Shown here in pieces: positions 1 through 64,000 of a stretch of DNA of 64,000 nucleotides (positions are counted from its first letter, which is position 1; the number at the start of each line of letters is the position of its first letter). Source of the stretch: Rhizobium sp. CG5. GTDB taxonomy: Bacteria > Pseudomonadota > Alphaproteobacteria > Rhizobiales > Rhizobiaceae. Location of the stretch: contig NZ_JABAEF010000005.1 of assembly GCF_023701945.1 (NCBI RefSeq), positions 124,001 through 188,000 on the forward strand, written 5' to 3'. Below the pieces are notes generated by a model. That model saw only the letters and a program-made list of their open reading frames with translations, was not told the origin of the DNA and made no database searches. The position numbers and the translations under genes are program-made.

Positions 1-19
1 ACAGGCATGCGGCCAAGCA

Positions 20-47
20 TTGACCTTCCGCCGGACCGGCCTATATC
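20..47 (+). promoter_or_regulatory. Candidate sigma-70 promoter for a leaderless mRNA
   Basis: A TTGACC hexamer at 20-25 and a TATATC hexamer at 42-47 are separated by 16 bases. The predicted transcription start falls at about 53-54, on top of the ATG at 54. No Shine-Dalgarno-like purine run precedes that ATG. A leaderless transcript is an inference from spacing only. Confidence 0.45.
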
Positions 48-53
48 GCTTCT

Positions 54-350
54 ATGTATACTCCTGCACAATATCGCGCCGCCCGGGCTCTGCTTGGCCT
101 GACACTTGAAGAGAGCGCGACCGCCAGCGGCCTGCCGGTCGCCGTCGTCTCGGATTGCGAGAGCGACGGGGTTGCGCCGGTCGAAGACAGTGCCCTGCGA
201 ACCCTGCGCCGCAGCTATGAGGCCAAGGGCGTCGTTTTCGTCAAGGACGGGGATGATACCAGCGGCGGCGCTGGCGTGCGGTTTGCCGCCCGCGATCAGG
301 TCGCGCAGACGATGCGGCCGGAAAACCTCAACGCGGCCAACGACGACTGA
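54..350 (+). CDS. Small XRE/HTH-like transcriptional regulator
   Basis: A 98-residue protein whose N-terminal half (about residues 4-50) resembles the short helix-turn-helix proteins common in rhizobia, which begin with a TPAQ-RAARALLG motif followed by a recognition helix and an S-like ESDGxxPxED segment. The usual W-S/T-Q signature after the first helix is replaced by LTLEES, so DNA binding is likely but divergent. The C-terminus ends with the typical GVxFVKDGD...GAGVRF stretch of this group. The target is unknown. No ribosome binding site precedes the ATG, and a promoter-like sequence sits right upstream, suggesting leaderless translation. The last base of its TGA stop is the first base of a palindromic element. 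Confidence 0.75.
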   Translation: MYTPAQYRAARALLGLTLEESATASGLPVAVVSDCESDGVAPVEDSALRTLRRSYEAKGVVFVKDGDDTSGGAGVRFAARDQVAQTMRPENLNAANDD

Positions 351-614
351 TACCAAGTGTCGATGATAGGAACCTATAGGACCGGCTCGATCGGCCCTGC
401 TGGCTAGGAGAGGTCCGAAGAGCGATGCTTGCGCATCGGTCGAGGGGCTCGACGACGCCAGAAGGTCCGAGAAGCCGGCCGAAGGTGGCTTATGGCAGGC
501 CTCTGGCGTTGTTGCGCCGCTTGGCCGATGCGACAAGCATCGCCCTGCGCACCGCGCCTAGCCAGAGACCTGCCATAAGCCATCCTATAGGTTCCTATCA
601 TCGACACTTGGTAT
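350..614. repeat. Palindromic MITE-like intergenic element
   Basis: A 265-bp element with perfect 32-bp terminal inverted repeats (350-381 and 583-614; outer end ATACCAAGTGTCGATG). A second internal inverted pair at 487-507 and 561-581 matches at 20 of 21 positions, and a looser third pair lies near 422-438 and 523-543. A TA dinucleotide lies at each end (351-352, 612-613), as expected if it moved by a TA-targeting transposase, but this is also part of the palindrome. Short ORFs inside are shadows. It has no coding capacity of its own. The transcript could fold into one long hairpin after the first gene and act as a terminator or mRNA stabiliser. Confidence 0.85.
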
Positions 615-622
615 GAGCCAAC

Positions 623-648
623 AATTGTTCCATCGCGATGGAACAATT
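623..648. promoter_or_regulatory. Perfect 26-bp palindrome, candidate operator
   Basis: AATTGTTCCATCGCGATGGAACAATT reads the same on both strands without a mismatch; here it is summarised as arms AATTGTTCCATCG and its complement. It lies 49 bases upstream of the small membrane protein ATG. It could be a binding site for a dimeric regulator. Its right half supplies a GGAAC (640-644) followed by 18 bases and TT (663-664), which resembles the RpoE2/EcfG promoter pattern only loosely. Confidence 0.5.
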
Positions 649-696
649 TCCGCTCTGCAGCATTCTCCGGCTGACTTTACGCACAGGAGATATCTT

Positions 697-846
697 ATGA
701 ACCGAAGCAATGGCCTTTATTTCGTCATCGGCGCCCTCGTGATTGCCGTGATTGGCCTCGGTGTCTACGTCTATCAGGAAGAAAGCAAGCCGGACGGCGT
801 GCAGCTCTCCATCGGCCGCGATGGCGTGGCCATTGAAGAAAACTGA
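697..846 (+). CDS. Small single-pass membrane protein (49 aa)
   Basis: The ATG at 697 is chosen over an upstream in-frame start because an AGGAGA ribosome binding site lies at 685-690, seven bases before it. The product has a short positively charged N-terminus, one hydrophobic helix (about residues 8-27, rich in V, I, G and L) and a charged soluble tail of about 20 residues containing QLSIGRDGVAIEE. Small proteins of this layout are common and mostly uncharacterised in rhizobia. No function is recognisable. The palindrome just upstream hints at regulated expression. Confidence 0.7.
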   Translation: MNRSNGLYFVIGALVIAVIGLGVYVYQEESKPDGVQLSIGRDGVAIEEN

Positions 847-922
847 GGTTTTGCCTCCGGGGGCGGTCAGGCGGATGATATACGTCTTTCCACCCCGCTG
901 GGGCACTGCCCGACCGGCCGGC

Positions 923-1993
923 TTACAGTCCGCCTCGACTGCCCCCACTCTTCTTCCGTATCCCTTTCGCCTGACCCAGGCCCCATGACGCGGCCAGTTC
1001 GGTGGGCGTGCAAATCTCCTGCTCCAGCATGAACGGCACCGCATCGCGATGCGGCTGAACGGCCCCACGGGTCGATACTGCCAGACCATGGTCCATGCCG
1101 TGCACCAGATGCAGTTCGACGGCGACCTCGCCATCCGGGGCGAGCCATGTCCGCGTGACGCGCGACCCGTCAACCTCTTCCCGCGCCGCTTCTTCGGGCA
1201 GACCGTGCAGATCCAGCCATTGGTGCAGGCTGGCGCGGGCATTCGAAGGGTTGACGACCCGATCGGCAAGACCATGCCAGATCGAGATCTTCGGCAGGCT
1301 GTCGATCTCCGGGGTGGCGCTGCGCACCAGGTCGCCCCATTCGCGGGCCGAGCGGTTGGCGCTCGATTTCATCACCGACATGGCCGACATGGCGTCGCGG
1401 GCCGCACCGTAAGGCAGGCCGGCAACGATGGCGCCGCCGGCAAACAGGTCGGGATAGACCGCCAGCAGTGCCGATGCCATGGCGCCGCCCGCCGACAGGC
1501 CCATGACGAAGATACGGTCCGGCGAAATCTTGTGGCGGCTGCTCAGATTGTCGATCATCTGGCGGATCGACATCAGCTCGCCGCGGTCGCGGGCCACCGA
1601 GCTTGGACGGAACCAGTTGAAGCACAGATTGGGATTGTTGTTGGATCGCTGTTCGGGATAAAGCAGCGCAAACCCCATCTCCTTGGCGAGCCTGGACCAG
1701 CCGCTGCCGCGATCGAAATCGGCGGCGGTCTGCAGACACCCGTGCAGGACGACGACCAGGGGCGCACCGGCCTTCAACTGCGGCGGAACATATTCCAGCA
1801 TGCGCAGGCCGCCGGGATTGGCACCGAAGGCCACCACCTCATGCAACCGTGCTCCGGCCGGGCGGCTTGCACGCGGTTTTGCCTTGGCCTTGGCCGGCGC
1901 GATGGCGGGCTCCATCAGCTTGGAAAGCGTCTTCTGCCACTTCTTCTGTTGTCGCATCACGGAGGAAAACGGCATAGGGAATTTCAGACGCAT
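923..1993 (-). CDS. PHB depolymerase-family esterase
   Basis: Alpha/beta hydrolase of the short-chain poly(3-hydroxybutyrate) depolymerase type 1 family (356 aa from this start). The oxyanion-hole LHGC is near residue 83, the lipase box GLSAGG places the nucleophile at Ser167, the acid is Asp244 in WHGLADRVV and the histidine is His302 in VHGMDHG. The aromatic/asparagine-rich stretch NNPNLCFNWF is typical of the family. No signal peptide is evident, so it may act on intracellular or short ester substrates. An upstream in-frame ATG at 2098 exists, but the intervening 105 bases are AT-richer and coding-poor, so 1993 is preferred without a strong RBS for either. Substrate is uncertain. Confidence 0.85.
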   Translation of the reverse strand: MRLKFPMPFSSVMRQQKKWQKTLSKLMEPAIAPAKAKAKPRASRPAGARLHEVVAFGANPGGLRMLEYVPPQLKAGAPLVVVLHGCLQTAADFDRGSGWSRLAKEMGFALLYPEQRSNNNPNLCFNWFRPSSVARDRGELMSIRQMIDNLSSRHKISPDRIFVMGLSAGGAMASALLAVYPDLFAGGAIVAGLPYGAARDAMSAMSVMKSSANRSAREWGDLVRSATPEIDSLPKISIWHGLADRVVNPSNARASLHQWLDLHGLPEEAAREEVDGSRVTRTWLAPDGEVAVELHLVHGMDHGLAVSTRGAVQPHRDAVPFMLEQEICTPTELAASWGLGQAKGIRKKSGGSRGGL

Positions 1994-2222
1994 GGAAGGA
2001 TCGCTTTCATTGGAGGCGTGGTGCGCGAATAGGCACAAGCGTTTCTCTTCTGCTTTGTTCCGATCGTCATCGGCCAAATAGGCCATATAATGCTGCATCG
2101 CAACATTTATAAGGCAGAACTACACGGGCGACGGTTCACTCCTCTCCATTTCCGGATGTTCGAAACCGAGACAGTCAACAAAAACGGAAAATCGGCCCCA
2201 CCTGCGGGCGGGCAGGGACGGC

Positions 2223-2975
2223 TCAGGCCGTTACCTTGCTGAGCGAGGATTCCAAACCTTTTATGATTCCGGCATATGCGCAATATTGGTGATGCTTAAA
2301 GTGTTGAGGTACGTCTGCCTGGAATGACGGATTTACATCCATTAAAGGGATGATGCCAATGTCTGCCCTTACAAAGGCTTCCTGAAACGCCAAGTGCCGA
2401 GCCGCCCGGCTGGGTTGATCTTTGTAGGTATTGCTCGGAAAGTTTATGAAGTATATTCTGGCGCCCCGAGCAGAGGTACGAAACCAATCAACAATACGAT
2501 GAAAATTTTCAACGGACATCTTTGTCGGTAATATTTCATCCATCGACCAATCGTCCAGCTTAATATCAAAATATCCTTTGTGAAAAAATAATCTTTCTCT
2601 TGTTTTTTGGTGAACAAATAGCCGGGCAGACAGATCGAAATAATTATCTAAAATTATTATGTCTGGCGAACGATCCATCGCTTTAAATACATTCAAACCG
2701 TTCTTGTTCGAGTGAATCCCCACCGCCTCGGCAGTCTGGTTATTCAGAATTAAGGAAGAATTCGTGTCAGCGCTCATCTTCTCAGGCTGAGCTTTAAGGT
2801 GGCGTCGCAAGAAACCGATATCCGGAAGCGATAAAGTGCGATCCACGTACCTGTCCAGAAAATAATCGGATCGATTATGCATCACCGTTGCAAGTACCTC
2901 GCCTCTGAACAACTTGACGTAATTCACAGCCGTGAGCCGAGACAAACAGCTACCAAAGGTGATAATTCTTACCAT
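2223..2975 (-). CDS. SGNH/GDSL-like protein, AT-rich (DUF6270-like)
   Basis: A 250-residue protein beginning with a GSCLSR motif (residues 8-13), matching the catalytic-serine block I of SGNH-type proteins and the GSC start of DUF6270-like proteins found in polysaccharide loci. An ILDNYFDL segment and a late H-F-K-H-H-Q-Y stretch could supply the other conserved blocks. Base composition is far below its neighbours (runs such as TGAAAAAATAATC) with AT-ending codons, which suggests recent acquisition. It lies near tRNA-Pro, a typical integration point, but I found no att duplication. It has no polysaccharide genes beside it. A role in glycan or acyl modification is only an inference. Confidence 0.55.
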   Translation of the reverse strand: MVRIITFGSCLSRLTAVNYVKLFRGEVLATVMHNRSDYFLDRYVDRTLSLPDIGFLRRHLKAQPEKMSADTNSSLILNNQTAEAVGIHSNKNGLNVFKAMDRSPDIIILDNYFDLSARLFVHQKTRERLFFHKGYFDIKLDDWSMDEILPTKMSVENFHRIVDWFRTSARGARIYFINFPSNTYKDQPSRAARHLAFQEAFVRADIGIIPLMDVNPSFQADVPQHFKHHQYCAYAGIIKGLESSLSKVTA

Positions 2976-3251
2976 CCAGACATCGCCTCACGTTTCGCAG
3001 ATCCGTTTATTATTCTTGCCGTATGCGCACACGTTTAGCGGACTACACTATGGCATCCTCGCAAGAAACACAATGAAACGATTACACAATTGAATTGTAC
3101 ACAGCAATACTATGCCGGTCAAAGTAATTTGTTGTATTATACATCTGACCCGTGCGGCAATGCCCAGACGACAGTCGGCAAAACCTTCAAATTACCCGGC
3201 CGAAATATGGGGGATTTTCGGCCGCAAGACTTCGACTAAGTCTTTCATTTT
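2976..3251. other. AT-rich intergenic region with two hairpins
   Basis: About 275 bases without a gene. The part next to the SGNH-like gene is unusually AT-rich. Two hairpins lie next to the tRNA: a 9-bp stem (3197-3205 with 3216-3224) and a 7-bp stem (3226-3232 with 3238-3244) followed on the plus strand by T-rich sequence. They may end the tRNA transcript (reading on the minus strand) or transcription entering from either side. No small gene is visible. Confidence 0.45.
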
Positions 3252-3328
<77 letters not shown>

Positions 3329-3530
3329 ACCTGCCTAAACGGCTCGTTTCCCTTAGAGATTTGGCCACGGCGGCGCAAGCGAAAAATGAGAATGGCCTTC
3401 CAAAAAGACAGGAAGACGCAGAATTGCCAGGCGGCAGCTCGCAGATTGACGCTGCGTCCCTCCTTGTTTTGTGATTTCCGATGGGTGCGGCGCTGCGTTA
3501 TGCTTCTCGAGCAACCAGAGGAGTACGACG

Positions 3531-3752
3531 ATGAAAGCAGTAATCACAATTGCCGCAGTTCTCAGCCTCTCGGCCGGAGCGGCCTTGGCCGACTGCGCCG
3601 GTCATATGAAGACGACGGCTTCTGCCGATGTCGATACGACAATCCAGACGGCAAGCGTATCGAGCGCTGTGACCGAACGGCAATCCACTGCCGATCAGAC
3701 GCTGATCCTGAAATCCACCGAAACGCCGGCCAGCACCGCCGTCACCGAATAA
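3531..3752 (+). CDS. Small exported protein (73 aa)
   Basis: The ATG at 3531 follows an AGAGGAG ribosome binding site, and the protein starts with a clear Sec signal peptide (MKAVITIAAVLSLSAGAALA, cleavage after A-x-A near residue 20). The mature part is about 53 residues, rich in T, S, A and V, with one Cys just after the cleavage site (DCAGH). It is not a lipobox because the residue order before the Cys is LAD. The family is unknown. A rho-independent terminator follows directly, so it is a monocistronic gene. Confidence 0.7.
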   Translation: MKAVITIAAVLSLSAGAALADCAGHMKTTASADVDTTIQTASVSSAVTERQSTADQTLILKSTETPASTAVTE

Positions 3753-3776
3753 GCGGCACCCTCCAGACAGTTTCAT

Positions 3777-3807
3777 AGGCCGGATCGTGAAGGTTCGGCC
3801 TTTTTTT
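3777..3807 (+). terminator. Rho-independent terminator
   Basis: Stem AGGCCG(GA) at 3777-3784 pairs with (TT)CGGCCT at 3794-3801, followed by seven T. It ends the small exported protein gene and lies between it and the convergent merR-type gene. Confidence 0.8.
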
Positions 3808-3828
3808 ATGGGCGCCGCCCCGGCGCGA

Positions 3829-4374
3829 TCAGCGGACCTGGTCGAGCAGGCGCTTGCATTCCAGCAGATCGTAGAGCGCTTCCTGCAGCAGGGCCCTGTC
3901 TTCCTTGCCGACCGCGACCTTGCCCACCGAAACCTCGGGCATATCGTCGTCGCTGCCGCCGAAGCCGAAGAAGCGGCCGCTGACCTTGACCTTGGGCTGG
4001 CCGACGATCTGATCGTCATCGGCGTGGCTCAGTTTCGGTTCCCCCGTCGCGGTATTGGCCGCGACCAGCGATTCCATGGTGGCCAGGTCGCCGCTGGCCA
4101 CGGCCATGACAAAACGGTTGCCATTGGTCTTCAGCAGTTTCTGGACGCCCTTGATGGTATAGCCGTGGTCATACAGCAGATGACGGATGCCCTTCAGCAG
4201 TTCCACGTCGTCGGGGCGGTAATAGCGCCTGCCGCCGCCGCGCTTCATCGGCTTGATCTGCAAAAAGCGCGTTTCCCAGAAGCGCAGGACATGCTGGGGC
4301 AGATCAAGGTCGTCTGCAACTTCGCTGATGGTGCGAAAGGCGTCCGGGCTCTTGTCCAACTTGGTGTTCCCCAC
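3829..4374 (-). CDS. MerR-family transcriptional regulator
   Basis: A 181-residue protein with the MerR winged-helix DNA-binding region at about residues 14-80: [20 protein letters not shown], then a wing with [15 protein letters not shown], then the [17 protein letters not shown] helix. The C-terminal half is low in recognisable motifs and has no metal-binding cysteine cluster, so the effector is unknown. This gene follows ihfA in many alphaproteobacteria, and here it is the last gene of the plsX-fabH-ihfA run, separated from ihfA by 115 bases. A housekeeping regulatory role is likely because the order is conserved. Confidence 0.88.
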
Positions 4375-4489
4375 ACGATATCAGGCACAGCGTGCCGAGC
4401 TTCGAATCGTCGATATTCGAGCGGTTTACGACAAAGAATTCAAGTGATCCTATGATCCTGAGGACAAATTGCCTTCAGGGAGCCGGCGT

Positions 4490-4828
4490 CTAGACCGCCG
4501 GGTTCTGCGGCTTCTGCTTGGCGCGCCGCGCAATGTGCGACCGCAGGATCCGCTGTTTCAGCACATTGGAGGCCTTGAAGGTCATCACCCGGCGCGGCGA
4601 GATCGGAACTTCCTCGCCGGTCTTGGGATTGCGGCCGATTCGCTCGTTCTTGCTGCGCACCTGGAAGGTGGCAAACGACGACAGCTTGACAACCTCGCCG
4701 CGAACGATGGCATTGCAGATTTCGTCGATGACGGTCTCGACCAGTTCGGCCGATTCGGTTCGCGACAATCCAACCTTTCGAAAGACTGATTCCGCCAAGT
4801 CTGCCCGCGTCACTGTCTTTCCGGTCAT
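4490..4828 (-). CDS. ihfA: Integration host factor subunit alpha
   Basis: Histone-like DNA-bending protein of the HU/IHF family (112 aa). The start at 4828 gives the usual N-terminus [21 protein letters not shown] longer in-frame start at 4900 would add 24 residues that the family lacks. The signature [21 protein letters not shown] marks the beta-arm with the DNA-intercalating proline. With IhfB it bends DNA at promoters, replication and recombination sites. The extra basic tail after the core ([12 protein letters not shown]) is typical of rhizobial IhfA. It sits between fabH and the merR-type gene. Confidence 0.94.
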
Positions 4829-4933
4829 CGTATCCCGCCCGATCACTAACCCATATTCCAAAGCAGCCTGAAGACTATTGCCCTTGGGCGTGTCGGTCAA
4901 GCACCTGTTATGAGTCGCATTTTTCGAATTGAG

Positions 4934-5905
4934 CTACCACCTTAGCAGCACGGCGCCCCAGGTAAAGCCGCCGCCCATTGCTTCGATCAGAACCAGGTCG
5001 CCTTTCTTGATGCGGCCGTCTGCGGCGGCCGTGTCCAGCGCCAGCGGAATGGAGGCGGCAGAGGTATTGCCATGCAGGTCCACCGTCACCACGACCTTCT
5101 CCAAAGGGATGCCGAGCTTCTTGGCCGAGGCGTCGATGATGCGCCGGTTGGCCTGATGGGGCACCAGCCAGTCGATATCGTCTGCCGTCGTGCCGGTCGC
5201 CTCGAACGTCGCTTCGATCACGTCGGTGATCATGCTGACCGCATGCTTGAAGACCTCGCGGCCCTCCATGCGCAGATATCCGACCGTGCCGGTGGTCGAG
5301 GGCCCGCCATCGACATAGAGCTTTTCGCGGTGCGCGCCGTCGGAGCGCAATTTGGACGCCAGGATGCCACGATCGGAAATCGCACCGGTCCCCTGCTGGC
5401 CTTCCAGGACCAGCGCACCGGCGCCATCGCCGAACAGCACGCAGGTGGTGCGGTCGCTCCAGTCGAGAATACGCGAAAAGGTCTCGGCGCCAATCACCAG
5501 CACGCGCTTAGCCATGCCGCCGCGGATATAGAGATCGGCCGTCGTCATGGCGTAGACAAAACCCGAACAGACGGCCTGCACATCGAAGGCAAAGCCATGG
5601 CTCATGCCGAGCCGGTGCTGGATATTGACGGCGGTGGCCGGAAAGGTGTTGTCGGGTGTCGAGGTCGCAACGATGATCAGGTCGATATCGGCAACCGTCA
5701 GCCCGGCCCTGTCGAGCGCCTGGCGCGCTGCCGCCTCGCCAAGCGACGCGGTCGTCTCGCCTTCGCCGGCGATATAGCGCTGGCGGATGCCGGTGCGCTG
5801 CACGATCCACTCGTCCGTCGTATCGACGCGGCTCTCCAGGTCGCGGTTGGACATCACTTGCTTCGGAAGCGCTGCTCCGAAACCGCGAACCACTGAACGA
5901 ATCAT
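4934..5905 (-). CDS. fabH: Beta-ketoacyl-ACP synthase III
   Basis: Condenses acetyl-CoA with malonyl-ACP to start type II fatty acid synthesis in the cytoplasm. The 323-residue product has the Cys-His-Asn triad: Cys113 in QAVCSGF, His250 in VPHQAN and Asn280 in HGNTSAA, plus the thiolase-fold end [13 protein letters not shown]. The start at 5905 is preceded by AGGGAAG, whereas the longer reading frame would overlap plsX. It lies 19 bases after plsX on the same strand, so both steps of lipid supply (acyl-phosphate formation and chain initiation) are co-expressed. Confidence 0.96.
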
Positions 5906-5924
5906 TACTTCCCTACCCTGTCGA

Positions 5925-6998
5925 TCACGCTGCTTCCGGACCCGCACTGGACGGATGGCGAGCATGATATTTCTTCAAATCGTTTTCTATCTTCTGTGTC
6001 AGGCCGTTGCGCGCCATGTCGTAGCCGACGTCGATGGCGGCGGCAAAGCCTTCCGCATCGGTTCCGCCATGGCTCTTGATGACGATGCCGTTGAGGCCGA
6101 GGAACACGCCGCCATTGACCTTGCGGGGATCCATCTTCTCGCGCAGCCGGTCGAAGGCGCCCTTGGCCAGGATATAGCCGATCTTGGCCATCAGCGTGCG
6201 CGACATGGCGGCCCGCAGGTATTCGGCGATCTGGCGGGCGGTGCCCTCGGCGGTCTTCAGCGCGATATTGCCGGTGAAGCCTTCGGTCACGACGACGTCG
6301 ACGGTGCCCTTGCCCAGATCGTCGCCTTCGACGAAACCGTAATAGTCCATGGTGTCGAGCCCGGCCTCGCGGATCAGGCGCCCGGCTTCCTTGACCTCTT
6401 CCTGACCCTTGATCTCCTCGACGCCGATATTGAGCAGGCCAACCGTCGGCCGCTCGATCTCGAACAAGGCGCGCGCCATGGCGCCGCCCATCAGCGCGAA
6501 ATCCAGAAGCTGCTGCGCATCGGCGCCGATGGTCGCGCCGACGTCGAGCACGATGCTCTCGCCGTTCAGCGTCGGCCAGATCGCCGCAATCGCCGGACGT
6601 TCGACATTGGCCATGGTGCGCAGGCAGAATTTGGACATGGCCATCAGGGCACCGGTATTGCCGGCCGAGACCACGACATCGGCCTGGCCCGTCTTGACCG
6701 CCTCGATCGACCGCCACATGCTGGAGACATAGCGGCCACGGCGCAACGCCTGGCTCGGCTTCTCATCCATGCCGACGGCGATCTCGCAATCGTGCAGGAC
6801 GGAGCGTTCCTTGAGCTTGGGGTATTTGTTCAAAATGGGTTCGCAGCGGGCCTGCTGTCCAAACAGCAGGAACGTCACCTCGGGATGGCGCTCGAGCGCC
6901 TTGGCAGCGCCTGGGATGACAACTTCCGGACCAAAGTCGCCGCCCATCACATCAAGAGAAATTCTGATCACGCGTCCCTGATCCTTGCTTTTCGCCAT
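5925..6998 (-). CDS. plsX: Phosphate acyltransferase PlsX
   Basis: Makes acyl-phosphate from acyl-ACP for PlsY, the first step of phospholipid synthesis; peripheral at the inner membrane. The 357-residue protein shows the family start [11 protein letters not shown], the AGNTGALM loop, the [20 protein letters not shown] region and [15 protein letters not shown]. Length is normal. It precedes fabH by 19 bases, and the YceD-like gene lies 80 bases upstream. The usual yceD-plsX-fabH arrangement of proteobacteria is thus kept. Confidence 0.96.
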
Positions 6999-7078
6999 CC
7001 TGGCGAAATTTCGGCCAAAATACCGTTTTTGCTGTCGCGCACAACTGGTTTGTGCCGTCTTGCGACATCAACACATTG

Positions 7079-7645
7079 CTACTGGTCCTTTTTCCAGTCC
7101 TTTAGCACGGCAAAGGGAGACGGACGGCGCACCTCGTCTGCGGGCGTGTCGGAATGGCCGGCAAACTCGACGCCTTGCTTCTTGGGATAGGGGTCGATGG
7201 CAAGTGCTGCGAACTCGCTGACCAGCACGCCGGCATCGATCGTGTCGCCGACAAAGGTCTCCGGCGCGTCGGGGCCGTCGGGGTCAAGCACCATTTCGGC
7301 CACGCCATCGACAACGATCCGCGCCAGTTTCGAGCCTTCCGGCACGTAGATCTGCTCGATCTCCTCGCTGAAACGCGACACGACCGGCTCCAGCGTCACG
7401 ACGCAGGCCTGCACCAGTTCGCCCCTGACCTGGCCCTTGATGCGAATGCCGTCCTTCTTCCAGCGGCCGATCTGCAGTTCGGCGCGCAATTCGTTGACGG
7501 CGCTGACCTGCCAGAGTTTTGCCAGGCCCTGGCGCTCGCGCTCGTCTGCCTCGAGGCGGACCTGCACGGGGTTTGCGGAAATATGTCCGACCTTCACCAG
7601 GTAGGAGAATGGCGCGTCGCCGGCGCCGGCATCGTGTGTGGTCAT
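7079..7645 (-). CDS. YceD/DUF177 family protein
   Basis: A 188-residue protein matching the DUF177 (YceD, large-subunit rRNA accumulation) family: a basic beta-strand segment about residues 58-75 (RWKKDGIRIKGQVRGELVQACVVTLE, abridged), the acidic FSEEIEQIYVPEG strand, then DPDGPDAPETF and the conserved VSEFAALAIDPYPKKQGVEF near residues 140-160. Only one Cys of the motif remains (QAC-V). In bacteria and plants members are needed for 23S rRNA accumulation. Position directly before plsX is conserved. The bc1 chaperone gene ends one base upstream of its start. Confidence 0.85.
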   Translation of the reverse strand: MTTHDAGAGDAPFSYLVKVGHISANPVQVRLEADERERQGLAKLWQVSAVNELRAELQIGRWKKDGIRIKGQVRGELVQACVVTLEPVVSRFSEEIEQIYVPEGSKLARIVVDGVAEMVLDPDGPDAPETFVGDTIDAGVLVSEFAALAIDPYPKKQGVEFAGHSDTPADEVRRPSPFAVLKDWKKDQ

Positions 7646-7646
7646 C

Positions 7647-8189
7647 TCAGTTGCGCCCTCCAGGCACCGTCATTTGAACCGTTCCCGTGGCAAAGGCTTC
7701 GTCCGACACGCCGTCCAACTCTTGGTCGGCGCCCAGCACCCAATCGGCCAGGTCCGCCATCTCGGGCGCTTCGGCCTGTTCGGGATGGATGTTGCGGCGC
7801 AGGGCAGCGGCCAAAGCCGGTCCATCCTTTAGATCGAGTGCCGCGGAATAGGATTCAAGCCGGCCGTAGAACATGCCGGCCAGTTTTTTCATTCGCTTGG
7901 GAACCGTCTGGTCGCCGACACCGAGTTCCCTGATCGAATAATCGATATCCTGGAAAAACGCATCGACGATCTCCTGGGCCACTTCCCTGCCGCTCTGGCC
8001 GGCCGACCGGGTGCGACGGAAATACAGAATCATGACGATGGACAGCATTTCCAGCCGTCCCATCACCGTGTCCGGAACGGCGAGATCGGTGTAGAAATAC
8101 GGATCGCGCCCGAGCGCGGTCAGTGCCGCATATTGCCGGTCGACGATGATCCGGTTGTGTTTCTTCTGACGGAACAGCCCGAATAGCAT
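7647..8189 (-). CDS. Ubiquinol-cytochrome c chaperone family protein
   Basis: A 180-residue protein of the CBP3/UQCC1 family, which helps assembly of cytochrome b in the bc1 complex. Family features seen are the GRLEMLSIVMILYFRR helix about residues 43-60, the EIVDAFFQDIDYSIRELGVGD block about 75-95, and MKKLAGMFYGRLESYSAAL about 103-121. No membrane helix is evident, consistent with a soluble assembly factor. It heads the minus-strand run with the YceD-like gene, plsX and fabH, and is divergent from bamE, an arrangement common in Rhizobiaceae. Confidence 0.88.
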   Translation of the reverse strand: MLFGLFRQKKHNRIIVDRQYAALTALGRDPYFYTDLAVPDTVMGRLEMLSIVMILYFRRTRSAGQSGREVAQEIVDAFFQDIDYSIRELGVGDQTVPKRMKKLAGMFYGRLESYSAALDLKDGPALAAALRRNIHPEQAEAPEMADLADWVLGADQELDGVSDEAFATGTVQMTVPGGRN

Positions 8190-8484
8190 TTATATGTCCA
8201 ATTTTCTCAGCGCAGAGCGATCTGTCTGGCCAAGGCCTTGTTGCATGATCGCGAAAGCTGGTTTACCGAAGCAGTCGTGAATTGCAATGCCGTTTCGACC
8301 AGAGCCACTTTCCGTCATGGGGCCTTTCGCGCCCGTATTGCCTGGTTCGTGTGGCCGGCAAGGCGGCAGCATCTCTAGGGCCAGATCATGTTCCGGTGTC
8401 CCCGGAAAGGCCATAATGATGTGCGCAACAGGACATCTGAAGTGCCGGCAAGGCCAGCAGTTTGAGTATATGGGAGACGCGTCG
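8190..8484. other. Divergent intergenic region between bc1 chaperone and bamE genes
   Basis: About 295 bases holding the promoters of two divergent genes. The composition is mixed and no strong hairpin or convincing ORF is visible. A reading frame covering it on the minus strand (to 8537) overlaps the bamE signal sequence and shows no family features. Confidence 0.4.
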
Positions 8485-8976
8485 TTGAAGAGACGGTATT
8501 TCGGTTCGGACAGAACATTTTTCGGCGGTGCCGCCATTGCCGCGTTACTGGTCGTCGGCGGCCTGTCGGGCTGCCAGACCGGTGAAGTCTTTCACAACGG
8601 CTATATCGTCGACGAGGATGCGCTGGCATTGGTGCCGGTCGGGGCCAGCCGCGAACAGGTCATTCTGTCGCTCGGCACGCCGTCCACCACGGCGACCTTC
8701 GATGGTGAGGTGTTCTACTACATCTCCCAGAAGCGCGTCCGCTCGGTGGCCTTCATGAAGCAGAAGCTGGTCGACCAGCAGATTCTGGCCATCTATTTCG
8801 ACAAGGACGGCGTCGTCGCGCAGCGTTCAAACTATACGCTCCAGGACGGCAAGGTGTTCGACACGATCTCCCGCACCACGCCGACCGGCGGCAAGGACCT
8901 CACCTTCCTGCAGCAGTTGCTGTCGGGCGGTGGCGGCGCCGCAAACAGCGTCAAGAACATGCTCAACGGGCTCTGA
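8485..8976 (+). CDS. bamE: Outer membrane assembly lipoprotein BamE (SmpA/OmlA)
   Basis: Lipoprotein component of the BAM machinery that inserts beta-barrel proteins. The TTG at 8485 is chosen because GGGAGA lies seven bases upstream and gives a compact lipoprotein signal (KRRYFGSDRTFFGGAAIAAL then LSGC); an ATG at 8470 adds five residues but has no RBS. The lipobox cysteine lies about residue 30. The mature domain carries the SmpA/OmlA fold: GASREQVILSLGTPSTT, followed by FYYIS and the DGVVAQRSNYTLQDGK strand. A strong terminator follows. It is divergent from the bc1 chaperone gene. Confidence 0.92.
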   Translation: MKRRYFGSDRTFFGGAAIAALLVVGGLSGCQTGEVFHNGYIVDEDALALVPVGASREQVILSLGTPSTTATFDGEVFYYISQKRVRSVAFMKQKLVDQQILAIYFDKDGVVAQRSNYTLQDGKVFDTISRTTPTGGKDLTFLQQLLSGGGGAANSVKNMLNGL

Positions 8977-9002
8977 GCCTCGGCAGACATATTCGGAAAC
9001 AC

Positions 9003-9040
9003 AAAACCCGCGGCTTCACCAGAAGCCGCGGGTTTTCTTT
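9003..9040. terminator. Bidirectional terminator
   Basis: A 15-bp perfect stem (9003-9017 with 9022-9036; core CCCGCGGCTTC) with loop ACCA, A-rich on the left and T-rich on the right, so it can end both bamE (plus) and hppA (minus). Confidence 0.9.
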
Positions 9041-9060
9041 TGTCTGATATCGATCCCGGC

Positions 9061-11199
9061 TCAGCCGGCCAGCACGGCCAGCAGCAACAGGGCGACGATA
9101 TTGGTGATCTTGATCGCCGGATTGACGGCGGGGCCGGCTGTGTCCTTGTAGGGGTCGCCGACCGTATCGCCGGTGACCGACGCCTTGTGGGCATCCGATC
9201 CCTTCAGATGGGTGGTGCCATCCTTGTCGACAAAACCGTCCTCGAAACTCTTCTTGGCATTGTCCCAGGCGCCGCCGCCCGACGTCATGGAAATGGCGAC
9301 GAACAGGCCGTTGACGATGACGCCCAGCAGGGACGCACCAAGGGCTGCGAAGGCCGAGGCCTTGGAGCCGGAAACCGCCAGCACGCCGAAATAGACGACC
9401 AGCGGTGCCAGCACCGGCAGCAGCGAGGGGATGATCATTTCGCGGATCGCCGCCTTGGTCAAAAGGTCGACCGCCCGGCCGTAATCGGGCTTGACGGTTC
9501 CCTGCATGATGCCGGGATTTTCGCGGAACTGCCGGCGCACTTCCTCGACGATGGAGCCTGCCGCCCGACCGACCGCGGTCATTGCGATACCACCGAACAG
9601 GTAGGGGATGAGACCGCCGAAGATCAGGCCGGCGACCACGTAAGGATTGGAGAGACTGAAGGAAATGTCGCCCATATTGGCGAAGTAGGGATATTTTTCG
9701 CTGTTGGCGGCAAAGAACTGCAGGTCGTTGGAATAGGCGGCAAACAGAACCAACGCGCCGAGGCCGGCCGAACCGATGGCATAGCCCTTGGTGACGGCCT
9801 TGGTGGTGTTGCCGACGGCATCGAGCGCATCGGTGGACTTGCGCACTTCCGGCGGCAGATGGGCCATTTCGGCAATGCCACCGGCATTGTCGGTGACCGG
9901 GCCGAAGGCATCGAGTGCGACGATCATGCCGGCCAGGCCGAGCATGGTGGTGACCGCGATCGCCGTGCCGAACAGGCCGGCGAACTGGTAGGTCGAGATG
10001 ATGCCGCCAACGATGACGATCGCCGGCAGGGCGGTCGATTCCAGCGACACCGCCAGCCCCTGGATGACATTGGTGCCATGGCCGGTGACCGATGCCTGGG
10101 CGATGGAATTGACCGGACGCTTGTTGGTGCCGGTGTAATATTCGGTGATGACCACGATCAGCGCCGTGACGACCAGGCCGAGGATGCCGCAGATGAACAG
10201 GTTGGTGCCGGTAATGTCCATGCCGGCAACGGTGCCGATCGAGCCCCAGCCAACGGTCGCCGAGGTGGCGCCGGCAAGGCCGAGGATCGACAGAAGGCCG
10301 GTAACGATCAGCCCCTTGTAAAGGGCGCCCATGATCGAGCCATTGGTGCCGAGCTTGACGAAAAACGTACCGATGATCGAGGTCACGATGCAGGCACCGC
10401 AGATTGCCAGCGGATAGATCATCACCGTTTCCAGCAAGGGACTGGCGGCAAAGAAGATGGCCGCCAAGACCATGGTGGCGACCACCGAGACTGCATAGGT
10501 CTCGAACAGGTCGGCTGCCATGCCGGCGCAGTCGCCGACATTGTCGCCGACATTGTCGGCAATGGTGGCGGGGTTGCGCGGGTCGTCTTCCGGGATGCCG
10601 GCTTCCACCTTGCCGACGAGATCGCCGCCGACATCGGCGCCCTTGGTGAAGATGCCGCCGCCGAGACGGGCGAAGATGGAGATCAGCGATGCCCCGAAGC
10701 CCAGCGCCACCAGCGCGTCGATCACTTCACGCGAGCCACTGGCATGGCCCATCAGCGCCGTCAGAACAAAGAAATAGACCGCGACGCCGAGCAGGGCGAG
10801 GCCTGCCACCAGCATGCCGGTGATGGCGCCGGACTTGAAGGCGATGTCGAGGCCGGCCGCCAGGCTCTGGGATGCGGCCTGGGCCGTGCGAACATTGGCA
10901 CGAACGGACACATGCATGCCGATGAAACCGGCAGCACCGGACAGGACGGCGCCGATCAGGAAGCCGATCGCGGCCGCGCCCGAGAGAAGATACCAGGCCA
11001 GCACGAAGACGACGGCGCCCACCATGGCAATGGTCATGTACTGGCGCATCAGATAGGCCTGCGCGCCTTCACGGATATAACCGGCGATCTCCTGCATGCG
11101 TGCGTTGCCCTGGTCGGCGGCAAGTACGGATTTGGTAGCCCAGACCGCATAGGCGATCGAAAGCAAGCCGCATAAGATCACGCCCAATAAAACTGTCAT
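9061..11199 (-). CDS. hppA: H+-translocating membrane pyrophosphatase
   Basis: Integral membrane enzyme that couples hydrolysis of pyrophosphate to proton export (712 aa, about 16 helices). The ATG at 11199 follows GGAGGG by eight bases; the earlier TTG is too close to it. Catalytic motifs seen are [39 protein letters not shown] and the late [15 protein letters not shown]. The GNTTKAV segment has a lysine where K+-dependent enzymes carry alanine, which places it in the K+-independent proton-pumping class. It recycles PPi from biosynthesis and can energise the membrane under stress. It stands as a single gene between terminators. Confidence 0.96.
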
Positions 11200-11356
11200 T
11201 CGCAATACCCTCCAGTATCGACCGCGCCATGCTCCTCCGCGTGGTCGTAATTCCGCGCCTGGTCTCGGCCCCTCCTCAGAAGCCTACCGGCACGGGGCGA
11301 GATTGCGTTGATGATGGGGTCGCGTCAAGTGCTGCTTTTCCGTCCGGCAATACAGC

Positions 11357-11382
11357 GAACCGGCGAATTGTCGCGCCGGTTC
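11357..11382. other. Hairpin upstream of hppA
   Basis: An 8-bp perfect stem, GAACCGGC (11357-11364) with GCCGGTTC (11375-11382), loop of 10 bases, no T-tract on either strand. It lies in the 224-base gap between hppA and the MFS gene and could be a weak terminator for the MFS gene or part of the hppA leader. Confidence 0.35.
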
Positions 11383-11423
11383 TTGATAGACCGCAAGTTG
11401 TGAATGGGGCCGGAGATCGGGCT

Positions 11424-12653
11424 TCAGGCCGGTTTGGTGCGGGCGCTGGCGCGCATCTGCAGGATCACCAGAATGAGGCAGGTGATGGTCACCGGCCAGA
11501 TCACCAGGTTCATGATCGACCAGCCATAGGCGGAAAACACCTTGCCGGAGGAAAAGGACGACAGCGCCACGATGCCGAACAGCACGATGTCGTGGAAACC
11601 CTGCACCTTGTCGGCCTCATGGGGACGATAGCTCGACGCGACGATGGCGGTGGCGCCGATGAAGCCGAAGTTCCAGCCGATACCAAGCAGCACCAGCGCG
11701 CTCCAGAAATTCCAAAGCTCGACGCCCATATGGGCGACGATGGCGCAGGCCATCAGGATGAGAAGGCCGGCCGCGACGACTTTTTCCGTTCCGAACCGGG
11801 TGATCAGCATGCCGGTGAAAAAGCTCGGGGCGAACATGGCAATGACATGCCACTGGATGCCGAGGGTGGCGAGATCCGACGAGAAGCCGCAACCGACGAC
11901 CATGGCCAGCGGCGCGCCGGTCATCATGAAGGTCATCAGCGCATAGGAACTGACGCCGCAGATCATGCCGGTGATGAAGCGCTGCGTCATGACGATGTCG
12001 CGCAAGGGTCGGGCGGCCTCGCCGTTGATGCCGACCTTGCCGACGGGTTCCGGCAGCTTCAGGAAGGACAGCACGACGATGGCGGCCAGCATCAGCGGGA
12101 TCAGGCCGACGAAGGCGCCGGCAAACAGCACCGGCTCGAAGGCGTCCTTGGCCCAGATCGCCAGCTGCGGCCCGACAATGGCGGAGATGATGCCGCCGGC
12201 CAGGATCCAGGAGATCGCCTTGCCCTTGAAAAAAGAGGGCGAGGCATCGGCCGCGGCAAAGCGGATCTTCTGGGTGAAGCCGCCCGACAGGCCGATCAGC
12301 AGCAGGCCGAAGGCAAAGAGCCAGAATTCGGAGCGAAACAGCGCAAGGGCTGCGACCGCGCCGCCGATGGCAGCCATGGCGGCACCGAGCATGAAGCTCG
12401 CCTTGCGGCCGAGAAAGCGCGACAGGGCGGCAATGACGATGGCGCCGATGGCCACGCCGATATTGAAGCCGGTGAGCGGTGCGGTTGCCAGCGACTTGTC
12501 GGCGCCGAGCAGCTGATAGCCGGCAAGGCCGCCGACCGCAAAGCTCAAAGGCGCTGCCGAGCCGAGGATCGACTGGGCGGCGGCGAGAATCATCACATTG
12601 CGCTTGGCGGAGCGCAGTTGACCTTCGATCCCCTGCCCGTCGCCAGCACCCAT
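11424..12653 (-). CDS. MFS transporter
   Basis: Twelve-helix major facilitator protein (409 aa from ATG 12653; the longer frame runs back into nusB and lacks membrane helices). The first helix is ILAAAQSILGSAAPLSFAVGG, and the loop after helix 2 has the SRFLGRKASF variant of the MFS GxxxDRxGR motif. The second half shows the repeat around FFTGMLITRFGTEKV. The substrate cannot be told. A GGAGAGCAGG site precedes the start. It follows nusB by 28 bases and is probably in the ribH-nusB transcript, a conserved order in Rhizobiaceae. Confidence 0.88.
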   Translation of the reverse strand: MGAGDGQGIEGQLRSAKRNVMILAAAQSILGSAAPLSFAVGGLAGYQLLGADKSLATAPLTGFNIGVAIGAIVIAALSRFLGRKASFMLGAAMAAIGGAVAALALFRSEFWLFAFGLLLIGLSGGFTQKIRFAAADASPSFFKGKAISWILAGGIISAIVGPQLAIWAKDAFEPVLFAGAFVGLIPLMLAAIVVLSFLKLPEPVGKVGINGEAARPLRDIVMTQRFITGMICGVSSYALMTFMMTGAPLAMVVGCGFSSDLATLGIQWHVIAMFAPSFFTGMLITRFGTEKVVAAGLLILMACAIVAHMGVELWNFWSALVLLGIGWNFGFIGATAIVASSYRPHEADKVQGFHDIVLFGIVALSSFSSGKVFSAYGWSIMNLVIWPVTITCLILVILQMRASARTKPA

Positions 12654-12681
12654 GACCTGCTCTCCGATGTCGTCGTTCTGT

Positions 12682-13164
12682 TTACTTGACGGTCTGAACC
12701 CGAACCTGCTTGGCAATGCGATCGAGAACCGCATTGACGAGCTTGGGCTCTTCGTCCTCGAAAAACGCATGGGCGATTTCGACATATTCCGTGACGATCA
12801 CCGCGATCGGAACGTCCTTGCGCTCCAGCAGTTCGAAAGCGCCGGCGCGCAGAATGGCGCGCACCGTGCTGTCCATGCGCGACAGGGACCAGTCATCCTG
12901 CAGAGCCTGGCGGATCAGCGGATCGATGACGGTCTGGTCGCGCACGACGCCGGCGACGATGGAGCGGAACCACGAGGCATCGGCCTTCAGATAGGTATCG
13001 CCATCGATTTCCTGGCCGAGCCGGTGCGCCTCATATTCGGCGACCACTTCGAGCACGCCGGTACCGCCGATATCCATCTGATAGAGAGCCTGGACGGCGG
13101 CAAGGCGGGCAGCGCCGCGCTGGTTGGCCGTCTTGACCGGCGGCTTGTTGTCTTCCGTCGTCAT
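12682..13164 (-). CDS. nusB: Transcription antitermination factor NusB
   Basis: Binds boxA RNA with NusE (S10) to promote antitermination on rRNA operons. The 160-residue all-helical protein shows the family features [17 protein letters not shown] near residues 18-34, the DPLIRQAL helix, and the [33 protein letters not shown] block near the C-terminus (abridged), the latter being the best-conserved part. It starts three bases after the ribH stop, and the two genes are almost always paired in bacteria because both are small housekeeping genes. Confidence 0.95.
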
Positions 13165-13167
13165 GGC

Positions 13168-13626
13168 TCAGCCGCCCAATTTCGTCTTCAGTTCAATCAT
13201 CGTCAAAGCGGCACGGGCCGCAAAGCCACCCTTGTCCTTTTCCGTCTTGCGCACGCGGGCCCAGGCCTGTGCTTCGTTCTCGACGGTCATGATGCCATTG
13301 CCGATCGGCAGGGATTCCGACACGGCCAGATCCATCAGGGCACGGGAGGATTCGGTGGCGACGATGTCGAAATGGAAGGTTTCGCCGCGGATGACCATGC
13401 CGAGCGCGACAAAGCCATCATAGTCGGTGCCGCCCTGATCGGCACCATCGAGCGCCATCGAGATGGCTGCGGGAATTTCCAGGGCACCGGGAACGGTGAT
13501 GACGTCATAGCTGGCGCCGGCGTCGTCCAGTGCGGATTTTGCACCGTCGAGCAGGGCATCGGCCATGTCGTCGTAAAAGCGCGCTTCGACGATCAACAGA
13601 TGCGGCGCGGATGTGTGGTCTGGCAT
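13168..13626 (-). CDS. ribH: 6,7-dimethyl-8-ribityllumazine synthase
   Basis: Condenses 5-amino-6-ribitylaminouracil with 3,4-dihydroxy-2-butanone 4-phosphate in riboflavin synthesis (152 aa). Motifs seen are [17 protein letters not shown], the PGALEIPAA loop, [16 protein letters not shown] with the catalytic His, and [15 protein letters not shown]. The start at 13626 ([17 protein letters not shown]) has an AGGGTGAAG site; the longer frame adds a non-conserved stretch. Followed by nusB after three bases. No FMN riboswitch sequence is recognisable upstream. Confidence 0.95.
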
Positions 13627-13805
13627 GATCTTCACCCTAAATCGGACGGAAAATACGGCGAGCGCCGAACAGAGGGCGGTCAAACCACTTCGCACCGCCA
13701 TTGGCAAGTGTTTTTAGAAAGGCCTGTCGGAAATGCCGCTTTTCTTGCATGGTGCGCCGGCGTTGCCCAACTCCACCCGCCTTGCCGCCGCAAAAGGATA
13801 CTCCC

Positions 13806-14306
13806 ATGCCGGATCCTGCCAAATCGATCATTACGCTGCGCGACCTGGCGCTTGAGCCGTTTTCGCAAGGGGCATTCTACGCCGGTGCCGGAGCCACCCT
13901 CGGCCCGATGCTTGGCCTCAAGGGCCTCGGCCTCAGCTATAGCGAGGTGCCGCCCGGCAAGTCCTCCTGTCCGTTCCACAATCACCATGTCGAAGACGAA
14001 GTCTTCGTCATCCTGTCAGGACGGGGAACCTACCGGCTGGGTGCCGAGCGGCTGGACTGCAAGGCGGGCGATGTGCTGGGGGCGCCGGCCGGCGGGCCTG
14101 ACACGGCGCACCAGATCATCAATACGGGCGACGAGCCGCTGATCTATCTGGCGGTCTCGACCAAGGCGAAGACCGAAGTGGTCGAATATCCCGACTCGGG
14201 CAAGGTGCTGACCAAGACCAGCGATGCCGAGGGCCGGCCGGTGTTCCGCCAGATGGTCCGGCCGACAGGGTCGCTCGATTACTGGGACGGCGAGCCCGGC
14301 AGCTGA
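13806..14306 (+). CDS. Cupin domain protein
   Basis: A 166-residue single-domain cupin. Cupin motif 1 is at about residues 54-70, SCPFHNHHVEDEVFVILSGRG, with two His and a Glu as metal ligands; motif 2 is GDVLGAPAGGPDTAHQIIN near residues 90-107 with the fourth ligand His. The C-terminal part (VVEYPDSGKVL then SLDYWDGEP) matches small stand-alone rhizobial cupins of unknown substrate. The start at 13806 removes an arginine-rich extension that lacks conserved character. It is divergent from ribH. Confidence 0.85.
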   Translation: MPDPAKSIITLRDLALEPFSQGAFYAGAGATLGPMLGLKGLGLSYSEVPPGKSSCPFHNHHVEDEVFVILSGRGTYRLGAERLDCKAGDVLGAPAGGPDTAHQIINTGDEPLIYLAVSTKAKTEVVEYPDSGKVLTKTSDAEGRPVFRQMVRPTGSLDYWDGEPGS

Positions 14307-14410
14307 GCGGCTGAGCACCGCACATAGTTATGTTACATAATTTTAATGATTCATAACCGGATCAATTCCGCAGGTGGCGCGTTTTGGCATCATTGATGAA
14401 AGGAACTGAT

Positions 14411-14698
14411 ATGAATAAAATGATCGTCGCCCTGATGGGCGCCTCTTTTCTCTTCACCCCCGCTGCCTTTGCCCAGGAACAGAAGAAGCCGCCGGCAGGC
14501 CAGCAGCAGCAGCCCGTGGTTATCGAGAAGGGCAAGATGCTGCCGGCTGACCATCGTGGCCAGCGGGTCTCGGACAAGGATATCAAGCAGCGCAAGCTGC
14601 GCAATCCCGGACAGGGCGAGCGCTGGGTCGAGGTGGACGGCACTTTTGTGCTGATCAATGTCGCGACCGGCATGATCGTCAGTTCCATGGGCAGGTAA
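14411..14698 (+). CDS. Small exported RcnB-like protein
   Basis: A 95-residue protein with a Sec signal peptide (MNKMIVALMGASFLFTPAAFA). The mature part resembles the C-terminal domain of RcnB-type periplasmic proteins: basic RKLRNPGQGERWVEVDGTFVLINVATGMIV. RcnB of E. coli modulates nickel/cobalt efflux, but many alphaproteobacterial members have no known metal role. A glutamine/proline-rich linker (KKPPAGQQQQP) follows the signal. The start at 14411 is preceded by AAAGGAA. A terminator follows at 14730. Confidence 0.72.
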   Translation: MNKMIVALMGASFLFTPAAFAQEQKKPPAGQQQQPVVIEKGKMLPADHRGQRVSDKDIKQRKLRNPGQGERWVEVDGTFVLINVATGMIVSSMGR

Positions 14699-14729
14699 CG
14701 GCACTCTGTCTTTAGACAGGATTGCCAGC

Positions 14730-14757
14730 AAACGCGGTCTTCGGGCCGCGTTTTTTT
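14730..14757 (+). terminator. Rho-independent terminator
   Basis: Stem AAACGCGG (14730-14737) with CCGCGTTT (14746-14753) and a T-run to 14757, 31 bases after the RcnB-like gene stop. Confidence 0.85.
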
Positions 14758-14962
14758 GTGCCATGACAGGCTCCCGCAGTTCGCTTAAAAAGCGCCTGCG
14801 CGGCCGCCTGGAATCGGGCAAATTGATGGCTGTCAAAATGAATTATTCTTAATACAATTCAAAGGCTTATTTCCAGAAAAAGCCGCAATCGGATCCAATA
14901 TCTCTCCTTGCACGGCCACCGGGAATGGTCCCGACCGCAGGTTTCATTGAAAGGAAAAAACG

Positions 14963-15328
14963 ATGAATCCCTTTGCGAAAATTGCCAGCGCCACCCTTAT
15001 GTCCGCCATCGCCTTCGGCAGCTACAGCTATGCGTCCGATGCCAAAACGATGTTGATAACACCGCAGCAGATCGACGCCATCGTGAAAAACGACAAGGCG
15101 CCACGCTTCGACGTCGCGACCCTCGACTCGCTCGACAGGCACGACCCGGTCTATACCCGCTACAATGATCGAGATCCGGCCAAGTCGGAGGAGAGCCTCG
15201 AACTGCAGGCTTCCATCAAGGCCAACACGGTGCTCCTAAACGACCTGAGGGCCCAGCAGGTCGAGGTCGACAACATCGTCGCTGCCGCACAGGCAGCCGA
15301 TGGCAGCCTGACGATCTACGTTCGCTGA
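14963..15328 (+). CDS. Exported protein of unknown function (121 aa)
   Basis: Starts with a signal peptide (MNPFAKIASATLMSAIAFGS, cleavage near YAS-DA about residue 25). The mature part is hydrophilic with no cysteine; ITPQQIDAIVKNDKAPRFDV and the LELQASIKANTVLLNDLRAQ helix near residues 79-98 may form a short coiled coil. The ribosome binding site AAAGGA lies before the ATG. No family is recognised. The upstream 260 bases are AT-rich (AATTATTCTTAATACAATTC), so expression is likely from its own promoter. Confidence 0.65.
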   Translation: MNPFAKIASATLMSAIAFGSYSYASDAKTMLITPQQIDAIVKNDKAPRFDVATLDSLDRHDPVYTRYNDRDPAKSEESLELQASIKANTVLLNDLRAQQVEVDNIVAAAQAADGSLTIYVR

Positions 15329-15361
15329 TCCCTGTCTCGACCCCGTTCCAAGTTCCGGTAT

Positions 15362-15390
15362 GGCCCCTGCGCGATGATGGCGCGGGGGCC
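15362..15390 (+). other. Stable hairpin, possible weak terminator
   Basis: GGCCCCTGCGC (15362-15372) pairs with GCGCGGGGGCC (15380-15390), one G-U pair, loop of seven. It has no immediate T-run (GAATGCGTTTTC follows), so intrinsic termination would be weak. Confidence 0.5.
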
Positions 15391-15418
15391 GAATGCGTTT
15401 TCAGCGCTCTGTTTTCAA

Positions 15419-15443
15419 GGAACAAAACCTCGGCTCCGAGGTT
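15419..15443 (+). promoter_or_regulatory. Candidate EcfG/RpoE2 (general stress) promoter
   Basis: GGAAC at 15419-15423, then 18 bases, then TT at 15442-15443, matching the GGAAC-N18/19-TT pattern of rhizobial general stress response promoters. The spacer holds a perfect 8-bp inverted repeat (AACCTCGG 15426-15433, CCGAGGTT 15436-15443). It lies 78 bases upstream of the 25-residue peptide ATG. Confidence 0.55.
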
Positions 15444-15520
15444 ATGGCGACAACGAGGGTGGCGGTGTTGCTCTTCGTTCTTTGCAAAATAAAACGCAGC
15501 ATTGCTGACAGGAGGACATC

Positions 15521-15598
15521 ATGGGTCGCGGTATTTTACTCTGGTTTCTCGGGATCCCGATCCCGCTCATTATTCTTATCATGCTGTTCTGGCGCTAG
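15521..15598 (+). CDS. 25-residue hydrophobic membrane peptide
   Basis: ATG at 15521 with a perfect AGGAGG at 15510-15515, stop TAG at 15596. The product begins MGRGILLWFLGIPIPLIILI and ends with MLFWR: one membrane helix of about 20 residues with a GIPIP kink. Very similar short proteins starting MGRGxLLWLLGIPIP are scattered in proteobacterial genomes (from memory), usually near stress genes, and have no known role. It is followed after three bases by the 306-residue membrane protein, so the two are translated from one mRNA, likely under the candidate stress promoter upstream. Confidence 0.75.
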   Translation: MGRGILLWFLGIPIPLIILIMLFWR

Positions 15599-15601
15599 GG
15601 G

Positions 15602-16522
15602 ATGGAGATGGCCATTCCAGTCTCCTCCACGTCCGCTTCCGGCTCCGTAATGCCGGTGGAATCATCGAAATCCGGCGTCTCCTGGGGCGCCATCATTGCC
15701 GGCGCCGTGGCGGCTTCGGCGGTCACCGTGGTTCTGCTGCTGGTCGGCTCGGGCATTGGCCTCACCATGGTGTCGCCGTTTGCCGGCGAGAGCAGCTCGC
15801 TCGTCACCATTGGTGCTGCCACAGCCGTCTGGCTGATTGTCGTGCAATGGCTGTCGGCTGGCCTCGGTGGTTATCTGACCGGCCGTCTGCGGACCAAATG
15901 GGTCGGCGTGCATACGGACGAAGTTTTCTTCCGTGACACCGCCCATGGCTTTCTCGGCTGGGCGCTCGGCACACTGCTGGTGGCCGGCGTCCTGACATCG
16001 GCTGTCTCGTCGGCCATCGGCGTCGGTGTGCAGGCAACGGCAACTGCCGCCGGCGCAACCGGTGCTGCCGGTGTCGCCGCCGCGTCGCAGGCCGATCCGA
16101 GTGCCAGCGGCTTCTCGGTCGATTATTTCACCGATTCGCTGCTGCGCCCGGCAAATCCTGCGGCCGCTCCGGCTGGACAGGCCGACGAACAGGTCACCGC
16201 ACAGGTCTCGCGGATCCTGGTCAATGGCGCCGTCGAAGGCACCATGCCGGACGCTGACAAGACCTATCTGTCGCAGGTCGTGGCAGCGCGCACCGGTCTG
16301 ACAGAGGCCGATGCCCGCACACGGGTCGATGCAACGCTTGCCACGATCGAGGAAACCAAGGTCGCAGCACAAGAAGCTGCCGATACCGCCAAGAAGACGG
16401 CCACCACCGTCGCTCTCGTCGGCGCCCTGTCGCTCATGGTCGGCGCCTTCATCGCCAGCGTTGCCGCGGCCCTTGGCGGTCGCCAGCGGGACGAAGAAGA
16501 AGACCTGATCGTCGTTCGTTAA
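15602..16522 (+). CDS. Predicted inner-membrane protein of unknown function
   Basis: A 306-residue protein with membrane helices near residues 27-56 (SWGAIIAGAVAASAVTVVLL), 65-95, 117-145 and a final one near 268-293 (TATTVALVGALSLMVGAFIA). Between helices 3 and 4 lies a long soluble alanine-rich region with QVSRILVNGAVEGTMPDADK and VDATLATIEETKVAAQEAAD, the latter likely coiled coil. This layout occurs in many rhizobial genomes as an uncharacterised stress-associated protein. It directly follows the 25-residue peptide. A hairpin terminator shared with ribE follows. Confidence 0.75.
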   Translation: MEMAIPVSSTSASGSVMPVESSKSGVSWGAIIAGAVAASAVTVVLLLVGSGIGLTMVSPFAGESSSLVTIGAATAVWLIVVQWLSAGLGGYLTGRLRTKWVGVHTDEVFFRDTAHGFLGWALGTLLVAGVLTSAVSSAIGVGVQATATAAGATGAAGVAAASQADPSASGFSVDYFTDSLLRPANPAAAPAGQADEQVTAQVSRILVNGAVEGTMPDADKTYLSQVVAARTGLTEADARTRVDATLATIEETKVAAQEAADTAKKTATTVALVGALSLMVGAFIASVAAALGGRQRDEEEDLIVVR

Positions 16523-16545
16523 GCCGACGACATTCCCAAACAGAC

Positions 16546-16577
16546 AAGGCCCGGGCGGCATCACTGCCCGGGCCTTT
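16546..16577. terminator. Bidirectional terminator between membrane protein and ribE
   Basis: Perfect 11-bp stem AAGGCCCGGGC (16546-16556) with GCCCGGGCCTT (16566-16576). The T-run is short, so strength is uncertain. It separates two convergent genes. Confidence 0.75.
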
Positions 16578-16602
16578 CCCATGTTTAAATCAGCTTGCCC
16601 CT

Positions 16603-17223
16603 CTATTCCGGCCGGGAACCCGGAAACTCCGCAAGCCTTGCGGCATAACGCGCCATGGTATCAACTTCGAAATTGACGAAGTCGCCGGCCTTGCGCTCGC
16701 CCCAGGTGGTCACTTCCAGCGTGTGACGGATCAGCAGCACATCGAAATCGCAATGATCGACCTTGTTGACGGTCAGCGAGGTGCCGTCGAGCGCCACGGA
16801 GCCCTTGGGCGCCACGAAGCGCGCCAGAGGTTCGGGCACCCGCAGGGTGTAGCGCGTCGCATCGCCTTCTGACGTGACCGAAATGATCTCCGCCTTGCCG
16901 TCGACATGGCCGGAGACGATATGGCCGCCGAGTTCGTCGCCGATCTTCAGCGACCGCTCCAGATTGATATGGGTGCCCTTGCTCCAGGTGGCGATCGTGG
17001 TCAGACGCAGCGCCTCTTCCCAGGCCTCGACCTCGAACCAGCGGGCATTGCTGCCCTCGTCCGGCAGACCGGTCACGGTCAGGCAGGTGCCGGAATGGGC
17101 GATCGAGGCGCCCATGGCGATGGTGGCGGGATCGTAATTGGTGGCGATCCTGAGCTTCACACCTTCTTTTAAAGGGGTAACGCTCTCAACGGTGCCGATA
17201 TCGGTGACAATGCCGGTAAACAT
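16603..17223 (-). CDS. ribE: Riboflavin synthase alpha subunit
   Basis: Dismutates two lumazine molecules to riboflavin (206 aa). It shows the two tandem lumazine-binding repeats: MFTGIVTDIGTV ... SIAHSGTCLTVT in the first and EPLARFVAPKGSVALDGTSLTVN in the second, plus HIVSGHVDG. The ATG at 17221-17223 overlaps the ribD stop (ATGA), so the two are translationally coupled. It ends the glyA-nrdR-ribD-ribE run. The leading methionine encoded by TTG in the longer frame is not needed. Confidence 0.95.
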   Translation of the reverse strand: MFTGIVTDIGTVESVTPLKEGVKLRIATNYDPATIAMGASIAHSGTCLTVTGLPDEGSNARWFEVEAWEEALRLTTIATWSKGTHINLERSLKIGDELGGHIVSGHVDGKAEIISVTSEGDATRYTLRVPEPLARFVAPKGSVALDGTSLTVNKVDHCDFDVLLIRHTLEVTTWGERKAGDFVNFEVDTMARYAARLAEFPGSRPE

Positions 17224-18500
17224 CAAAACGCTCTTTCAAAACAAGTGCAGATGTCCGCGCCGAACTGCTTTGTGCCACGGCGGGAGAATTCATCCGGTAT
17301 ATTGGCTGTTGTCAGCGGCGATGCAATGCCGTCCGCACCGATTTTGTCCGGCCCTTGGAACAGCAGGATACGATCGACGAGACCCGCGTCCAGAAAGGCT
17401 TTGGCGGTTGCCGCCCCGCCTTCGACCAGCACGGAGGAAATGCCCCGCACAGCGAGCGTCATCAGCAAATCAGCAAGCGTGGTCGCCTGCACGATTTCGA
17501 CGCCGGCGGACCGAAGAGCGGCGCCGCGGTGAGTGAGGTCGACGGAATAGTTGGTGGTCTCGATACCCCCCTCTGTCCTGCCGGACATCTCCCCCTCAAG
17601 GGGGGAGATCAATGCGCGGACGCCGATCGTTTCAACAATCTCAGAGGTATCTGCGGAAGCGAGCGCCCGCCCCGACTCGATCTCCCCCCTTGAGGGGGAG
17701 ATGCCCGGCAGGGCAGAGGGGGGTACCCCAGCCTCGGCAGATCTTCCATCCGTCACCAAAAATACTGGCACATCCTGCGCCGTCTGCACCAGTTTCGACG
17801 TCAGCGGCAGCTCCAGCCGCCGGTCGAGCACGATGCGAACCGGCGAACGCGCCTCCAATCCCGGAATGCGCACCGTCAGTTCCGGATCGTCGGCCAGCGC
17901 CGTGCCGATGCCGACCAGGATCGCATCCGTCTCGGCCCGCAGGGCGTGGACCACGGCACGCGACCGATCGCCGGTGATGCGGACCTGGCCGGCGCCTGCC
18001 CGGCCGAGCATGCCGTCAACGGAGACGGCAAGCTTCAGAATCACATAGGGACGTTTTTGCGTCTGGCGGGAGAGGTAGTAGGCCAGTGCCCGGCGGGCCG
18101 GCTGCTCCAGGACGCCCACCGTCACCGCTATGCCGGCATCCTCAAGAATCTTCAGGCCGCGGCCCGAGACGCGCGGATCGGGATCGGTGACCGCCACGAC
18201 GACGCGGGCTATGCCGGCCTCTACCAGCGCATGGGCGCAAGGGGGCGTGCGGCCGTGATGGGAACAGGGCTCCAGCGTCACATAGGCTGTTGCCCCCCTC
18301 GCCTGCTCTCCGGCATCGGCCAGCGCCTCGGTTTCGGCATGGGGTCGACCGCTTAAGGCCGTCACGCCGCGGCCGACGATCCTGTCATCCTTGACGATGA
18401 TGCAGCCGACGGAGGGATTGGTGGAGGTCTGTCCGAGATGGGTCAGCGACAGGCGGATTGCGGCCGCCATGTAGCGCCGGTCATGGGAGAAGCCGGACAA
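17223..18500 (-). CDS. ribD: Bifunctional deaminase/reductase RibD with palindromic-repeat insertion
   Basis: Catalyses two successive steps of riboflavin synthesis: zinc-dependent deamination and NADPH reduction. The deaminase domain (residues 1-145) has the zinc ligands His54 (HAE), Cys79 and Cys88 (PCSHHGRTPPC). The reductase domain follows with KLAVSVDGM and RAETDAILVG. At 425 residues it is longer than the usual 360-385 because about 54 residues (259-313) are encoded by a palindromic repeat inserted in frame; they contain SPSRGEIE and ISPLEGEMSGRTEGG. The insert lies in the reductase domain between VFLVTDG and VEIVQAT, probably a surface loop, so the enzyme may remain active. Coupled to ribE by ATGA. 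Confidence 0.93.
   Translation of the reverse strand: MSGFSHDRRYMAAAIRLSLTHLGQTSTNPSVGCIIVKDDRIVGRGVTALSGRPHAETEALADAGEQARGATAYVTLEPCSHHGRTPPCAHALVEAGIARVVVAVTDPDPRVSGRGLKILEDAGIAVTVGVLEQPARRALAYYLSRQTQKRPYVILKLAVSVDGMLGRAGAGQVRITGDRSRAVVHALRAETDAILVGIGTALADDPELTVRIPGLEARSPVRIVLDRRLELPLTSKLVQTAQDVPVFLVTDGRSAEAGVPPSALPGISPSRGEIESGRALASADTSEIVETIGVRALISPLEGEMSGRTEGGIETTNYSVDLTHRGAALRSAGVEIVQATTLADLLMTLAVRGISSVLVEGGAATAKAFLDAGLVDRILLFQGPDKIGADGIASPLTTANIPDEFSRRGTKQFGADICTCFERAF
17564..17725. repeat. Palindromic element inserted inside ribD
   Basis: Inverted repeat arms of 47 bases (17564-17610 and 17679-17725) match at 45 of 47 positions, with a 68-base spacer; the outer end is TACCCCCCTCTG and the inner end CTCAAGGGGGGAGATC. 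Each arm contains its own small palindrome. The 162-base unit is a multiple of three and keeps ribD open. The right arm is homologous to a stretch at 59445-59487, so the same repeat family occurs twice in the window. Confidence 0.9.
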
Positions 18501-18503
18501 GGC

Positions 18504-18980
18504 TCACTCCCCACCGCTGTCGCGGGAGATCTTTGCGTTGATTTCGGCGATGACGTTTTCGAAATCCTCGGCGTGGGAAAAGTCGCGATAGACCGAGGCA
18601 TAGCGCACGAAGCCGACGTCATCGAGGCTTTTGAGGGCTTCCAGCACCTGCAGGCCGATTTCCTCGGACGAAATCTCCGTCTCGCCGGAGCTTTCCAGCC
18701 GGCGCACGATGCCCGACACCGCCCGCTCGATGCGGTCGCGGTCGACGGGGCGCTTGCGCAGTGCGATCTCGAAGGACCGCACCAGCTTGTCGCGCGCGAA
18801 CGGCACCTTGCGGCCGGTCTTTTTCAGGACCATCAATTCGCGCAGTTGCACCCGCTCGAACGTCGTGAAACGGCCGCCACAATCAGGACAGATGCGACGC
18901 CGGCGGATGGAGGTGTTATCCTCCGCCGGACGCGAGTCCTTGACCTGGGTATCGTCAGATCCGCAGAAGGGGCAGCGCAT
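18504..18980 (-). CDS. nrdR: Transcriptional repressor NrdR
   Basis: ATP/dATP-sensing repressor of ribonucleotide reductase genes (158 aa). The N-terminal zinc ribbon has Cys3, Cys6, Cys31 and Cys34, with the family motif [20 protein letters not shown]. The ATP-cone domain follows ([20 protein letters not shown]). It lies 10 bases downstream of glyA and three bases before ribD, the conserved alphaproteobacterial order. It probably regulates nrd operons elsewhere, since no nrd gene is in this window. Confidence 0.97.
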
Positions 18981-18990
18981 CGGCTCTCCT

Positions 18991-20280
18991 TTAAAGGTAC
19001 GGATACATCGGGAAGCGGCCGGTCAAGGCGACGACCTTTTCGCGCACCGATGCTTCCACCGCCGCATTACCCTCATCCGAATTGGCGACCTTCAGGCCGT
19101 CGAGAACTTCGACGATCAGGTTGCCGATCTCGCGGAACTCGGCTTCCTTGAAGCCGCGGGTCGTACCGGCCGGCGTGCCGAGACGGACACCGGAGGTGAC
19201 GAAGGGCTTTTCAGGATCAAACGGGATGCCGTTCTTGTTGCAGGTGATGTAGGCGCGGCCAAGGGCAGCCTCGGCACGCTTGCCGGTGGCGTTCTTCTTG
19301 CGCAGGTCGACCAGCATCAGGTGGTTGTCGGTACCGCCGGAGACAATGTCGAGGCCGCCGGCCACCAGCGTTTCCGACAGGGCCTTGGCGTTCTTGACGA
19401 TCTGGGCGGCGTAATCCTGAAACTCGGGCTGCAGCGCTTCACCGAAGGCCACGGCCTTGGCAGCGATGACATGCATCAGCGGGCCGCCCTGCAGGCCGGG
19501 GAAGACGGCCGAGTTGAACTTCTTCGCCAGATCCTCGTCATTGGTCAAGATCATGCCGCCGCGCGGTCCGCGCAACGACTTGTGGGTCGTGGTGGTGGCA
19601 ACGTGGCAGTGCGGGAATGGCGACGGATGCTGGTTGCCGGCAACCAGACCCGCAATATGCGCCATGTCGACCATCAGCCAGGCACCGACTTCATCGGCGA
19701 TCTCGCGGAAACGCTTCCAGTCCCAGGTGCGGGAATAGGCGGTGCCGCCGGCGATGATGAGCTTGGGCTTATGGGTGCGGGCCGATTCGGCCACGGCATC
19801 CATATCAAGCAGGTTGTCGCCCTGACGCACACCGTAGGACACGACGTTGAACCACTTGCCGGACATGTTGACCGGCGAACCGTGGGTCAGGTGGCCGCCG
19901 GAATTGAGGTCGAGGCCCATGAAGGTGTCGCCGGGCTGCAGCAGCGCCAGGAACACGGCCTGGTTCATCTGCGAACCTGAGTTCGGCTGCACGTTGGCGA
20001 AATTGACGCCGAACAGCTTCTTGGCGCGCTCGATGGCGAGTTCTTCGGCGATATCGACGAACTGGCAGCCACCGTAATAGCGCTTGCCCGGATAGCCCTC
20101 GGCATATTTGTTGGTCATGATCGAGCCCTGCGCTTCCAGCACGGCGCGCGACACGATGTTTTCAGACGCGATCAGTTCGATCTCGTGGCGTTGCCGACCG
20201 AGCTCCTTTTCAATCGCGCCAAAAATGTCCGGATCGGCTTCGGCCAGCGGGCGGGAGAAGAAGGCATCGGTGTTCGACAT
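18991..20280 (-). CDS. glyA: Serine hydroxymethyltransferase
   Basis: PLP enzyme that interconverts serine and glycine and charges tetrahydrofolate with one-carbon units (429 aa). The pyridoxal lysine is Lys234 in [11 protein letters not shown], and the N-terminal IASENIVS and YYGGCQFVD motifs are intact. The ATG at 20280 ([10 protein letters not shown]) has an AGGAG site; the longer frame has no family support. It leads the run with nrdR, ribD and ribE. No riboswitch-like sequence is recognisable in the 250 bases upstream. Confidence 0.96.
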
Positions 20281-20494
20281 GATGGCAGGCTCCTGGACGG
20301 GTTGATGCCAAGGGGTCTTAACGTTCCGCAAGGCCGAGAGCAATACGGGGAACGACATTTGCGCATCAAAGAGCGATGGACGGTCGAAAGGCCGCAGATT
20401 GCCGTTTGATGGAAGACACAGACGCCCGGATCAGGGGCAAGATTGGGCTGGGCAGGTGTTGTTCGGCGCTGTCCAACGGGTGCAAGCCGACATG

Positions 20495-20523
20495 AAAAAG
20501 CCGCGCTCCTTGCGGGGCGCGGC
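20495..20523 (-). terminator. Rho-independent terminator of the L,D-transpeptidase gene
   Basis: On the minus strand, stem GCCGCGC (20523-20517) pairs with GCGCGGC (20506-20500), followed by CTTTTT. It lies 26 bases after the transpeptidase stop and separates it from glyA. Confidence 0.85.
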
Positions 20524-20548
20524 CGATGTCTTCACCGTCAGACGGCGA

Positions 20549-21877
20549 TTATTGCGGCAGGATGTCGTCTTCGACCGAACCGGACACCTGTTCGACACCG
20601 ATATTGGTCTGCAAAGCCAGCTGCTGATCGCCATCCAGTTCATAGATGTCATCGCGGAACTGCACGACCCGGTCCTTGGCCGACCAGGCGGTGATGTAGA
20701 CCCAGTGCACGCCGATCTCGTCGGCGACCTGGATGGGCGTATTGACGCGGCTGGCGATCACCCGCTCGATCTGCTGGCGGTTCCAGCCAGGGGTGTTTTT
20801 CAGAATCCAGACGATCAGGTCGCGAACGTTCTGAACGCGCACGCAGCCGGAGGATTCAAAGCGCATCAGCTTGTTGAACAGGCCTTGCGTCGGGGTGTCA
20901 TGCATATAGACGGCATCGGGGCTCGGGAAGTTGATCTTCGTCGAGGACATGGCGTTGATCTTGCCCGGATCCTGGCGGAACATCAGGTTCGGCGCCTTTG
21001 GCGCAAACCAGTCGATGGTCTCAGGTGCGACTTCCTGGCCCTGGCCGTCGATCAGGCGAATATTGTTGCGGGCGAGATAGGTCGGGTCCTTCTGCATCAG
21101 CGGCACGATGTCCTTTTCGACGATCGAGCGCGGCGCGGTCCAGTAAGGATTGAGGATGATGTCGGAGACCTTCGAACTGACCAGCGGCGACGGGCGGCTG
21201 ATGCGACCGACGATCGCGGAGTTGCGCAGTGCGACCTGGTCGTTCTCGACCGCCTCGACATAGGCAGCCGGAATGTTGACGACGATGTAGCGCGCCTCCA
21301 GCGGCTTGGCGGTGGTGTCCTGCAGGCGCTGGAAGTTGACGTTGAGCTGGTTGAGGCGAACGTCTGCCGAGATGTTGAGGGCCTTGAGCGAGAACTCGCC
21401 GAGCACGCCGTCTTCCGGCAGGCCGTGACGCGACTGGAAGCGCTTGACGGCACCGTCGACATAGCTGTCGAAGGAATTCGACATGCCGGCCGAGCGCGGC
21501 AGATCGCCCGAGATCATCAGGCGCTGGCGAAGCGCCTGCACCGAGGGATCGACGGCGCCGAGGCGCAGCTTGATGCTCGGATTGACCTGCGGCCAGCCGC
21601 CGCTCGACACGATCTCCTGATAATCGGTGATCGCCTGCTGCATGTTGATGAAATTGCCGGGGCTCAGCATCGGATTGTTCGAAACGACGCCGGCCACCGT
21701 GCGCGATGCCTTGGCGTCGAACTGGTCGTCCCAGTTGCCGCGACGCGGAGCGTTGATCAGCTCGTCGATCGCCGTCTGGGCCATGGCCTGGCCTGCCAGT
21801 GTCGTTGCCGCTGCTGCCGCTACACCACGCAGCAAAGCGCGACGCGAGACGTCAACCATTCCTGTCTTTTTCGACAT
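20549..21877 (-). CDS. L,D-transpeptidase (YkuD) with Tat-like signal
   Basis: Makes 3-3 peptidoglycan crosslinks or anchors proteins in the periplasm (442 aa). The N-terminus has twin arginines (SRRALLRGVAAAAATTL), suggesting Tat export. A peptidoglycan-binding domain lies near residues 105-170 (DPSVQALRQRLMISGDLP, VKRFQSRHGLPEDGVLGE). The YkuD catalytic domain follows (about 195-390): His326 in MHDTPT and Cys345 in SSGCVRV. It resembles LdtP of Liberibacter, which is controlled by LdtR. The ldtR-type gene sits 303 bases upstream on the same strand. The start has GGAAG before it. Confidence 0.92.
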   Translation of the reverse strand: MSKKTGMVDVSRRALLRGVAAAAATTLAGQAMAQTAIDELINAPRRGNWDDQFDAKASRTVAGVVSNNPMLSPGNFINMQQAITDYQEIVSSGGWPQVNPSIKLRLGAVDPSVQALRQRLMISGDLPRSAGMSNSFDSYVDGAVKRFQSRHGLPEDGVLGEFSLKALNISADVRLNQLNVNFQRLQDTTAKPLEARYIVVNIPAAYVEAVENDQVALRNSAIVGRISRPSPLVSSKVSDIILNPYWTAPRSIVEKDIVPLMQKDPTYLARNNIRLIDGQGQEVAPETIDWFAPKAPNLMFRQDPGKINAMSSTKINFPSPDAVYMHDTPTQGLFNKLMRFESSGCVRVQNVRDLIVWILKNTPGWNRQQIERVIASRVNTPIQVADEIGVHWVYITAWSAKDRVVQFRDDIYELDGDQQLALQTNIGVEQVSGSVEDDILPQ

Positions 21878-22180
21878 TTTCTACCGCTTCCTATTCCGCC
21901 ATCATCCCACGGGCTTACACGCACATGGTTAAGAAAAAGCGACGAACACGCGCCGCCGACCAGCCGGTCCGGACCTTTTGACGCCCATTGGACGATGCCC
22001 CGACCCTTAGAACCTAACCCCAGCGGCTCCCATATCAATATGGCCAAAGCGTGTCAGGTAGGTTGCAGTCACGAGAGTGTGTTGCGGTTGTGCCGTGGGG
22101 CGGATGTCAAAAACGACGAGCGGCCGGATACGCGTCATGCGTACCCGGACCGAGCTCCAGTCGGAGGAAACGGTAAGGCC
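21878..22180. other. Intergenic region between ldtR-type gene and L,D-transpeptidase gene
   Basis: About 300 bases holding the transpeptidase promoter. On the minus strand a GGAATAGGAAGCGG purine stretch lies just before the start. No clear -35/-10 pair or long inverted repeat is visible. By analogy to Liberibacter this is where LdtR would bind, but I cannot point to the operator. Confidence 0.35.
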
Positions 22181-22690
22181 TTAGAGGCGATACATGATCG
22201 AGTCGTTCCAGAAACGGTCGAGGCGCTGCAGCAGCTTGTTCATGTTGGTGAACTCGTCCGTGCCGATGCCGCCGACCTTCTGGATCGAGCCGACATGGCG
22301 GTCGTAGAGCTTGGCCACGGTCTCGGCAACGTCCTGGCCCTGTTCCGTCAGGCTGATGCGAACCGAGCGACGGTCGACGCGCGAACGGGAGTGGTTGATG
22401 AAGCCGAGGTCGACCAACTTCTTGACGTTGTAGGAGACGTTGGAGCCGAGATAGTAGCCGCGCGAGCGCAGTTCGCCGGCGGTCAGTTCCGAATTGCCGA
22501 TGTTGAACAGCAACAGGGCCTGGACGGCATTGACGTCGTTGCGTCCCTGGCGATCGAACTCGTCCTTGATGACGTCGAGCAGGCGGCGGTGAAGACGTTC
22601 CACCAGGTGCAGGGATTCCATGTACAGAGAACGGATGGTCTGTTCTTCAGGATCGATGGCGATCGGCTGTGGCTTGATTTTCGTGTTCAT
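22181..22690 (-). CDS. ldtR: MarR-family regulator, LdtR-like
   Basis: A 169-residue winged-helix regulator closely matching LdtR, which controls an L,D-transpeptidase and osmotic-stress tolerance in Liberibacter and Sinorhizobium (from literature memory). The N-terminal dimerisation helix is HLVERLHRRLLDVIKDEFDR, the recognition helix lies in LRSRGYYLGSNVSYNVKKLVD and the wing in HSRSRVDRRSVRISLTEQGQ. It lies upstream of the transpeptidase gene on the same strand, not divergent as I remember it in Liberibacter. The AT-rich 130 bases upstream probably contain its own promoter. Confidence 0.9.
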   Translation of the reverse strand: MNTKIKPQPIAIDPEEQTIRSLYMESLHLVERLHRRLLDVIKDEFDRQGRNDVNAVQALLLFNIGNSELTAGELRSRGYYLGSNVSYNVKKLVDLGFINHSRSRVDRRSVRISLTEQGQDVAETVAKLYDRHVGSIQKVGGIGTDEFTNMNKLLQRLDRFWNDSIMYRL

Positions 22691-22820
22691 TGTGTCTGCC
22701 TCACTGTTTAAGTGGCGGTTCTTGTTGTTTTGCCCGCCTTGAGAGACACACTATCCAATGCGAATAAAATTCTACTTAAAACGCAGGCTTAACAGGAACT
22801 TACCATCTGCCGACCTCGCA

Positions 22821-23258
22821 TCAGGGTAAATCAACTGTTATCTCCTGGGCCTTGTGTCGCTTTTCAAGCCAGAGGGCGACGCGAAAGACGATATAGACAA
22901 GCGCCACCAGCAGGTGCATCGGCACGACCAGCGCGTAGCGGCCAAAAATCTCCGGCCAGACGCCGTGCATCAGCCCCTGGGCACCGGCGGTGACGATCCA
23001 TATGACAGGCCCCCAGGACCCGGCCACCCACAGCCCAAGGGCTGCAACAGGGAAGCCGCCCGCCAGGCTGGAGGCTGCCACCCGCCATGGCACGCTGAGC
23101 AGATCGAAGCGCGCATGGCCCTGCAGCGAATAGCCGACCAGCATGGACCAGTACTGGATACCCAGCCACAGGCACGAGATCGCCACGATGCGCAGAAATA
23201 AGACAAACAGCGTATCGGTCAGGCTTCGTTTTGGCACATGGGCAGAATCAGGTTTCAT
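22821..23258 (-). CDS. Small inner-membrane protein (DUF6163-like)
   Basis: A 145-residue protein with four predicted helices: about residues 15-38 (TDTLFVLFLRIVAISCLWLG), 57-79, 82-100 and 106-127 (ALVVPMHLLVALVYIVFRVA). The ATG at 23258 is chosen because the extension to 23345 lacks hydrophobic or conserved character. It is divergent from hemB, an arrangement conserved in Rhizobiaceae. Function is unknown; a role linked to tetrapyrrole synthesis would be a guess. Confidence 0.7.
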   Translation of the reverse strand: MKPDSAHVPKRSLTDTLFVLFLRIVAISCLWLGIQYWSMLVGYSLQGHARFDLLSVPWRVAASSLAGGFPVAALGLWVAGSWGPVIWIVTAGAQGLMHGVWPEIFGRYALVVPMHLLVALVYIVFRVALWLEKRHKAQEITVDLP

Positions 23259-23415
23259 GTTTGCAAGGATAGGCGCAGCGACGATCTGCCGCCAGTCACA
23301 AGGCCTCGAAGGCAGCGCCTGGAGTGTGCAAAACTTTTCCGCCATGATATGCAGCCCGCATATCCGATCACTATTCGGCCGATTTCGGGCTTACAGACAG
23401 CGGGGGCGCAAATCC

Positions 23416-24435
<1,020 letters not shown>

Positions 24436-24509
24436 TCTGCGCTTGCGGATTGTAATTGCGGCGGCTGCTCCCCATATTTTGGTGGAATAACGCGAAAGGA
24501 AGCCGCCCC

Positions 24510-24968
24510 ATGAGCCTCGATCCGAACCCGTCCTATGCAGCGCCTGAAGACTGGCGCGCTTATAGCGGCGTGCTGTCGCGCCGCGTGTTCGCCTTCCTGA
24601 TCGACTATCTGCTGGTGGCAGCCCTGTGGGTGCCGGCGGCGGTGCTGGTGTTCTTTCTCGGCATCCTGACGCTGGGGCTCGGCTTCCTGCTCTATCCGAT
24701 CCTGTTCTTCGTCGTTGCCGGTCTCTATTTCGGCCTGTCGCTGGCCGGTCCTTCGCAGGCAACGCCCGGCATGCGGGCCATGGGCATCGCGATGATCCGG
24801 CTTGATGGCCAGAAGATCGACTTCATCACGGCCATCGCCCATCTGGCGCTGTTCTGGATCCTCAATTCGGTGCTGACGCCGCTGATCCTGCTGGCCGGCC
24901 TCTTTACCGAGCGTTCGCGTCTGGTGCACGACCTGTTGATCGGCACCGCTTCGATCCGCACGAACTGA
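24510..24968 (+). CDS. RDD-family membrane protein
   Basis: A 152-residue membrane protein with the RDD signature: Arg and Asp in the first helix (SRRVFAFLIDYLLVAALWVP), and a late Arg/Asp pair near the end (RSRLVHDLLIGT). Three to four helices are seen near residues 25-50, 52-78 and 104-132. RDD proteins include Na+/H+ antiporters but mostly have no assigned role. It starts 75 bases after hemB with GCGAAAGGAAG before the ATG, and ends with a strong terminator. Confidence 0.85.
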   Translation: MSLDPNPSYAAPEDWRAYSGVLSRRVFAFLIDYLLVAALWVPAAVLVFFLGILTLGLGFLLYPILFFVVAGLYFGLSLAGPSQATPGMRAMGIAMIRLDGQKIDFITAIAHLALFWILNSVLTPLILLAGLFTERSRLVHDLLIGTASIRTN

Positions 24969-24985
24969 CCCATCCAACGACTGAC

Positions 24986-25014
24986 GGAGCGGCCCTTTGG
25001 TGCCGCTCCTTTTT
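24986..25014 (+). terminator. Rho-independent terminator
   Basis: Stem GGAGCGGC (24986-24993) with GCCGCTCC (25002-25009), then five T. It ends the hemB-RDD unit. Confidence 0.88.
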
Positions 25015-25233
25015 CGAGCGCGGTCGGTCGCGAATCGGCCTGCCGTCAGACCCCGGCGCCCTGCTCCCCTCGCTTCTTGCGGCCCTTGCCGCCCGACCCA
25101 TCGGGTGAACGCCGCCCAGACCGGGCCTTTTGCAGGCAACAGGCCCCTCATGGCCATCATCCGGTTGACGTTTTTCATTCTTTCGCCATGCTAATGCAAT
25201 CTGGCGTCCAGCACGGCCCACGGCACAGGTGAG

Positions 25234-25995
25234 ATGAACACACAGACACCGACCTCTCCGCAATTCTATCTCACGGCACCGGCTGTCTGCCCGTACCTGC
25301 CCGGAGAAATGGAGCGCAAGGTCTTCACCCATCTGGTCGGCCCGCGCGCCACCGACATGAACGACCTTTTGACCCAGGGCGGCTTTCGCCGGTCGCAGAA
25401 CATCGCCTACCGGCCGGCCTGCGAATCCTGCCGGGCCTGCGTCTCGGTGCGCATCCTTGCCAAGGAATTCACGCCGACGCGCTCGATGCGCCGCGTCGTC
25501 GCCGACAACCAGGATATCGTCGCCACCGCCTTTCCCGCCCAGCCCTCCACCGAACAGTTCTCGATCTTCCGCCGCTATCTTGACCATCGCCATCAGAATG
25601 GCGGCATGTCGGATATGTCAGCGCTGGATTTTGCTATCATGGTGGAAGACACCCATGTGCGCACCCGGCTGATCGAATACCGGCTGCGACCGACCGGGCC
25701 GCACCAGGACAAGGGCGAGCTGATCGGCGTCGCCCTGTCGGACATGATGAGCGACGGGCTATCGATGGTCTATTCGTTCTTCGATCCGGCCTTTGCCAAG
25801 CGCTCGCTCGGCACCTTCATGGTGCTCGATCACATCACCCGGGCCCAGACGCTCGGCCTGCCGCATGTCTATCTCGGCTATTGGGTCAAAGGCTCGCGCA
25901 AGATGGACTACAAGATCCGCTTCCAGCCGCAGGAACACCTGACCAACCAGGGCTGGGAACGGGTGGTCGCCGCGCCTGACACGGACGGCGACTGA
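25234..25995 (+). CDS. bpt: Aspartate/glutamate leucyltransferase
   Basis: Transfers leucine (Bpt) from tRNA to N-terminal Asp or Glu, making them N-degrons for ClpS/ClpAP (253 aa). The N-terminal ATE region has [16 protein letters not shown] and [16 protein letters not shown] with the cysteine cluster. The C-terminal GNAT-like domain shows [21 protein letters not shown] and [16 protein letters not shown]. Its length and sequence fit the bacterial Bpt rather than eukaryotic Ate class; amino acid specificity is inferred. It is convergent with the next nitroreductase-like gene. Confidence 0.93.
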
Positions 25996-26022
25996 CGGCG
26001 CAAATCCTGTCAAACAGGTGGT

Positions 26023-27138
26023 TCAGGCGACCAGAACCGCCTCGACCGGACGGCGCGCCGAAAACGGCAGGACCTGGCTGGTTCGGCCGAAACGCAGGAC
26101 GAGATCCGGGCGTCGGCCCGAAAGCCCCGACATCTCAGCCAATTGCGGCCGCAGGCCGGCCACTTCGACGGGCTGGTTGACGAAGGCGGTCTTCAGGCCA
26201 AGGGCGGTTGCCATCAGGCAGAAGCGCTGGCAGGCCCGGCCGACCGCCATCCAGCCGGCGGGACCTTCACTGACGGCCGACAACACGGCGACGCCGGCCG
26301 AACTGTCCATATGGCGGGCATATTTGTCGTTTTCCGCCGGGGCCTTGAACACCAGGTCGAAGGCAATGCGGCCCAGCCATTCCGGCAGGGCGGGATTGCC
26401 GCTGGCGGCCGCATAGAGGCCGTCCCCGGTCTCGCGGGCGCGTTTCGGGCTGAAGCGCAACCAGTCCTTCAACTCCCGCAGGAAGGCCGGGTCGGCCAGC
26501 TGCGCCTCGTTGCCGGAGATGACGAGATCACGCACCGCATTGATCTGCGGCCGCTCGGTCAGCAGCACCAGATCGACGCCCGGCACCTGCGACGCCGTCT
26601 TCAGATGCGCCAGGTCTTCCGCGGCGACGGATTTGCCGTCATAAAGCGCGCGACAGGACTGGCGGTGGGGAATGGCGTCAAACATCGCCGCATCGTCGGC
26701 GCCCGGCGTGACTGTGCCGGACAAGGTGACCGAGGCCCCGGTCTGCCCGTCCTCGCTGATCCCGACATTCGTCCCCTGCCCGCTGGCGCCGGCGGCCAGC
26801 ACCAGATTTTCGAGCGCGCAGCCGAGGCTGACGTAGAGATGATGATCGTCTGGATCGACCACCGGGGTGCGGCGGGCAGTATCGGGGGAAATCGCGATCT
26901 CGTCCGGGCCGATCCGGAAGCGCCAGGGCTGGGTATTGTGGCCGCTGGCCGCCAGCGTCGCATAACGCACCAGCGCGCGGGCATCGGAAGGCCCGGACAA
27001 AGCCGCCCGCTGATCCTCCACATAGTGCCGGTAAGCCTCGGCCGAGGTGCGGACATCCAGCACGGAGGCCCCGACGCCCAGCGCCAGCGCGCCGCCTGCG
27101 CCGGTCAAAACTGCGCGTCTGCTGATGGATCGGGGCAT
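26023..27138 (-). CDS. Tat-exported Acg-type nitroreductase-like protein
   Basis: A 371-residue protein with a Tat signal (SISRRAVLTGAGGALALGVG). Two tandem half-nitroreductase folds are present: LVRYATLAASGHNTQPWRF (flavin/phosphate-binding style) near residues 56-75, and MDAIPHRQSCRALYDGK-like sequence near 150-170 (FDAIPHRQSCRALYDG). The C-terminal half shows GWMAVGRACQRFCLMATALGLKTAF and VLRFGRTSQVLPFSARRPV. This matches the Acg family that binds FMN but often lacks enzyme activity. Export is unusual for a flavoprotein without other partners. Convergent with bpt. Confidence 0.8.
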   Translation of the reverse strand: MPRSISRRAVLTGAGGALALGVGASVLDVRTSAEAYRHYVEDQRAALSGPSDARALVRYATLAASGHNTQPWRFRIGPDEIAISPDTARRTPVVDPDDHHLYVSLGCALENLVLAAGASGQGTNVGISEDGQTGASVTLSGTVTPGADDAAMFDAIPHRQSCRALYDGKSVAAEDLAHLKTASQVPGVDLVLLTERPQINAVRDLVISGNEAQLADPAFLRELKDWLRFSPKRARETGDGLYAAASGNPALPEWLGRIAFDLVFKAPAENDKYARHMDSSAGVAVLSAVSEGPAGWMAVGRACQRFCLMATALGLKTAFVNQPVEVAGLRPQLAEMSGLSGRRPDLVLRFGRTSQVLPFSARRPVEAVLVA

Positions 27139-27243
27139 CGGCCGTCACTCCTGTCGTCAAACGAAGACTATCCGCTGCGATAGGCGCGACCTTGATCCCG
27201 GTCAAGCAAGGAGGCCGATTTGCAGGACAAGGGCTTGCCGCGA

Positions 27244-29520
27244 TCAGCCGGAGAACTTGCCGCTTCTGGGGAAGCCCTTGGGCACGGCGCGGCCGGCGGT
27301 GGCACGGTCTGCCTGCCATTCGACGAGTTCGGCCGCGGTCTTGGTGAAGGTACGGCCGGCGCTGTCGGCCCAAGTCAGGCCGTTGGCCATCACGAAGCAG
27401 CGGATATCGGAGACGCCGCCATCCTTGTAGCGCTGCAGGCGAACGCCCTTGCCGCGGGTCATTTCCGGGATCTGCGCCAGCGGGAAGACCAGCAGCTTGC
27501 GGTTCTCGCCGACGATCGCCACGTGGTCGCCGCTGACCGTGATGGCAAGCTTGGCCTCGTCCGGCATGGCGACATTCATGATCTGCTTGCCCTTGCGGGT
27601 ATTGGCGATCATCTCGTTTTCGGCGATCACGAAGCCGTTGCCGGCGGTGGAGGCCAAAAGCAGCTTGCGCTGCGGATCGTGCACGAAGGCGGTCAGGATG
27701 TCCTGATCGTTTTCCATGTCGACCATGATGCGGATCGGCTCGCCATGGCCGCGCCCGCCGGGCAGCTTGTCGGCACCCAGAGTATAGGCCTTGCCGCCGG
27801 TGGTCAGCAGCAGGATCTTGTCGGTGGTCTGGGCCGGGAAGGCCACGCGCAGGCCGTCGCCTTCCTTGAAGGTCAGGCTAGAGGTGTCGGAGATATGGCC
27901 CTTCAGCGCCCTGATCCAGCCCTTTTCCGAGACGACGACGGTGATCGGTTCCTTCTCGATCATGGCGTGCTGGATGGCTTCCAGATCGGCATCCGGCGCA
28001 TTGGCGAATTGCGAGCGGCGGCGGCCGAGTTCGGTCGCCTTGGCATATTTCTTCTTCACCTCGCCGATTTCCCAGGCGATGGTCTGCCACTGCTTGTCGT
28101 CGGAGGCGAGCAGCGTCTCGATCTCGGCCTTCTCCGCCGAGAGTTCGTCGAATTCCTTGCGGATCTCGAACTCTTCCAGCTTGCGCAAATTGCGCAGCCG
28201 CATGTTGAGGATCGATTCGGCCTGCAGATCGGTCAGGGTGAACCGCTCGATCAGGAACGGCTTGGGCTCGTCCTCCTCGCGGATGATGCGGATCACCTCG
28301 TCGAGGTTGAGATAGGCGATCAGCAGGCCGCCGAGGATCTCCAGTCGCTTGTCGATGGCCGCCAGCCGGAACTTCGAGCGGCGGATCAGCACGTCCTTGC
28401 GATGCGCCAGCCACTCGGTCAGCACCTCGTTCAGGGCCATGACGCGCGGCACGCGGCCCATGGAGAGCACGTTCATGTTGAGCGGGAAGCGGCTTTCGAG
28501 CTCGGTCAGCTTGAACAGCGATTCCATCAGGATGGTCGGATCGACCGTGCGGCTCTTGGGGATCAGCACGACGCGGACGTCTTCGGCCGATTCGTCGCGG
28601 ATGTCTTCCAAGAGCGGCAGGCGGCGGGCGATCAGCAGTTCGGCGATCTTTTCGATCAGCCGCGACTTCTGCACCTGGAAGGGGATCTGGGTGATGATGA
28701 TCTGATAACCACCCCGGCCCATGTCCTCGGTTTCCCACTTGGCCCGGACGCGGAACCCGCCGCGGCCGGTGCGGTAGGTTTCCAGCATGCTTTCGCGGCT
28801 TTCGACGATGACGCCGCCGGTCGGGAAGTCGGGGCCTTCGATGCCGCCCTTCTGCGGATGGGCCGGATCATACATCAGCTCCTCGACGCCGGCGCCGGGA
28901 TTCTTGATCAGATAGAGTGCGGCGTCGCAGAGTTCGTGGGCATTGTGCGGCGGAATGGAGGTCGCCATGCCGACCGCAATGCCCGACGAGCCGTTGGCGA
29001 GCAGGTTCGGGAAAGCGCCCGGCAGCACGACGGGTTCGTCGTCTTCCTCGTTATAGGTCGGGCGGAAGTCTACAGCGTCCTGTTCGATGCCTTCGAGCAG
29101 CAGCGCCGCCACATCGGTCATGCGCGCTTCGGTATAACGATAGGCCGCGGCGCTATCGCCGTCGATATTGCCGAAATTGCCCTGGCCGTCGACCACGGGG
29201 TAGCGCTGCGAGAAATCCTGGGCGAGGCGTACCAGCGCGTCATAGACCGACTGGTCGCCATGCGGGTGGAACTTACCGATCACGTCGCCGACGATACGGG
29301 CGCATTTCTTGAAGGCCGAATTGGGCCTGATGCCCATTTCGCTCATCGCGTGGATGATGCGGCGATGCACCGGCTTCAGTCCGTCACGGACATCGGGAAG
29401 CGCGCGGTGCATGATGGTCGACAAGGCATAGGCCAGATAACGCTCTTCGAGCGCAGCCTTCAAATCGACCGGCGTAACGTTATCCCCACCATCCGGCGGG
29501 GGCACAAGATCTTTTCCCAT
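27244..29520 (-). CDS. parC: DNA topoisomerase IV subunit A
   Basis: Decatenates replicated chromosomes with ParE (758 aa). The catalytic tyrosine is Tyr129 in AAYRYTE. The quinolone region reads [13 protein letters not shown], with Gln90 and Asp94 at the positions of Ser80 and Glu84 of E. coli ParC, a normal alphaproteobacterial state. The C-terminal beta-pinwheel repeats contain [17 protein letters not shown] and [14 protein letters not shown]. The start is at the expected [12 protein letters not shown]. It stands alone with intergenic DNA on both sides. Confidence 0.96.
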
Positions 29521-29734
29521 GGTTTCTGACTAGCCGAGAAGCCCTGCCCCGGCAAGGCAAGCAAGGGTCTTGACTGTGGATTACGGGGGCTTGTGATCCA
29601 CAGTCACAGCAAGTTCTGGCAAATTTTCAGGCAAGTGCAAAAGCGGTGGAACTTTTGAATGCCGATCCTATAAAAGACACTCTCTTCATGCCGATAGCAG
29701 TTTTTCGGACATTCACGATCCAGGAGGACCCCCG

Positions 29735-30931
29735 ATGACCCATTTCAGCACCACCAGACTTCTCCTCGCGGGCGCAGCTCTCGTCATGCTTCCCGGCCCG
29801 GTCTGGGCGCTGGACGGGCAGGATCTGCTCGCCAAGATCAACGCCGCCTATGCGGCCGGCAGCGGCAAGATCACCGCCAATGCCGTGGAGGTCGATGGCG
29901 ACGACGTGTTGCTCAAGGGGGTCATGCTGACGGTCAACACGCCGGACGCCAAGCCGCTGCCGGTCGGCGACCTCACCCTCAAGGGGGTCAGCGAAGAGGA
30001 TGGCGGCGCCTATTACATCGAGCGTCTGGATTTTCCGGCCGTCAACTTCAGCCAGGACAAGGCCAACTTCTCGGTGGCCGATCTCTACCTTGCCGGCATT
30101 CACGTGCCGGGCAACACCACGACCGGCGACATCGATTCGCTGATGCTCTACGAGGAAGCCCATAGCGGCCCGGTCTCCGTCACCGTCGATGGCAAGCCGG
30201 TGTTCTCGATTGCCGAATCCAGCGCCGAAATGGGCGTCGATGACGAAGGCACGACGCTGAGCTTCGAAGGCTCCGTCACCGGCATCAAGGGCGACCTCAG
30301 CATGGTCGAGGATGCGAAGTCCAAGGATGCGATCGAAAAGCTCGGTCTGAAGTCCCTCGACGGCAAGGTGACGATGAAGGGCAGCTGGGAACTGCCGAGC
30401 GGCACGATCGATGTCGAGGAATATGCCTTCGATTTCGCCAGCATCGGCCGGCTGAACCTCGCCTTCACCCTGTCCGGCTACACGATGGAGCTGGTCAAGC
30501 AGCTGCAGGAAACCAGCCGCACCATGCAGACCGATCCGAACAACCAGCAGGCCCAGCAGGCGGCCGGGCTTGCCATGCTCGGCATTGCCCAGCAGATGAA
30601 CTTCGTCGGCGCCGAAATCCGCTTCGAGGACGACGGCATCACCAAGCGCGGCCTCGACTATGCCGGCGCCCAGCAGGGCGGCATGTCGGGCGAGGATATC
30701 GGCCAGATGGTCAAGGCAATGGTGCCCTTGTTCCTGGCCCAGGCCAAGCTCGGCGAGATCCAGAACACGGTTTCGGCCGCCGTCAACACCTATATCGACA
30801 AGCCGGAAAGTTTCACCGTGACCGCCACGCCGGAAAACCCGGTGCCGTTCCCGATGCTCCTGGGTGCCTATATGGGCGCACCGGAAACCCTGCCGAAGGT
30901 GCTCGGCATCGACGTAACCGCCAACGACTGA
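29735..30931 (+). CDS. Exported protein of unknown function (398 aa)
   Basis: Has a clear signal peptide (RLLLAGAALVMLPGPVWALD, cleavage near residue 26) and no membrane anchor. The mature protein is acidic and rich in beta-strand-type repeats: GKITANAVEVDGDDVLLKGV, IDSLMLYEEAHSGPVSVTVDG, EKLGLKSLDGKVTMKGSWEL. The pattern of amphipathic strands suggests a lipid-binding or translocation fold of the AsmA/DUF type, but I do not recognise a named family. An AGGAGG site precedes the ATG. A perfect hairpin terminator follows. It is not obviously co-transcribed with P450. Confidence 0.8.
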   Translation: MTHFSTTRLLLAGAALVMLPGPVWALDGQDLLAKINAAYAAGSGKITANAVEVDGDDVLLKGVMLTVNTPDAKPLPVGDLTLKGVSEEDGGAYYIERLDFPAVNFSQDKANFSVADLYLAGIHVPGNTTTGDIDSLMLYEEAHSGPVSVTVDGKPVFSIAESSAEMGVDDEGTTLSFEGSVTGIKGDLSMVEDAKSKDAIEKLGLKSLDGKVTMKGSWELPSGTIDVEEYAFDFASIGRLNLAFTLSGYTMELVKQLQETSRTMQTDPNNQQAQQAAGLAMLGIAQQMNFVGAEIRFEDDGITKRGLDYAGAQQGGMSGEDIGQMVKAMVPLFLAQAKLGEIQNTVSAAVNTYIDKPESFTVTATPENPVPFPMLLGAYMGAPETLPKVLGIDVTAND

Positions 30932-30957
30932 TGACGTTGGCATCCCTTTGAAATCAC

Positions 30958-30985
30958 CGCTGCCGGTTCGCCGGCAGCGCGTTTT
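30958..30985 (+). terminator. Rho-independent terminator
   Basis: Stem CGCTGCCGG (30958-30966) with CCGGCAGCG (30971-30979), UUCG-like TTCG tetraloop, then CGTTTT. It ends the gene for the unknown exported protein. Confidence 0.85.
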
Positions 30986-31102
30986 CGCCACAGGTGAAAC
31001 GCCCGTGGCGATCTTCTGCCGGCATCAAATCCGGCGTAATCTGCCGCTCAATGGCTTGACGCCTCGCCACGGGTCGCTAAACCCGAACGGCACCTGCAGG
31101 CA

Positions 31103-32542
31103 ATGATCGGATCCTTCATGCTCTCCTGGCTACAGCGCCCTGTCGAATTCAAGGAACAGCTTTCCGGCGAGGTCTTCGAGCCGGCCCATGCCAAGTACTA
31201 TTCCGGCGCGCCGGGCAAGCCGCTGCAACTCCTGCTGCAGGCCCGCGCCGATTTCCTGTCGATCTGGCGAGCCAGCGACTACATCGAGAAGGTGTCGCAG
31301 ATCAAGCTGCTCGGGCGGCAGATCGTCGTGGTCAATTCGCCCGAGATGATCCGCCAGGTCGTGGTCAAGCGGCACGAGAATTTCGAGCGCAAGAGCCCGC
31401 AGATGCGCCGGGCGCTGGAATATCTGCTGGGCGACGGCCTGTTCATCTCCGATGGCGAGACCTGGAAGCAGCGCCGCTCGCTGGTCTCCGACATCGTCCA
31501 CATGAACCGCGTGCCGACTTTCGGCCCGGTGATGGAGAAGACGGCGACCGAACTGGTGCATCGCTGGGACGGCATGCCGGAAGGCGCGACCGTCAACGCC
31601 CTGCACGAGATGGCGGGCCTGACCGCCGAGATCATTTCGAGAAGCGTGTTCGGCAACCAGCTCGGCAAGGACAGCGCCGACGCGGTGACCGACAGCTTCA
31701 CCAGCTACCAGTCGCTGATCGACAGTATCAATATCGGCTATTTCCTCGGTTTCGACGAGGGCCTTCCCGTCTTGCGCACGCCGTCGCTGCGCCGCTCGGT
31801 GAAGCGCATCCATGGCATTATCGACAAGGTGGTGGAAGATCACCTGGCCGGGCGCGGCGACCATGATTCCATGGTCGAACTGCTGATCCGCCGGCAGCAG
31901 CGCAATCCGGAGCTGAAACTCGACCAGGTGGCGCTGCGCAACGAGGCGGCGACCATCTTCATGGCCGGCCACGAGACCACGGCGGCAACGCTCACTTGGT
32001 CATGGTATCTGCTGTCGCGCGCCGAATGGGTCGAGAAGGCCCTGCATGCGGAAATCGCAAACGTCTGCGGCGACCGCACGCCGACCATCGACGACGTGCC
32101 GAAGCTCGAACTGTGCAAGGCGATCATCGAGGAGACCCTGCGGCTCTATCCGCCGGTGCCGATCCTCGCCCGCCAGGCCAAGCAGGCCGACAGGATCGGC
32201 GATATCGACGTGGCGCCGGGCGCCCTGGTGCTGATCGTGCCGTGGATCCTGCACCGCACCGCCGGCCTGTTCGACGATCCGCATCTGTTCAAGCCGGAGC
32301 GCTTCCTGGATGGCAAGCGTCCGACGCCCTACAGCTACATTCCCTTTGCCAGCGGACCGCGCGTCTGCCCGGGCCTGCATTTCGGCCTGACGGAATCGAT
32401 CCTGTGCCTGGCGATCATTGCCCAGAAATACAAGGTTCGCGTCGCCTCCGACCACAAGGTCGAGCCGATCTGCCGTCTGACCCTGCGGCCGAAGGGCGGA
32501 TTGCCGGTGACCCTGCATCGGCGCCCGGAGCACGCGGCATGA
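31103..32542 (+). CDS. Cytochrome P450
   Basis: Soluble-type bacterial P450 (479 aa). The I-helix oxygen-binding motif AGHETT is at residues 288-293, the ExxR pair is Glu344/Arg347 in EETLRLYP, and the heme ligand is Cys422 in FASGPRVCPG. The sequence style (PEMIRQVVVKRHENFERKSP, GDGLFISDGETWKQRRSL) resembles fatty-acid-hydroxylating CYP102/CYP4-like enzymes, but no reductase domain is fused and no ferredoxin gene is near, so partner proteins act in trans. The stop overlaps the next ATG (ATGA), coupling it to an acyltransferase gene. Substrate likely an acyl chain, by association only. Confidence 0.93.
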   Translation: MIGSFMLSWLQRPVEFKEQLSGEVFEPAHAKYYSGAPGKPLQLLLQARADFLSIWRASDYIEKVSQIKLLGRQIVVVNSPEMIRQVVVKRHENFERKSPQMRRALEYLLGDGLFISDGETWKQRRSLVSDIVHMNRVPTFGPVMEKTATELVHRWDGMPEGATVNALHEMAGLTAEIISRSVFGNQLGKDSADAVTDSFTSYQSLIDSINIGYFLGFDEGLPVLRTPSLRRSVKRIHGIIDKVVEDHLAGRGDHDSMVELLIRRQQRNPELKLDQVALRNEAATIFMAGHETTAATLTWSWYLLSRAEWVEKALHAEIANVCGDRTPTIDDVPKLELCKAIIEETLRLYPPVPILARQAKQADRIGDIDVAPGALVLIVPWILHRTAGLFDDPHLFKPERFLDGKRPTPYSYIPFASGPRVCPGLHFGLTESILCLAIIAQKYKVRVASDHKVEPICRLTLRPKGGLPVTLHRRPEHAA

Positions 32543-33546
32543 GCGCGCCAAAGGATCCGGCCAAGGACGGCATCGCCAAGCGCAAGGCCTGGATCTTTCA
32601 CCGGGCGGAACGACCCGGCCTTGCCGACCTGCTGGCCGGCGGCGAGCGGCGGGCAGCGTTCACGCGCTACTGGATCAGCGACAATATCTGGAACGGCCTG
32701 CATCTTCTCGGCCATTTCGGCCTGAAGCTTTTGCCGATGGACGCCTGTTCGAATTTCGGAGCGCGTCTCGGCGTCTTTGCCATTCCGCGCTTTCACAAGG
32801 CGGCCGAAAAGCGCGCCCGCGCCACCATCGCAAAATTGTGCCCGCATCTGAGCGCGGCCGAGCAGGAGGCGCTGTTTCTCGAGAACTGCCGCACCCAGGG
32901 GCGGCTGATGACCGAGTTTTCGGTGATCAACCGGCTGGCAAACCACCCCGAGCGCATCGAGGTGCACAATATCGAATGGGTGGCTGAGGCCGCCAAGCGC
33001 GGGCCGGTGATCTTCGTCGGCATGCATCTCGGCAATTGGGAGATCGGCCCGATCGTCCTGAAGCGCGCCGGTCTGGTGCCTTATGTCAATTACACGCCAC
33101 CGCCGGGCCGCGCCAAGGCGTGGATTTCGGAGCGGGTGCGCCGCAAGAACGGCCTCAACTTCCTGCCGCCGGGCCTTGAGGGCATTCGCCCGGCCGTCCG
33201 GGTGCTGAAAAGCGGCGGCATCGTCTCGGCCTTCTGCGACGAGGGCGTCGGCGGCAAGATCCGCGGGCCCCTGTTCGGCCGCAAGCCGCATCTGGAAGGC
33301 AATCTGGCGATGACCATCCGGCTGGCCCGCATGACAGGCGCGACGATCTGCCCGTGGTACAATCTGCGCAAGAACGGCTTCACCTTCGTCTGCCAAGCCC
33401 TGCCGCCGATCACCCTGCCGCCGGAGACCAAGAATGGCGAACGGATCATCGAGGATATCGCTCTACTCAATGCGGTGATCGAACCGATGATCCGGGCCCA
33501 TCTCGAGCAATGGTTCTTCCTCGACAATGCGATTGTCGCGGACTGA
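32539..33546 (+). CDS. LpxL/HtrB-like lysophospholipid acyltransferase
   Basis: Transfers an acyl chain to a lipid acceptor at the inner membrane (335 aa). The family HX4(D/E) catalytic motif is seen as HLGNWE (residues about 161-166), with the second block SGGIVSAFCDEG and a third GPLFGRKPHLEGN. The first 70 residues contain a membrane-associated segment (NIWNGLHLLGHFGLKLLP). The ATG at 32539 overlaps the P450 stop. Coupling suggests that the P450 acts on the same lipid product or its precursor, for example hydroxylated lipid A or ornithine lipid chains; this is inference. Confidence 0.87.
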   Translation: MSAPKDPAKDGIAKRKAWIFHRAERPGLADLLAGGERRAAFTRYWISDNIWNGLHLLGHFGLKLLPMDACSNFGARLGVFAIPRFHKAAEKRARATIAKLCPHLSAAEQEALFLENCRTQGRLMTEFSVINRLANHPERIEVHNIEWVAEAAKRGPVIFVGMHLGNWEIGPIVLKRAGLVPYVNYTPPPGRAKAWISERVRRKNGLNFLPPGLEGIRPAVRVLKSGGIVSAFCDEGVGGKIRGPLFGRKPHLEGNLAMTIRLARMTGATICPWYNLRKNGFTFVCQALPPITLPPETKNGERIIEDIALLNAVIEPMIRAHLEQWFFLDNAIVAD

Positions 33547-33570
33547 ACACGGGTTTGGACGTTTCGAGCG

Positions 33571-34053
33571 TTACGCCTTGTCGTCCGGGCGGCGCCTGAA
33601 GAAAGCGAGCGCAAAGGCGGCGCCGATCGAGACGCCGACGATCACATCCAGAAACCTGACGATGCCGCCCGTGGTCGGCCCCATCACCATGACCAGAAGA
33701 GCCGAGGCTCCGGCCTGAATCGACACCACCGGCGCCAGCCCCGGCATGGCGGCCACCAGCATGGCTGCGAAGATGGCAAGGGCGATCCGGAATTCACCGA
33801 AATCGAAGGGGATCATGAAGATCAGTTCCCCGACCAGAATGCCGATCGTCACACCAATCAGCAGGTTAAAACCCTGACGGAGATGGTTGGGAATGCCGGG
33901 AGCAAGGCAGATCACCGCCGTGATCGCCGCAAAGACCGGCTGCTGGTGACCATAAAGAAGGCGCGCGGCCCAAAAGGCCAGCGCGCCTGCAATCGATGCG
34001 GCAAGGGCATGGGTGAAGGCGGCACGAACGCGTTCGACGAGCCGCCCCCACAT
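33571..34053 (-). CDS. FUSC-like membrane protein (aromatic acid exporter type)
   Basis: A 160-residue protein with five or six hydrophobic segments: LAASIAGALAFWAARLL, PVFAAITAVICLAPG, LLIGVTIGILVGELIF, IALAIFAAMLVAAM and VSIGAAFALAFF. The arrangement equals the N-terminal membrane unit of FUSC/YccS-type proteins, which are usually 350-700 residues, so this is a half-size family member. The ATG at 34053 is five bases after the aspS stop on the same strand, and the previous TTG is unnecessary. It is probably co-transcribed with aspS. Confidence 0.72.
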   Translation of the reverse strand: MWGRLVERVRAAFTHALAASIAGALAFWAARLLYGHQQPVFAAITAVICLAPGIPNHLRQGFNLLIGVTIGILVGELIFMIPFDFGEFRIALAIFAAMLVAAMPGLAPVVSIQAGASALLVMVMGPTTGGIVRFLDVIVGVSIGAAFALAFFRRRPDDKA

Positions 34054-34058
34054 CAAGC

Positions 34059-35849
34059 TCAATCTTTCTTCGGCGTCGGCACGACCCGCAGCGCCAGTTC
34101 GCGCAGCTGGGTCGGCGTCGCCGGTGCCGGGGCGTTCATCAGCAAGTCCTGGGCCTGCTGGTTCATCGGGAACAGCGTGACTTCGCGCAGGTTCTTCGCA
34201 CCGACCAGCAGCATGACGACACGGTCGATGCCGAAGGCGGCACCGCCATGCGGAGGCGCGCCGTACTGGAAGGCACGATACATGCCGCCAAAACGCTCCT
34301 CGACATCGGTCTGGCTGAGGCCGACCTTCTCGAAGGCCTTGACCATCAGCTCCGGCGACTGGTTGCGGATCGAGCCGGAGGCGATTTCAAAGCCGTTGCA
34401 GACCGCGTCATACTGGTAGGCCTTGATCGTCAGAGGATCCTGACCTTCCAGCGCATCGATGCCGCCCTGCGGCATGGAGAACGGGTTGTGGGCGAAATCG
34501 ACCTTCTTTTCCTCTTCGTTCCATTCGTAGAACGGGAAATCGATGATCCAGCACAGTTCGAACCGGTCGCGGTCGACAAGGTTTAGTTCCTCGCCGGCGC
34601 GGGTGCGGGCTTCGCCGGCAAACTTGTAGAATTTTGCGGGATCGCCGGCCACGAAGAAGCAGGCATCGCCGGCCTCAAGGCCGAGCTGCGTGCGGATCGC
34701 GTCGGTGCGCTCCTCGCCGATATTCTTGGCGAGCGGACCGGAGCCGACAATCTTGCCGTCCTCTTCCTTCCAGAAGATATAGCCGAGACCCGGCTGGCCG
34801 GTGCCCTGCGCCCAGGCATTCATGCGGTCGCAGAAGGCTCTGGAGCCGCCGGTCTTGGCGGGAATGGCCCAGATCTCGACCTTCGGGTTGGCGGCAATCA
34901 TGCCGGCAAAGACCTTGAAGCCGGAGTCGCGGAAATGGTCGGTTACCCCTTCCATGACGATCGGGTTGCGCAGGTCCGGCTTGTCGGTGCCGTATTTGCG
35001 GATCGCCACATCGTAAGGAATGCGCGGCCAGTCCTTGGTGACCGGCTTGCCTTCGGCAAACTGCTCGAACACGCCGGTCATGACAGGACCCATGGTGTCC
35101 CAGACGTCTTCCTGGGTGACGAAGCTCATTTCCAGGTCGAGCTGGTAGAATTCGCCCGGCAGGCGGTCGGCGCGCGGGTCTTCATCGCGGAAGCACGGCG
35201 CGATCTGGAAATAACGGTCGAAACCGGCCACCATCAGCAGCTGCTTGTACTGCTGCGGCGCCTGCGGCAAAGCGAAGAATTTTCCTTCATGGATACGGGA
35301 CGGCACCAGGAAGTCGCGCGCCCCTTCCGGCGAGGAGGCGGTCAGGATCGGCGTCGAATATTCGGCAAAGCCGATCTCGCCCATGCGGCGGCGCATGTCG
35401 GAGATGATCTGGGTGCGCTTGACGATGTTCTTGTGCAGCGTGTCGCGGCGCAGGTCGAGGAAGCGGTACTTCAGGCGCACGTCTTCGGGATAGTCCGGCT
35501 CGCCGAACACCGGCAACGGCAATTCCTTGGCAGCCGCCAGGATTTCGATCTCCTGGGCATAGAGCTCGACCTCGCCGGTCGCCATGGTCTTGTTGATGGT
35601 CTCGTCCGAGCGGGCCTTGACCAGGCCGTCGATGCGGATCACCCATTCGCCGCGCACGGTTTCGGCCAGCTTGAAGGCCGGGCTGTCGGGATCGGCGACC
35701 ACCTGGGTGATGCCGTAGTGGTCGCGCAGATCGATGAACAGCAGGCCGCCATGGTCGCGGACGCGGTGGACCCAGCCGGAAAGACGGACGGTCTGCCCGA
35801 CATCGGACTTGCGGAGAGCGGCACAGGTGTGGCTGCGGTAACGGTGCAT
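34059..35849 (-). CDS. aspS: Aspartyl-tRNA synthetase
   Basis: Class II synthetase charging tRNA-Asp (596 aa). The anticodon-binding OB domain is near residues 15-110 ([20 protein letters not shown]). Motif 2 is [11 protein letters not shown] and motif 3 is [14 protein letters not shown]. The bacterial insertion domain lies between residues about 290 and 420. Many alphaproteobacteria have a non-discriminating enzyme that also charges tRNA-Asn; I cannot tell from this alone. The FUSC-like gene follows after five bases. The 240 bases upstream hold no gene. Confidence 0.97.
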
Positions 35850-36088
35850 TTCAAAGGTTCCTGGACATTTTTGGCGTCAGCACAGGCGCGACAGGCACAG
35901 CCCGGCTGGCATAGGGAAATCGGGCGGAAAAGCGCATGAGTGGGGTGATTTGTCAAGGCTTGCCGGGGTCGCGCGTGCCCTCGATCGCATTTGGCGCGAG
36001 GCGGAAGAGTTCGTCTGGCGGCTGTTGGCCCATTGCAGTCATCCGACAGTCAACTAGAATGTGCCATCCAGTTCCCGGGGTGTGTATC

Positions 36089-36448
36089 ATGCGTCTTCTC
36101 GTTGCCTTAATTGCCATCGGCACCCTCGCAACGCCAAGCTACGGGCAGGATTCCACCAAGCTTGGTCCGAACAGCAGCGAGGACCTATTCCAATGCGGCG
36201 CTGCCTTCGCAATCATGGCGAAGGTCTATCAGGAAGCTGGGCAGATGGATCGCTCTACCAAATATCAGGCAAAGTTCGAGAAGCTTGCAGCACAGGCTGA
36301 GGATGTGTTCGCGCAGTCAAACCGTTCCGAGAGCGATGCGAAAGCTTACATGCAGAAACACGTCGATGATCTGATTGCCGTTTCGGCTAAAGACACCAAG
36401 CTTGTCATCAACTTCTCTCGGGTCTGCGACCAACGCTTCCCCATCTAA
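36089..36448 (+). CDS. Small exported protein of unknown function (119 aa)
   Basis: Starts with a signal peptide (RLLVALIAIGTLATPSYG, cleavage near residue 21). The mature part is helical and has two cysteines (FQCGAAFAIMAKVY near residue 36, and RVCDQRFPI near the end) likely forming a disulfide. The central helix DRSTKYQAKFEKLAAQAEDV is charged. I recognise no family. Composition is slightly more AT-rich than aspS. It is the first gene of the accessory stretch that follows aspS. Confidence 0.65.
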   Translation: MRLLVALIAIGTLATPSYGQDSTKLGPNSSEDLFQCGAAFAIMAKVYQEAGQMDRSTKYQAKFEKLAAQAEDVFAQSNRSESDAKAYMQKHVDDLIAVSAKDTKLVINFSRVCDQRFPI

Positions 36449-36602
36449 CGGCCGCTTGTGGCGCTTAGCGGCGGACGCCTCTCGGCTCTAAACGGCCCAA
36501 TCCGGTCATCCGCCCTCCGCGAAATGGTCGCGACAAAATCAACGACGGCGAATTCTACGGGAAAAACTCGTGGCAAAAGTCGCTAGGGCTTACGCTTCTA
36601 TC

Positions 36603-36818
36603 CTATAGAAGTTCGCCCGCATGGACGAAACATAGCTTATTGCCCTCGGGATCGCGGCAATACGCAGCATAGAAATCATCGTTGTATTGTGACCGGAGTC
36701 CTGGCTTTCCTTCATCCGAGCCGCCGTATTGAAGCGGGCGCTCCCACGCTATACGGACAAGCTCCTGCGACGACGCTGCGAAGCTGATTTGGACACCATT
36801 TCCGCAAGTATCGTTCCG
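36603..36818 (-). pseudogene. Remnant of a VOC-superfamily protein (5' part missing)
   Basis: The minus-strand frame from CGG (36818) to TAG (36603-36605) gives 71 residues without a start codon. It reads NGVQISFAASSQELVRIAWE, then PLQYGGSDEGKPGLRSQYND, then FYAAYCRDPEGNKLCFVH, which is the C-terminal beta-alpha half of glyoxalase/bleomycin-resistance (VOC) proteins. The frame continues upstream only to a TAG coinciding with the LysE stop. The N-terminal half is absent, so this is a truncated gene displaced by the LysE gene. Confidence 0.6.
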
Positions 36819-36860
36819 CCTTTGGGCGGAGTTCGACCCGCATCGAACTGGCCGAGCCGT

Positions 36861-37487
36861 CTAAGCCCGGCGAGTGAAGGCCAGCACCCCCGCAGCGCCA
36901 AGCATCAGTGCGCCTGTGATCCGGTTCAGAAGCAGCATCCGCTTGGCGGATGGCTGCAAGGATCGAATAATGCTGCCAGCCAACGCCCATCCCATCGCGG
37001 CGACGAACTCCACGGCAATGTAGATCGCGCCTAGCACGACAAGCTGCACGGTGAAGGAATCTTCACCGCCTCTTGTGATGAACTGAGGCACGAACGCTGT
37101 GAACAGCAGGACAGCTTTGGGATTGGTCATAGCAACCAGGAACTCGCGCCGCGCCAAAGCATAGGGTCCCTGCGCAGCGCGAGTGCCGCCTGCGGTCCCG
37201 TGGTCGCGGGCGACGATCATCGTAGCGCCGAGATAGAAGAGGTAAACGACGCCCGCCCATTTGACGATCTGAAACGCAAGTTCTGATGCTTCCAACAGCG
37301 CGCCGAGGCCCACAATGACCATTGCAATCATGATAACGAAGGCGATGCATCGCCCAAAGAGAGCGATAACCGATGGCAGGAAACCCTGCCGGCTGCCGTT
37401 CGCAAAGGCGAGAAGGTTGTTCGCACCTGGCGAGGCCGCTACGACCGCAGCAGCAGGCAGAAAAATGAGAATTTGAGCTAGTGTCAT
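36861..37487 (-). CDS. LysE-family transporter
   Basis: A 208-residue exporter of amino acids or their derivatives with six predicted helices. The family start SPGANNLLAFANGSRQGF carries the PG-P/N conserved stretch near residues 19-36, followed by the helix YLFYLGATMIVARD and the FLVAMTNPKAVLLFTAFVPQFI segment near residues 118-138. The C-terminal helix is MLLLNRITGALMLGAAGVLAF. The ATG at 37487 is used because the longer frame upstream is unrelated. The substrate is unknown. A VOC remnant lies directly downstream. Confidence 0.87.
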   Translation of the reverse strand: MTLAQILIFLPAAAVVAASPGANNLLAFANGSRQGFLPSVIALFGRCIAFVIMIAMVIVGLGALLEASELAFQIVKWAGVVYLFYLGATMIVARDHGTAGGTRAAQGPYALARREFLVAMTNPKAVLLFTAFVPQFITRGGEDSFTVQLVVLGAIYIAVEFVAAMGWALAGSIIRSLQPSAKRMLLLNRITGALMLGAAGVLAFTRRA

Positions 37488-37654
37488 TGTGAAATCTACC
37501 TTGGAATGTAGGTGTCTGCGGAAAGCACCTTCAGTCCCAAATGTTCCAATGAAAGCGACAATTGCTGTCCTGATTGTTGCGACGTCACAGAACAAGAAAT
37601 TCTTCAGCGACTGCGACGTCCGGTGTTGGCGCAAAACGAACCGCCGCGCACGCC

Positions 37655-38257
37655 TCACTCCGGCAAAAGCATGCTCGCCAGATCGAGCGGCGCCGCGAAG
37701 GGCTCGCAGCCGGCGCCGCCCTCCGGCGGTAGCTTGCCGTCGATCATCAGATGGGCGTGGCCATGGATCTGCGACCAGACCAATTGCTCGACGGCCGCCC
37801 TGCCCTCGGGCGTATCGAGCTTCATGCGTCTTGCCACCGGGAGCGAGACCTCTTCGAGAACCGCGTGCGCTGCCGTCGCCGGCTGTTCCAGGGCCGGATC
37901 GTCCCAATCGAGACGGGTTGCGGTGAACATCAGGCGAAACAGATGCGGGCGTGCCGCGGCAAAGGCGAGATAGCCGCGTAAGGCGGCACGCAATTGTTCG
38001 GCCGGGTCTTGTGGAGCGGTCCCCATGGCGGCGCGCATCGAGGCGGCAAACAGGCGAAAACCCTCGACGGCAAATGCCGTCGTCAGATGTTTCAGGCTGG
38101 GGAAATGATGTTCCGGGGCGGCATGGGACACGCCGACACGGGCCGCCAGCTTGCGCAATGTCAGACCCTCGACACCGCCCTCTTCCAGCATCGCCAGGCC
38201 GGTGTCGAGCAGCGCCTGGCGAAGGTCGCCATGGTGATAGGATTTCTGTCGCGTCAT
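37655..38257 (-). CDS. TetR-family regulator
   Basis: A 200-residue repressor with the TetR N-terminal domain: SYHHGDLRQALLDTGLAMLE, the recognition helix in LTLRKLAARVGVSHAAPEHHF (abridged to LRKLAARVGVSHAAPEHHF), and a C-terminal WHG-like ligand domain. It is divergent from two membrane protein genes with a 102-base gap that contains a candidate operator. Its ligand is unknown. It likely represses the adjacent genes and itself, as usual for TetR pairs. Confidence 0.88.
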   Translation of the reverse strand: MTRQKSYHHGDLRQALLDTGLAMLEEGGVEGLTLRKLAARVGVSHAAPEHHFPSLKHLTTAFAVEGFRLFAASMRAAMGTAPQDPAEQLRAALRGYLAFAAARPHLFRLMFTATRLDWDDPALEQPATAAHAVLEEVSLPVARRMKLDTPEGRAAVEQLVWSQIHGHAHLMIDGKLPPEGGAGCEPFAAPLDLASMLLPE

Positions 38258-38297
38258 GTCCTTTGTCTAACCCTTTGAAGGGGTCGCTGTCAAAGCC

Positions 38298-38351
38298 ATC
38301 TTGACATTGCCAAGTTCGCCAGGCAGTGTTGATCTTGTCACCGTCAAGATG
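38298..38351. promoter_or_regulatory. Candidate TetR operator and -35 element
   Basis: CATCTTGAC (38298-38306) and GTCAAGATG (38343-38351) form a perfect 9-bp inverted repeat. A tighter 19-base palindrome, ATCTTG-N7-CAAGAT, lies at 38332-38350. A perfect TTGACA -35 hexamer (38301-38306) overlaps the left arm. Position between tetR and the membrane gene fits repression. Confidence 0.5.
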
Positions 38352-38359
38352 AGGCCGCC

Positions 38360-38791
38360 ATGCATTTCGAACTGTTGTTTTCCGTGGCCAGCACGGCGGC
38401 CATGGCCGGCTGGTTGGCGCTGATCCTGCTGCCGCGCTGGCAGGCCGTCATCGGCTTGATCCGCTTCGGCCTGATCGGCGCCCTTTCCCTGACCTATGCC
38501 GTTCTGATCTTCGTCTACTTCTTCCGCGTCGCGGGCGGCGGCTTCGGCTCGATTGCCGAGGTGCGTGCGCTGTTCATGAGCGACGGCGTTCTGGTGGCCG
38601 GCTGGATCCACTATCTCGCCTTCGATCTCTTTGTCGGCACCTGGATCGCCGTCGAGGCTGACCGGCGCGGCTATCACCGGCTCCTGCAGGCGCTGATCCT
38701 GGCGGCGACCTTCCTATTCGGCCCAATCGGGCTTCTCGTCTTTTATCTCACCCGCGCCACCGACATGGCGCTGACCTTCAGAAAGGCGTGA
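38360..38791 (+). CDS. ABA4-like/DUF4281 membrane protein
   Basis: A 143-residue membrane protein with four helices (about residues 3-24, 32-55, 76-99 and 110-132). The conserved ABA4 signature appears as DGVLVAGWIHYLAFDLFVGT and FGPIGLLVFYLTRA. ABA4 is a plant factor for neoxanthin formation, and bacterial members have no proven role. The gene is divergent from TetR and followed after three bases by another membrane gene, so the two form one unit under TetR control. Confidence 0.8.
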   Translation: MHFELLFSVASTAAMAGWLALILLPRWQAVIGLIRFGLIGALSLTYAVLIFVYFFRVAGGGFGSIAEVRALFMSDGVLVAGWIHYLAFDLFVGTWIAVEADRRGYHRLLQALILAATFLFGPIGLLVFYLTRATDMALTFRKA

Positions 38792-38794
38792 GCC

Positions 38795-39646
38795 ATGACC
38801 CTGTTGTTCGACGGAACGACGACCTTCCTGCCCGGCCATGGGCTGGTAGGCCCGATGGCTCAGTCAAGCGCTGAGCGCCTGTTGATCGTGGCGATCGGCC
38901 TGCAGGTGGCGCTGGCGCTGCCAAGCCTTGCGGCCCTGATGCTGGACGACCGGCTGCTCAACGGCGTCAGCGTGTGGAGCAAGCCGCTCAAATTCCAGGC
39001 CTCGCTGGTCCTGATGCTCGGCACGATCCTGCTGTTGCTGCCCCTCATCGAAACGACGGTGCGCGAAGGTTGGGGCGTCTGGCTCGCCTGTCTCCTTGCC
39101 TGCGTGACGGCCAGCGGCGAGATCCTCTACATCACCCTGCAGGCGGCGCGTGGACGCGCCTCGCATTTTAACGCCGAGACGCCGATCGAAGCCCTCGCCT
39201 ATGGCATGATGGGCATAGGCGCCGCCCTGCTGGTGCTGGCGAGCCTCACGATCGGTCTCTTCCTGTTGTTGCGGCCGGCGCCGGACGCGTCCGCGGGACT
39301 TCAGCTCGGCGGCGCATGGGGCTTGATCCTTGGCAGCGTGCTGACCCTTCTCACCGCCTTTGCGCTCGGCAGCGGCCAGATCGGCGGCCCCGGCCATTGG
39401 GTTGGGGGTGTTCGGACCGACGCGGGCGGCCTGTTGCTGTTTGGCTGGTCGCGCAGCGGCGGCGACCTCAGGGTGCCGCATTTCTTCGCCACCCACATCA
39501 TGCAGGCCCTGCCGATTGTCGGGCTTGTCCTGGAGCTGGTGATGCCGCGGCTGGTGGTCGCCGGACTGCTGGCGGCGGGCACACTGAGCATCGCGGTGGT
39601 GGCCGGGACGTTCCTCCAGGCGGTCGGCGGACGGCCGTTTTTCTGA
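38795..39646 (+). CDS. Multi-pass membrane protein of unknown function
   Basis: A 283-residue protein with about seven hydrophobic segments, including SLVLMLGTILLLLPLIETT near residues 70-88, IGAALLVLASLTIGLFLLL near 137-155, and VVAGLLAAGTLSIAVVAGTF near 251-270. Two conserved-looking patches are WSKPLKFQASL (residues 61-71) and HFFATHIMQALPIVG (near 229). No enzyme motif is recognised. It follows the ABA4-like gene after three bases and probably acts with it. Confidence 0.72.
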   Translation: MTLLFDGTTTFLPGHGLVGPMAQSSAERLLIVAIGLQVALALPSLAALMLDDRLLNGVSVWSKPLKFQASLVLMLGTILLLLPLIETTVREGWGVWLACLLACVTASGEILYITLQAARGRASHFNAETPIEALAYGMMGIGAALLVLASLTIGLFLLLRPAPDASAGLQLGGAWGLILGSVLTLLTAFALGSGQIGGPGHWVGGVRTDAGGLLLFGWSRSGGDLRVPHFFATHIMQALPIVGLVLELVMPRLVVAGLLAAGTLSIAVVAGTFLQAVGGRPFF

Positions 39647-39719
39647 CGCCCATAGCCGTGACGGACTGCCATGATTTTGCCGCAAGACAACCGGTCGTGA
39701 ATCTGTCTATAGGTTCAGC

Positions 39720-41015
39720 ATGCCGCTTTGGTCCGGCGATCTTGTGCAAAGCATCCTCATGTCCCCGATCCGCTCGCTTATTCCCCTCCTGATCACCGCC
39801 GGCATCCTGATTGGCGGCAACGGGTTGCAGGGCACCTTCATATCGCTGCGCGCCCTCCAGGAAGGGTTTTCGCCATCGATGATCGGCGTGATCGGCACCG
39901 GCTACAATATCGGCTTTGCCATCGGCTGCATCTACGTGACGCGGATCATCCGTTCGATCGGCCATATCCGTGCCTTCTCGGCGCTGGCGGCGATCGCCTC
40001 GGCCGGCTCGATCTGCATGGTGCTGTTCATCGACCCGACCAGCTGGTTCCTGATGCGGCTGATCCAGGGCGTTTGCTTCGCCGGCCTGTTTGCGGTGGTG
40101 GAAAGCTGGCTGAATGCCCGCGTCACCAATGACACCAGGGCCCGCACCCTGTCGGTCTACCGCTTCGTCGATCTTGGCGCCGTGACGCTGGCGCAATACA
40201 TGATCCCGGCCGTCGGCCTCGACGGTTTTCAGCTGTTTGCCATCATCTCCATGGCGCTGACCCTGTCGCTGGTGCCGATCTCCTTTGCCGACCGCTCCAG
40301 CCCGGAGGCGCCGGCCCATGTGCAGTTCGACGTGCGCACGCTGTGGCGCGTCTCGCCGCTGGCCACCATCGGCTGCGTGGTCGTCGGCCTGACCAATTCG
40401 AGTTTTCGCTCGCTGGGACCCATCTATGCCGATGGCATCGGCATGTCGGTGACCTCGATCGCCACCTTCATGAGCGTCGGGATCTTTGCCGGCGTCGTGC
40501 TGCAATATCCGCTCGGCCATTATTCCGACAAGCTCGACCGCCGACAGATCATCCTGGTGGCGACGCTCGGGTCGCTGGCCGCCAGCCTGTTCATCGCCCT
40601 GTTTGCCGATAGCAGCCCCTGGCTCAATTATGTCGGCATCTTCCTGTTTGGCGCCTTTGCCATGCCGCTCTATTCGCTCTGTTCGGCCCATGCCAACGAC
40701 CACGCCGCCCCCGGCCAGCATGCGCTGGTCTCGGCCGGCACGCTGTTCTTCTGGTCGCTGGGCGCCGTCATCGGGCCGCTGTTTGCCTCGTTCATGATCG
40801 ACCTGTTCGGACCGCATGCCCTGTTTTACTATACCGCCGCGGTGCTGGCCTGTTTCCTCATCTATACGGTGCAGCGCATGACGGTGCGCGAAGGCGTGCC
40901 GACGACGGAGCGCCGCATGGGCTTTCGCAATCTGCTGCGCACCTCGACCTTCTTCAGCAAGCTGGCCGGCGCGCCGCCCGCCGAGCCAGCCAAGGATAAG
41001 ACCGACCGGGCATGA
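39720..41015 (+). CDS. MFS transporter
   Basis: A 431-residue (or 418 if the ATG at 39759 is used) transporter with 12 helices. First-half features are MIGVIGTGYNIGFAIGCIYV and the FAGLFAVVESWLNARV loop, in which VESWLNA is typical of the UMF2/YcaD-like family. The second half has GHYSDKLDRRQIILV, an MFS DRxGR-type loop. The C-terminal about 40 residues are soluble and charged. Substrate unknown. Neither start has a strong RBS; AGG precedes the first by six bases. Confidence 0.83.
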   Translation: MPLWSGDLVQSILMSPIRSLIPLLITAGILIGGNGLQGTFISLRALQEGFSPSMIGVIGTGYNIGFAIGCIYVTRIIRSIGHIRAFSALAAIASAGSICMVLFIDPTSWFLMRLIQGVCFAGLFAVVESWLNARVTNDTRARTLSVYRFVDLGAVTLAQYMIPAVGLDGFQLFAIISMALTLSLVPISFADRSSPEAPAHVQFDVRTLWRVSPLATIGCVVVGLTNSSFRSLGPIYADGIGMSVTSIATFMSVGIFAGVVLQYPLGHYSDKLDRRQIILVATLGSLAASLFIALFADSSPWLNYVGIFLFGAFAMPLYSLCSAHANDHAAPGQHALVSAGTLFFWSLGAVIGPLFASFMIDLFGPHALFYYTAAVLACFLIYTVQRMTVREGVPTTERRMGFRNLLRTSTFFSKLAGAPPAEPAKDKTDRA

Positions 41016-41129
41016 TCCGGCTGGACATGATGCGGCTGGACTGCGGCAAGATGGCCGTCGTTTCCTGATTGCTGATTTCGAAACTCAACTTTAAAATGAC
41101 AGACAGATCGACTGACCCCGGAGAGAGCC

Positions 41130-42536
41130 ATGCTGCCCCTGTCGCGCCGCACCCTGCTGAAAGGGTCTGCCCTAGCCGGTGCCTATGGCCTGGGCCTAGG
41201 CCTTGCCGGCAAGGTGTCCGGCGCCTTTGCCGCGAGCGATCCTTATCTTCTGGAAGCAGCGGTCACCGACGCGCTGATCGACGGCAAGGCGCCGACCCGG
41301 GGCATGATGACCTATCGCCAGCCGGGCGGCATCGACGGCGCCATGCCGCCGACCCTGCGCATGACGCGCGGCGAGGCCTTTGCGCTCACATTCACCAATC
41401 GCCTCGACGAGCCGACCACGGTGCATTGGCATGGCCTGCGCATCCCCAATGGCATGGACGGCGTGCCGTTCCTGACGCAGCCCTATATCTATACCGGCGA
41501 CAGTTTTGACTATGGCTTCACGCCGCCGGATGCCGGCACCTTCTGGTATCACCCCCATTGCAACACGCTGGAGCAGATGGGCCGCGGGCTGACCGGCCTG
41601 TTGATCGTCGAGGATCCCAACGATCCCGCGTTCGACGCCGAGATCGCGCTCAATCTGCGCGACTGGCGGCTCGGCGGCAACAGCCAGTTCATCGAACAGT
41701 TCAAGCCGCGCGATGCGGCCAAAACCGGTACGTTCGGCACGGTGCGGACCGCCAACTGGCAGGTCGAGCCGCAGCAGGACCTGCCGGCCGGCGGTCTCGT
41801 GCGGCTGCGCATTGCAGCGACCGACGTGACGCGCCTCTACAATCTGACGCTCGACGGCGCGGAGGCGCTGATCGTCGCCCTGGACGGCCAGCCGTTGCCC
41901 TCGCCCATGCCGCTTGAGATGGCCATCGTCGCCCCCGGCCAGCGGCTCGACCTCATAATCCGCATGCCCGACAGCGAAGGCCAGATCGTCACGCTCAGCG
42001 ATGTCAGGCCGAGCGCGCCCAAGTCCGTTGCTTCGTTCCGTGCGGTCGGCCCTTCCCTGAAGCGCGATCTCGGCGACGTGCCGGCGCTTGAGCCCAATCC
42101 GGCCCCGGCGCCTGATCTGTCGAACGCCCAGCAGATCCCGCTGCTGCTCAGTGCCACGGCCGAGAATGCGGCGCGCGATTCGATCTGCGGCACGCTTGGC
42201 TATTCCTTCTGGGCGATCAACAAGGTGCCGTGGCCGGGCGACAGCGCCGACCCGATGGCGCCGCTTGCCGAGTTGAAACTCGGCCAGACCACTATCTTCA
42301 ACCTCGAAAACGTCACGCCGCACGCCCATCCGATCCATCTGCACGGCATGAATTTTCATGTGCTGTCGTCCTCGACCCGGCCGGTGCTGCCGCTGATCTC
42401 CGACACCTATCTCATCCTGCCGGACGAGAAGGTGCAGTTGGCGGTGGTGGCCGACAATCCCGGCGACTGGGTGTTTCACTGCCACGTCATCGAGCACCAG
42501 AAGACCGGCATGACCAGCTATCTTCGCGTCGTGTGA
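41130..42536 (+). CDS. Tat-exported multicopper oxidase
   Basis: A 468-residue periplasmic copper oxidase. The Tat signal is SRRTLLKGSALAGAYG. The trinuclear copper ligands are in HWHG (His99, His101), HPH (His141, His143), HPIHLHG and HCHVIEH near residues 395-465, the last also carrying the type 1 copper cysteine and a following Met (HQKTGM). The fold is that of laccase/CueO-type oxidases, but no methionine-rich insert is visible, so substrate could be a metal ion or a phenol. It stands downstream of the MFS gene with 114 bases between. Confidence 0.92.
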   Translation: MLPLSRRTLLKGSALAGAYGLGLGLAGKVSGAFAASDPYLLEAAVTDALIDGKAPTRGMMTYRQPGGIDGAMPPTLRMTRGEAFALTFTNRLDEPTTVHWHGLRIPNGMDGVPFLTQPYIYTGDSFDYGFTPPDAGTFWYHPHCNTLEQMGRGLTGLLIVEDPNDPAFDAEIALNLRDWRLGGNSQFIEQFKPRDAAKTGTFGTVRTANWQVEPQQDLPAGGLVRLRIAATDVTRLYNLTLDGAEALIVALDGQPLPSPMPLEMAIVAPGQRLDLIIRMPDSEGQIVTLSDVRPSAPKSVASFRAVGPSLKRDLGDVPALEPNPAPAPDLSNAQQIPLLLSATAENAARDSICGTLGYSFWAINKVPWPGDSADPMAPLAELKLGQTTIFNLENVTPHAHPIHLHGMNFHVLSSSTRPVLPLISDTYLILPDEKVQLAVVADNPGDWVFHCHVIEHQKTGMTSYLRVV

Positions 42537-42620
42537 TACCGGCTTTGCGGTGGCCTTGACAGACGGCCTCGGATGCCGCGTCTTTCGCGGCTGAACCTTT
42601 CATGACCAAGGACGTCCGCC

Positions 42621-43511
42621 GTGCCCGACCTTTCCGCGACCCTCTCCATTCTCACGCCTGCTCCCGGCGTCTTTGCCTATTACGACGGACGGATTGCCGG
42701 CAAGCGGCTGCATTCCCCGGACGACAACTGGCTGGACGACGGCGCCTATGCGCTGGGTGTGGCGACCTATGCGATCGTCGAGGGTTCAGAGGCGATCGTC
42801 TACGACACCCATATCTCGCTCGATCATGCCCGCGCCATCCGCCGCCATCTGGAGAGCCTCGGGGTCACGAATATCCGCGTCGTGCTCAGCCATTGGCACA
42901 CCGATCATGTGGCCGGCAACGAAGTCTTTGCCGATTGCGAGATCATTGCCAATCAACTGACCGCCGAGACGCTTGAAGCCAACCGCGCCAAGCTGGAGAC
43001 GGGCGAGCCGCCAATCACGCCGCTGGTCATGCCCAACCGGCTTTTTCGCGACAGGCTTGTCCTGACGCTCGGGTCCCGCACCGTCGAACTGCTGCAATTC
43101 GACATTCACAGCGCCGACGGCACCGTTCTCTGGCTGCCGGAGGAAGGCCTGTTGCTGGCCGGCGACACGGTGGAGGATACCGTCACCTATATCTCAGAGC
43201 CGGAACATACGGCGACCCATATCCGCGAGCTGGACCGCCTGCTCACCCTGCCGATCCGCCGCATCCTGCCCAATCACGGCGATCCGGAGGTCATCAAGGC
43301 AGGCGGCTACGGGACCACCCTGATCGAGGCCAATCGCGATTATCTGAAGCGGTTGATGGACGATGTCTCCCACCCCGGTCTCGACAGCCAGACGCTGGCG
43401 CAATTCGTGGCGGCGGATGTGGCGGCGGGGCGGATCGGCTATTTCGAACCCTATGAGGCCGTGCACCGCCAGAACATCGCGGCGATGCGCGGCGTGGCGC
43501 TCACGAAATAA
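42621..43511 (+). CDS. MBL-fold metallohydrolase
   Basis: A 296-residue hydrolase with the zinc motif HWHTDH at residues 91-96. The later ligand Asp is in LLAGDTVED and the His in PNHGDPE. The length and the VVLSHWHTDHVAGN context fit the glyoxalase II/arylsulfatase-like MBL group with no obvious substrate. It begins 84 bases after the oxidase stop on the same strand, so co-transcription is possible. The C-terminal AHRQNIAAMRG-like helix (VHRQNIAAMRG) is family-specific but uninformative. Confidence 0.87.
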   Translation: MPDLSATLSILTPAPGVFAYYDGRIAGKRLHSPDDNWLDDGAYALGVATYAIVEGSEAIVYDTHISLDHARAIRRHLESLGVTNIRVVLSHWHTDHVAGNEVFADCEIIANQLTAETLEANRAKLETGEPPITPLVMPNRLFRDRLVLTLGSRTVELLQFDIHSADGTVLWLPEEGLLLAGDTVEDTVTYISEPEHTATHIRELDRLLTLPIRRILPNHGDPEVIKAGGYGTTLIEANRDYLKRLMDDVSHPGLDSQTLAQFVAADVAAGRIGYFEPYEAVHRQNIAAMRGVALTK

Positions 43512-43618
43512 CGGTTGACCCGGCCGCTGAACGGCGCCGCAAGCGGCCGTTCGCCTTGACATCCCCGGCCTAAAGGGGAAGGAAGATTGACAACGCAATT
43601 TTCGATGACCGAGCTGAA

Positions 43619-44764
43619 ATGATTGAAACCACTGCTGCGCTTGAGGAGGCTTGCCGCCAACTCGCCCAATCGGAATTCGTAACGATCGATACCGAGTTTC
43701 TGCGCGAAACCACGTTCTGGCCGGAACTCTGCCTGATCCAGATGGCAAGCCCCGATCTCGAGGTGATCGTCGATCCGCTCGCCAAGGGCATCGATCTTGC
43801 GCCGTTCTTCGCGCTGATGGCCGATACCAATGTGGTCAAGGTGTTCCACGCGGCCCGTCAGGACATCGAAATCGTCTTCCATCTCGGCAATCTGCTGCCG
43901 CATCCGATCTTCGATACGCAGGTGGCCGCCATGGTCTGCGGCTTCGGCGACAGCGTGTCCTATGACCAGCTGGTGCAGAAGGTCAAAGGCGTGGCGCTCG
44001 ACAAGTCGTCGCGCTTTACCGACTGGAGCCGCCGGCCGCTCTCGGAAAAGCAGCTCGACTATGCGCTGGCCGATGTCACCCATCTGCGCGACGTCTATCT
44101 GAAGCTGAAGGCCGAGCTGGAGCGCGAGGGCCGCGCCGGCTGGCTGACGGAAGAAATGGCGGTTCTGGAATCGCGCGAGACCTACGACCTGCATCCGGAC
44201 GACGCTTGGCAGCGGCTGAAGATGCGGCTGAAAAAGCCGCAGGAACTGGCCGTGATGCGCTCGGTCACCGCCTGGCGCGAACGGGAGGCCCGGAGCCGCA
44301 ACGTGCCGCGCTCGCGGGTTCTCAAAGACGATGCGATCTACGAGATCGCCCAGCAGCAGCCGAAGGATTCCGAAGCGCTCGGCCGGCTTCGCACCGTACC
44401 GAAAGGCTGGGAACGCTCCTCGTCGGGCACGGCGATCACCGACGCCGTCAACGCCGCACTCGCCCTGCCGAAATCGGAATGGCCGCAGGCCCATCGTCAT
44501 AGCCATGCGCCCGAGGGTGCGGCGGCTGCCGTCGAACTGCTCAAGGTTCTGCTGCGGCTGACCTCCGAAAAGCATGGCGTCGCCGCCAAGATGATCGCCA
44601 ATAGCGAGGATCTCGACAAGATCGCCGCCGATGGCGAGGCTGCCGACGTGCCGGCCATGCAGGGCTGGCGGCGCGAGCTGTTCGGCGATGCCGCCCTGAA
44701 GCTGATCGACGGCCATGTAGCCTTGCGCTTCGTCGGCAAGAAGGTCGAGGCCGTGGAGCTCTGA
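43619..44764 (+). CDS. rnd: Ribonuclease D
   Basis: 3'-5' exoribonuclease that matures tRNA and other stable RNA ends (381 aa). The DEDD catalytic motifs appear as TIDTEFLRE (exo I), KVFHAARQDIEIV (exo II) and LDYALADVTHL (exo III). An HRDC domain follows near residues 205-280 (MRSVTAWREREARSRNVPRS). The gene is followed after three bases by a GNAT gene. The start at 43619 agrees with family length. Confidence 0.94.
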   Translation: MIETTAALEEACRQLAQSEFVTIDTEFLRETTFWPELCLIQMASPDLEVIVDPLAKGIDLAPFFALMADTNVVKVFHAARQDIEIVFHLGNLLPHPIFDTQVAAMVCGFGDSVSYDQLVQKVKGVALDKSSRFTDWSRRPLSEKQLDYALADVTHLRDVYLKLKAELEREGRAGWLTEEMAVLESRETYDLHPDDAWQRLKMRLKKPQELAVMRSVTAWREREARSRNVPRSRVLKDDAIYEIAQQQPKDSEALGRLRTVPKGWERSSSGTAITDAVNAALALPKSEWPQAHRHSHAPEGAAAAVELLKVLLRLTSEKHGVAAKMIANSEDLDKIAADGEAADVPAMQGWRRELFGDAALKLIDGHVALRFVGKKVEAVEL

Positions 44765-44767
44765 GCC

Positions 44768-45262
44768 ATGGCCGACATCCATCTGCGCCGCGCCACCGCC
44801 GATGACATCGGCTTCATCATGGATGTCGAGCGCCAGCCGGGCTACGAGCAGTTCATCGGCCGGTTTTCGGAGGAGCAGCATAGCGCGCATTTTGCCGATC
44901 CGACCTGCGCCTATCTGATCGGCGTGGATGGCGAGGACGGTGATTTCGGTTTCGTCTTCCTGCGCGATTTCGACGATCCGTCCGGCAATCTGTTCATCAA
45001 GCGGCTGGCCGTTCGCGGCACCGGCAAGGGCAACGGCAGCCGTATGGTGCAGCTCTGCATGGATTGGGTGTTCCAGCAGACCCCGACCCATCGGCTGTGG
45101 CTCAACGTGATCGCCAACAATGCCCGCGCCCAACACGTCTATGGCAAACTCGGCTTTGTCGAGGAAGGCATCAAGCGCGAGGCGATCCTCGCGCCGGACG
45201 GTGAGCGGCTGGACAGCGTGATGATGTCGATCCTCCGGCCGGAATGGCAAGCGCGGCGCTAG
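44768..45262 (+). CDS. GNAT-family N-acetyltransferase
   Basis: A 164-residue acetyltransferase of the RimJ-like type. The acetyl-CoA binding motif A is LAVRGTGKGNGSRMVQLCMD (about residues 80-99), a Q/RxxGxG/A-type loop; the following LWLNVIANNARAQHVYGKLGF with VEEG gives motif B. The substrate (a ribosomal protein, small molecule or antibiotic) cannot be told. It starts three bases after rnd, suggesting co-transcription. Confidence 0.87.
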   Translation: MADIHLRRATADDIGFIMDVERQPGYEQFIGRFSEEQHSAHFADPTCAYLIGVDGEDGDFGFVFLRDFDDPSGNLFIKRLAVRGTGKGNGSRMVQLCMDWVFQQTPTHRLWLNVIANNARAQHVYGKLGFVEEGIKREAILAPDGERLDSVMMSILRPEWQARR

Positions 45263-45350
45263 AGTGGCCGCGTACGACTTTGCGTCTCGTCAAAGTGACG
45301 CGCTTGCTCTAATCCTCCATCAACGCACCGACTGACCGGATACCGCCCCC

Positions 45351-46325
45351 GTGGAATTGCCAGCCGCCCTGAAGAGCGCCGTCGAGCGCCTGCTCGAACA
45401 CCAGCCTCTCGACCCCTTGATGAAGGCTGCCGAGCGCTTGTCCAACCGCTATCGCCGCGAGGTGCGCGACGGGCAGCTGCACTTGAGCGACGAGCTTGCC
45501 GCCAAGGCCTATCTCGCCGCCCGCCTGCCCGCCACCTTTGCCGCGGCGCGCGCCGCGCTGGAGGCGGTGGCGGAGGTGCATGACACGTTTGCGCCGAAAC
45601 GCCAGATCGATGTCGGCGCCGGACCCGGCACGGCGCTGTGGGCGGCCGTCGACTGTTGGCCCGGCCTGCAATCGGCGACGATGCTGGAGGCAAGCCCCGC
45701 CATCCGCAAGGTCGGAGAGACGCTGTCAGCGGCGCTGACGATCGCCTGCGACTGGCGGGCCGGCGATGTGCTTGGCGATCTGCCGCAGATGGACAAGGCG
45801 GATCTGGTGACGCTTGCCTATGTGCTGGACGAGCTGGCCGAAAACCGCATTGCAGACGTCACGCGAAAGCTGTTCGAGCTGACCACGGACACGATCGTCA
45901 TCATCGAGCCCGGCACGCCGGCCGGCTGGAAGCGCATCCTCACCGCCCGCCAGACGCTGCTTGAGGCCGGCGCCTCTCTGATCGCCCCCTGCCCGCACCA
46001 GGACGCCTGCCCGATCGTCTCGCCGGACTGGTGCCATTTTTCCCGCCGGGTGGCGCGCTCGCGCATCCACCGCCAGGTCAAGCAGGCCGATGTGCCGTGG
46101 GAAGACGAGAAATACATCTTTGTCGCCGCCACAAGGCTGCCGATCACGCGGTCGGGCGCCCGCGTCCTGTCGCCGCCGCGCATGTCGGGCGGTGTCGGCC
46201 GGCTGAAGCTCTGTCTGGGCGACGGCACGGCACAGGAGACCGTGATCAGCCGTCGCGACGGCGAGGCCTTCCGCCAGGCACGCCGCGCCGACTGGGGCGA
46301 CCTGCTCCAGCTGTCACAGGACTGA
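45351..46325 (+). CDS. Rsm22-like methyltransferase-fold protein
   Basis: A 324-residue protein of the Rsm22 (mitochondrial METTL17) family, a ribosome-assembly factor of the small subunit. The SAM-binding motif is QIDVGAGPGTALWA (near residue 85). A cysteine cluster CPHQDACPIVSPDWCHFSRR near residues 219-240 likely binds an iron-sulfur cluster, as described for METTL17. The start is a GTG at 45351, since an in-frame ATG upstream is absent. The intergenic gap to the GNAT gene is 88 bases. Confidence 0.85.
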   Translation: MELPAALKSAVERLLEHQPLDPLMKAAERLSNRYRREVRDGQLHLSDELAAKAYLAARLPATFAAARAALEAVAEVHDTFAPKRQIDVGAGPGTALWAAVDCWPGLQSATMLEASPAIRKVGETLSAALTIACDWRAGDVLGDLPQMDKADLVTLAYVLDELAENRIADVTRKLFELTTDTIVIIEPGTPAGWKRILTARQTLLEAGASLIAPCPHQDACPIVSPDWCHFSRRVARSRIHRQVKQADVPWEDEKYIFVAATRLPITRSGARVLSPPRMSGGVGRLKLCLGDGTAQETVISRRDGEAFRQARRADWGDLLQLSQD

Positions 46326-46476
46326 GCGGGGACTGCCCGATGAGCCGTGAGCGGACTGAAGAGATATCGGGAAAATTCACCATCCATGCCCTTTTCGGCG
46401 AAATGCTTACGGCCGACCAAGAGGCTGGGGAGTACATTGGCTGGCGAGTTTGGCCGTTCTGGCGCGGGAGGCCTGA

Positions 46477-46809
46477 ATGCTGGATGTGATTCCATCGAAA
46501 AGGCTGATGGCCTTCGCCCTCATCATTGCGGTCCTGTCACGCGCGGTCATCGGCATTTTCAACTCTGATCTTGTCGGAGCGAATGCGGCCAACGTCCTGG
46601 TGATCTTCTTTGCCCTGGCCAATCTGGCCGTCGGCGTGGCCGGGTTGCGCACATCGCAGCGCATCGCCTGGAGCGCCTATCTCCTGGTCAGCGTCGCCAT
46701 GTTCTTTCTCCTTGGCTTTTCCACGCCCATCGGCGCCCTGGTGATCCTCGCCCCGATCGCGATCGAGCTTGGTATCGACTTCATCCGTGCAGCTTGGCGC
46801 CCTTGGTGA
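46477..46809 (+). CDS. Small four-helix membrane protein
   Basis: A 110-residue hydrophobic protein with about four helices (residues 8-28 LMAFALIIAVLSRAVIGIF, 35-55, 60-82 and 83-104). No motif is recognised. Its last nine codons overlap tail-to-tail with the convergent DUF2000 gene (29 shared bases). Codon usage is normal for the chromosome, supporting a real gene. Confidence 0.6.
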   Translation: MLDVIPSKRLMAFALIIAVLSRAVIGIFNSDLVGANAANVLVIFFALANLAVGVAGLRTSQRIAWSAYLLVSVAMFFLLGFSTPIGALVILAPIAIELGIDFIRAAWRPW

Positions 46810-47188
46810 TCTTGTCGGCGGCCTTCTTGTCGGTGCGCAATGCTATGCCGACCACTTTGGCAGTGTCCGGTCCATATTCGGCAAAGACGGCCCGGTTGGC
46901 GGCATCGTGGCCGGTGGCAAACATCTCCTCGATATAGAGCGATGTGGTGACCTGACGCTCCAGCGCGCGCCAGTGGATGGTGCGCAGGGTTTCCTGATCG
47001 GCACCCAGCACGACGATCGGCTGGATGCTCAGCGGATTGTAGAGATTGCCGCTCGCATCGCGATAGGCCTCGCCGATGATCGACGGCGTGGCTGCGACTA
47101 TGCCGCTGGTCAGAAAGGCGGTAACGTTGAGCTTCTGCCATTGCGCGAGATCGTCGCGCAGCACGATGACGAATTTGGTATCGAACAT
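46781..47188 (-). CDS. DUF2000 family protein
   Basis: A 135-residue protein of DUF2000, a PTH2-like peptidyl-tRNA hydrolase fold. It begins TKFVIVLRDDLAQWQKLNVT and contains AATPSIIGEAYRDASGNLY and PIVVLGADQETLRTIHWRAL. The active function is unknown. It is divergent from an AraC-type regulator with 37 bases between starts; this pairing recurs in proteobacteria and suggests control by that regulator. Confidence 0.84.
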   Translation of the reverse strand: MFDTKFVIVLRDDLAQWQKLNVTAFLTSGIVAATPSIIGEAYRDASGNLYNPLSIQPIVVLGADQETLRTIHWRALERQVTTSLYIEEMFATGHDAANRAVFAEYGPDTAKVVGIALRTDKKAADKITKGAKLHG

Positions 47189-47225
47189 GTCTTACTCCAG
47201 TCAGGGTCACCAGGGCCGCCTGGCG

Positions 47226-48083
47226 ATGTCGCCCGAGGTAGCAGGCCCGGCACAGGACGGTCTTGAACGTTCGTGCAGGGTCCTTGCCGACGGCATCCGC
47301 ACCGGCCCGACGGCGCTCGGCATCGAGCGGATCGAGGCCTCGTTCCGCGGCAACGGCTTTGCGCCGCACCGCCACGACACCTATGCGCTGGGGCTGACGC
47401 TGCAGGGCGTGCAGACCTTCCATTATCGCGGCGAAAGCCGGTTCAGCCAGCCGGGCCAAATCATCGTGCTGCATCCCGACGAACTGCATGACGGGGCGGC
47501 CGGCACCGAAGACGGCCTTCGCTACCGCATGCTCTATGTCGCGCCCGAACTGATCCGCCAGGCGGGTGGCGAGACGGATCTCAGCCTGCCCTTCGTCGCC
47601 ACGCCGGTGTTCAGCGATCCTGATCTTGCCCGGGCGCTCAGTGAGGCGCTGGAGGATATCGACGCGAACCCCGATGCGCTGGCCTTCGACGACGTGCTGT
47701 CCCGCATCGCCGCCGGCCTGCAGCGCCATGCGGGACTGCCGGCGCAGCGGTCGGAAGCATCGGCCAGAACCGCGGTCGACCGGGCGGCGGCCTATCTGCG
47801 GGACCACTGCGAGCAGACCGTCACCTCGCAGGACCTCGAAACGCTGACGGGGCTCGACCGCTATGCGCTGGCGCGCCAATTCCGGCGTCTGACGGGCACC
47901 AGTCCGCATCGCTATCTAGTCATGCGGCGGCTGGAGAGCGCCCGCCGCGCCCTGCTGTCCGGCGCGCCGCTGGCCGACGCCGCAATAGGAGCGGGCTTTG
48001 CCGACCAGAGCCATTTCACCCGGCATTTCAAGAAGAGCTACGGCATGACGCCCGGACGCTGGCAGGAACTGATCCGGGGATAA
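47226..48083 (+). CDS. AraC-family regulator with cupin sensor domain
   Basis: A 285-residue regulator. The N-terminal AraC-binding/cupin domain (residues about 35-115) has FAPHRHDTYALGLTLQGVQT and FSQPGQIIVLHPDELHDG. The two HTH motifs are near 190-280: VTSQDLETLTGLDRYALARQ and ADAAIGAGFADQSHFTRHFKK with YGMTPGRW. The ATG at 47226 is used because the longer frame runs into the divergent gene. It probably regulates the DUF2000 gene. Stops shortly before the candidate Pho box. Confidence 0.9.
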   Translation: MSPEVAGPAQDGLERSCRVLADGIRTGPTALGIERIEASFRGNGFAPHRHDTYALGLTLQGVQTFHYRGESRFSQPGQIIVLHPDELHDGAAGTEDGLRYRMLYVAPELIRQAGGETDLSLPFVATPVFSDPDLARALSEALEDIDANPDALAFDDVLSRIAAGLQRHAGLPAQRSEASARTAVDRAAAYLRDHCEQTVTSQDLETLTGLDRYALARQFRRLTGTSPHRYLVMRRLESARRALLSGAPLADAAIGAGFADQSHFTRHFKKSYGMTPGRWQELIRG

Positions 48084-48089
48084 AACCGC

Positions 48090-48107
48090 CTGTCACCAAA
48101 ATTTCAT
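48090..48107 (+). promoter_or_regulatory. Candidate Pho box
   Basis: CTGTCAC (48090-48096), four bases, ATTTCAT (48101-48107) approximates the 7-4-7 direct repeat CTGTCAT-N4-CTGTCAT bound by PhoB. It starts 91 bases upstream of the phytase-like gene ATG. One repeat is close, the second keeps only TTCAT, so this is tentative. Confidence 0.4.
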
Positions 48108-48180
48108 GGCGCCGCAATCGGACGGACATCGACACCGCCTATGGCTGCGGCGTCCGTTTCCCTCATTGTTGGTGATCCCT

Positions 48181-49539
48181 ATGAAACAAGCTCTTTTCGC
48201 CTCCGTCTCGCTTTGCCTCCTTATCGCTGCCCCTGTGCTTGCCGAGGAGAAGGCCTTCCCGGCCAAGCTCGTCTCCCATGCGATCCTGCCGGCCAACAGC
48301 ATCATCAAGGCTCCGGCCGATGCGCCGGCCCATCTCCAGACCTCGGGCAAGTTCACCACGGCCGACCGCAAGCGCACCGATGCGCTCGGCACCGTGCCCG
48401 GCAAGGACGGCGTTCGCACCACCGGTCTCTCCATGCCGTTCGACGGCCAGGCCATGCAGGGCTTTTCCGGCATCAAGACCATGGACGACGGCACGTTCTG
48501 GAGCCTGTCCGACAACGGCTTCGGCTCCAAGGCCAATTCCAGCGACTCCATGCTGATGCTGCATCACATCAAGTTCGACTGGGACAATGGCAAGGTCGAG
48601 CCGATCGAAACCGTATTCCTGTCCGACCCGGACAAAAAGGCGCCCTTCCCGATCGTCATGGAAGGTGCTGAACAGCGCTATCTGACCGGCGCCGATTTCG
48701 ACGTCGAATCGATCCAGCCGGTGGCCGACGGTTTCTGGGTGGGCGAGGAATTCGGCCCTTACCTCTTGAAGTTCAGCAAGGACGGCAAGCTGACCGACGT
48801 GATCGCCACGAAGGCCGGCGAGACCGACGTCAAGTCACCGGACAATGCCACCCTGGTGGTTCCGGCCAATCCGACGGCCAAAATGCCGGCCTTCAACCTG
48901 AAGCGCTCGGGCGGCTATGAAGGTCTCGCCATGTCCAAGGACGGCGCCAAGCTCTATGGTCTGCTGGAAGGCCCGCTCTATCTCGAAGACGGCTCGGTCG
49001 AAAAGGCCGACGGCCTGACGGCGCTGCGCATCCTCGAGCTGGACGTTGCTTCGAAGGCCTGGACCGGTCGCTCCTGGCTCTATCCGCTGTCGGAAGGCGG
49101 CGAGGCGATCGGCGACTTCAACATGATCGACGCCACAACGGCGCTGGTCATCGAGCGCGACAATGGCGCCGGCACTGCCGACCACGCCTGCGCCGATCCG
49201 AAGAAGCCGGAGCCGACCTGCTTTGCGGTTCCCGCCAAGCACAAGCACATCTACAAGATCGAGCTGACCGACGAGAATGTCGGCAAGGCCGCCCGCAAGA
49301 TCGGCTATATCGACCTGATGAAGATCGCCGATCCGGACAACAAGAAGCGCCAGGGCGGCGGCGACGGTTTCTACGACATGCCGTTCGTCACCATCGAGAA
49401 TGTCGATGTCATCGACCCGACCCATATCGTCGTCGGCAATGACAACAACCTGCCGTTCTCGGCCGGCCGGGCGCTCGACAAGGCAGATGACAACGAGTTC
49501 GTGCTGCTCGAAGTCGGCGAATTCCTCGCCGCCAAGTGA
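48181..49539 (+). CDS. Exported esterase-like/phytase-like protein (PF13449)
   Basis: A 452-residue exported protein with signal peptide MKQALFASVSLCLLIAAPVLA. It matches the 'esterase-like activity of phytase' domain: FSGIKTMDDGTFWSLSDNGFG, DVESIQPVADGFWVGEEFGP, GGYEGLAMSKDGAKLYGLLE and ALVIERDNGAG. The fold is a beta-propeller of about 6 blades. Members have been linked to phosphate-ester or phytate use. A candidate Pho box upstream would agree with induction in phosphate starvation. Enzyme activity is inferred from the family only. Confidence 0.88.
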   Translation: MKQALFASVSLCLLIAAPVLAEEKAFPAKLVSHAILPANSIIKAPADAPAHLQTSGKFTTADRKRTDALGTVPGKDGVRTTGLSMPFDGQAMQGFSGIKTMDDGTFWSLSDNGFGSKANSSDSMLMLHHIKFDWDNGKVEPIETVFLSDPDKKAPFPIVMEGAEQRYLTGADFDVESIQPVADGFWVGEEFGPYLLKFSKDGKLTDVIATKAGETDVKSPDNATLVVPANPTAKMPAFNLKRSGGYEGLAMSKDGAKLYGLLEGPLYLEDGSVEKADGLTALRILELDVASKAWTGRSWLYPLSEGGEAIGDFNMIDATTALVIERDNGAGTADHACADPKKPEPTCFAVPAKHKHIYKIELTDENVGKAARKIGYIDLMKIADPDNKKRQGGGDGFYDMPFVTIENVDVIDPTHIVVGNDNNLPFSAGRALDKADDNEFVLLEVGEFLAAK

Positions 49540-49558
49540 GCATAACTCACCTGTAGAT

Positions 49559-49591
49559 GGGGTGGCGGCCTGGTGGCCGGCACCCCTTTCT
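49559..49591 (+). terminator. Rho-independent terminator
   Basis: Stem GGGGTGGCGGCC (49559-49570) and GGCCGGCACCCC (49575-49586), one internal mismatch, loop TGGT, then TTTC. It lies 20 bases after the phytase-like gene. Confidence 0.75.
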
Positions 49592-49776
49592 GCATGATCG
49601 GGCCCCATTGAGAGAACTCAAAGCCAGTCCGCACCGTCTCGATGTATGGAATGATCCGGATACGGATGCCAATCCTGGGCATTCCTCTGGCCGACGTTCC
49701 GGCTGCTCTTGCCCGGTTTCGCAAAGGCGCTATTGTTCGGACAACGTACCGAAGCAATATATCCGCGTGACTAGCC

Positions 49777-50841
49777 ATGATTGACCAATGCCGCAGGGGC
49801 ATCCTGGATGTTTTGAGATCGTCGCAACTGCGCTGGGCATTAATGATCGCCCTGATTTCGCTGTGTGGCATACTTTACATGTTCGTTTTCAACATGAGCA
49901 ACGGCTATGTTGTCGCCATGGTATTTGCAAATTTCTGCGTGATGCCGCTGATCGTCTTTGAACGTGGTTTCATATTGCGCCGCCTTCATGCCCACATCAG
50001 GCGCCTGCCGACACCCACCTATTTCCTCTCGACGATCCTGATCTATTTCGTTTTGACCGGCCTGGGCTTTGCTGCGGCTGGGGTGCTGCTGAAAGGAACC
50101 GGGCAAATCGCCGTTCCGTGGAAAAATGTGCTGATCATCCCCCCGAAGACGCTGGCCTACACACTCATCCTGTTCTTCCTGGGCATCTCGGTCATGCGGA
50201 TCCGCCAGTTGTTGGGGCGCGACGTCTTCCTCAGCCTGTTGACCGGCCGCTATCGACGTCCGCTCCAAGAGGATCGAATCTTCCTGTTCATCGATGTCGT
50301 CGGCTCGACGAGTTACGCCGAGACGTTTGGTGACCTCAAGGCGCAGGAGTTCATCGGTGCGATCTTCGGTGGCATCAGCGAGCCTGTCAGCCGCCATGGC
50401 GGCGCGATCGACGACTATGTGGGGGATGCCGCCATCATCACATGGCCGCTGCAATCAAGCGCGACCTCCGGACGTTGCGACAATGCCGGTCGCAGCGTCG
50501 CCTGCGTCTTCGACATCCTTGGGCAATTCGAGGCCGATGCGGACCGCTGGCGGGAAGAACACGGGCTTGTGCCACAATTGCGGGCGGCGCTGCACGGCGG
50601 AAGTGTCGTCACGGCCGAAATTGGCGTCGACCACCACAAGATCACCTATTTCGGCGATGTGGTGAACACCACCGCGCGGCTTGAGGCCCTCTGCAAGTCG
50701 CTCAACCGCCCGGTACTGATGTCGAGCGATTTGTTCGGCCTCACCTTCCTGCCCACCGGGATCAGGTCAGAGGCACTCGGCACCTACATGCTGAAGGGAC
50801 GTGATCAGCCGCTCGACGTCGTGGCTCTCGAAAAGGTCTAG
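49777..50841 (+). CDS. Membrane-anchored class III adenylate/guanylate cyclase
   Basis: A 354-residue protein with five or so membrane helices (residues about 20-40, 44-62, 83-104, 117-140) and a cytosolic class III cyclase domain (165-350). The metal aspartates are Asp173 in FIDVVGST and Asp217 in YVGDAA; the transition-state residues Asn297 and Arg301 are in VVNTTARL. The substrate-specifying lysine (K-x-x-G-D) is replaced by Asp213, with Thr290 at the second purine position. Activity and nucleotide specificity are therefore uncertain. Convergent with ppx. Confidence 0.88.
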   Translation: MIDQCRRGILDVLRSSQLRWALMIALISLCGILYMFVFNMSNGYVVAMVFANFCVMPLIVFERGFILRRLHAHIRRLPTPTYFLSTILIYFVLTGLGFAAAGVLLKGTGQIAVPWKNVLIIPPKTLAYTLILFFLGISVMRIRQLLGRDVFLSLLTGRYRRPLQEDRIFLFIDVVGSTSYAETFGDLKAQEFIGAIFGGISEPVSRHGGAIDDYVGDAAIITWPLQSSATSGRCDNAGRSVACVFDILGQFEADADRWREEHGLVPQLRAALHGGSVVTAEIGVDHHKITYFGDVVNTTARLEALCKSLNRPVLMSSDLFGLTFLPTGIRSEALGTYMLKGRDQPLDVVALEKV

Positions 50842-50892
50842 AGCTGACAGCTTCCGGTCGAAACGGAGGCACGCGATCCTGCAAACGACACG

Positions 50893-52413
50893 CTACTGGA
50901 ACCGGAACGCCAATCGCTTGCCGGTCAACTTTGACAGTTGCTGCAGCCGGCCCTCGAGCCGTTCGCCGGCAAAATCGCGATAGGCGGATGGCACGAGGAA
51001 TTCCAGATCGAGATCCGGGCGCGCGGCGCGGGCAAAGGTCAGGTTGTGGACGATGCCCGGCATGGAGGCCGAGAACAGGTAGACAACCCGCAGCAGCCCG
51101 CCGAGCAGCTTGGCGCGTTCCAGCAGCCGATCGGTGGCGATGGCGGCCAGCGGTCCTGTCCGGCCGTCGTCATAGAGCCCTTCGAAGCGGTAGTAATTGG
51201 TCAGCGCAATGAAGGCGCGGCCGGGATGGGTGATGCCGACAAAGGACGAATGGGCAATGACGTTGAGCGCCTGCAGGCCGCGATAATCGGGATGGGCGCG
51301 CCAGCTGATATCGGCCAGCAGGCAGGCGGCGCGGCGATAGCGCACCTCCTCGCCGGTCTCGGCCGCATCGAAGAACGGCATCATGCGGCCGGTCCAGTCG
51401 GCCAGTTCGCGGGCGTGTTCCGGCGACCTTGCCCGAAGGATCGCCAGTTCGTCGGCAGCAGCCAGCAGGGGATCGACCGTGCGCTCCTCCTCCGACAACA
51501 GCGAATAGAGATAGCCTTCGCGCACCCCTTGGGCGGAAAAGCTGACGCTGCGCGGCTTCATCGCCTCGACGACTTCGCGCAGCGCGATGGCACCGAAGGG
51601 CAACAGGGCGCGGCGGCTCTTGGAAATGGTCGCCCAGGCCGGATCGCGGGCATTGGCGCCCGATATGATCTCGTCGAGGAAGCGGGTAATTTCCTCGACG
51701 GACAATTCATAGCCCTGCATCATGTGCAGCGGATATTTGCCGATTTCCATATGCAGCTTGGCAATGTTGCGCCAGGTGCCGCCGACGGCATAGAAGGTGC
51801 GTCCGGCGCCTTTTTCCAGCATGGACGCGGCACCGATATGCTTGCGGGCCAGCGCCCTGGCCTTCGGCAGGGAGCCGCCGGCCGTCTCAGACAAGCGCAG
51901 GCCGCCGAGCGGCAGGGTCATGCCCTGGCTGATGCTGGTGCCCGAGATGTCGACCAGTTCCAGCGAGCCGCCGCCCAGATCGCCGGCAATGCCGTCCGGC
52001 TCATGGAAGCCGCTGATGACGCCGAGCGCCGAATAATAGGCCTCTTCCTCGCCCGTCAGCACCTCGATCTTGTGATCGAGAATGCTCTCGGCCTTGGCGA
52101 TGAAATCCGGACCGTTGCTGGCCTCGCGGGCCGCCGCCGTCGCCAGGACAAACATCGCGGTCGCCTGGGCCTGGCGCGACAAGGCGCCGAACCGGCGCAG
52201 CGATGCCAGGGCCCGCTGCACGCCGTCCTCGTCCATGCGGCCGGTGGTGGCCAGGCCCTTGCCCAGGCCGCACAGCACTTTTTCATTGAAAAGAACCGTC
52301 GGCGCCCGTGACAGGCCCTCATAGATGACAAGACGGATCGAATTGGAGCCAATATCGATGACGGAGACAGGGGCGATGCCAGGCAAACGCCCCTGAGCTT
52401 CAGATCTGGTCAT
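50893..52413 (-). CDS. ppx: Exopolyphosphatase / pppGpp phosphohydrolase
   Basis: Hydrolyses polyphosphate from the chain end, or pppGpp (506 aa). The ASKHA fold has the phosphate loops VIDIGSNSIRLVIYE (residues 19-33) and GDLGGGSLELVDIS (near residue 143). The C-terminal HD-like helical domain (residues about 310-500) includes AHSSFVGITHPGRAFIALTN. It lies 11 bases after ppk, so synthesis and breakdown of polyphosphate are encoded in one transcript. Confidence 0.95.
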   Translation of the reverse strand: MTRSEAQGRLPGIAPVSVIDIGSNSIRLVIYEGLSRAPTVLFNEKVLCGLGKGLATTGRMDEDGVQRALASLRRFGALSRQAQATAMFVLATAAAREASNGPDFIAKAESILDHKIEVLTGEEEAYYSALGVISGFHEPDGIAGDLGGGSLELVDISGTSISQGMTLPLGGLRLSETAGGSLPKARALARKHIGAASMLEKGAGRTFYAVGGTWRNIAKLHMEIGKYPLHMMQGYELSVEEITRFLDEIISGANARDPAWATISKSRRALLPFGAIALREVVEAMKPRSVSFSAQGVREGYLYSLLSEEERTVDPLLAAADELAILRARSPEHARELADWTGRMMPFFDAAETGEEVRYRRAACLLADISWRAHPDYRGLQALNVIAHSSFVGITHPGRAFIALTNYYRFEGLYDDGRTGPLAAIATDRLLERAKLLGGLLRVVYLFSASMPGIVHNLTFARAARPDLDLEFLVPSAYRDFAGERLEGRLQQLSKLTGKRLAFRFQ

Positions 52414-52424
52414 AAAATTCCAGC

Positions 52425-54617
52425 TTAGTTTTTCCGGCCGGAAATCACTCCGGCAATCAGTTTCGGCGCGCTCGATTTCAGGGATTCACCGCGTCCCGAA
52501 AGACTGGGATTGGTCATGAAATAGTGCTGCGCATTGAACGGTTCCTCACCGGCGCGCACTTCCATGCGCCGCGAGGTTCCGTCGGCCAATATCTCGTAGC
52601 TTTGCTGGTTGTCAATGAGATTGCCCAGCATAATCTGCGAAAGCACCTGCTCATGCACGGTCGGGTTAATGAGCGGTACCAGCGTCTCGACGCGGCGATC
52701 GAGATTGCGCGGCATCATGTCGGCCGAGCCGATATAGACCAGCGCATGTTCCGACGGCAGGCGATGGCCGTTGCCGAAGCAGAAGATACGGCTATGCTCC
52801 AGGAAGCGTCCGACGATCGACTTGACGCGGATATGATCGGACAGGCCCGGCACTTTCGGGCGCAGGCAGCAGATGCCGCGGATGACCAGATCGACTTCGA
52901 CGCCCGCCTGGCTGGCGCGATACAGCGCGTCGATGATCTCCGGATCGACCAGCGAGTTCATCTTCATCCAGATCGCCGACGGGCGACCGGCCTTGGCATT
53001 GATGGTTTCTTCCTCGATATGCTTGAGGATGCGCGGCCGCAGCGTATAGGGCGAGATCGCCAACTTCATGCCCTCTTCCGGCTCGCCGTAGCCGGTGATG
53101 AAGTTGAAGACATTGGCCATGTCATGGGCAATCTTCGGATTGCAGGTGAAGAAGGACAGGTCCGTATAGATCTTGGCGGTGATCGGGTGATAATTGCCGG
53201 TGCCGAGGTGGCAATAGGTCCTGAGCTTGCCGTCTTCGCGGCGCACCACCATCGACATCTTGGCATGGGTCTTCAACTCGATGAAGCCGAACACCACCTG
53301 CACGCCGGCGCGCTCCAGGTCGCGCGCCCAGCGGATATTGGCCTCCTCGTCGAAACGGGCCTTCAACTCGACCAATGCGGTCACAGATTTGCCCGCTTCC
53401 GCCGCATCGATCAGGGCGCGGACGATCGGGCTGTCGTTCGAGGTGCGGTAAAGGGTCTGCTTGATGGCCAGCACGTCCGGATCGCGGGCGGCCTGCAGCA
53501 GGAACTGCACGACCACGTCGAAGCTCTCGTAGGGGTGGTGGACGATCATGTCCTTTTCGCGGATCGCCGCCAGGCAGTCGCCGGCATGCTCTCTCACCCG
53601 TTCGGGAAATCGGGCATTATAGGGCTCGAAGCGCAGGTCGTCGCGCGGCGCCTTGGCGATTTCGGAGATGGTGTTGAGGGCCAGAAGGCCCGGCAGAACG
53701 GCGACGCGATTGTCGGGCACCCCCAGTTCATGCACGACGAACTGGCGAAGCGCCACCGGCATTTCGCTGTCGGTCTCGATGCGGATCACCGAGCCGCGAC
53801 GACGGCGCTTCAGCGCCGTCTCGAAGAAGCGCACCAGATCCTCGGCCTCTTCCTCGACTTCGATATCGCTGTCACGGATGATGCGGAACGTGCCGAAGCC
53901 CTTGACCTCGTAGCCCGGATAAAGCCGGTGGATGAACATGCCGACCGCATCTTCAAGGGTGATGTAGCGGATGGTGTTCTTGTCGTCCGGCAGGCGGATG
54001 AAGCGATCCAGCGCCGGCGGCAGGCGCAACAGCGCCGTCATCGGCTCGCGGCCGCGCAGGCTTTCCAGCTGCAGGCCCATTGAGAAGCCGAGATTGGGAA
54101 TGAACGGGAACGGATGGGCCGGATCGATCGACAGCGGCGTCAGAACCGGGAAGATGGAGTCCTCGAAGGCGGCCTCCAGCCAGGTGCGATCCTCCTGGGA
54201 CAGAGCGCCCGGGCGGACGATCATGATGTCTTCCTTAGCGAGATATTGCTGCAGCACGGCGAGCGAAGCCTGCTGTTCCATCTGAAGATTGTCGATTTCC
54301 TTCAGGATGTCTTCGAGCTGCTCGGCCGGCGTCAGGCCGTCCGGGCTGCGCACGGTGATGTTCTGGCGGACCTGGCCTTCCAGACCCGCAACGCGCACCA
54401 TGAAGAACTCGTCGAGATTGGCCGCGGAGATCGACAGGAAGCGGATGCGCTCGAGCAGCGGATGAGCGGTGTTCAGGGTTTCTTCCAGAACGCGGCGGTT
54501 GAACTGCAACCAGGAAAACTCCCGATTGATGAACCGGGCAGGACTGGAGAGGAGATCGTCCTGTACCTTGCTCTCCTCGATGCCGTCGGAGTTCGTCTCA
54601 GTTGCAACCGAATCCAT
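52425..54617 (-). CDS. ppk: Polyphosphate kinase 1
   Basis: Makes polyphosphate from ATP at the membrane (730 aa). The N and head domains begin with [18 protein letters not shown]. The catalytic histidines lie in [20 protein letters not shown] (near residue 460) and the C-terminal [36 protein letters not shown] closes the PLD-like site. It is followed by ppx. A perfect TATAAT -10 (minus strand, 54654-54649) precedes the start by about 32 bases. Confidence 0.96.
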
Positions 54618-54648
54618 TTTTCCGCCCTTCGTTAGCCTTCACCGGCCC

Positions 54649-54654
54649 ATTATA
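54649..54654 (-). promoter_or_regulatory. Candidate -10 element of ppk
   Basis: Reads TATAAT on the minus strand, about 32 bases upstream of the ppk ATG. No perfect -35 was found at the usual spacing; GTCACA lies 18 bases further upstream. Tentative. Confidence 0.4.
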
Positions 54655-54696
54655 ACAATATGACGACGCCACTGTGACACTCAATCCGGTCGCCAC

Positions 54697-55410
54697 TCAA
54701 TCCTGCTCGTCCTGCCGATAGAGGCGGTTCAAGACCTCGGCCGCCACAGACCGCGTGATCTTTGTCCGCCGCGACAGCGCCAGACGGTCGATCCGATCGA
54801 CGATGTCTTGCGCTGCGGCCAGCGACCGCTCCATCCGCTGAACGATATAGAAGGCAATCTTGTCATCGATATTAAGCTGGCGATCGGAAAACAGTTTAAC
54901 GATCACCTGGGACAACAAATCTTCGTCCGGCTCACCGATTTCGACCATGGTCGCCGCCTTCAGGCGGGAGCGCAGGTCCGGCAGGGCGACCGGCCAGGAC
55001 AGCGGCCAGCTGCGCGACGTGATCAGCAGGCTCTGGCCGTTTTCCCGTACACTGTTGATGACGTGGAAAAGCTCGACCTCGTCGAAACCGTCGCGATCGG
55101 CATCCTCGAACAGCACGGGCCCGCGCGCCGCTTCCTGCGCGGCGGCGGCTCCTTCGACCGGACGGATGTCGCGCGCGCCGCTCAAGTGCCGCCAGATTTC
55201 CGCCAGATGGGATTTGCCGGACCCGGCAGGTCCCGTCAGGATGACGACGGGCGACGGCCAGTTCGGCCAGCTGTCGATGATGGCAACGGCTGCGGCCAGC
55301 CGGTCGGAGACCAGCAGATCGTCGCGGCCCGATGCCGCCGCATGGCCAAAGACCAGCGGCAATTGTTCGCCGGCCTCCCGTTCCGCCACAAGCTTCTTGA
55401 TGTCACTCAT
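54697..55410 (-). CDS. hdaA: DnaA-regulatory protein HdaA (DnaA-like AAA+)
   Basis: A 237-residue DnaA-related protein without a C-terminal DNA-binding domain. Walker A is LTGPAGSGKSHLAEIW (residues near 59-74), Walker B is PVLFEDADRDGF, and sensor I is near SLLITSRSWPLSW. The N-terminus has QLPLVFGH, the beta-clamp-binding QLPLVF-type motif used by Hda. It promotes ATP hydrolysis on DnaA after replication (RIDA). The permease gene ends exactly one base upstream. Confidence 0.94.
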   Translation of the reverse strand: MSDIKKLVAEREAGEQLPLVFGHAAASGRDDLLVSDRLAAAVAIIDSWPNWPSPVVILTGPAGSGKSHLAEIWRHLSGARDIRPVEGAAAAQEAARGPVLFEDADRDGFDEVELFHVINSVRENGQSLLITSRSWPLSWPVALPDLRSRLKAATMVEIGEPDEDLLSQVIVKLFSDRQLNIDDKIAFYIVQRMERSLAAAQDIVDRIDRLALSRRTKITRSVAAEVLNRLYRQDEQD

Positions 55411-56538
55411 TCATTTCTCGGTGATGCGCGGCGGCTGGGCGTCATTGTCGATGATCGTCACCTGCCCATAATAAAGATCGCTCTCAAGATACCGCGCCAG
55501 GGCAAAACGGACAAGAACGCCGACGGCGGCCGCGGCCGGAACGGCGACGAGAACGCCGATGAAGCCGAACAGGGCGCCGAAGGCAAACAGCGCGAACATC
55601 AGCCAGACCGGATGCAGGCCGACGCTTTCGCCGACCAGCTTGGGCTGCAGGATATTGCCCTCGATGAACTGGCCGGAGAAGAAGAATGCCACGACAATGA
55701 TCAGGTGGACATAATCCGGCCAGAACTGCACCAGCGCCACGCCGGCGGCGAGGATCAGGCCGACCGTCGAACCGATATAGGGAATGAAGCTGATCATGCC
55801 GGTGAAGAAGCCGATCAGCAGGCCGAAATTCAGGCCGATCAGCGACAGGCCGACGGCATAATAGATGCCGAGGATCAGGCAGAGCGAGCCTTGGCCGCGC
55901 ACGAAACCGGCAATGGTGCGATCCATGTCGCCGGCGATTTCGCGCACCGCCGCGACCTGGGTGCGGGGGATCCAGCTGTCGACCTTGGCGATCATGCGGT
56001 CCCAGTCAAGCAGCAGGTAGAAGGCCACCACCGGCGTCACCACGAGCAAGGAGGCGATATCGACCAGCGCCTTGCCGGAATTCCAGATCTGCGCAAACAG
56101 CGTTCCGACAAAGCCGGCGCCCTCGGTCAGAAGTTTCGAGAAATTCTCCTTCATGGTGCCGACCTGGCTGTTCAGCCATTCCGGCAGCCAGGCGGCATTC
56201 GACGTGGAGATGAAGCTCTGCAGGTCGGTGATATAGCCTGGAATATGCTGGATGAACTCGTTCAATTGGGTCACCAGCACGGGAATGATGATCATCAGCG
56301 CCAGAACGAACACCACGATGAAGGTCACCAGAATGACCACCGTTGCCATCAGACGGCTGAGGCCGATGCGCTCCAGCCGGTCGGCGACGGGATCGAGGAA
56401 ATAGGCCAGCGCCATGCCGCAGATGAAGGGCAGCAGGATGGTGCGGAACAACAGCAGGAAAACGGCCAGGATGGCAAGTGCCGCGACCCAGAACAGGAGC
56501 TGACGGCGCAAACCGGAGGCGCTGATATGATGGACCAT
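55411..56538 (-). CDS. AI-2E family (PerM-type) transporter
   Basis: A 375-residue membrane protein of the AI-2E/PerM family. Helices lie near residues 12-45 ([32 protein letters not shown]), 60-88 ([20 protein letters not shown]), 150-175, 205-240 and 250-330, with [23 protein letters not shown] and the conserved [20 protein letters not shown] near the C-terminus. Whether it exports AI-2 or other solutes is not known. It is directly adjacent to hdaA, the usual order in Rhizobiaceae. Confidence 0.88.
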
Positions 56539-56783
56539 TTTCGCTCTTTCCTTCCTTGGGTCGCAAAGCCCCTCGACCGGCGCTGCGCTGCACCCATAGC
56601 AGCAAACCGGGCCGCGCGGAAAGAAGGTTCAGGAGGTTGACATGGGGAAATCCGCCCGGCCGACAGGGCAACGACCCGTCACAAAACGCCGGAAAAGCGC
56701 CAAACGGCCGCCATCCTGCTTGCATATCGGCCGCTCTCATGCAATTGCCAGCCGATATTCGGAAAGCCCACGGAGTGACGCGG

Positions 56784-57857
56784 ATGAGCCAGTCTGGAAG
56801 GAACGGTCTGACCTATAGCGATGCGGGGGTCGACATCGACGCCGGCAACCTGATGGTCGAGAAGATCAAGCCTGCCGTCAAATCGACGCGGCGGCCCGGC
56901 GCCGACGGTGAGATCGGCGGCTTCGGCGGCCTGTTCGACCTCAAAGCCGCCGGCTTTACCGATCCGGTCCTGGTGGCCGCCAATGACGGCGTCGGCACCA
57001 AGCTGAAGATCGCCATCGATGCCGGCATCCACGACACGGTCGGCATCGATCTCGTCGCCATGTGCGTCAACGATCTCGTGGTGCAGGGCGCCGAACCGCT
57101 GTTCTTCCTCGACTATTTCGCCACCGGCAAGCTCGATCCCGACCAGGGGGCTGCGATCGTCGGCGGCATCGCGGCCGGTTGCCTTGAGGCGGGCTGCGCG
57201 CTGATCGGCGGCGAAACGGCCGAAATGCCCGGCATGTACAAGGGCGGCGACTACGACCTGGCCGGCTTTGCGGTCGGGGCTGCCGAACGCGGGCAATTAC
57301 TGCCGGCCGGCGACATTGCCGAAGGCGACGTGATCCTTGGCCTTGCCTCGTCCGGCGTGCATTCCAACGGTTTTTCGCTGGTGCGCAAGATCGTCACCCT
57401 CTCCGGCCTCGACTGGGACGCGCCGGCCCCCTTTGCCAGCGAGACGACGCTGGGTGCGGCCCTGCTGACGCCAACCCGCATCTATGTGAAGCCGCTGTTG
57501 AAGGCGATCCGCGAGACGGGCGCCCTGAAGGCGCTGGCGCACATCACCGGCGGTGGCTTCCCGGAAAACATTCCGCGCGTCCTGCCCAAACATCTGGCCG
57601 CCGAGATCGATCTCGACAGCATCACGGTTCCGGCGGTGTTCTCCTGGCTTGCGGCCACCGGCGGCGTGGCCCAGAACGAAATGCTGCGGACCTTCAACTG
57701 CGGCGTCGGCATGATCGTCGTCGTCTCGGCTGAAAACGCTGATGCCGTGACGGCGGCCCTTGAGGCCGAAGGCGAGACCGTCGCCCGCCTCGGCCGCATG
57801 GTGGTGCGCGAAGACGGCGCTGCCGGCACGATCTACAAGGGCAAGCTCGGCCTATGA
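56784..57857 (+). CDS. purM: Phosphoribosylformylglycinamidine cyclo-ligase (AIR synthetase)
   Basis: Catalyses the fifth step of purine synthesis (357 aa). The ATP/Mg motifs are [13 protein letters not shown] (near residue 65), [18 protein letters not shown] and [25 protein letters not shown] (abridged). The start at 56784 gives the usual [19 protein letters not shown]-terminus. The stop overlaps the purN start (ATGA), coupling steps 3 and 5 of the pathway. It is divergent from the PerM-type gene. Confidence 0.96.
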
Positions 57858-58510
57858 TCCTAACCCGCAAGCGCGTCGTCGTCTTCCTATCCGGCGGCGG
57901 ATCGAACATGATGGCCTTGCTTGAAGCCTCGAAAGCGGCCGATTTTCCGGCTGAGATCGTCGCGGTGATCTCCGACAAGGCTTCGGCCGGCGGTCTCGCC
58001 AAGGCCTCCGCTGAAGGCATTGCGACGTTTGCCTTCGAGCGCAAATCCTATGCCGGCAAGGCCGAGCATGAAGCAGCCGTGCTGGCCGCCCTTGCCGACC
58101 TGAAGCCCGATGTCATCTGCCTTGCCGGCTACATGCGTCTGCTCTCGGCGGATTTCATCCGTGCTTACCAAGGCCGGATCATCAATATCCATCCGTCGCT
58201 GCTGCCGCTGTTTCCGGGGCTGCATACCCATGACCGTGCGATTCAGGCCGGCATGCGGGTGGCCGGCTGCACGGTGCATTTCGTGACCGAAGGCATGGAC
58301 GAAGGGCCGATCATCGCCCAGGCCGTCGTGCCGGTCCTGCCGGGCGACACTTCAGACAGCCTGGCGGCGCGCGTCCTGACCGTCGAACACCGGATCTATC
58401 CGACGGCACTGCAGTTGTTGTCGGACGGCACGGTCGCCATGGCGGCCGACGGCACGGTCAGCCGCAGCGGATCCGCCAGCGATCCGCTGGCCACGCTGAT
58501 TTCGGCCTGA
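57854..58510 (+). CDS. purN: Phosphoribosylglycinamide formyltransferase
   Basis: Formylates GAR with 10-formyltetrahydrofolate (218 aa). Motifs seen are [13 protein letters not shown] (residues 10-22), [10 protein letters not shown] and [20 protein letters not shown] with the catalytic Asn/His, plus [13 protein letters not shown]. It overlaps purM by four bases. A short tail beyond the enzyme ([16 protein letters not shown]) is not conserved. Confidence 0.95.
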
Positions 58511-58519
58511 ACCCGCCGA

Positions 58520-59311
58520 TCATATGCGGTTGCCCATGAAGTAACCGGCTCCCATCACCAGCAGCGCTGTGGGGATGAACCGCGTCGAGAACGCGGTGAG
58601 CCGGTTCATCAGCCCCGCCACGACATCGCGTTTTCCCGCATAAAGGGCCTTGAGGCCGATGTCTGCGACCGGTTCCGGCTGCATGATGGCGGCGGCGGTA
58701 AGAGCGTTGATGCGGTGGCCGGCGGCGGTGAAAAATCCGGTCGCGGTGGGCCCTGGGCACAGCACCGTGACCACGACCTTGCGGCGGCGCAATTCCTGAT
58801 GCAGAGCCCGCCCGAAGGACAGCACATAGGCCTTGGACGCGGCATAGACCGCATAATTGGGGATCGGCTGGAAGGCGCCGGTGCTGGCGACCAGCAGGAT
58901 ATGCCCACCGCCGCGCGTCGCCATGTCACCGGCATAGAGATGGGTGAGCTCCGTCAGCGCCCGGATGTTGACGTCCACCATGCCGGTGACCCGGTCTAAG
59001 GTTTGGTCGGCAAAGCGGCCATGCACGGCGAAGCCGGCATTGTTGATCAGGGTTTCGATGGCGATACCCCGGCTGTCGATGGCGGATTTCAGGGCTTGTG
59101 CAGCCCCCGGATCGCCCAGATCGATGGCTTGCGTCACCACCTCCACGCCATGCGTCGACCTGATCTCACTGGCCAGAGCCTCAAGCGCGTCGGCGTGACG
59201 GGCGCTCAGCACCAGGCTGTAGCCGCGGCGGGCAAGCCCTTGCGCAAAGGCGCGGCCGAGACCGCCGGTCGCACCCGTCACCAAGGCCCATTTGCGCTGC
59301 TGATCCGCCAT
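58520..59311 (-). CDS. Short-chain dehydrogenase/reductase
   Basis: A 263-residue classical SDR. The cofactor motif is VTGATGGLGRAFA (residues 12-24), NNAGF is near 90-94, and the catalytic YAASKAY (Tyr and Lys spaced by three) is near 154-160. The C-terminus ends with FSTRFIPTALLVMGAGYFMGN, a membrane-associating segment. The DltE/YqjQ-like subgroup has such tails; substrate unknown. It is convergent with purN. Confidence 0.88.
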   Translation of the reverse strand: MADQQRKWALVTGATGGLGRAFAQGLARRGYSLVLSARHADALEALASEIRSTHGVEVVTQAIDLGDPGAAQALKSAIDSRGIAIETLINNAGFAVHGRFADQTLDRVTGMVDVNIRALTELTHLYAGDMATRGGGHILLVASTGAFQPIPNYAVYAASKAYVLSFGRALHQELRRRKVVVTVLCPGPTATGFFTAAGHRINALTAAAIMQPEPVADIGLKALYAGKRDVVAGLMNRLTAFSTRFIPTALLVMGAGYFMGNRI

Positions 59312-59321
59312 GCCGTTCTCT

Positions 59322-59520
59322 CCTCTGCGTCAGGGCTATCGCATATGAAACGATTCCCCTCCCAAACCCTCCCCACAAGGGGGAGGGCTTAACCCAGCCG
59401 CGAACTCGCCGCCTAGAATAGAACCGAGCGGTTTCCCCGGGCCTTCTCCCCCCTTGTGGGGGAGATGGCCGGCAGGCCAGAAGGGGTTTTTTCTCATATG
59501 CAATAGCCCTCCCTCTGCGT
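59322..59520. repeat. Palindromic element with 9-bp flanking direct repeats
   Basis: The direct repeat CCTCTGCGT occurs at 59322-59330 and 59512-59520. Between them an element of about 181 bases (59331-59511) has terminal inverted repeats AGGGCTATCGCATATGAAA (59332-59350) and its partner at 59492-59510 (17 of 19 matches). Its inner right part, 59445-59487, is about 39 of 44 identical to the right arm of the ribD insert. The left inner part (CCCTCCCCACAAGGGGGAGG) is a diverged copy in opposite orientation. Confidence 0.85.
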
Positions 59521-59579
59521 ACCGTTTGCAGTAATAGCCGATCTGGCCCCAGCGGCAAGGCAGAGTCCCGCGATCGCGA

Positions 59580-60182
59580 CTACTCAGCGCCGGACAGGCT
59601 GGCGCGGTTGAGAGAAGCCCATTGCAGCAGCATGATGGTCTTGCCGTCGCAGATCTCGCCGGTTGCGATCATGGCGAGCGCCGCATCCAGATCGATGTCC
59701 AGCAGTTCCAGGTCCTCATGCTCGTCTTCGAGCCCGCCGCCGGTTTCGACCTTCTGGGCTGCACTCACCGCCGCATAATAGAAATGCACCTTCTCGGTCA
59801 CCGAACCCGGCGACATATAGGCGCTGAACAGGTGGCGCGGCGCATCGATTTGGTAGCCGGTCTCCTCCAGCACCTCACGGCAGGCCGCAGCCAGCGGATC
59901 GCCGCCTTCGGTGCCACCGGCCGGCACTTCCAGCAGAAAGGCCGGATCACCATTGACATAGGCCGGAATGCGGAACTGGCGCACCATGACCACGGTCTGC
60001 CGGGACGGATCGAACAGCAGCATGGCAACCGCCTCGCCACGGTCGAACACTTCCCAGGTCAGCCGATGGGTCTGTTGCGCATCATTGGTGTAGTCGAACG
60101 TCACCTTGCGCAGGTGGCTCCAGCCCTTGGACAAGGTCTCGTCGGCAACGATCTTGATGGTCGTCCTGTCGAACTTGCTCAC
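59580..60182 (-). CDS. NudK-like Nudix hydrolase (GDP-mannose/ADP-ribose pyrophosphatase)
   Basis: A 200-residue Nudix enzyme. The Nudix box is G-G-T-E-G-G-D then PLAAACREVLEETGYQI (about residues 103-125), with all catalytic glutamates. The N-terminal KIVADETLSKGWSHLRKVT, the RQFRIPAYVNGDPAFLLE and the C-terminal EICDGKTIMLLQW match E. coli NudK over the whole length. GTG at 60182 is chosen because it overlaps the oxidoreductase stop (GTGA) and gives the family length; the longer frame adds low-complexity arginines. Confidence 0.88.
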   Translation of the reverse strand: MSKFDRTTIKIVADETLSKGWSHLRKVTFDYTNDAQQTHRLTWEVFDRGEAVAMLLFDPSRQTVVMVRQFRIPAYVNGDPAFLLEVPAGGTEGGDPLAAACREVLEETGYQIDAPRHLFSAYMSPGSVTEKVHFYYAAVSAAQKVETGGGLEDEHEDLELLDIDLDAALAMIATGEICDGKTIMLLQWASLNRASLSGAE

Positions 60183-62299
60183 GCCGGATCTTTCGTCAGC
60201 CAGACCTTGTTGTCGTGGAAGGCGGCACCGCCATGCGGGGCGACCGGATCGGCACCGGTCAGCACATTGATGCCCTCGCCGTCGACATGGGCCTTGTTGG
60301 GCCACAGGCCTTCGGCGACCAGAACGCCCGGCTTGACGGCATCGGTCACGCGGGCATGAATGCGGATCTCGCCGCGGTCATTGCCCATGCGCACCAGATC
60401 GCCGCTTTCGACGCCGAGCGCGAGCGCATCGGCGGGGCTGACCATCACCTCGGGACGCCCTTCCTTCTGCACCGAACTGCGGGTTTCGGCAAAGGTCGAG
60501 TTGAGGAAGTTGCGGGCCGGAGAGGTTGCCAGCCGGAACGGGTGCTGCGCATCGGCAAGCTCGATGACATCCACCTGATCGGGAAAGGCGGGAAACGCGG
60601 CGACCGGGCCGAGGATGCCGACCGAGGCCGGTGGGCGATTGGGGGCAGGCCCGCCGGCCCAGTCCGGCTTGAAGTGGAATTTTCCGTCGGCATGGGCAAA
60701 GCCGTTGAGGTAATGGGCCTCGTCGAAATCCGGCTGGCAATCGATCCATTTGTCTTCCAGCAGCGCATCGAAGCCGATGCGGCCGCTGGCTGTCAGGATA
60801 TGGTCGATATGCTCGCGCTCGGTCAGGCCGAAGCCCGGATAGTCCGCGACGCCGAGGCGCTTGGCCAGTTCCTCGATGACGAAGAGATTGGTGCGCACCG
60901 TTGCCGGCGGCTCGACAAGCTTGGGACCAAGCTGGATATGGTTCTGGCCGCCGCCGCGATAGAGATCGTCATGCTCGACGAACATGGTGGCGGGCAGGAC
61001 GATATCGGCCAATTCTGCCGTCTCGGTCATGAATTGCTCGTGCACGGCGACAAACAGGTCGTCGCGCAGGAAACCCTGCTTCACCAGCCGCTGCTCGGGC
61101 GCGACATTGACCGGGTTGGTGTTCTGGATCAGCATGGCCGTCACCGGCCCGCCGTGGCGCAGCGCGACGGCATCGCCGGTCAGCACGCGGCCGACCTGCG
61201 ACTGGTCGAGCATGCGGATCGACGGATCCATATAGCCTGTGCCCATCAGTTCCGACTTGTTGAGCCGGAAGATATCGCTGTTGGAATGAAAGGCGCCGCC
61301 GCCTTCATATTGCCAGGAGCCGAGCACCGTTGCGACCGACAGGGCGGCATGCATGGACGCTGCACCATTGCGGCTGCGGGTAAAGCCGTAACCGAGCCGG
61401 AAGAAGGTCTTTTTCGTCGTGCCGACCAGGCGGGCAAAGGCCTCGATCTCCTCGACCGACAGACCGGTGATCGCGGCGGCCCATTCCGGCGTGCGGGTCG
61501 CCAGATGCGCTTCGAGGCCGGCCGGATCGTCGGCGTATTTTGCCATATAGGGGCGATCGGCATAACCGTCGCGAAAGGCGATATGCATGACCGCGCAGGC
61601 CAGCGCCGCATCGGTGCCGGGCTTCAGCATCAGCGCCATGTCGGCCTGTTTCATGGTCGGATTGTCGTAGATGTCGATGACGACGATCTTGGCGCCGCGC
61701 TCCTTGCGGGCCTTGATGGCATGGGTCATGACATTGACCTGGGTGGCGACCGCATTGGTGCCCCAGATGACCACGCAATCGGTCCTCGCCATTTCGCGCG
61801 GGTCGGGGCCGCGCAGCATGCCGGTGCCCATGACATAGCCGGTCCAGGCCATGTTGGTGCAGATCGTGCCCATGAAGCCGGAATAACGCTTGGCATGGCG
61901 CAGGCGTTCGATGGAATCGCGCTGCACCTGGCCCATGGTTCCGGCGTAGAAATAGGGCCAGATCGCCTCCGTGCCATGCTTCTGCTCGGCGGCGACAAAG
62001 GCATTGGCGATCTCGTCGAGCGCCGCGTCCCAGGAAATCTCCTGCCAGGCGCCTGATCCCTTGGCGCCCTTGCGACGCTGAGGCACCATCAGCCGATCCG
62101 GGTGATAGAGGCGCTCGGCATAGCGCGCCACCTTGGCGCAGATCACGCCGGCCGTGTAGCTGTTGTCGGCAGCCCCGCGCACCCGGCCGATGCGGCCGTC
62201 CTCGGTCAGGTCGACCTCCAGCGCGCAGGTGGATGGACAGTCATGCGGACAGGTCGTATGACCGGGGCTCAGCGTCTTGATGGGTGTCGCTATGTTCAT
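60179..62299 (-). CDS. Molybdopterin-dependent oxidoreductase (formate dehydrogenase-like)
   Basis: A 706-residue cytosolic enzyme of the DMSO-reductase family. The [4Fe-4S] cysteines are Cys17, Cys21, Cys25 and Cys54 (CPHDCPSTC and GVICAKV). The molybdopterin-binding regions include WGTNAVATQVNVMTH, GYGFTRSRNGAASMHA and NTNPVNVAPEQR, and the C-terminal cap has RLATSPARNFLNSTFAET. The ligand position near residues 150-180 is FMGTICTNMAWT. The ATG at 62299 is better than the upstream one. The physiological substrate is unknown. The stop overlaps the NudK-like gene start. Confidence 0.92.
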   Translation of the reverse strand: MNIATPIKTLSPGHTTCPHDCPSTCALEVDLTEDGRIGRVRGAADNSYTAGVICAKVARYAERLYHPDRLMVPQRRKGAKGSGAWQEISWDAALDEIANAFVAAEQKHGTEAIWPYFYAGTMGQVQRDSIERLRHAKRYSGFMGTICTNMAWTGYVMGTGMLRGPDPREMARTDCVVIWGTNAVATQVNVMTHAIKARKERGAKIVVIDIYDNPTMKQADMALMLKPGTDAALACAVMHIAFRDGYADRPYMAKYADDPAGLEAHLATRTPEWAAAITGLSVEEIEAFARLVGTTKKTFFRLGYGFTRSRNGAASMHAALSVATVLGSWQYEGGGAFHSNSDIFRLNKSELMGTGYMDPSIRMLDQSQVGRVLTGDAVALRHGGPVTAMLIQNTNPVNVAPEQRLVKQGFLRDDLFVAVHEQFMTETAELADIVLPATMFVEHDDLYRGGGQNHIQLGPKLVEPPATVRTNLFVIEELAKRLGVADYPGFGLTEREHIDHILTASGRIGFDALLEDKWIDCQPDFDEAHYLNGFAHADGKFHFKPDWAGGPAPNRPPASVGILGPVAAFPAFPDQVDVIELADAQHPFRLATSPARNFLNSTFAETRSSVQKEGRPEVMVSPADALALGVESGDLVRMGNDRGEIRIHARVTDAVKPGVLVAEGLWPNKAHVDGEGINVLTGADPVAPHGGAAFHDNKVWLTKDPA

Positions 62300-62374
62300 C
62301 GCTTTTGTATAGGACAAGCTGACAAAGCTCAAAAGCCCCATTCCAACAAATCATCACAGCCATCGGAATTCGAC

Positions 62375-63223
62375 ATGAACTACCGCCATATCTACCACGC
62401 GGGCAATTTCGCCGATGTGCTGAAGCATGCCGTGCTGGCGCGGCTCGTGGTCTACATGCAGCAGAAGGACAAGGCGTTCCGGGTGCTGGATACCCATGCC
62501 GGCATCGGCCTTTACGACCTGTCGTCCGACGAGGCGCAGAAAACCGGCGAATGGCTGACGGGCATCGGCAAGCTGATGGAAGCCGACCTGCCGGCCAATG
62601 TGGCGCCGCTGCTGGCGCCCTATCTGGACGCCGTGCGCGAACTCAATCCCGACGGACCGATCACGCTCTATCCCGGCTCGCCAAAGCTTGCCCGCATGCT
62701 GTTTCGCCCGCAGGACCGCCTGTCGGCCATGGAACTGCATCCCGAGGATTGCCGGACGCTGGCCCGCCTGTTCGAAGGCGATTACCAGGTGCGCATCACC
62801 GAACTCGACGGCTGGCTGTCGCTCGGCGCCCATCTGCCGCCCAAGGAAAAGCGCGGCATCGTGCTGGTCGATCCGCCGTTCGAGGTCGAGAACGAATACG
62901 AGCGGATGGTGGAGGGGCTGGCGAAGGCCTGCCGGCGCTTTGCCACCGGCACCTATTGCCTGTGGTATCCGATCAAGAAGGGCGCGCCGCTGGCCGAATT
63001 CCACGCGGCGCTGAAGGCGCTCGACATTCCGAAAATGCTGTGCGCCGAACTCAATGTGCGCAGCGACCGCGAGGGCGGCCTGTCGGGCTCGGGGCTGATC
63101 ATCGTCAATCCACCCTTCACCCTGAAGGACGAGATGCATCTGATGCTGCCGGTGCTGAAACAGGCCACGGCCCAGGATCGCTATGCCTCGCATCGCTGCT
63201 TCTGGCTGCGCGGCGAAGATTGA
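62375..63223 (+). CDS. rlmJ: 23S rRNA (adenine-2030-N6)-methyltransferase
   Basis: Methylates A2030 of 23S rRNA (282 aa). It has the family N-terminus MNYRHIYHAGNFADVLKHAV, the SAM region DTHAGIGLYDL near residue 40, the catalytic DPPFE (residues near 168-172) and the late SGSGLIIVNPPFTL. It is divergent from the molybdenum enzyme gene. The ATG is at the expected place; a purine-rich CATCGGAATTCGAC precedes it. Confidence 0.94.
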   Translation: MNYRHIYHAGNFADVLKHAVLARLVVYMQQKDKAFRVLDTHAGIGLYDLSSDEAQKTGEWLTGIGKLMEADLPANVAPLLAPYLDAVRELNPDGPITLYPGSPKLARMLFRPQDRLSAMELHPEDCRTLARLFEGDYQVRITELDGWLSLGAHLPPKEKRGIVLVDPPFEVENEYERMVEGLAKACRRFATGTYCLWYPIKKGAPLAEFHAALKALDIPKMLCAELNVRSDREGGLSGSGLIIVNPPFTLKDEMHLMLPVLKQATAQDRYASHRCFWLRGED

Positions 63224-63309
63224 GACCTGTTGCCGCCTCGCCCGCCCTTGACCGCGTCGGCCTTTGCCAACATCCTCCGCCGAAACCAGGGAGACTCAAA
63301 GAACCTGCC

Positions 63310-63720
63310 ATGTCCGCCAGATCTGTTGTCAACGCCGTCGTGATCGCCGCAACCATGATTGCCGCCTCCGCACCGGCCCATGCCGGCGACTGGACGCCGA
63401 AATGCACCGATTCCTGGGTGCTGTGGACCGTCAAGACCCGGTTTGCGGAGAGCCACGGTCCCTTTCTCGCCCCAAGGCTGACGATTGCCGATTTCGGCAC
63501 CCCGCGCCAAGACCAGTTGATGCGCGGCGACAAGACCCATTCGGTCGAGCGGCGCCATTGCAGCGCTAAAATCGTTACCAGCGACGGCGTGTCCCGCCAG
63601 CTCTATTATCTGATCGAGAGCAACATGGCCCAGGCGGGCTTCGGATCCGGCGTGGAGTTCTGCGCCAGCGGTCTTGATCCCTCGCATATCTACGGCGCGG
63701 CCTGCGCATCGCTGCGGTGA
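63310..63720 (+). CDS. Exported protein of unknown function (136 aa)
   Basis: Signal peptide SVVNAVVIAATMIAASAPAHA, cleavage near residue 26. The mature part has four cysteines (PKCTDSW, RRHCSAK, VEFCASG and GAACASLR) that probably form two disulfides. Aromatic start WTPKCTDSWVLWTVKTRF. I recognise no family. The stop overlaps the next gene's GTG start, so it is translationally coupled to the RNase T2 gene, suggesting a shared periplasmic job. Confidence 0.72.
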   Translation: MSARSVVNAVVIAATMIAASAPAHAGDWTPKCTDSWVLWTVKTRFAESHGPFLAPRLTIADFGTPRQDQLMRGDKTHSVERRHCSAKIVTSDGVSRQLYYLIESNMAQAGFGSGVEFCASGLDPSHIYGAACASLR

Positions 63721-64000
63721 ATGGCCTGCCCCGCTATGGCGGCCTGATCGCGCTTGCAGCACTTGCCATTGCCGCGGCGGTCTATGGACTGCGGGAGGGA
63801 GCGAATACGCACCTCAACATGGCTGTGCCACGCGACACCGCGATACCGACCAAGCCGATCGCAGGCGAGACTACGCCAGCGCCTCGCCCGGCCGCCGTTC
63901 CCCGCGGCAAGGGATTCGATTTCTACGTGCTGTCGCTGTCGTGGTCGCCGACCTATTGCGGATCGGAGGAAGGCCGCGGCAATCGCCAGCAATGCGGCGG
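63717..64000 (+). CDS. Ribonuclease T2 family protein (partial, cut by window edge)
   Basis: A GTG at 63717 overlaps the previous stop (GTGA) and opens a frame to the window end (94 codons). The N-terminal hydrophobic segment GGLIALAALAIAAAVYGL is a signal or anchor, then a proline-rich linker, then FDFYVLSLSWSPTYCGSEEG, which is the CAS I region of RNase T2 with the catalytic-type S-W-S-P-x-Y-C pattern seen in bacterial members. The second catalytic block lies beyond the window. No ORF call covers it, because there is no ATG. Confidence 0.8.
   Translation, partial: MNGLPRYGGLIALAALAIAAAVYGLREGANTHLNMAVPRDTAIPTKPIAGETTPAPRPAAVPRGKGFDFYVLSLSWSPTYCGSEEGRGNRQQCG

Follow-up and report, generated by a model that had tools for sequence, protein, structure and literature searches.

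The stretch of DNA analysed here (64,000 nucleotides, in the following the window) contains a ribD gene that carries a long palindromic repeat within its reading frame. It belongs to a genome of 6.5 Mb in 53 contigs (G000). Over 3762 bases there is no difference between the RibD loci of Ciceribacter lividus DSM 25528 (L009) and of G055, a genome of the same genus as G000, which places the window's species in the Rhizobiaceae and in the genus holding C. lividus. The relevant features are (window coordinates):

17223..18500, minus strand: ribD, coding for a bifunctional deaminase/reductase of 425 amino acids that carries the insert (open reading frame; Pfam and NCBIfam; AlphaFold2)
17564..17725, no strand: palindromic repeat of 162 bp, in frame, about residues 259-313 of RibD (inverted-repeat scans, fold)
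17564..17610, plus strand: arm of 47 nt, minus-strand reading ...ISPLEGEMSGRTEGG
17679..17725, minus strand: arm of 47 nt, minus-strand reading PPSALPGISPSRGEI...
17611..17678, no strand: middle of 68 nt, particular to the ribD copy and stop-free both ways in the ribD frame
16603..17226, minus strand: neighbouring open reading frame, judged from its sequence a likely riboflavin synthase
59445..59487, minus strand: single arm of this family, diverged (44 bits), one of three unpaired arms in the genome

The open reading frame at 17223-18500 matches RibD across both domains (TIGR00326 with 311 bits at a cut-off of 156). All columns that are invariant in an alignment of 57 rows (H54, E56, C79, C88, K156, D204 and others), presumably the catalytic residues, are kept. 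The insert comprises 54 codons on the minus strand and is located between the strand of the reductase domain ending ...VPVFLVT and the helix starting ...RGAALRSAGVE. An AlphaFold2 model based on 57 rows has a mean pLDDT of 85 and finds its best PDB matches among solved RibD structures; residues 256-258 and 267-315 fall below a pLDDT of 50 and stand between strand 246-250 and helix 318-331. Because of these low values between strand and helix the insert is predicted to form a disordered surface loop outside the folded core. The first-pass annotation had described a 162-bp inverted repeat with 45 of 47 arm matches, which adds about 54 residues in frame to an otherwise intact RibD. This description was borne out, including the exact coordinates, and the structure prediction it had proposed for the loop gave a pLDDT mostly below 50. 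That ribD is decaying and the insert represents a lesion is scarcely conceivable, as nothing besides the insert itself was found in its favour; the domains are intact, the invariant residues are common to other RibD proteins and no second full-length bifunctional copy is present among the own-genome matches listed.

The two arms are complementary at 45 of 47 positions, and in a repeat search the palindrome extends to arms of 70 nt with 84% complementarity. A second inverted repeat of equal strength (arms of 47 nt, at least 40 matches, gap of up to about 200 nt) was not found in the 64-kb window. Folded as RNA with some 14 nt of flank at either end, the palindrome reaches -141.7 kcal/mol versus -83.3 kcal/mol (sd 5.3) for shuffled sequences, none of which (0 of 200) folded as well. 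The search of Rfam at gathering scores yielded a single match in the window, a tRNA elsewhere, and none on the palindrome.

The repeat is a member of a dispersed family. At least 119 matches to the ribD segment were found on two strands of the own genome, with 40 of 96 candidates scored. Their arms pair into 40 elements and leave three arms unpaired; after exclusion of one pair whose right arm is weak, 39 paired copies were used, 36 of them with a length of 140-210 bp. The arm consensus derived from 79 arms is tACCCCCCTCTGcCCTGCCGGgCATCTCCCCCTCAAGGGGGGAGATCG, the arm ends read YACCCCCC and the paired copies possess terminal inverted repeats, a feature of MITEs. The middles differ between copies with the exception of two CobN neighbours that are 96% alike and two further short partial matches. 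Palindromic middles (p<0.05) occur in 5 of the 39 paired copies and are at most weakly a general feature.

Outside the own genome the family has a scattered occurrence. Within an order-wide sample a match was detected in 11 of 199 genomes including the own one (five in the own family, six outside, with at most four candidates scored per genome). Matches occur also in 181 plasmid records, 140 of which are from Rhizobium or Sinorhizobium. Annotation is available for 56 of 60 plasmid rows taken from across the ranking, and none of these 56 has a gene at the position of the match, the gene table being incomplete. The element ends are YA at left and right alike in 29 of the 39 pairs, 13 of which have TA/TA, and a duplication of TA with one further base was seen in none of the 39. 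Mobilisation by a RAYT-type transposase (Y1_Tnp, PF01797) was rejected, since the own genome has no match to PF01797; 5 of 14 controls were positive. Mobilisation of the IS630 type via TA targets was considered as well and the own genome has two matches to DDE_3, but no arm-like ends lie near either gene. From the earlier reading as a selfish repeat, the dispersal, the in-frame position and the absence from the nearest relative can thus be retained, while neither a target duplication beyond YA nor, in the Y1_Tnp and DDE_3 families searched, a transposase with these ends was found.

Comparison of RibD loci from related genomes reveals both occupied and empty sites. A RibD without the insert, of 364 residues versus 425, is found in G030, the sister genome (87% core identity, 100* clade), and this is the empty site that the first-pass annotation had suggested looking for in relatives. 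Arms inside RibD are present in two of the 30 loci read in the own genus (G000 and G034) and in none of the 57 from the family and from genus g46. A conserved segment unrelated to the repeat and carried by all orthologs, which had been named as the contrary outcome, is not what these loci hold: the repeat arms are found in 2 of 87, and where the segment is present among them it is the repeat. The RibD elements of G000 and G034 are equal in length and have weakly similar middles. Both genomes may share one old insertion, and if so the state of G030 is a loss. The RibD of G034 (L125) comprises 541 amino acids; the element is followed in the same loop by three extra in-frame tandem units of 114 bp, which are 89-92% alike and each end in a right arm.

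In genus g30 the same place is used frequently. This genus is probably Rhizobium, since the RibD of R. leguminosarum bv. trifolii WSM2297 (P0065) matches g30 genomes up to 91-95%. In 22 of the 30 loci read this place holds one or more arms (threshold 8 bits), and in 8 it holds none; the 30 loci are the best of 60 obtained with an insert-bearing query, so that carriers are over-represented, and one of them (L269) ends at its contig edge. The elements of L258 and L259 are partly deleted and that of L255 is decayed (arms of 19 and 13 bits). In L256 the frame changes inside the element and is restored before the gene resumes, which means that the frame is kept and the peptide is not. Nested in the left arm of L241, L245, L247, L248, L257 and L260 is a further short insertion, likewise in frame (YRGRATGLDPSFGP and others). 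In the best 120 protein hits, a list that favours insert-bearing proteins, a loop resembling PPS.LP.ISP.RGE ... GE..GR.EGG can be recognised by eye in all except P0004, P0005 and P0083.

Genus g46 has a different repeat-like segment (RGEGARRADEG...) at the same place of RibD in 12 rows and in L218, with L197 doubtful. The loci with this segment are L183, L212-L214, L217, L218, L221-L223, L228, L231, L233 and L236, and a module similar to it appears, by eye, at CobN site 2 (see below). On a quick RibD tree of 115 rows, reconstructed with the loop excluded (L208 dropped, L269 excluded, L197 unscored), presence changes by gain or loss at least 11 times. The presence of the insert is patchy among close species. 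The in-frame insertion into ribD noticed from the sequence is thus real and at the same time no singular event, as the same loop is reused in g30 and holds another repeat-like segment in g46.

A second gene with repeated use of the same places is cobN. The own CobN open reading frame includes three paired elements and one arm. CobN site 1 has 112 residues in P0001 versus 11 in the solved CobN 9uk9, and site 2 has 170 residues versus none. Paired elements within the stop-to-stop CobN frame occur in 18 of 30 loci of the genus and amount to 22 pairs, all of which (22/22) have a length that is a multiple of three and the same phase, against a length of 3n in 1 of 12 related pairs located upstream of, outside or across the edge of the CobN frame. 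In g30 all ten elements at site 1 are in frame and of length 3n, a count that covers this site and leaves out L279. In the own genome the length is 3n in all five copies located in recognised genes (RibD, three in CobN, an FtsY-like gene) versus 12 of the 34 others, some of which may sit in genes not recognised here. An absolutely fixed reading frame had to be rejected, since in the FtsY-like gene (SRP54 domains) the copy is in frame overall and its left arm is read in another frame; the frame is nearly but not always fixed.

Some further observations concern the surroundings of cobN. A related element upstream of this gene is found in 12 loci (L155-L179), it has 196 or 238 bp in seven of them and is not frame-bound. 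At CobN site 2 mosaics of repeat modules were seen by eye (21 of 30 loci viewed). In L158 (G013) the stop-to-stop frame of CobN ends early (944 codons) with the remainder in another open reading frame, i.e. this cobN is broken or misassembled beside an element.

An extreme hairpin within a coding region, as present in ribD, could indicate that the segment is transcribed but then skipped through RNA excision or ribosome bypass, leaving a normal protein; bypass and intron-like elements do exist. Skipping would not require the frame to stay open, however. No stop interrupts any of the 22 CobN pairs or, apart from L269 which is cut by its contig, any of the RibD copies read, and this counts against skipping and makes it very improbable.

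The arms differ from their host genes in how they diverge. In ten g30 RibD genes the divergence at fourfold sites is 3.9% and 6.8% in the arms, 30.1% in the middle and 35.4% in the core, and at the amino-acid level arms (9.2 and 9.7%) and core (9.8%) are alike. The corresponding fourfold-site values for nine CobN genes (L161 left out) are 2.3% and 9.6% for the arms, 32.8% for the middle and 30.8% for the core. Only genes in which both arms could be recognised entered the two sets, a choice that favours well-preserved arms. Since the arms are far less diverged at synonymous sites than the host genes, the data point to maintenance of the arms as DNA rather than as peptide. The insert had earlier been regarded as added peptide; it does add 54 residues in frame, but in its arms the DNA is more conserved than the peptide. 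Compensatory pairing within one element was considered as the cause and rejected, because arms of the same element are no more alike (0.884) than arms of different elements (0.886; 1249 of 2000 shuffles as high), i.e. no within-element pairing signal was detected. The likeness of the arms is likely due to recombination or gene conversion with the remaining copies in the genome.

Conservation of the arms at synonymous sites, together with the repeated use of the same place and the strong RNA fold, would also suit a module selected by the host, either as a hairpin (RNA processing, mRNA stability) or as a peptide useful in these enzymes. We consider this improbable, as 34 of the 39 own pairs lie outside recognised genes (part of the flanking open reading frames was scanned), the annotated plasmid rows are without a gene under the match (56 of 56, with an incomplete gene table), presence is patchy among close species, the pairing signal within elements is absent and L256 reads a different peptide.

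In our opinion the most convincing explanation, with a probability of roughly 0.8, is that one of about 40 dispersed palindromes inserted in ribD and was kept as it is in frame, with RibD predicted to be full-length and to carry a disordered surface loop of 54 residues. The repeat likely entered ribD by insertion and was retained because a segment of 54 codons without a stop does not interrupt the gene. Insertions at other places or out of frame would have been purged by selection, the arms would be kept like the other genomic copies through recombination or gene conversion, and the full-length RibD would be translated and active with a tolerated loop.

Since the arms are inverted, recombination between them could flip the middle, and differences in orientation between near relatives at CobN site 1 imply that it can. 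At this site the middle of G030 is the reverse complement of that of G000 (identity of 0.89 inverted versus 0.50 direct), with CobN genes that are 94% identical in the part compared. Among the 14 own-genus elements examined, L154, L157, L158 and L163 are inverted relative to G000 (0.89, 0.83, 0.81 and 0.69), L155, L156 and L161 have the same orientation (0.74, 0.70 and 0.79), and L159, L160, L171, L175, L177 and L178 are too different to call. Opposite orientations are found between the sisters L153 and L154 (100*) and between the near relatives L155/L157 and L161/L163, and the CobN tree of the own genus shows at least four orientation changes at site 1. In g30 L270 and L284 are inverted versus L273 and L275 (0.81-0.88), which corresponds to at least two changes, L270 and L273 being sisters at 97*. 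The middle at CobN site 1 has about 100 bp, and its inversion is seen in two genera.

Inverted arms of 47 bp around some 100 bp are hard for short k-mers and several of these assemblies are drafts, so flipped CobN middles could be choices of the assembler, with short reads unable to orient the segment. We judge this improbable, since L270 (G276) and L275 (G261), both from assemblies of 7 contigs, are still opposite (inverted identity 0.81), and since the inverted middles have diverged by 11-31%, which fits old events. Flipping by recombination, as preferred here, may also take place within a living population.

When the middle is flipped, the reading stays free of stops in 13 of 14 own-genus elements at CobN site 1 and in all nine g30 elements at this site that have a middle, against 4 of 8 elements at site 2; the rows of site 1 are related to one another and these counts are therefore not independent. 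From the other copies of the own genome 13 of 34 are open both ways in that frame. At CobN site 2 no inversion was conspicuous; of seven elements, L179 alone had its better score in the inverted orientation, at 0.50. In RibD of g30 flipping would introduce a stop into 7 of 18 middles; inversion was rejected there, because 30 of 153 pairs match better inverted but at identities of 0.32-0.56, which is noise. For RibD of G000 and G034 the middles agree at 39 of 68 positions inverted (0 of 20000 shuffles as high) versus 32 of 68 direct (p 0.00025). Each of these two middles is itself about half palindromic (34 and 36 of 68), and a flipped RibD middle is therefore only suggestive. Whether palindromes turn enzyme surface loops into in-frame invertible cassettes, so that CobN and plausibly RibD alternate between two stop-free loop sequences, we regard as a question with about even odds.

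Several known systems resemble these elements. Rickettsia palindromic elements (RPEs; Ogata 2000, 2002) are described in the consulted parts of PMC10969869, PMC3733652 and PMC2229807 as palindromes of 100-150 bp with long stem-loops, which are intergenic or in frame in conserved genes where they add peptide, and a guanylate kinase carrying an RPE insert is given as active in the consulted part of PMC2229807. The first-pass annotation had likened the ribD repeat to RPEs. By its behaviour (dispersed, in frame, in a conserved gene) the ribD segment indeed seems to work like an RPE, the likeness being one of behaviour and not of compared sequences. As far as the consulted parts of these papers describe RPEs, both are multi-copy palindromes (39 paired copies here, mostly of 140-210 bp and thus somewhat longer) with in-frame copies in conserved genes (RibD, CobN, FtsY-like) besides copies elsewhere, here 34; the rhizobial elements differ in that their hosts are Rhizobiaceae with large genomes, the places in RibD and CobN are reused and the CobN middle flips.

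By their name the Rhizobium-specific intergenic mosaic elements (RIME; Osteras 1995) are rhizobial repeats too, and CobN site 2 looks mosaic-like; RIMEs are named intergenic, whereas the repeats described here occur also in genes. Intragenic invertons (Chanin 2024, as cited in the consulted parts of PMC11868660 and PMC11892184) likewise have a segment of an open reading frame between inverted repeats in both orientations; here the orientations were seen between species only and the inverted repeats are ends of a dispersed repeat. REP elements with their RAYTs, as far as they are presented in the consulted part of PMC3733652, share small palindromic arms that are single or in inverted pairs, but the own genome has no Y1_Tnp gene and the arms end in YACCCCCC instead of GTAG. 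Bru-RS of Brucella, another alphaproteobacterium, are palindromic repeats of about 105-118 bp which the consulted part of PMC2267715 lists as intergenic, again compared by description only. A report on in-frame palindromes in rhizobia was not found in the literature searched, i.e. titles and abstract starts with most subscription papers outside its coverage, and the search with the insert peptide gave unrelated papers only.

Palindromes inside protein genes are known from Rickettsia (consulted parts of PMC10969869 and PMC2229807) and, by the title of a reference, from Wolbachia. The same behaviour is seen here in genomes of Rhizobiaceae of 4-8 Mb, repeatedly at the same places of RibD and CobN. 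Measured against those partial accounts, the Rhizobiaceae host, the reuse of places, the upkeep of the arms at the DNA level and the inversion of coding middles between species would be additions to the known picture. Near relatives differ by the presence or absence of elements, by tandem growth, by nested insertion and by inversion, and this makes it testable how selfish repeats shape proteins and whether intragenic inverted repeats make reversible variants. If the alternation of loops is true, coding palindromes would supply bacteria of large genome size with reversible variants of their proteins and be more than a curiosity of Rickettsia.

A siroheme-synthase-like open reading frame of the own genome (L112, G000:C26:28333-29640), situated near a contig end, has one good arm and an apparently decayed one; the domain matches do not cover its N-terminal part.
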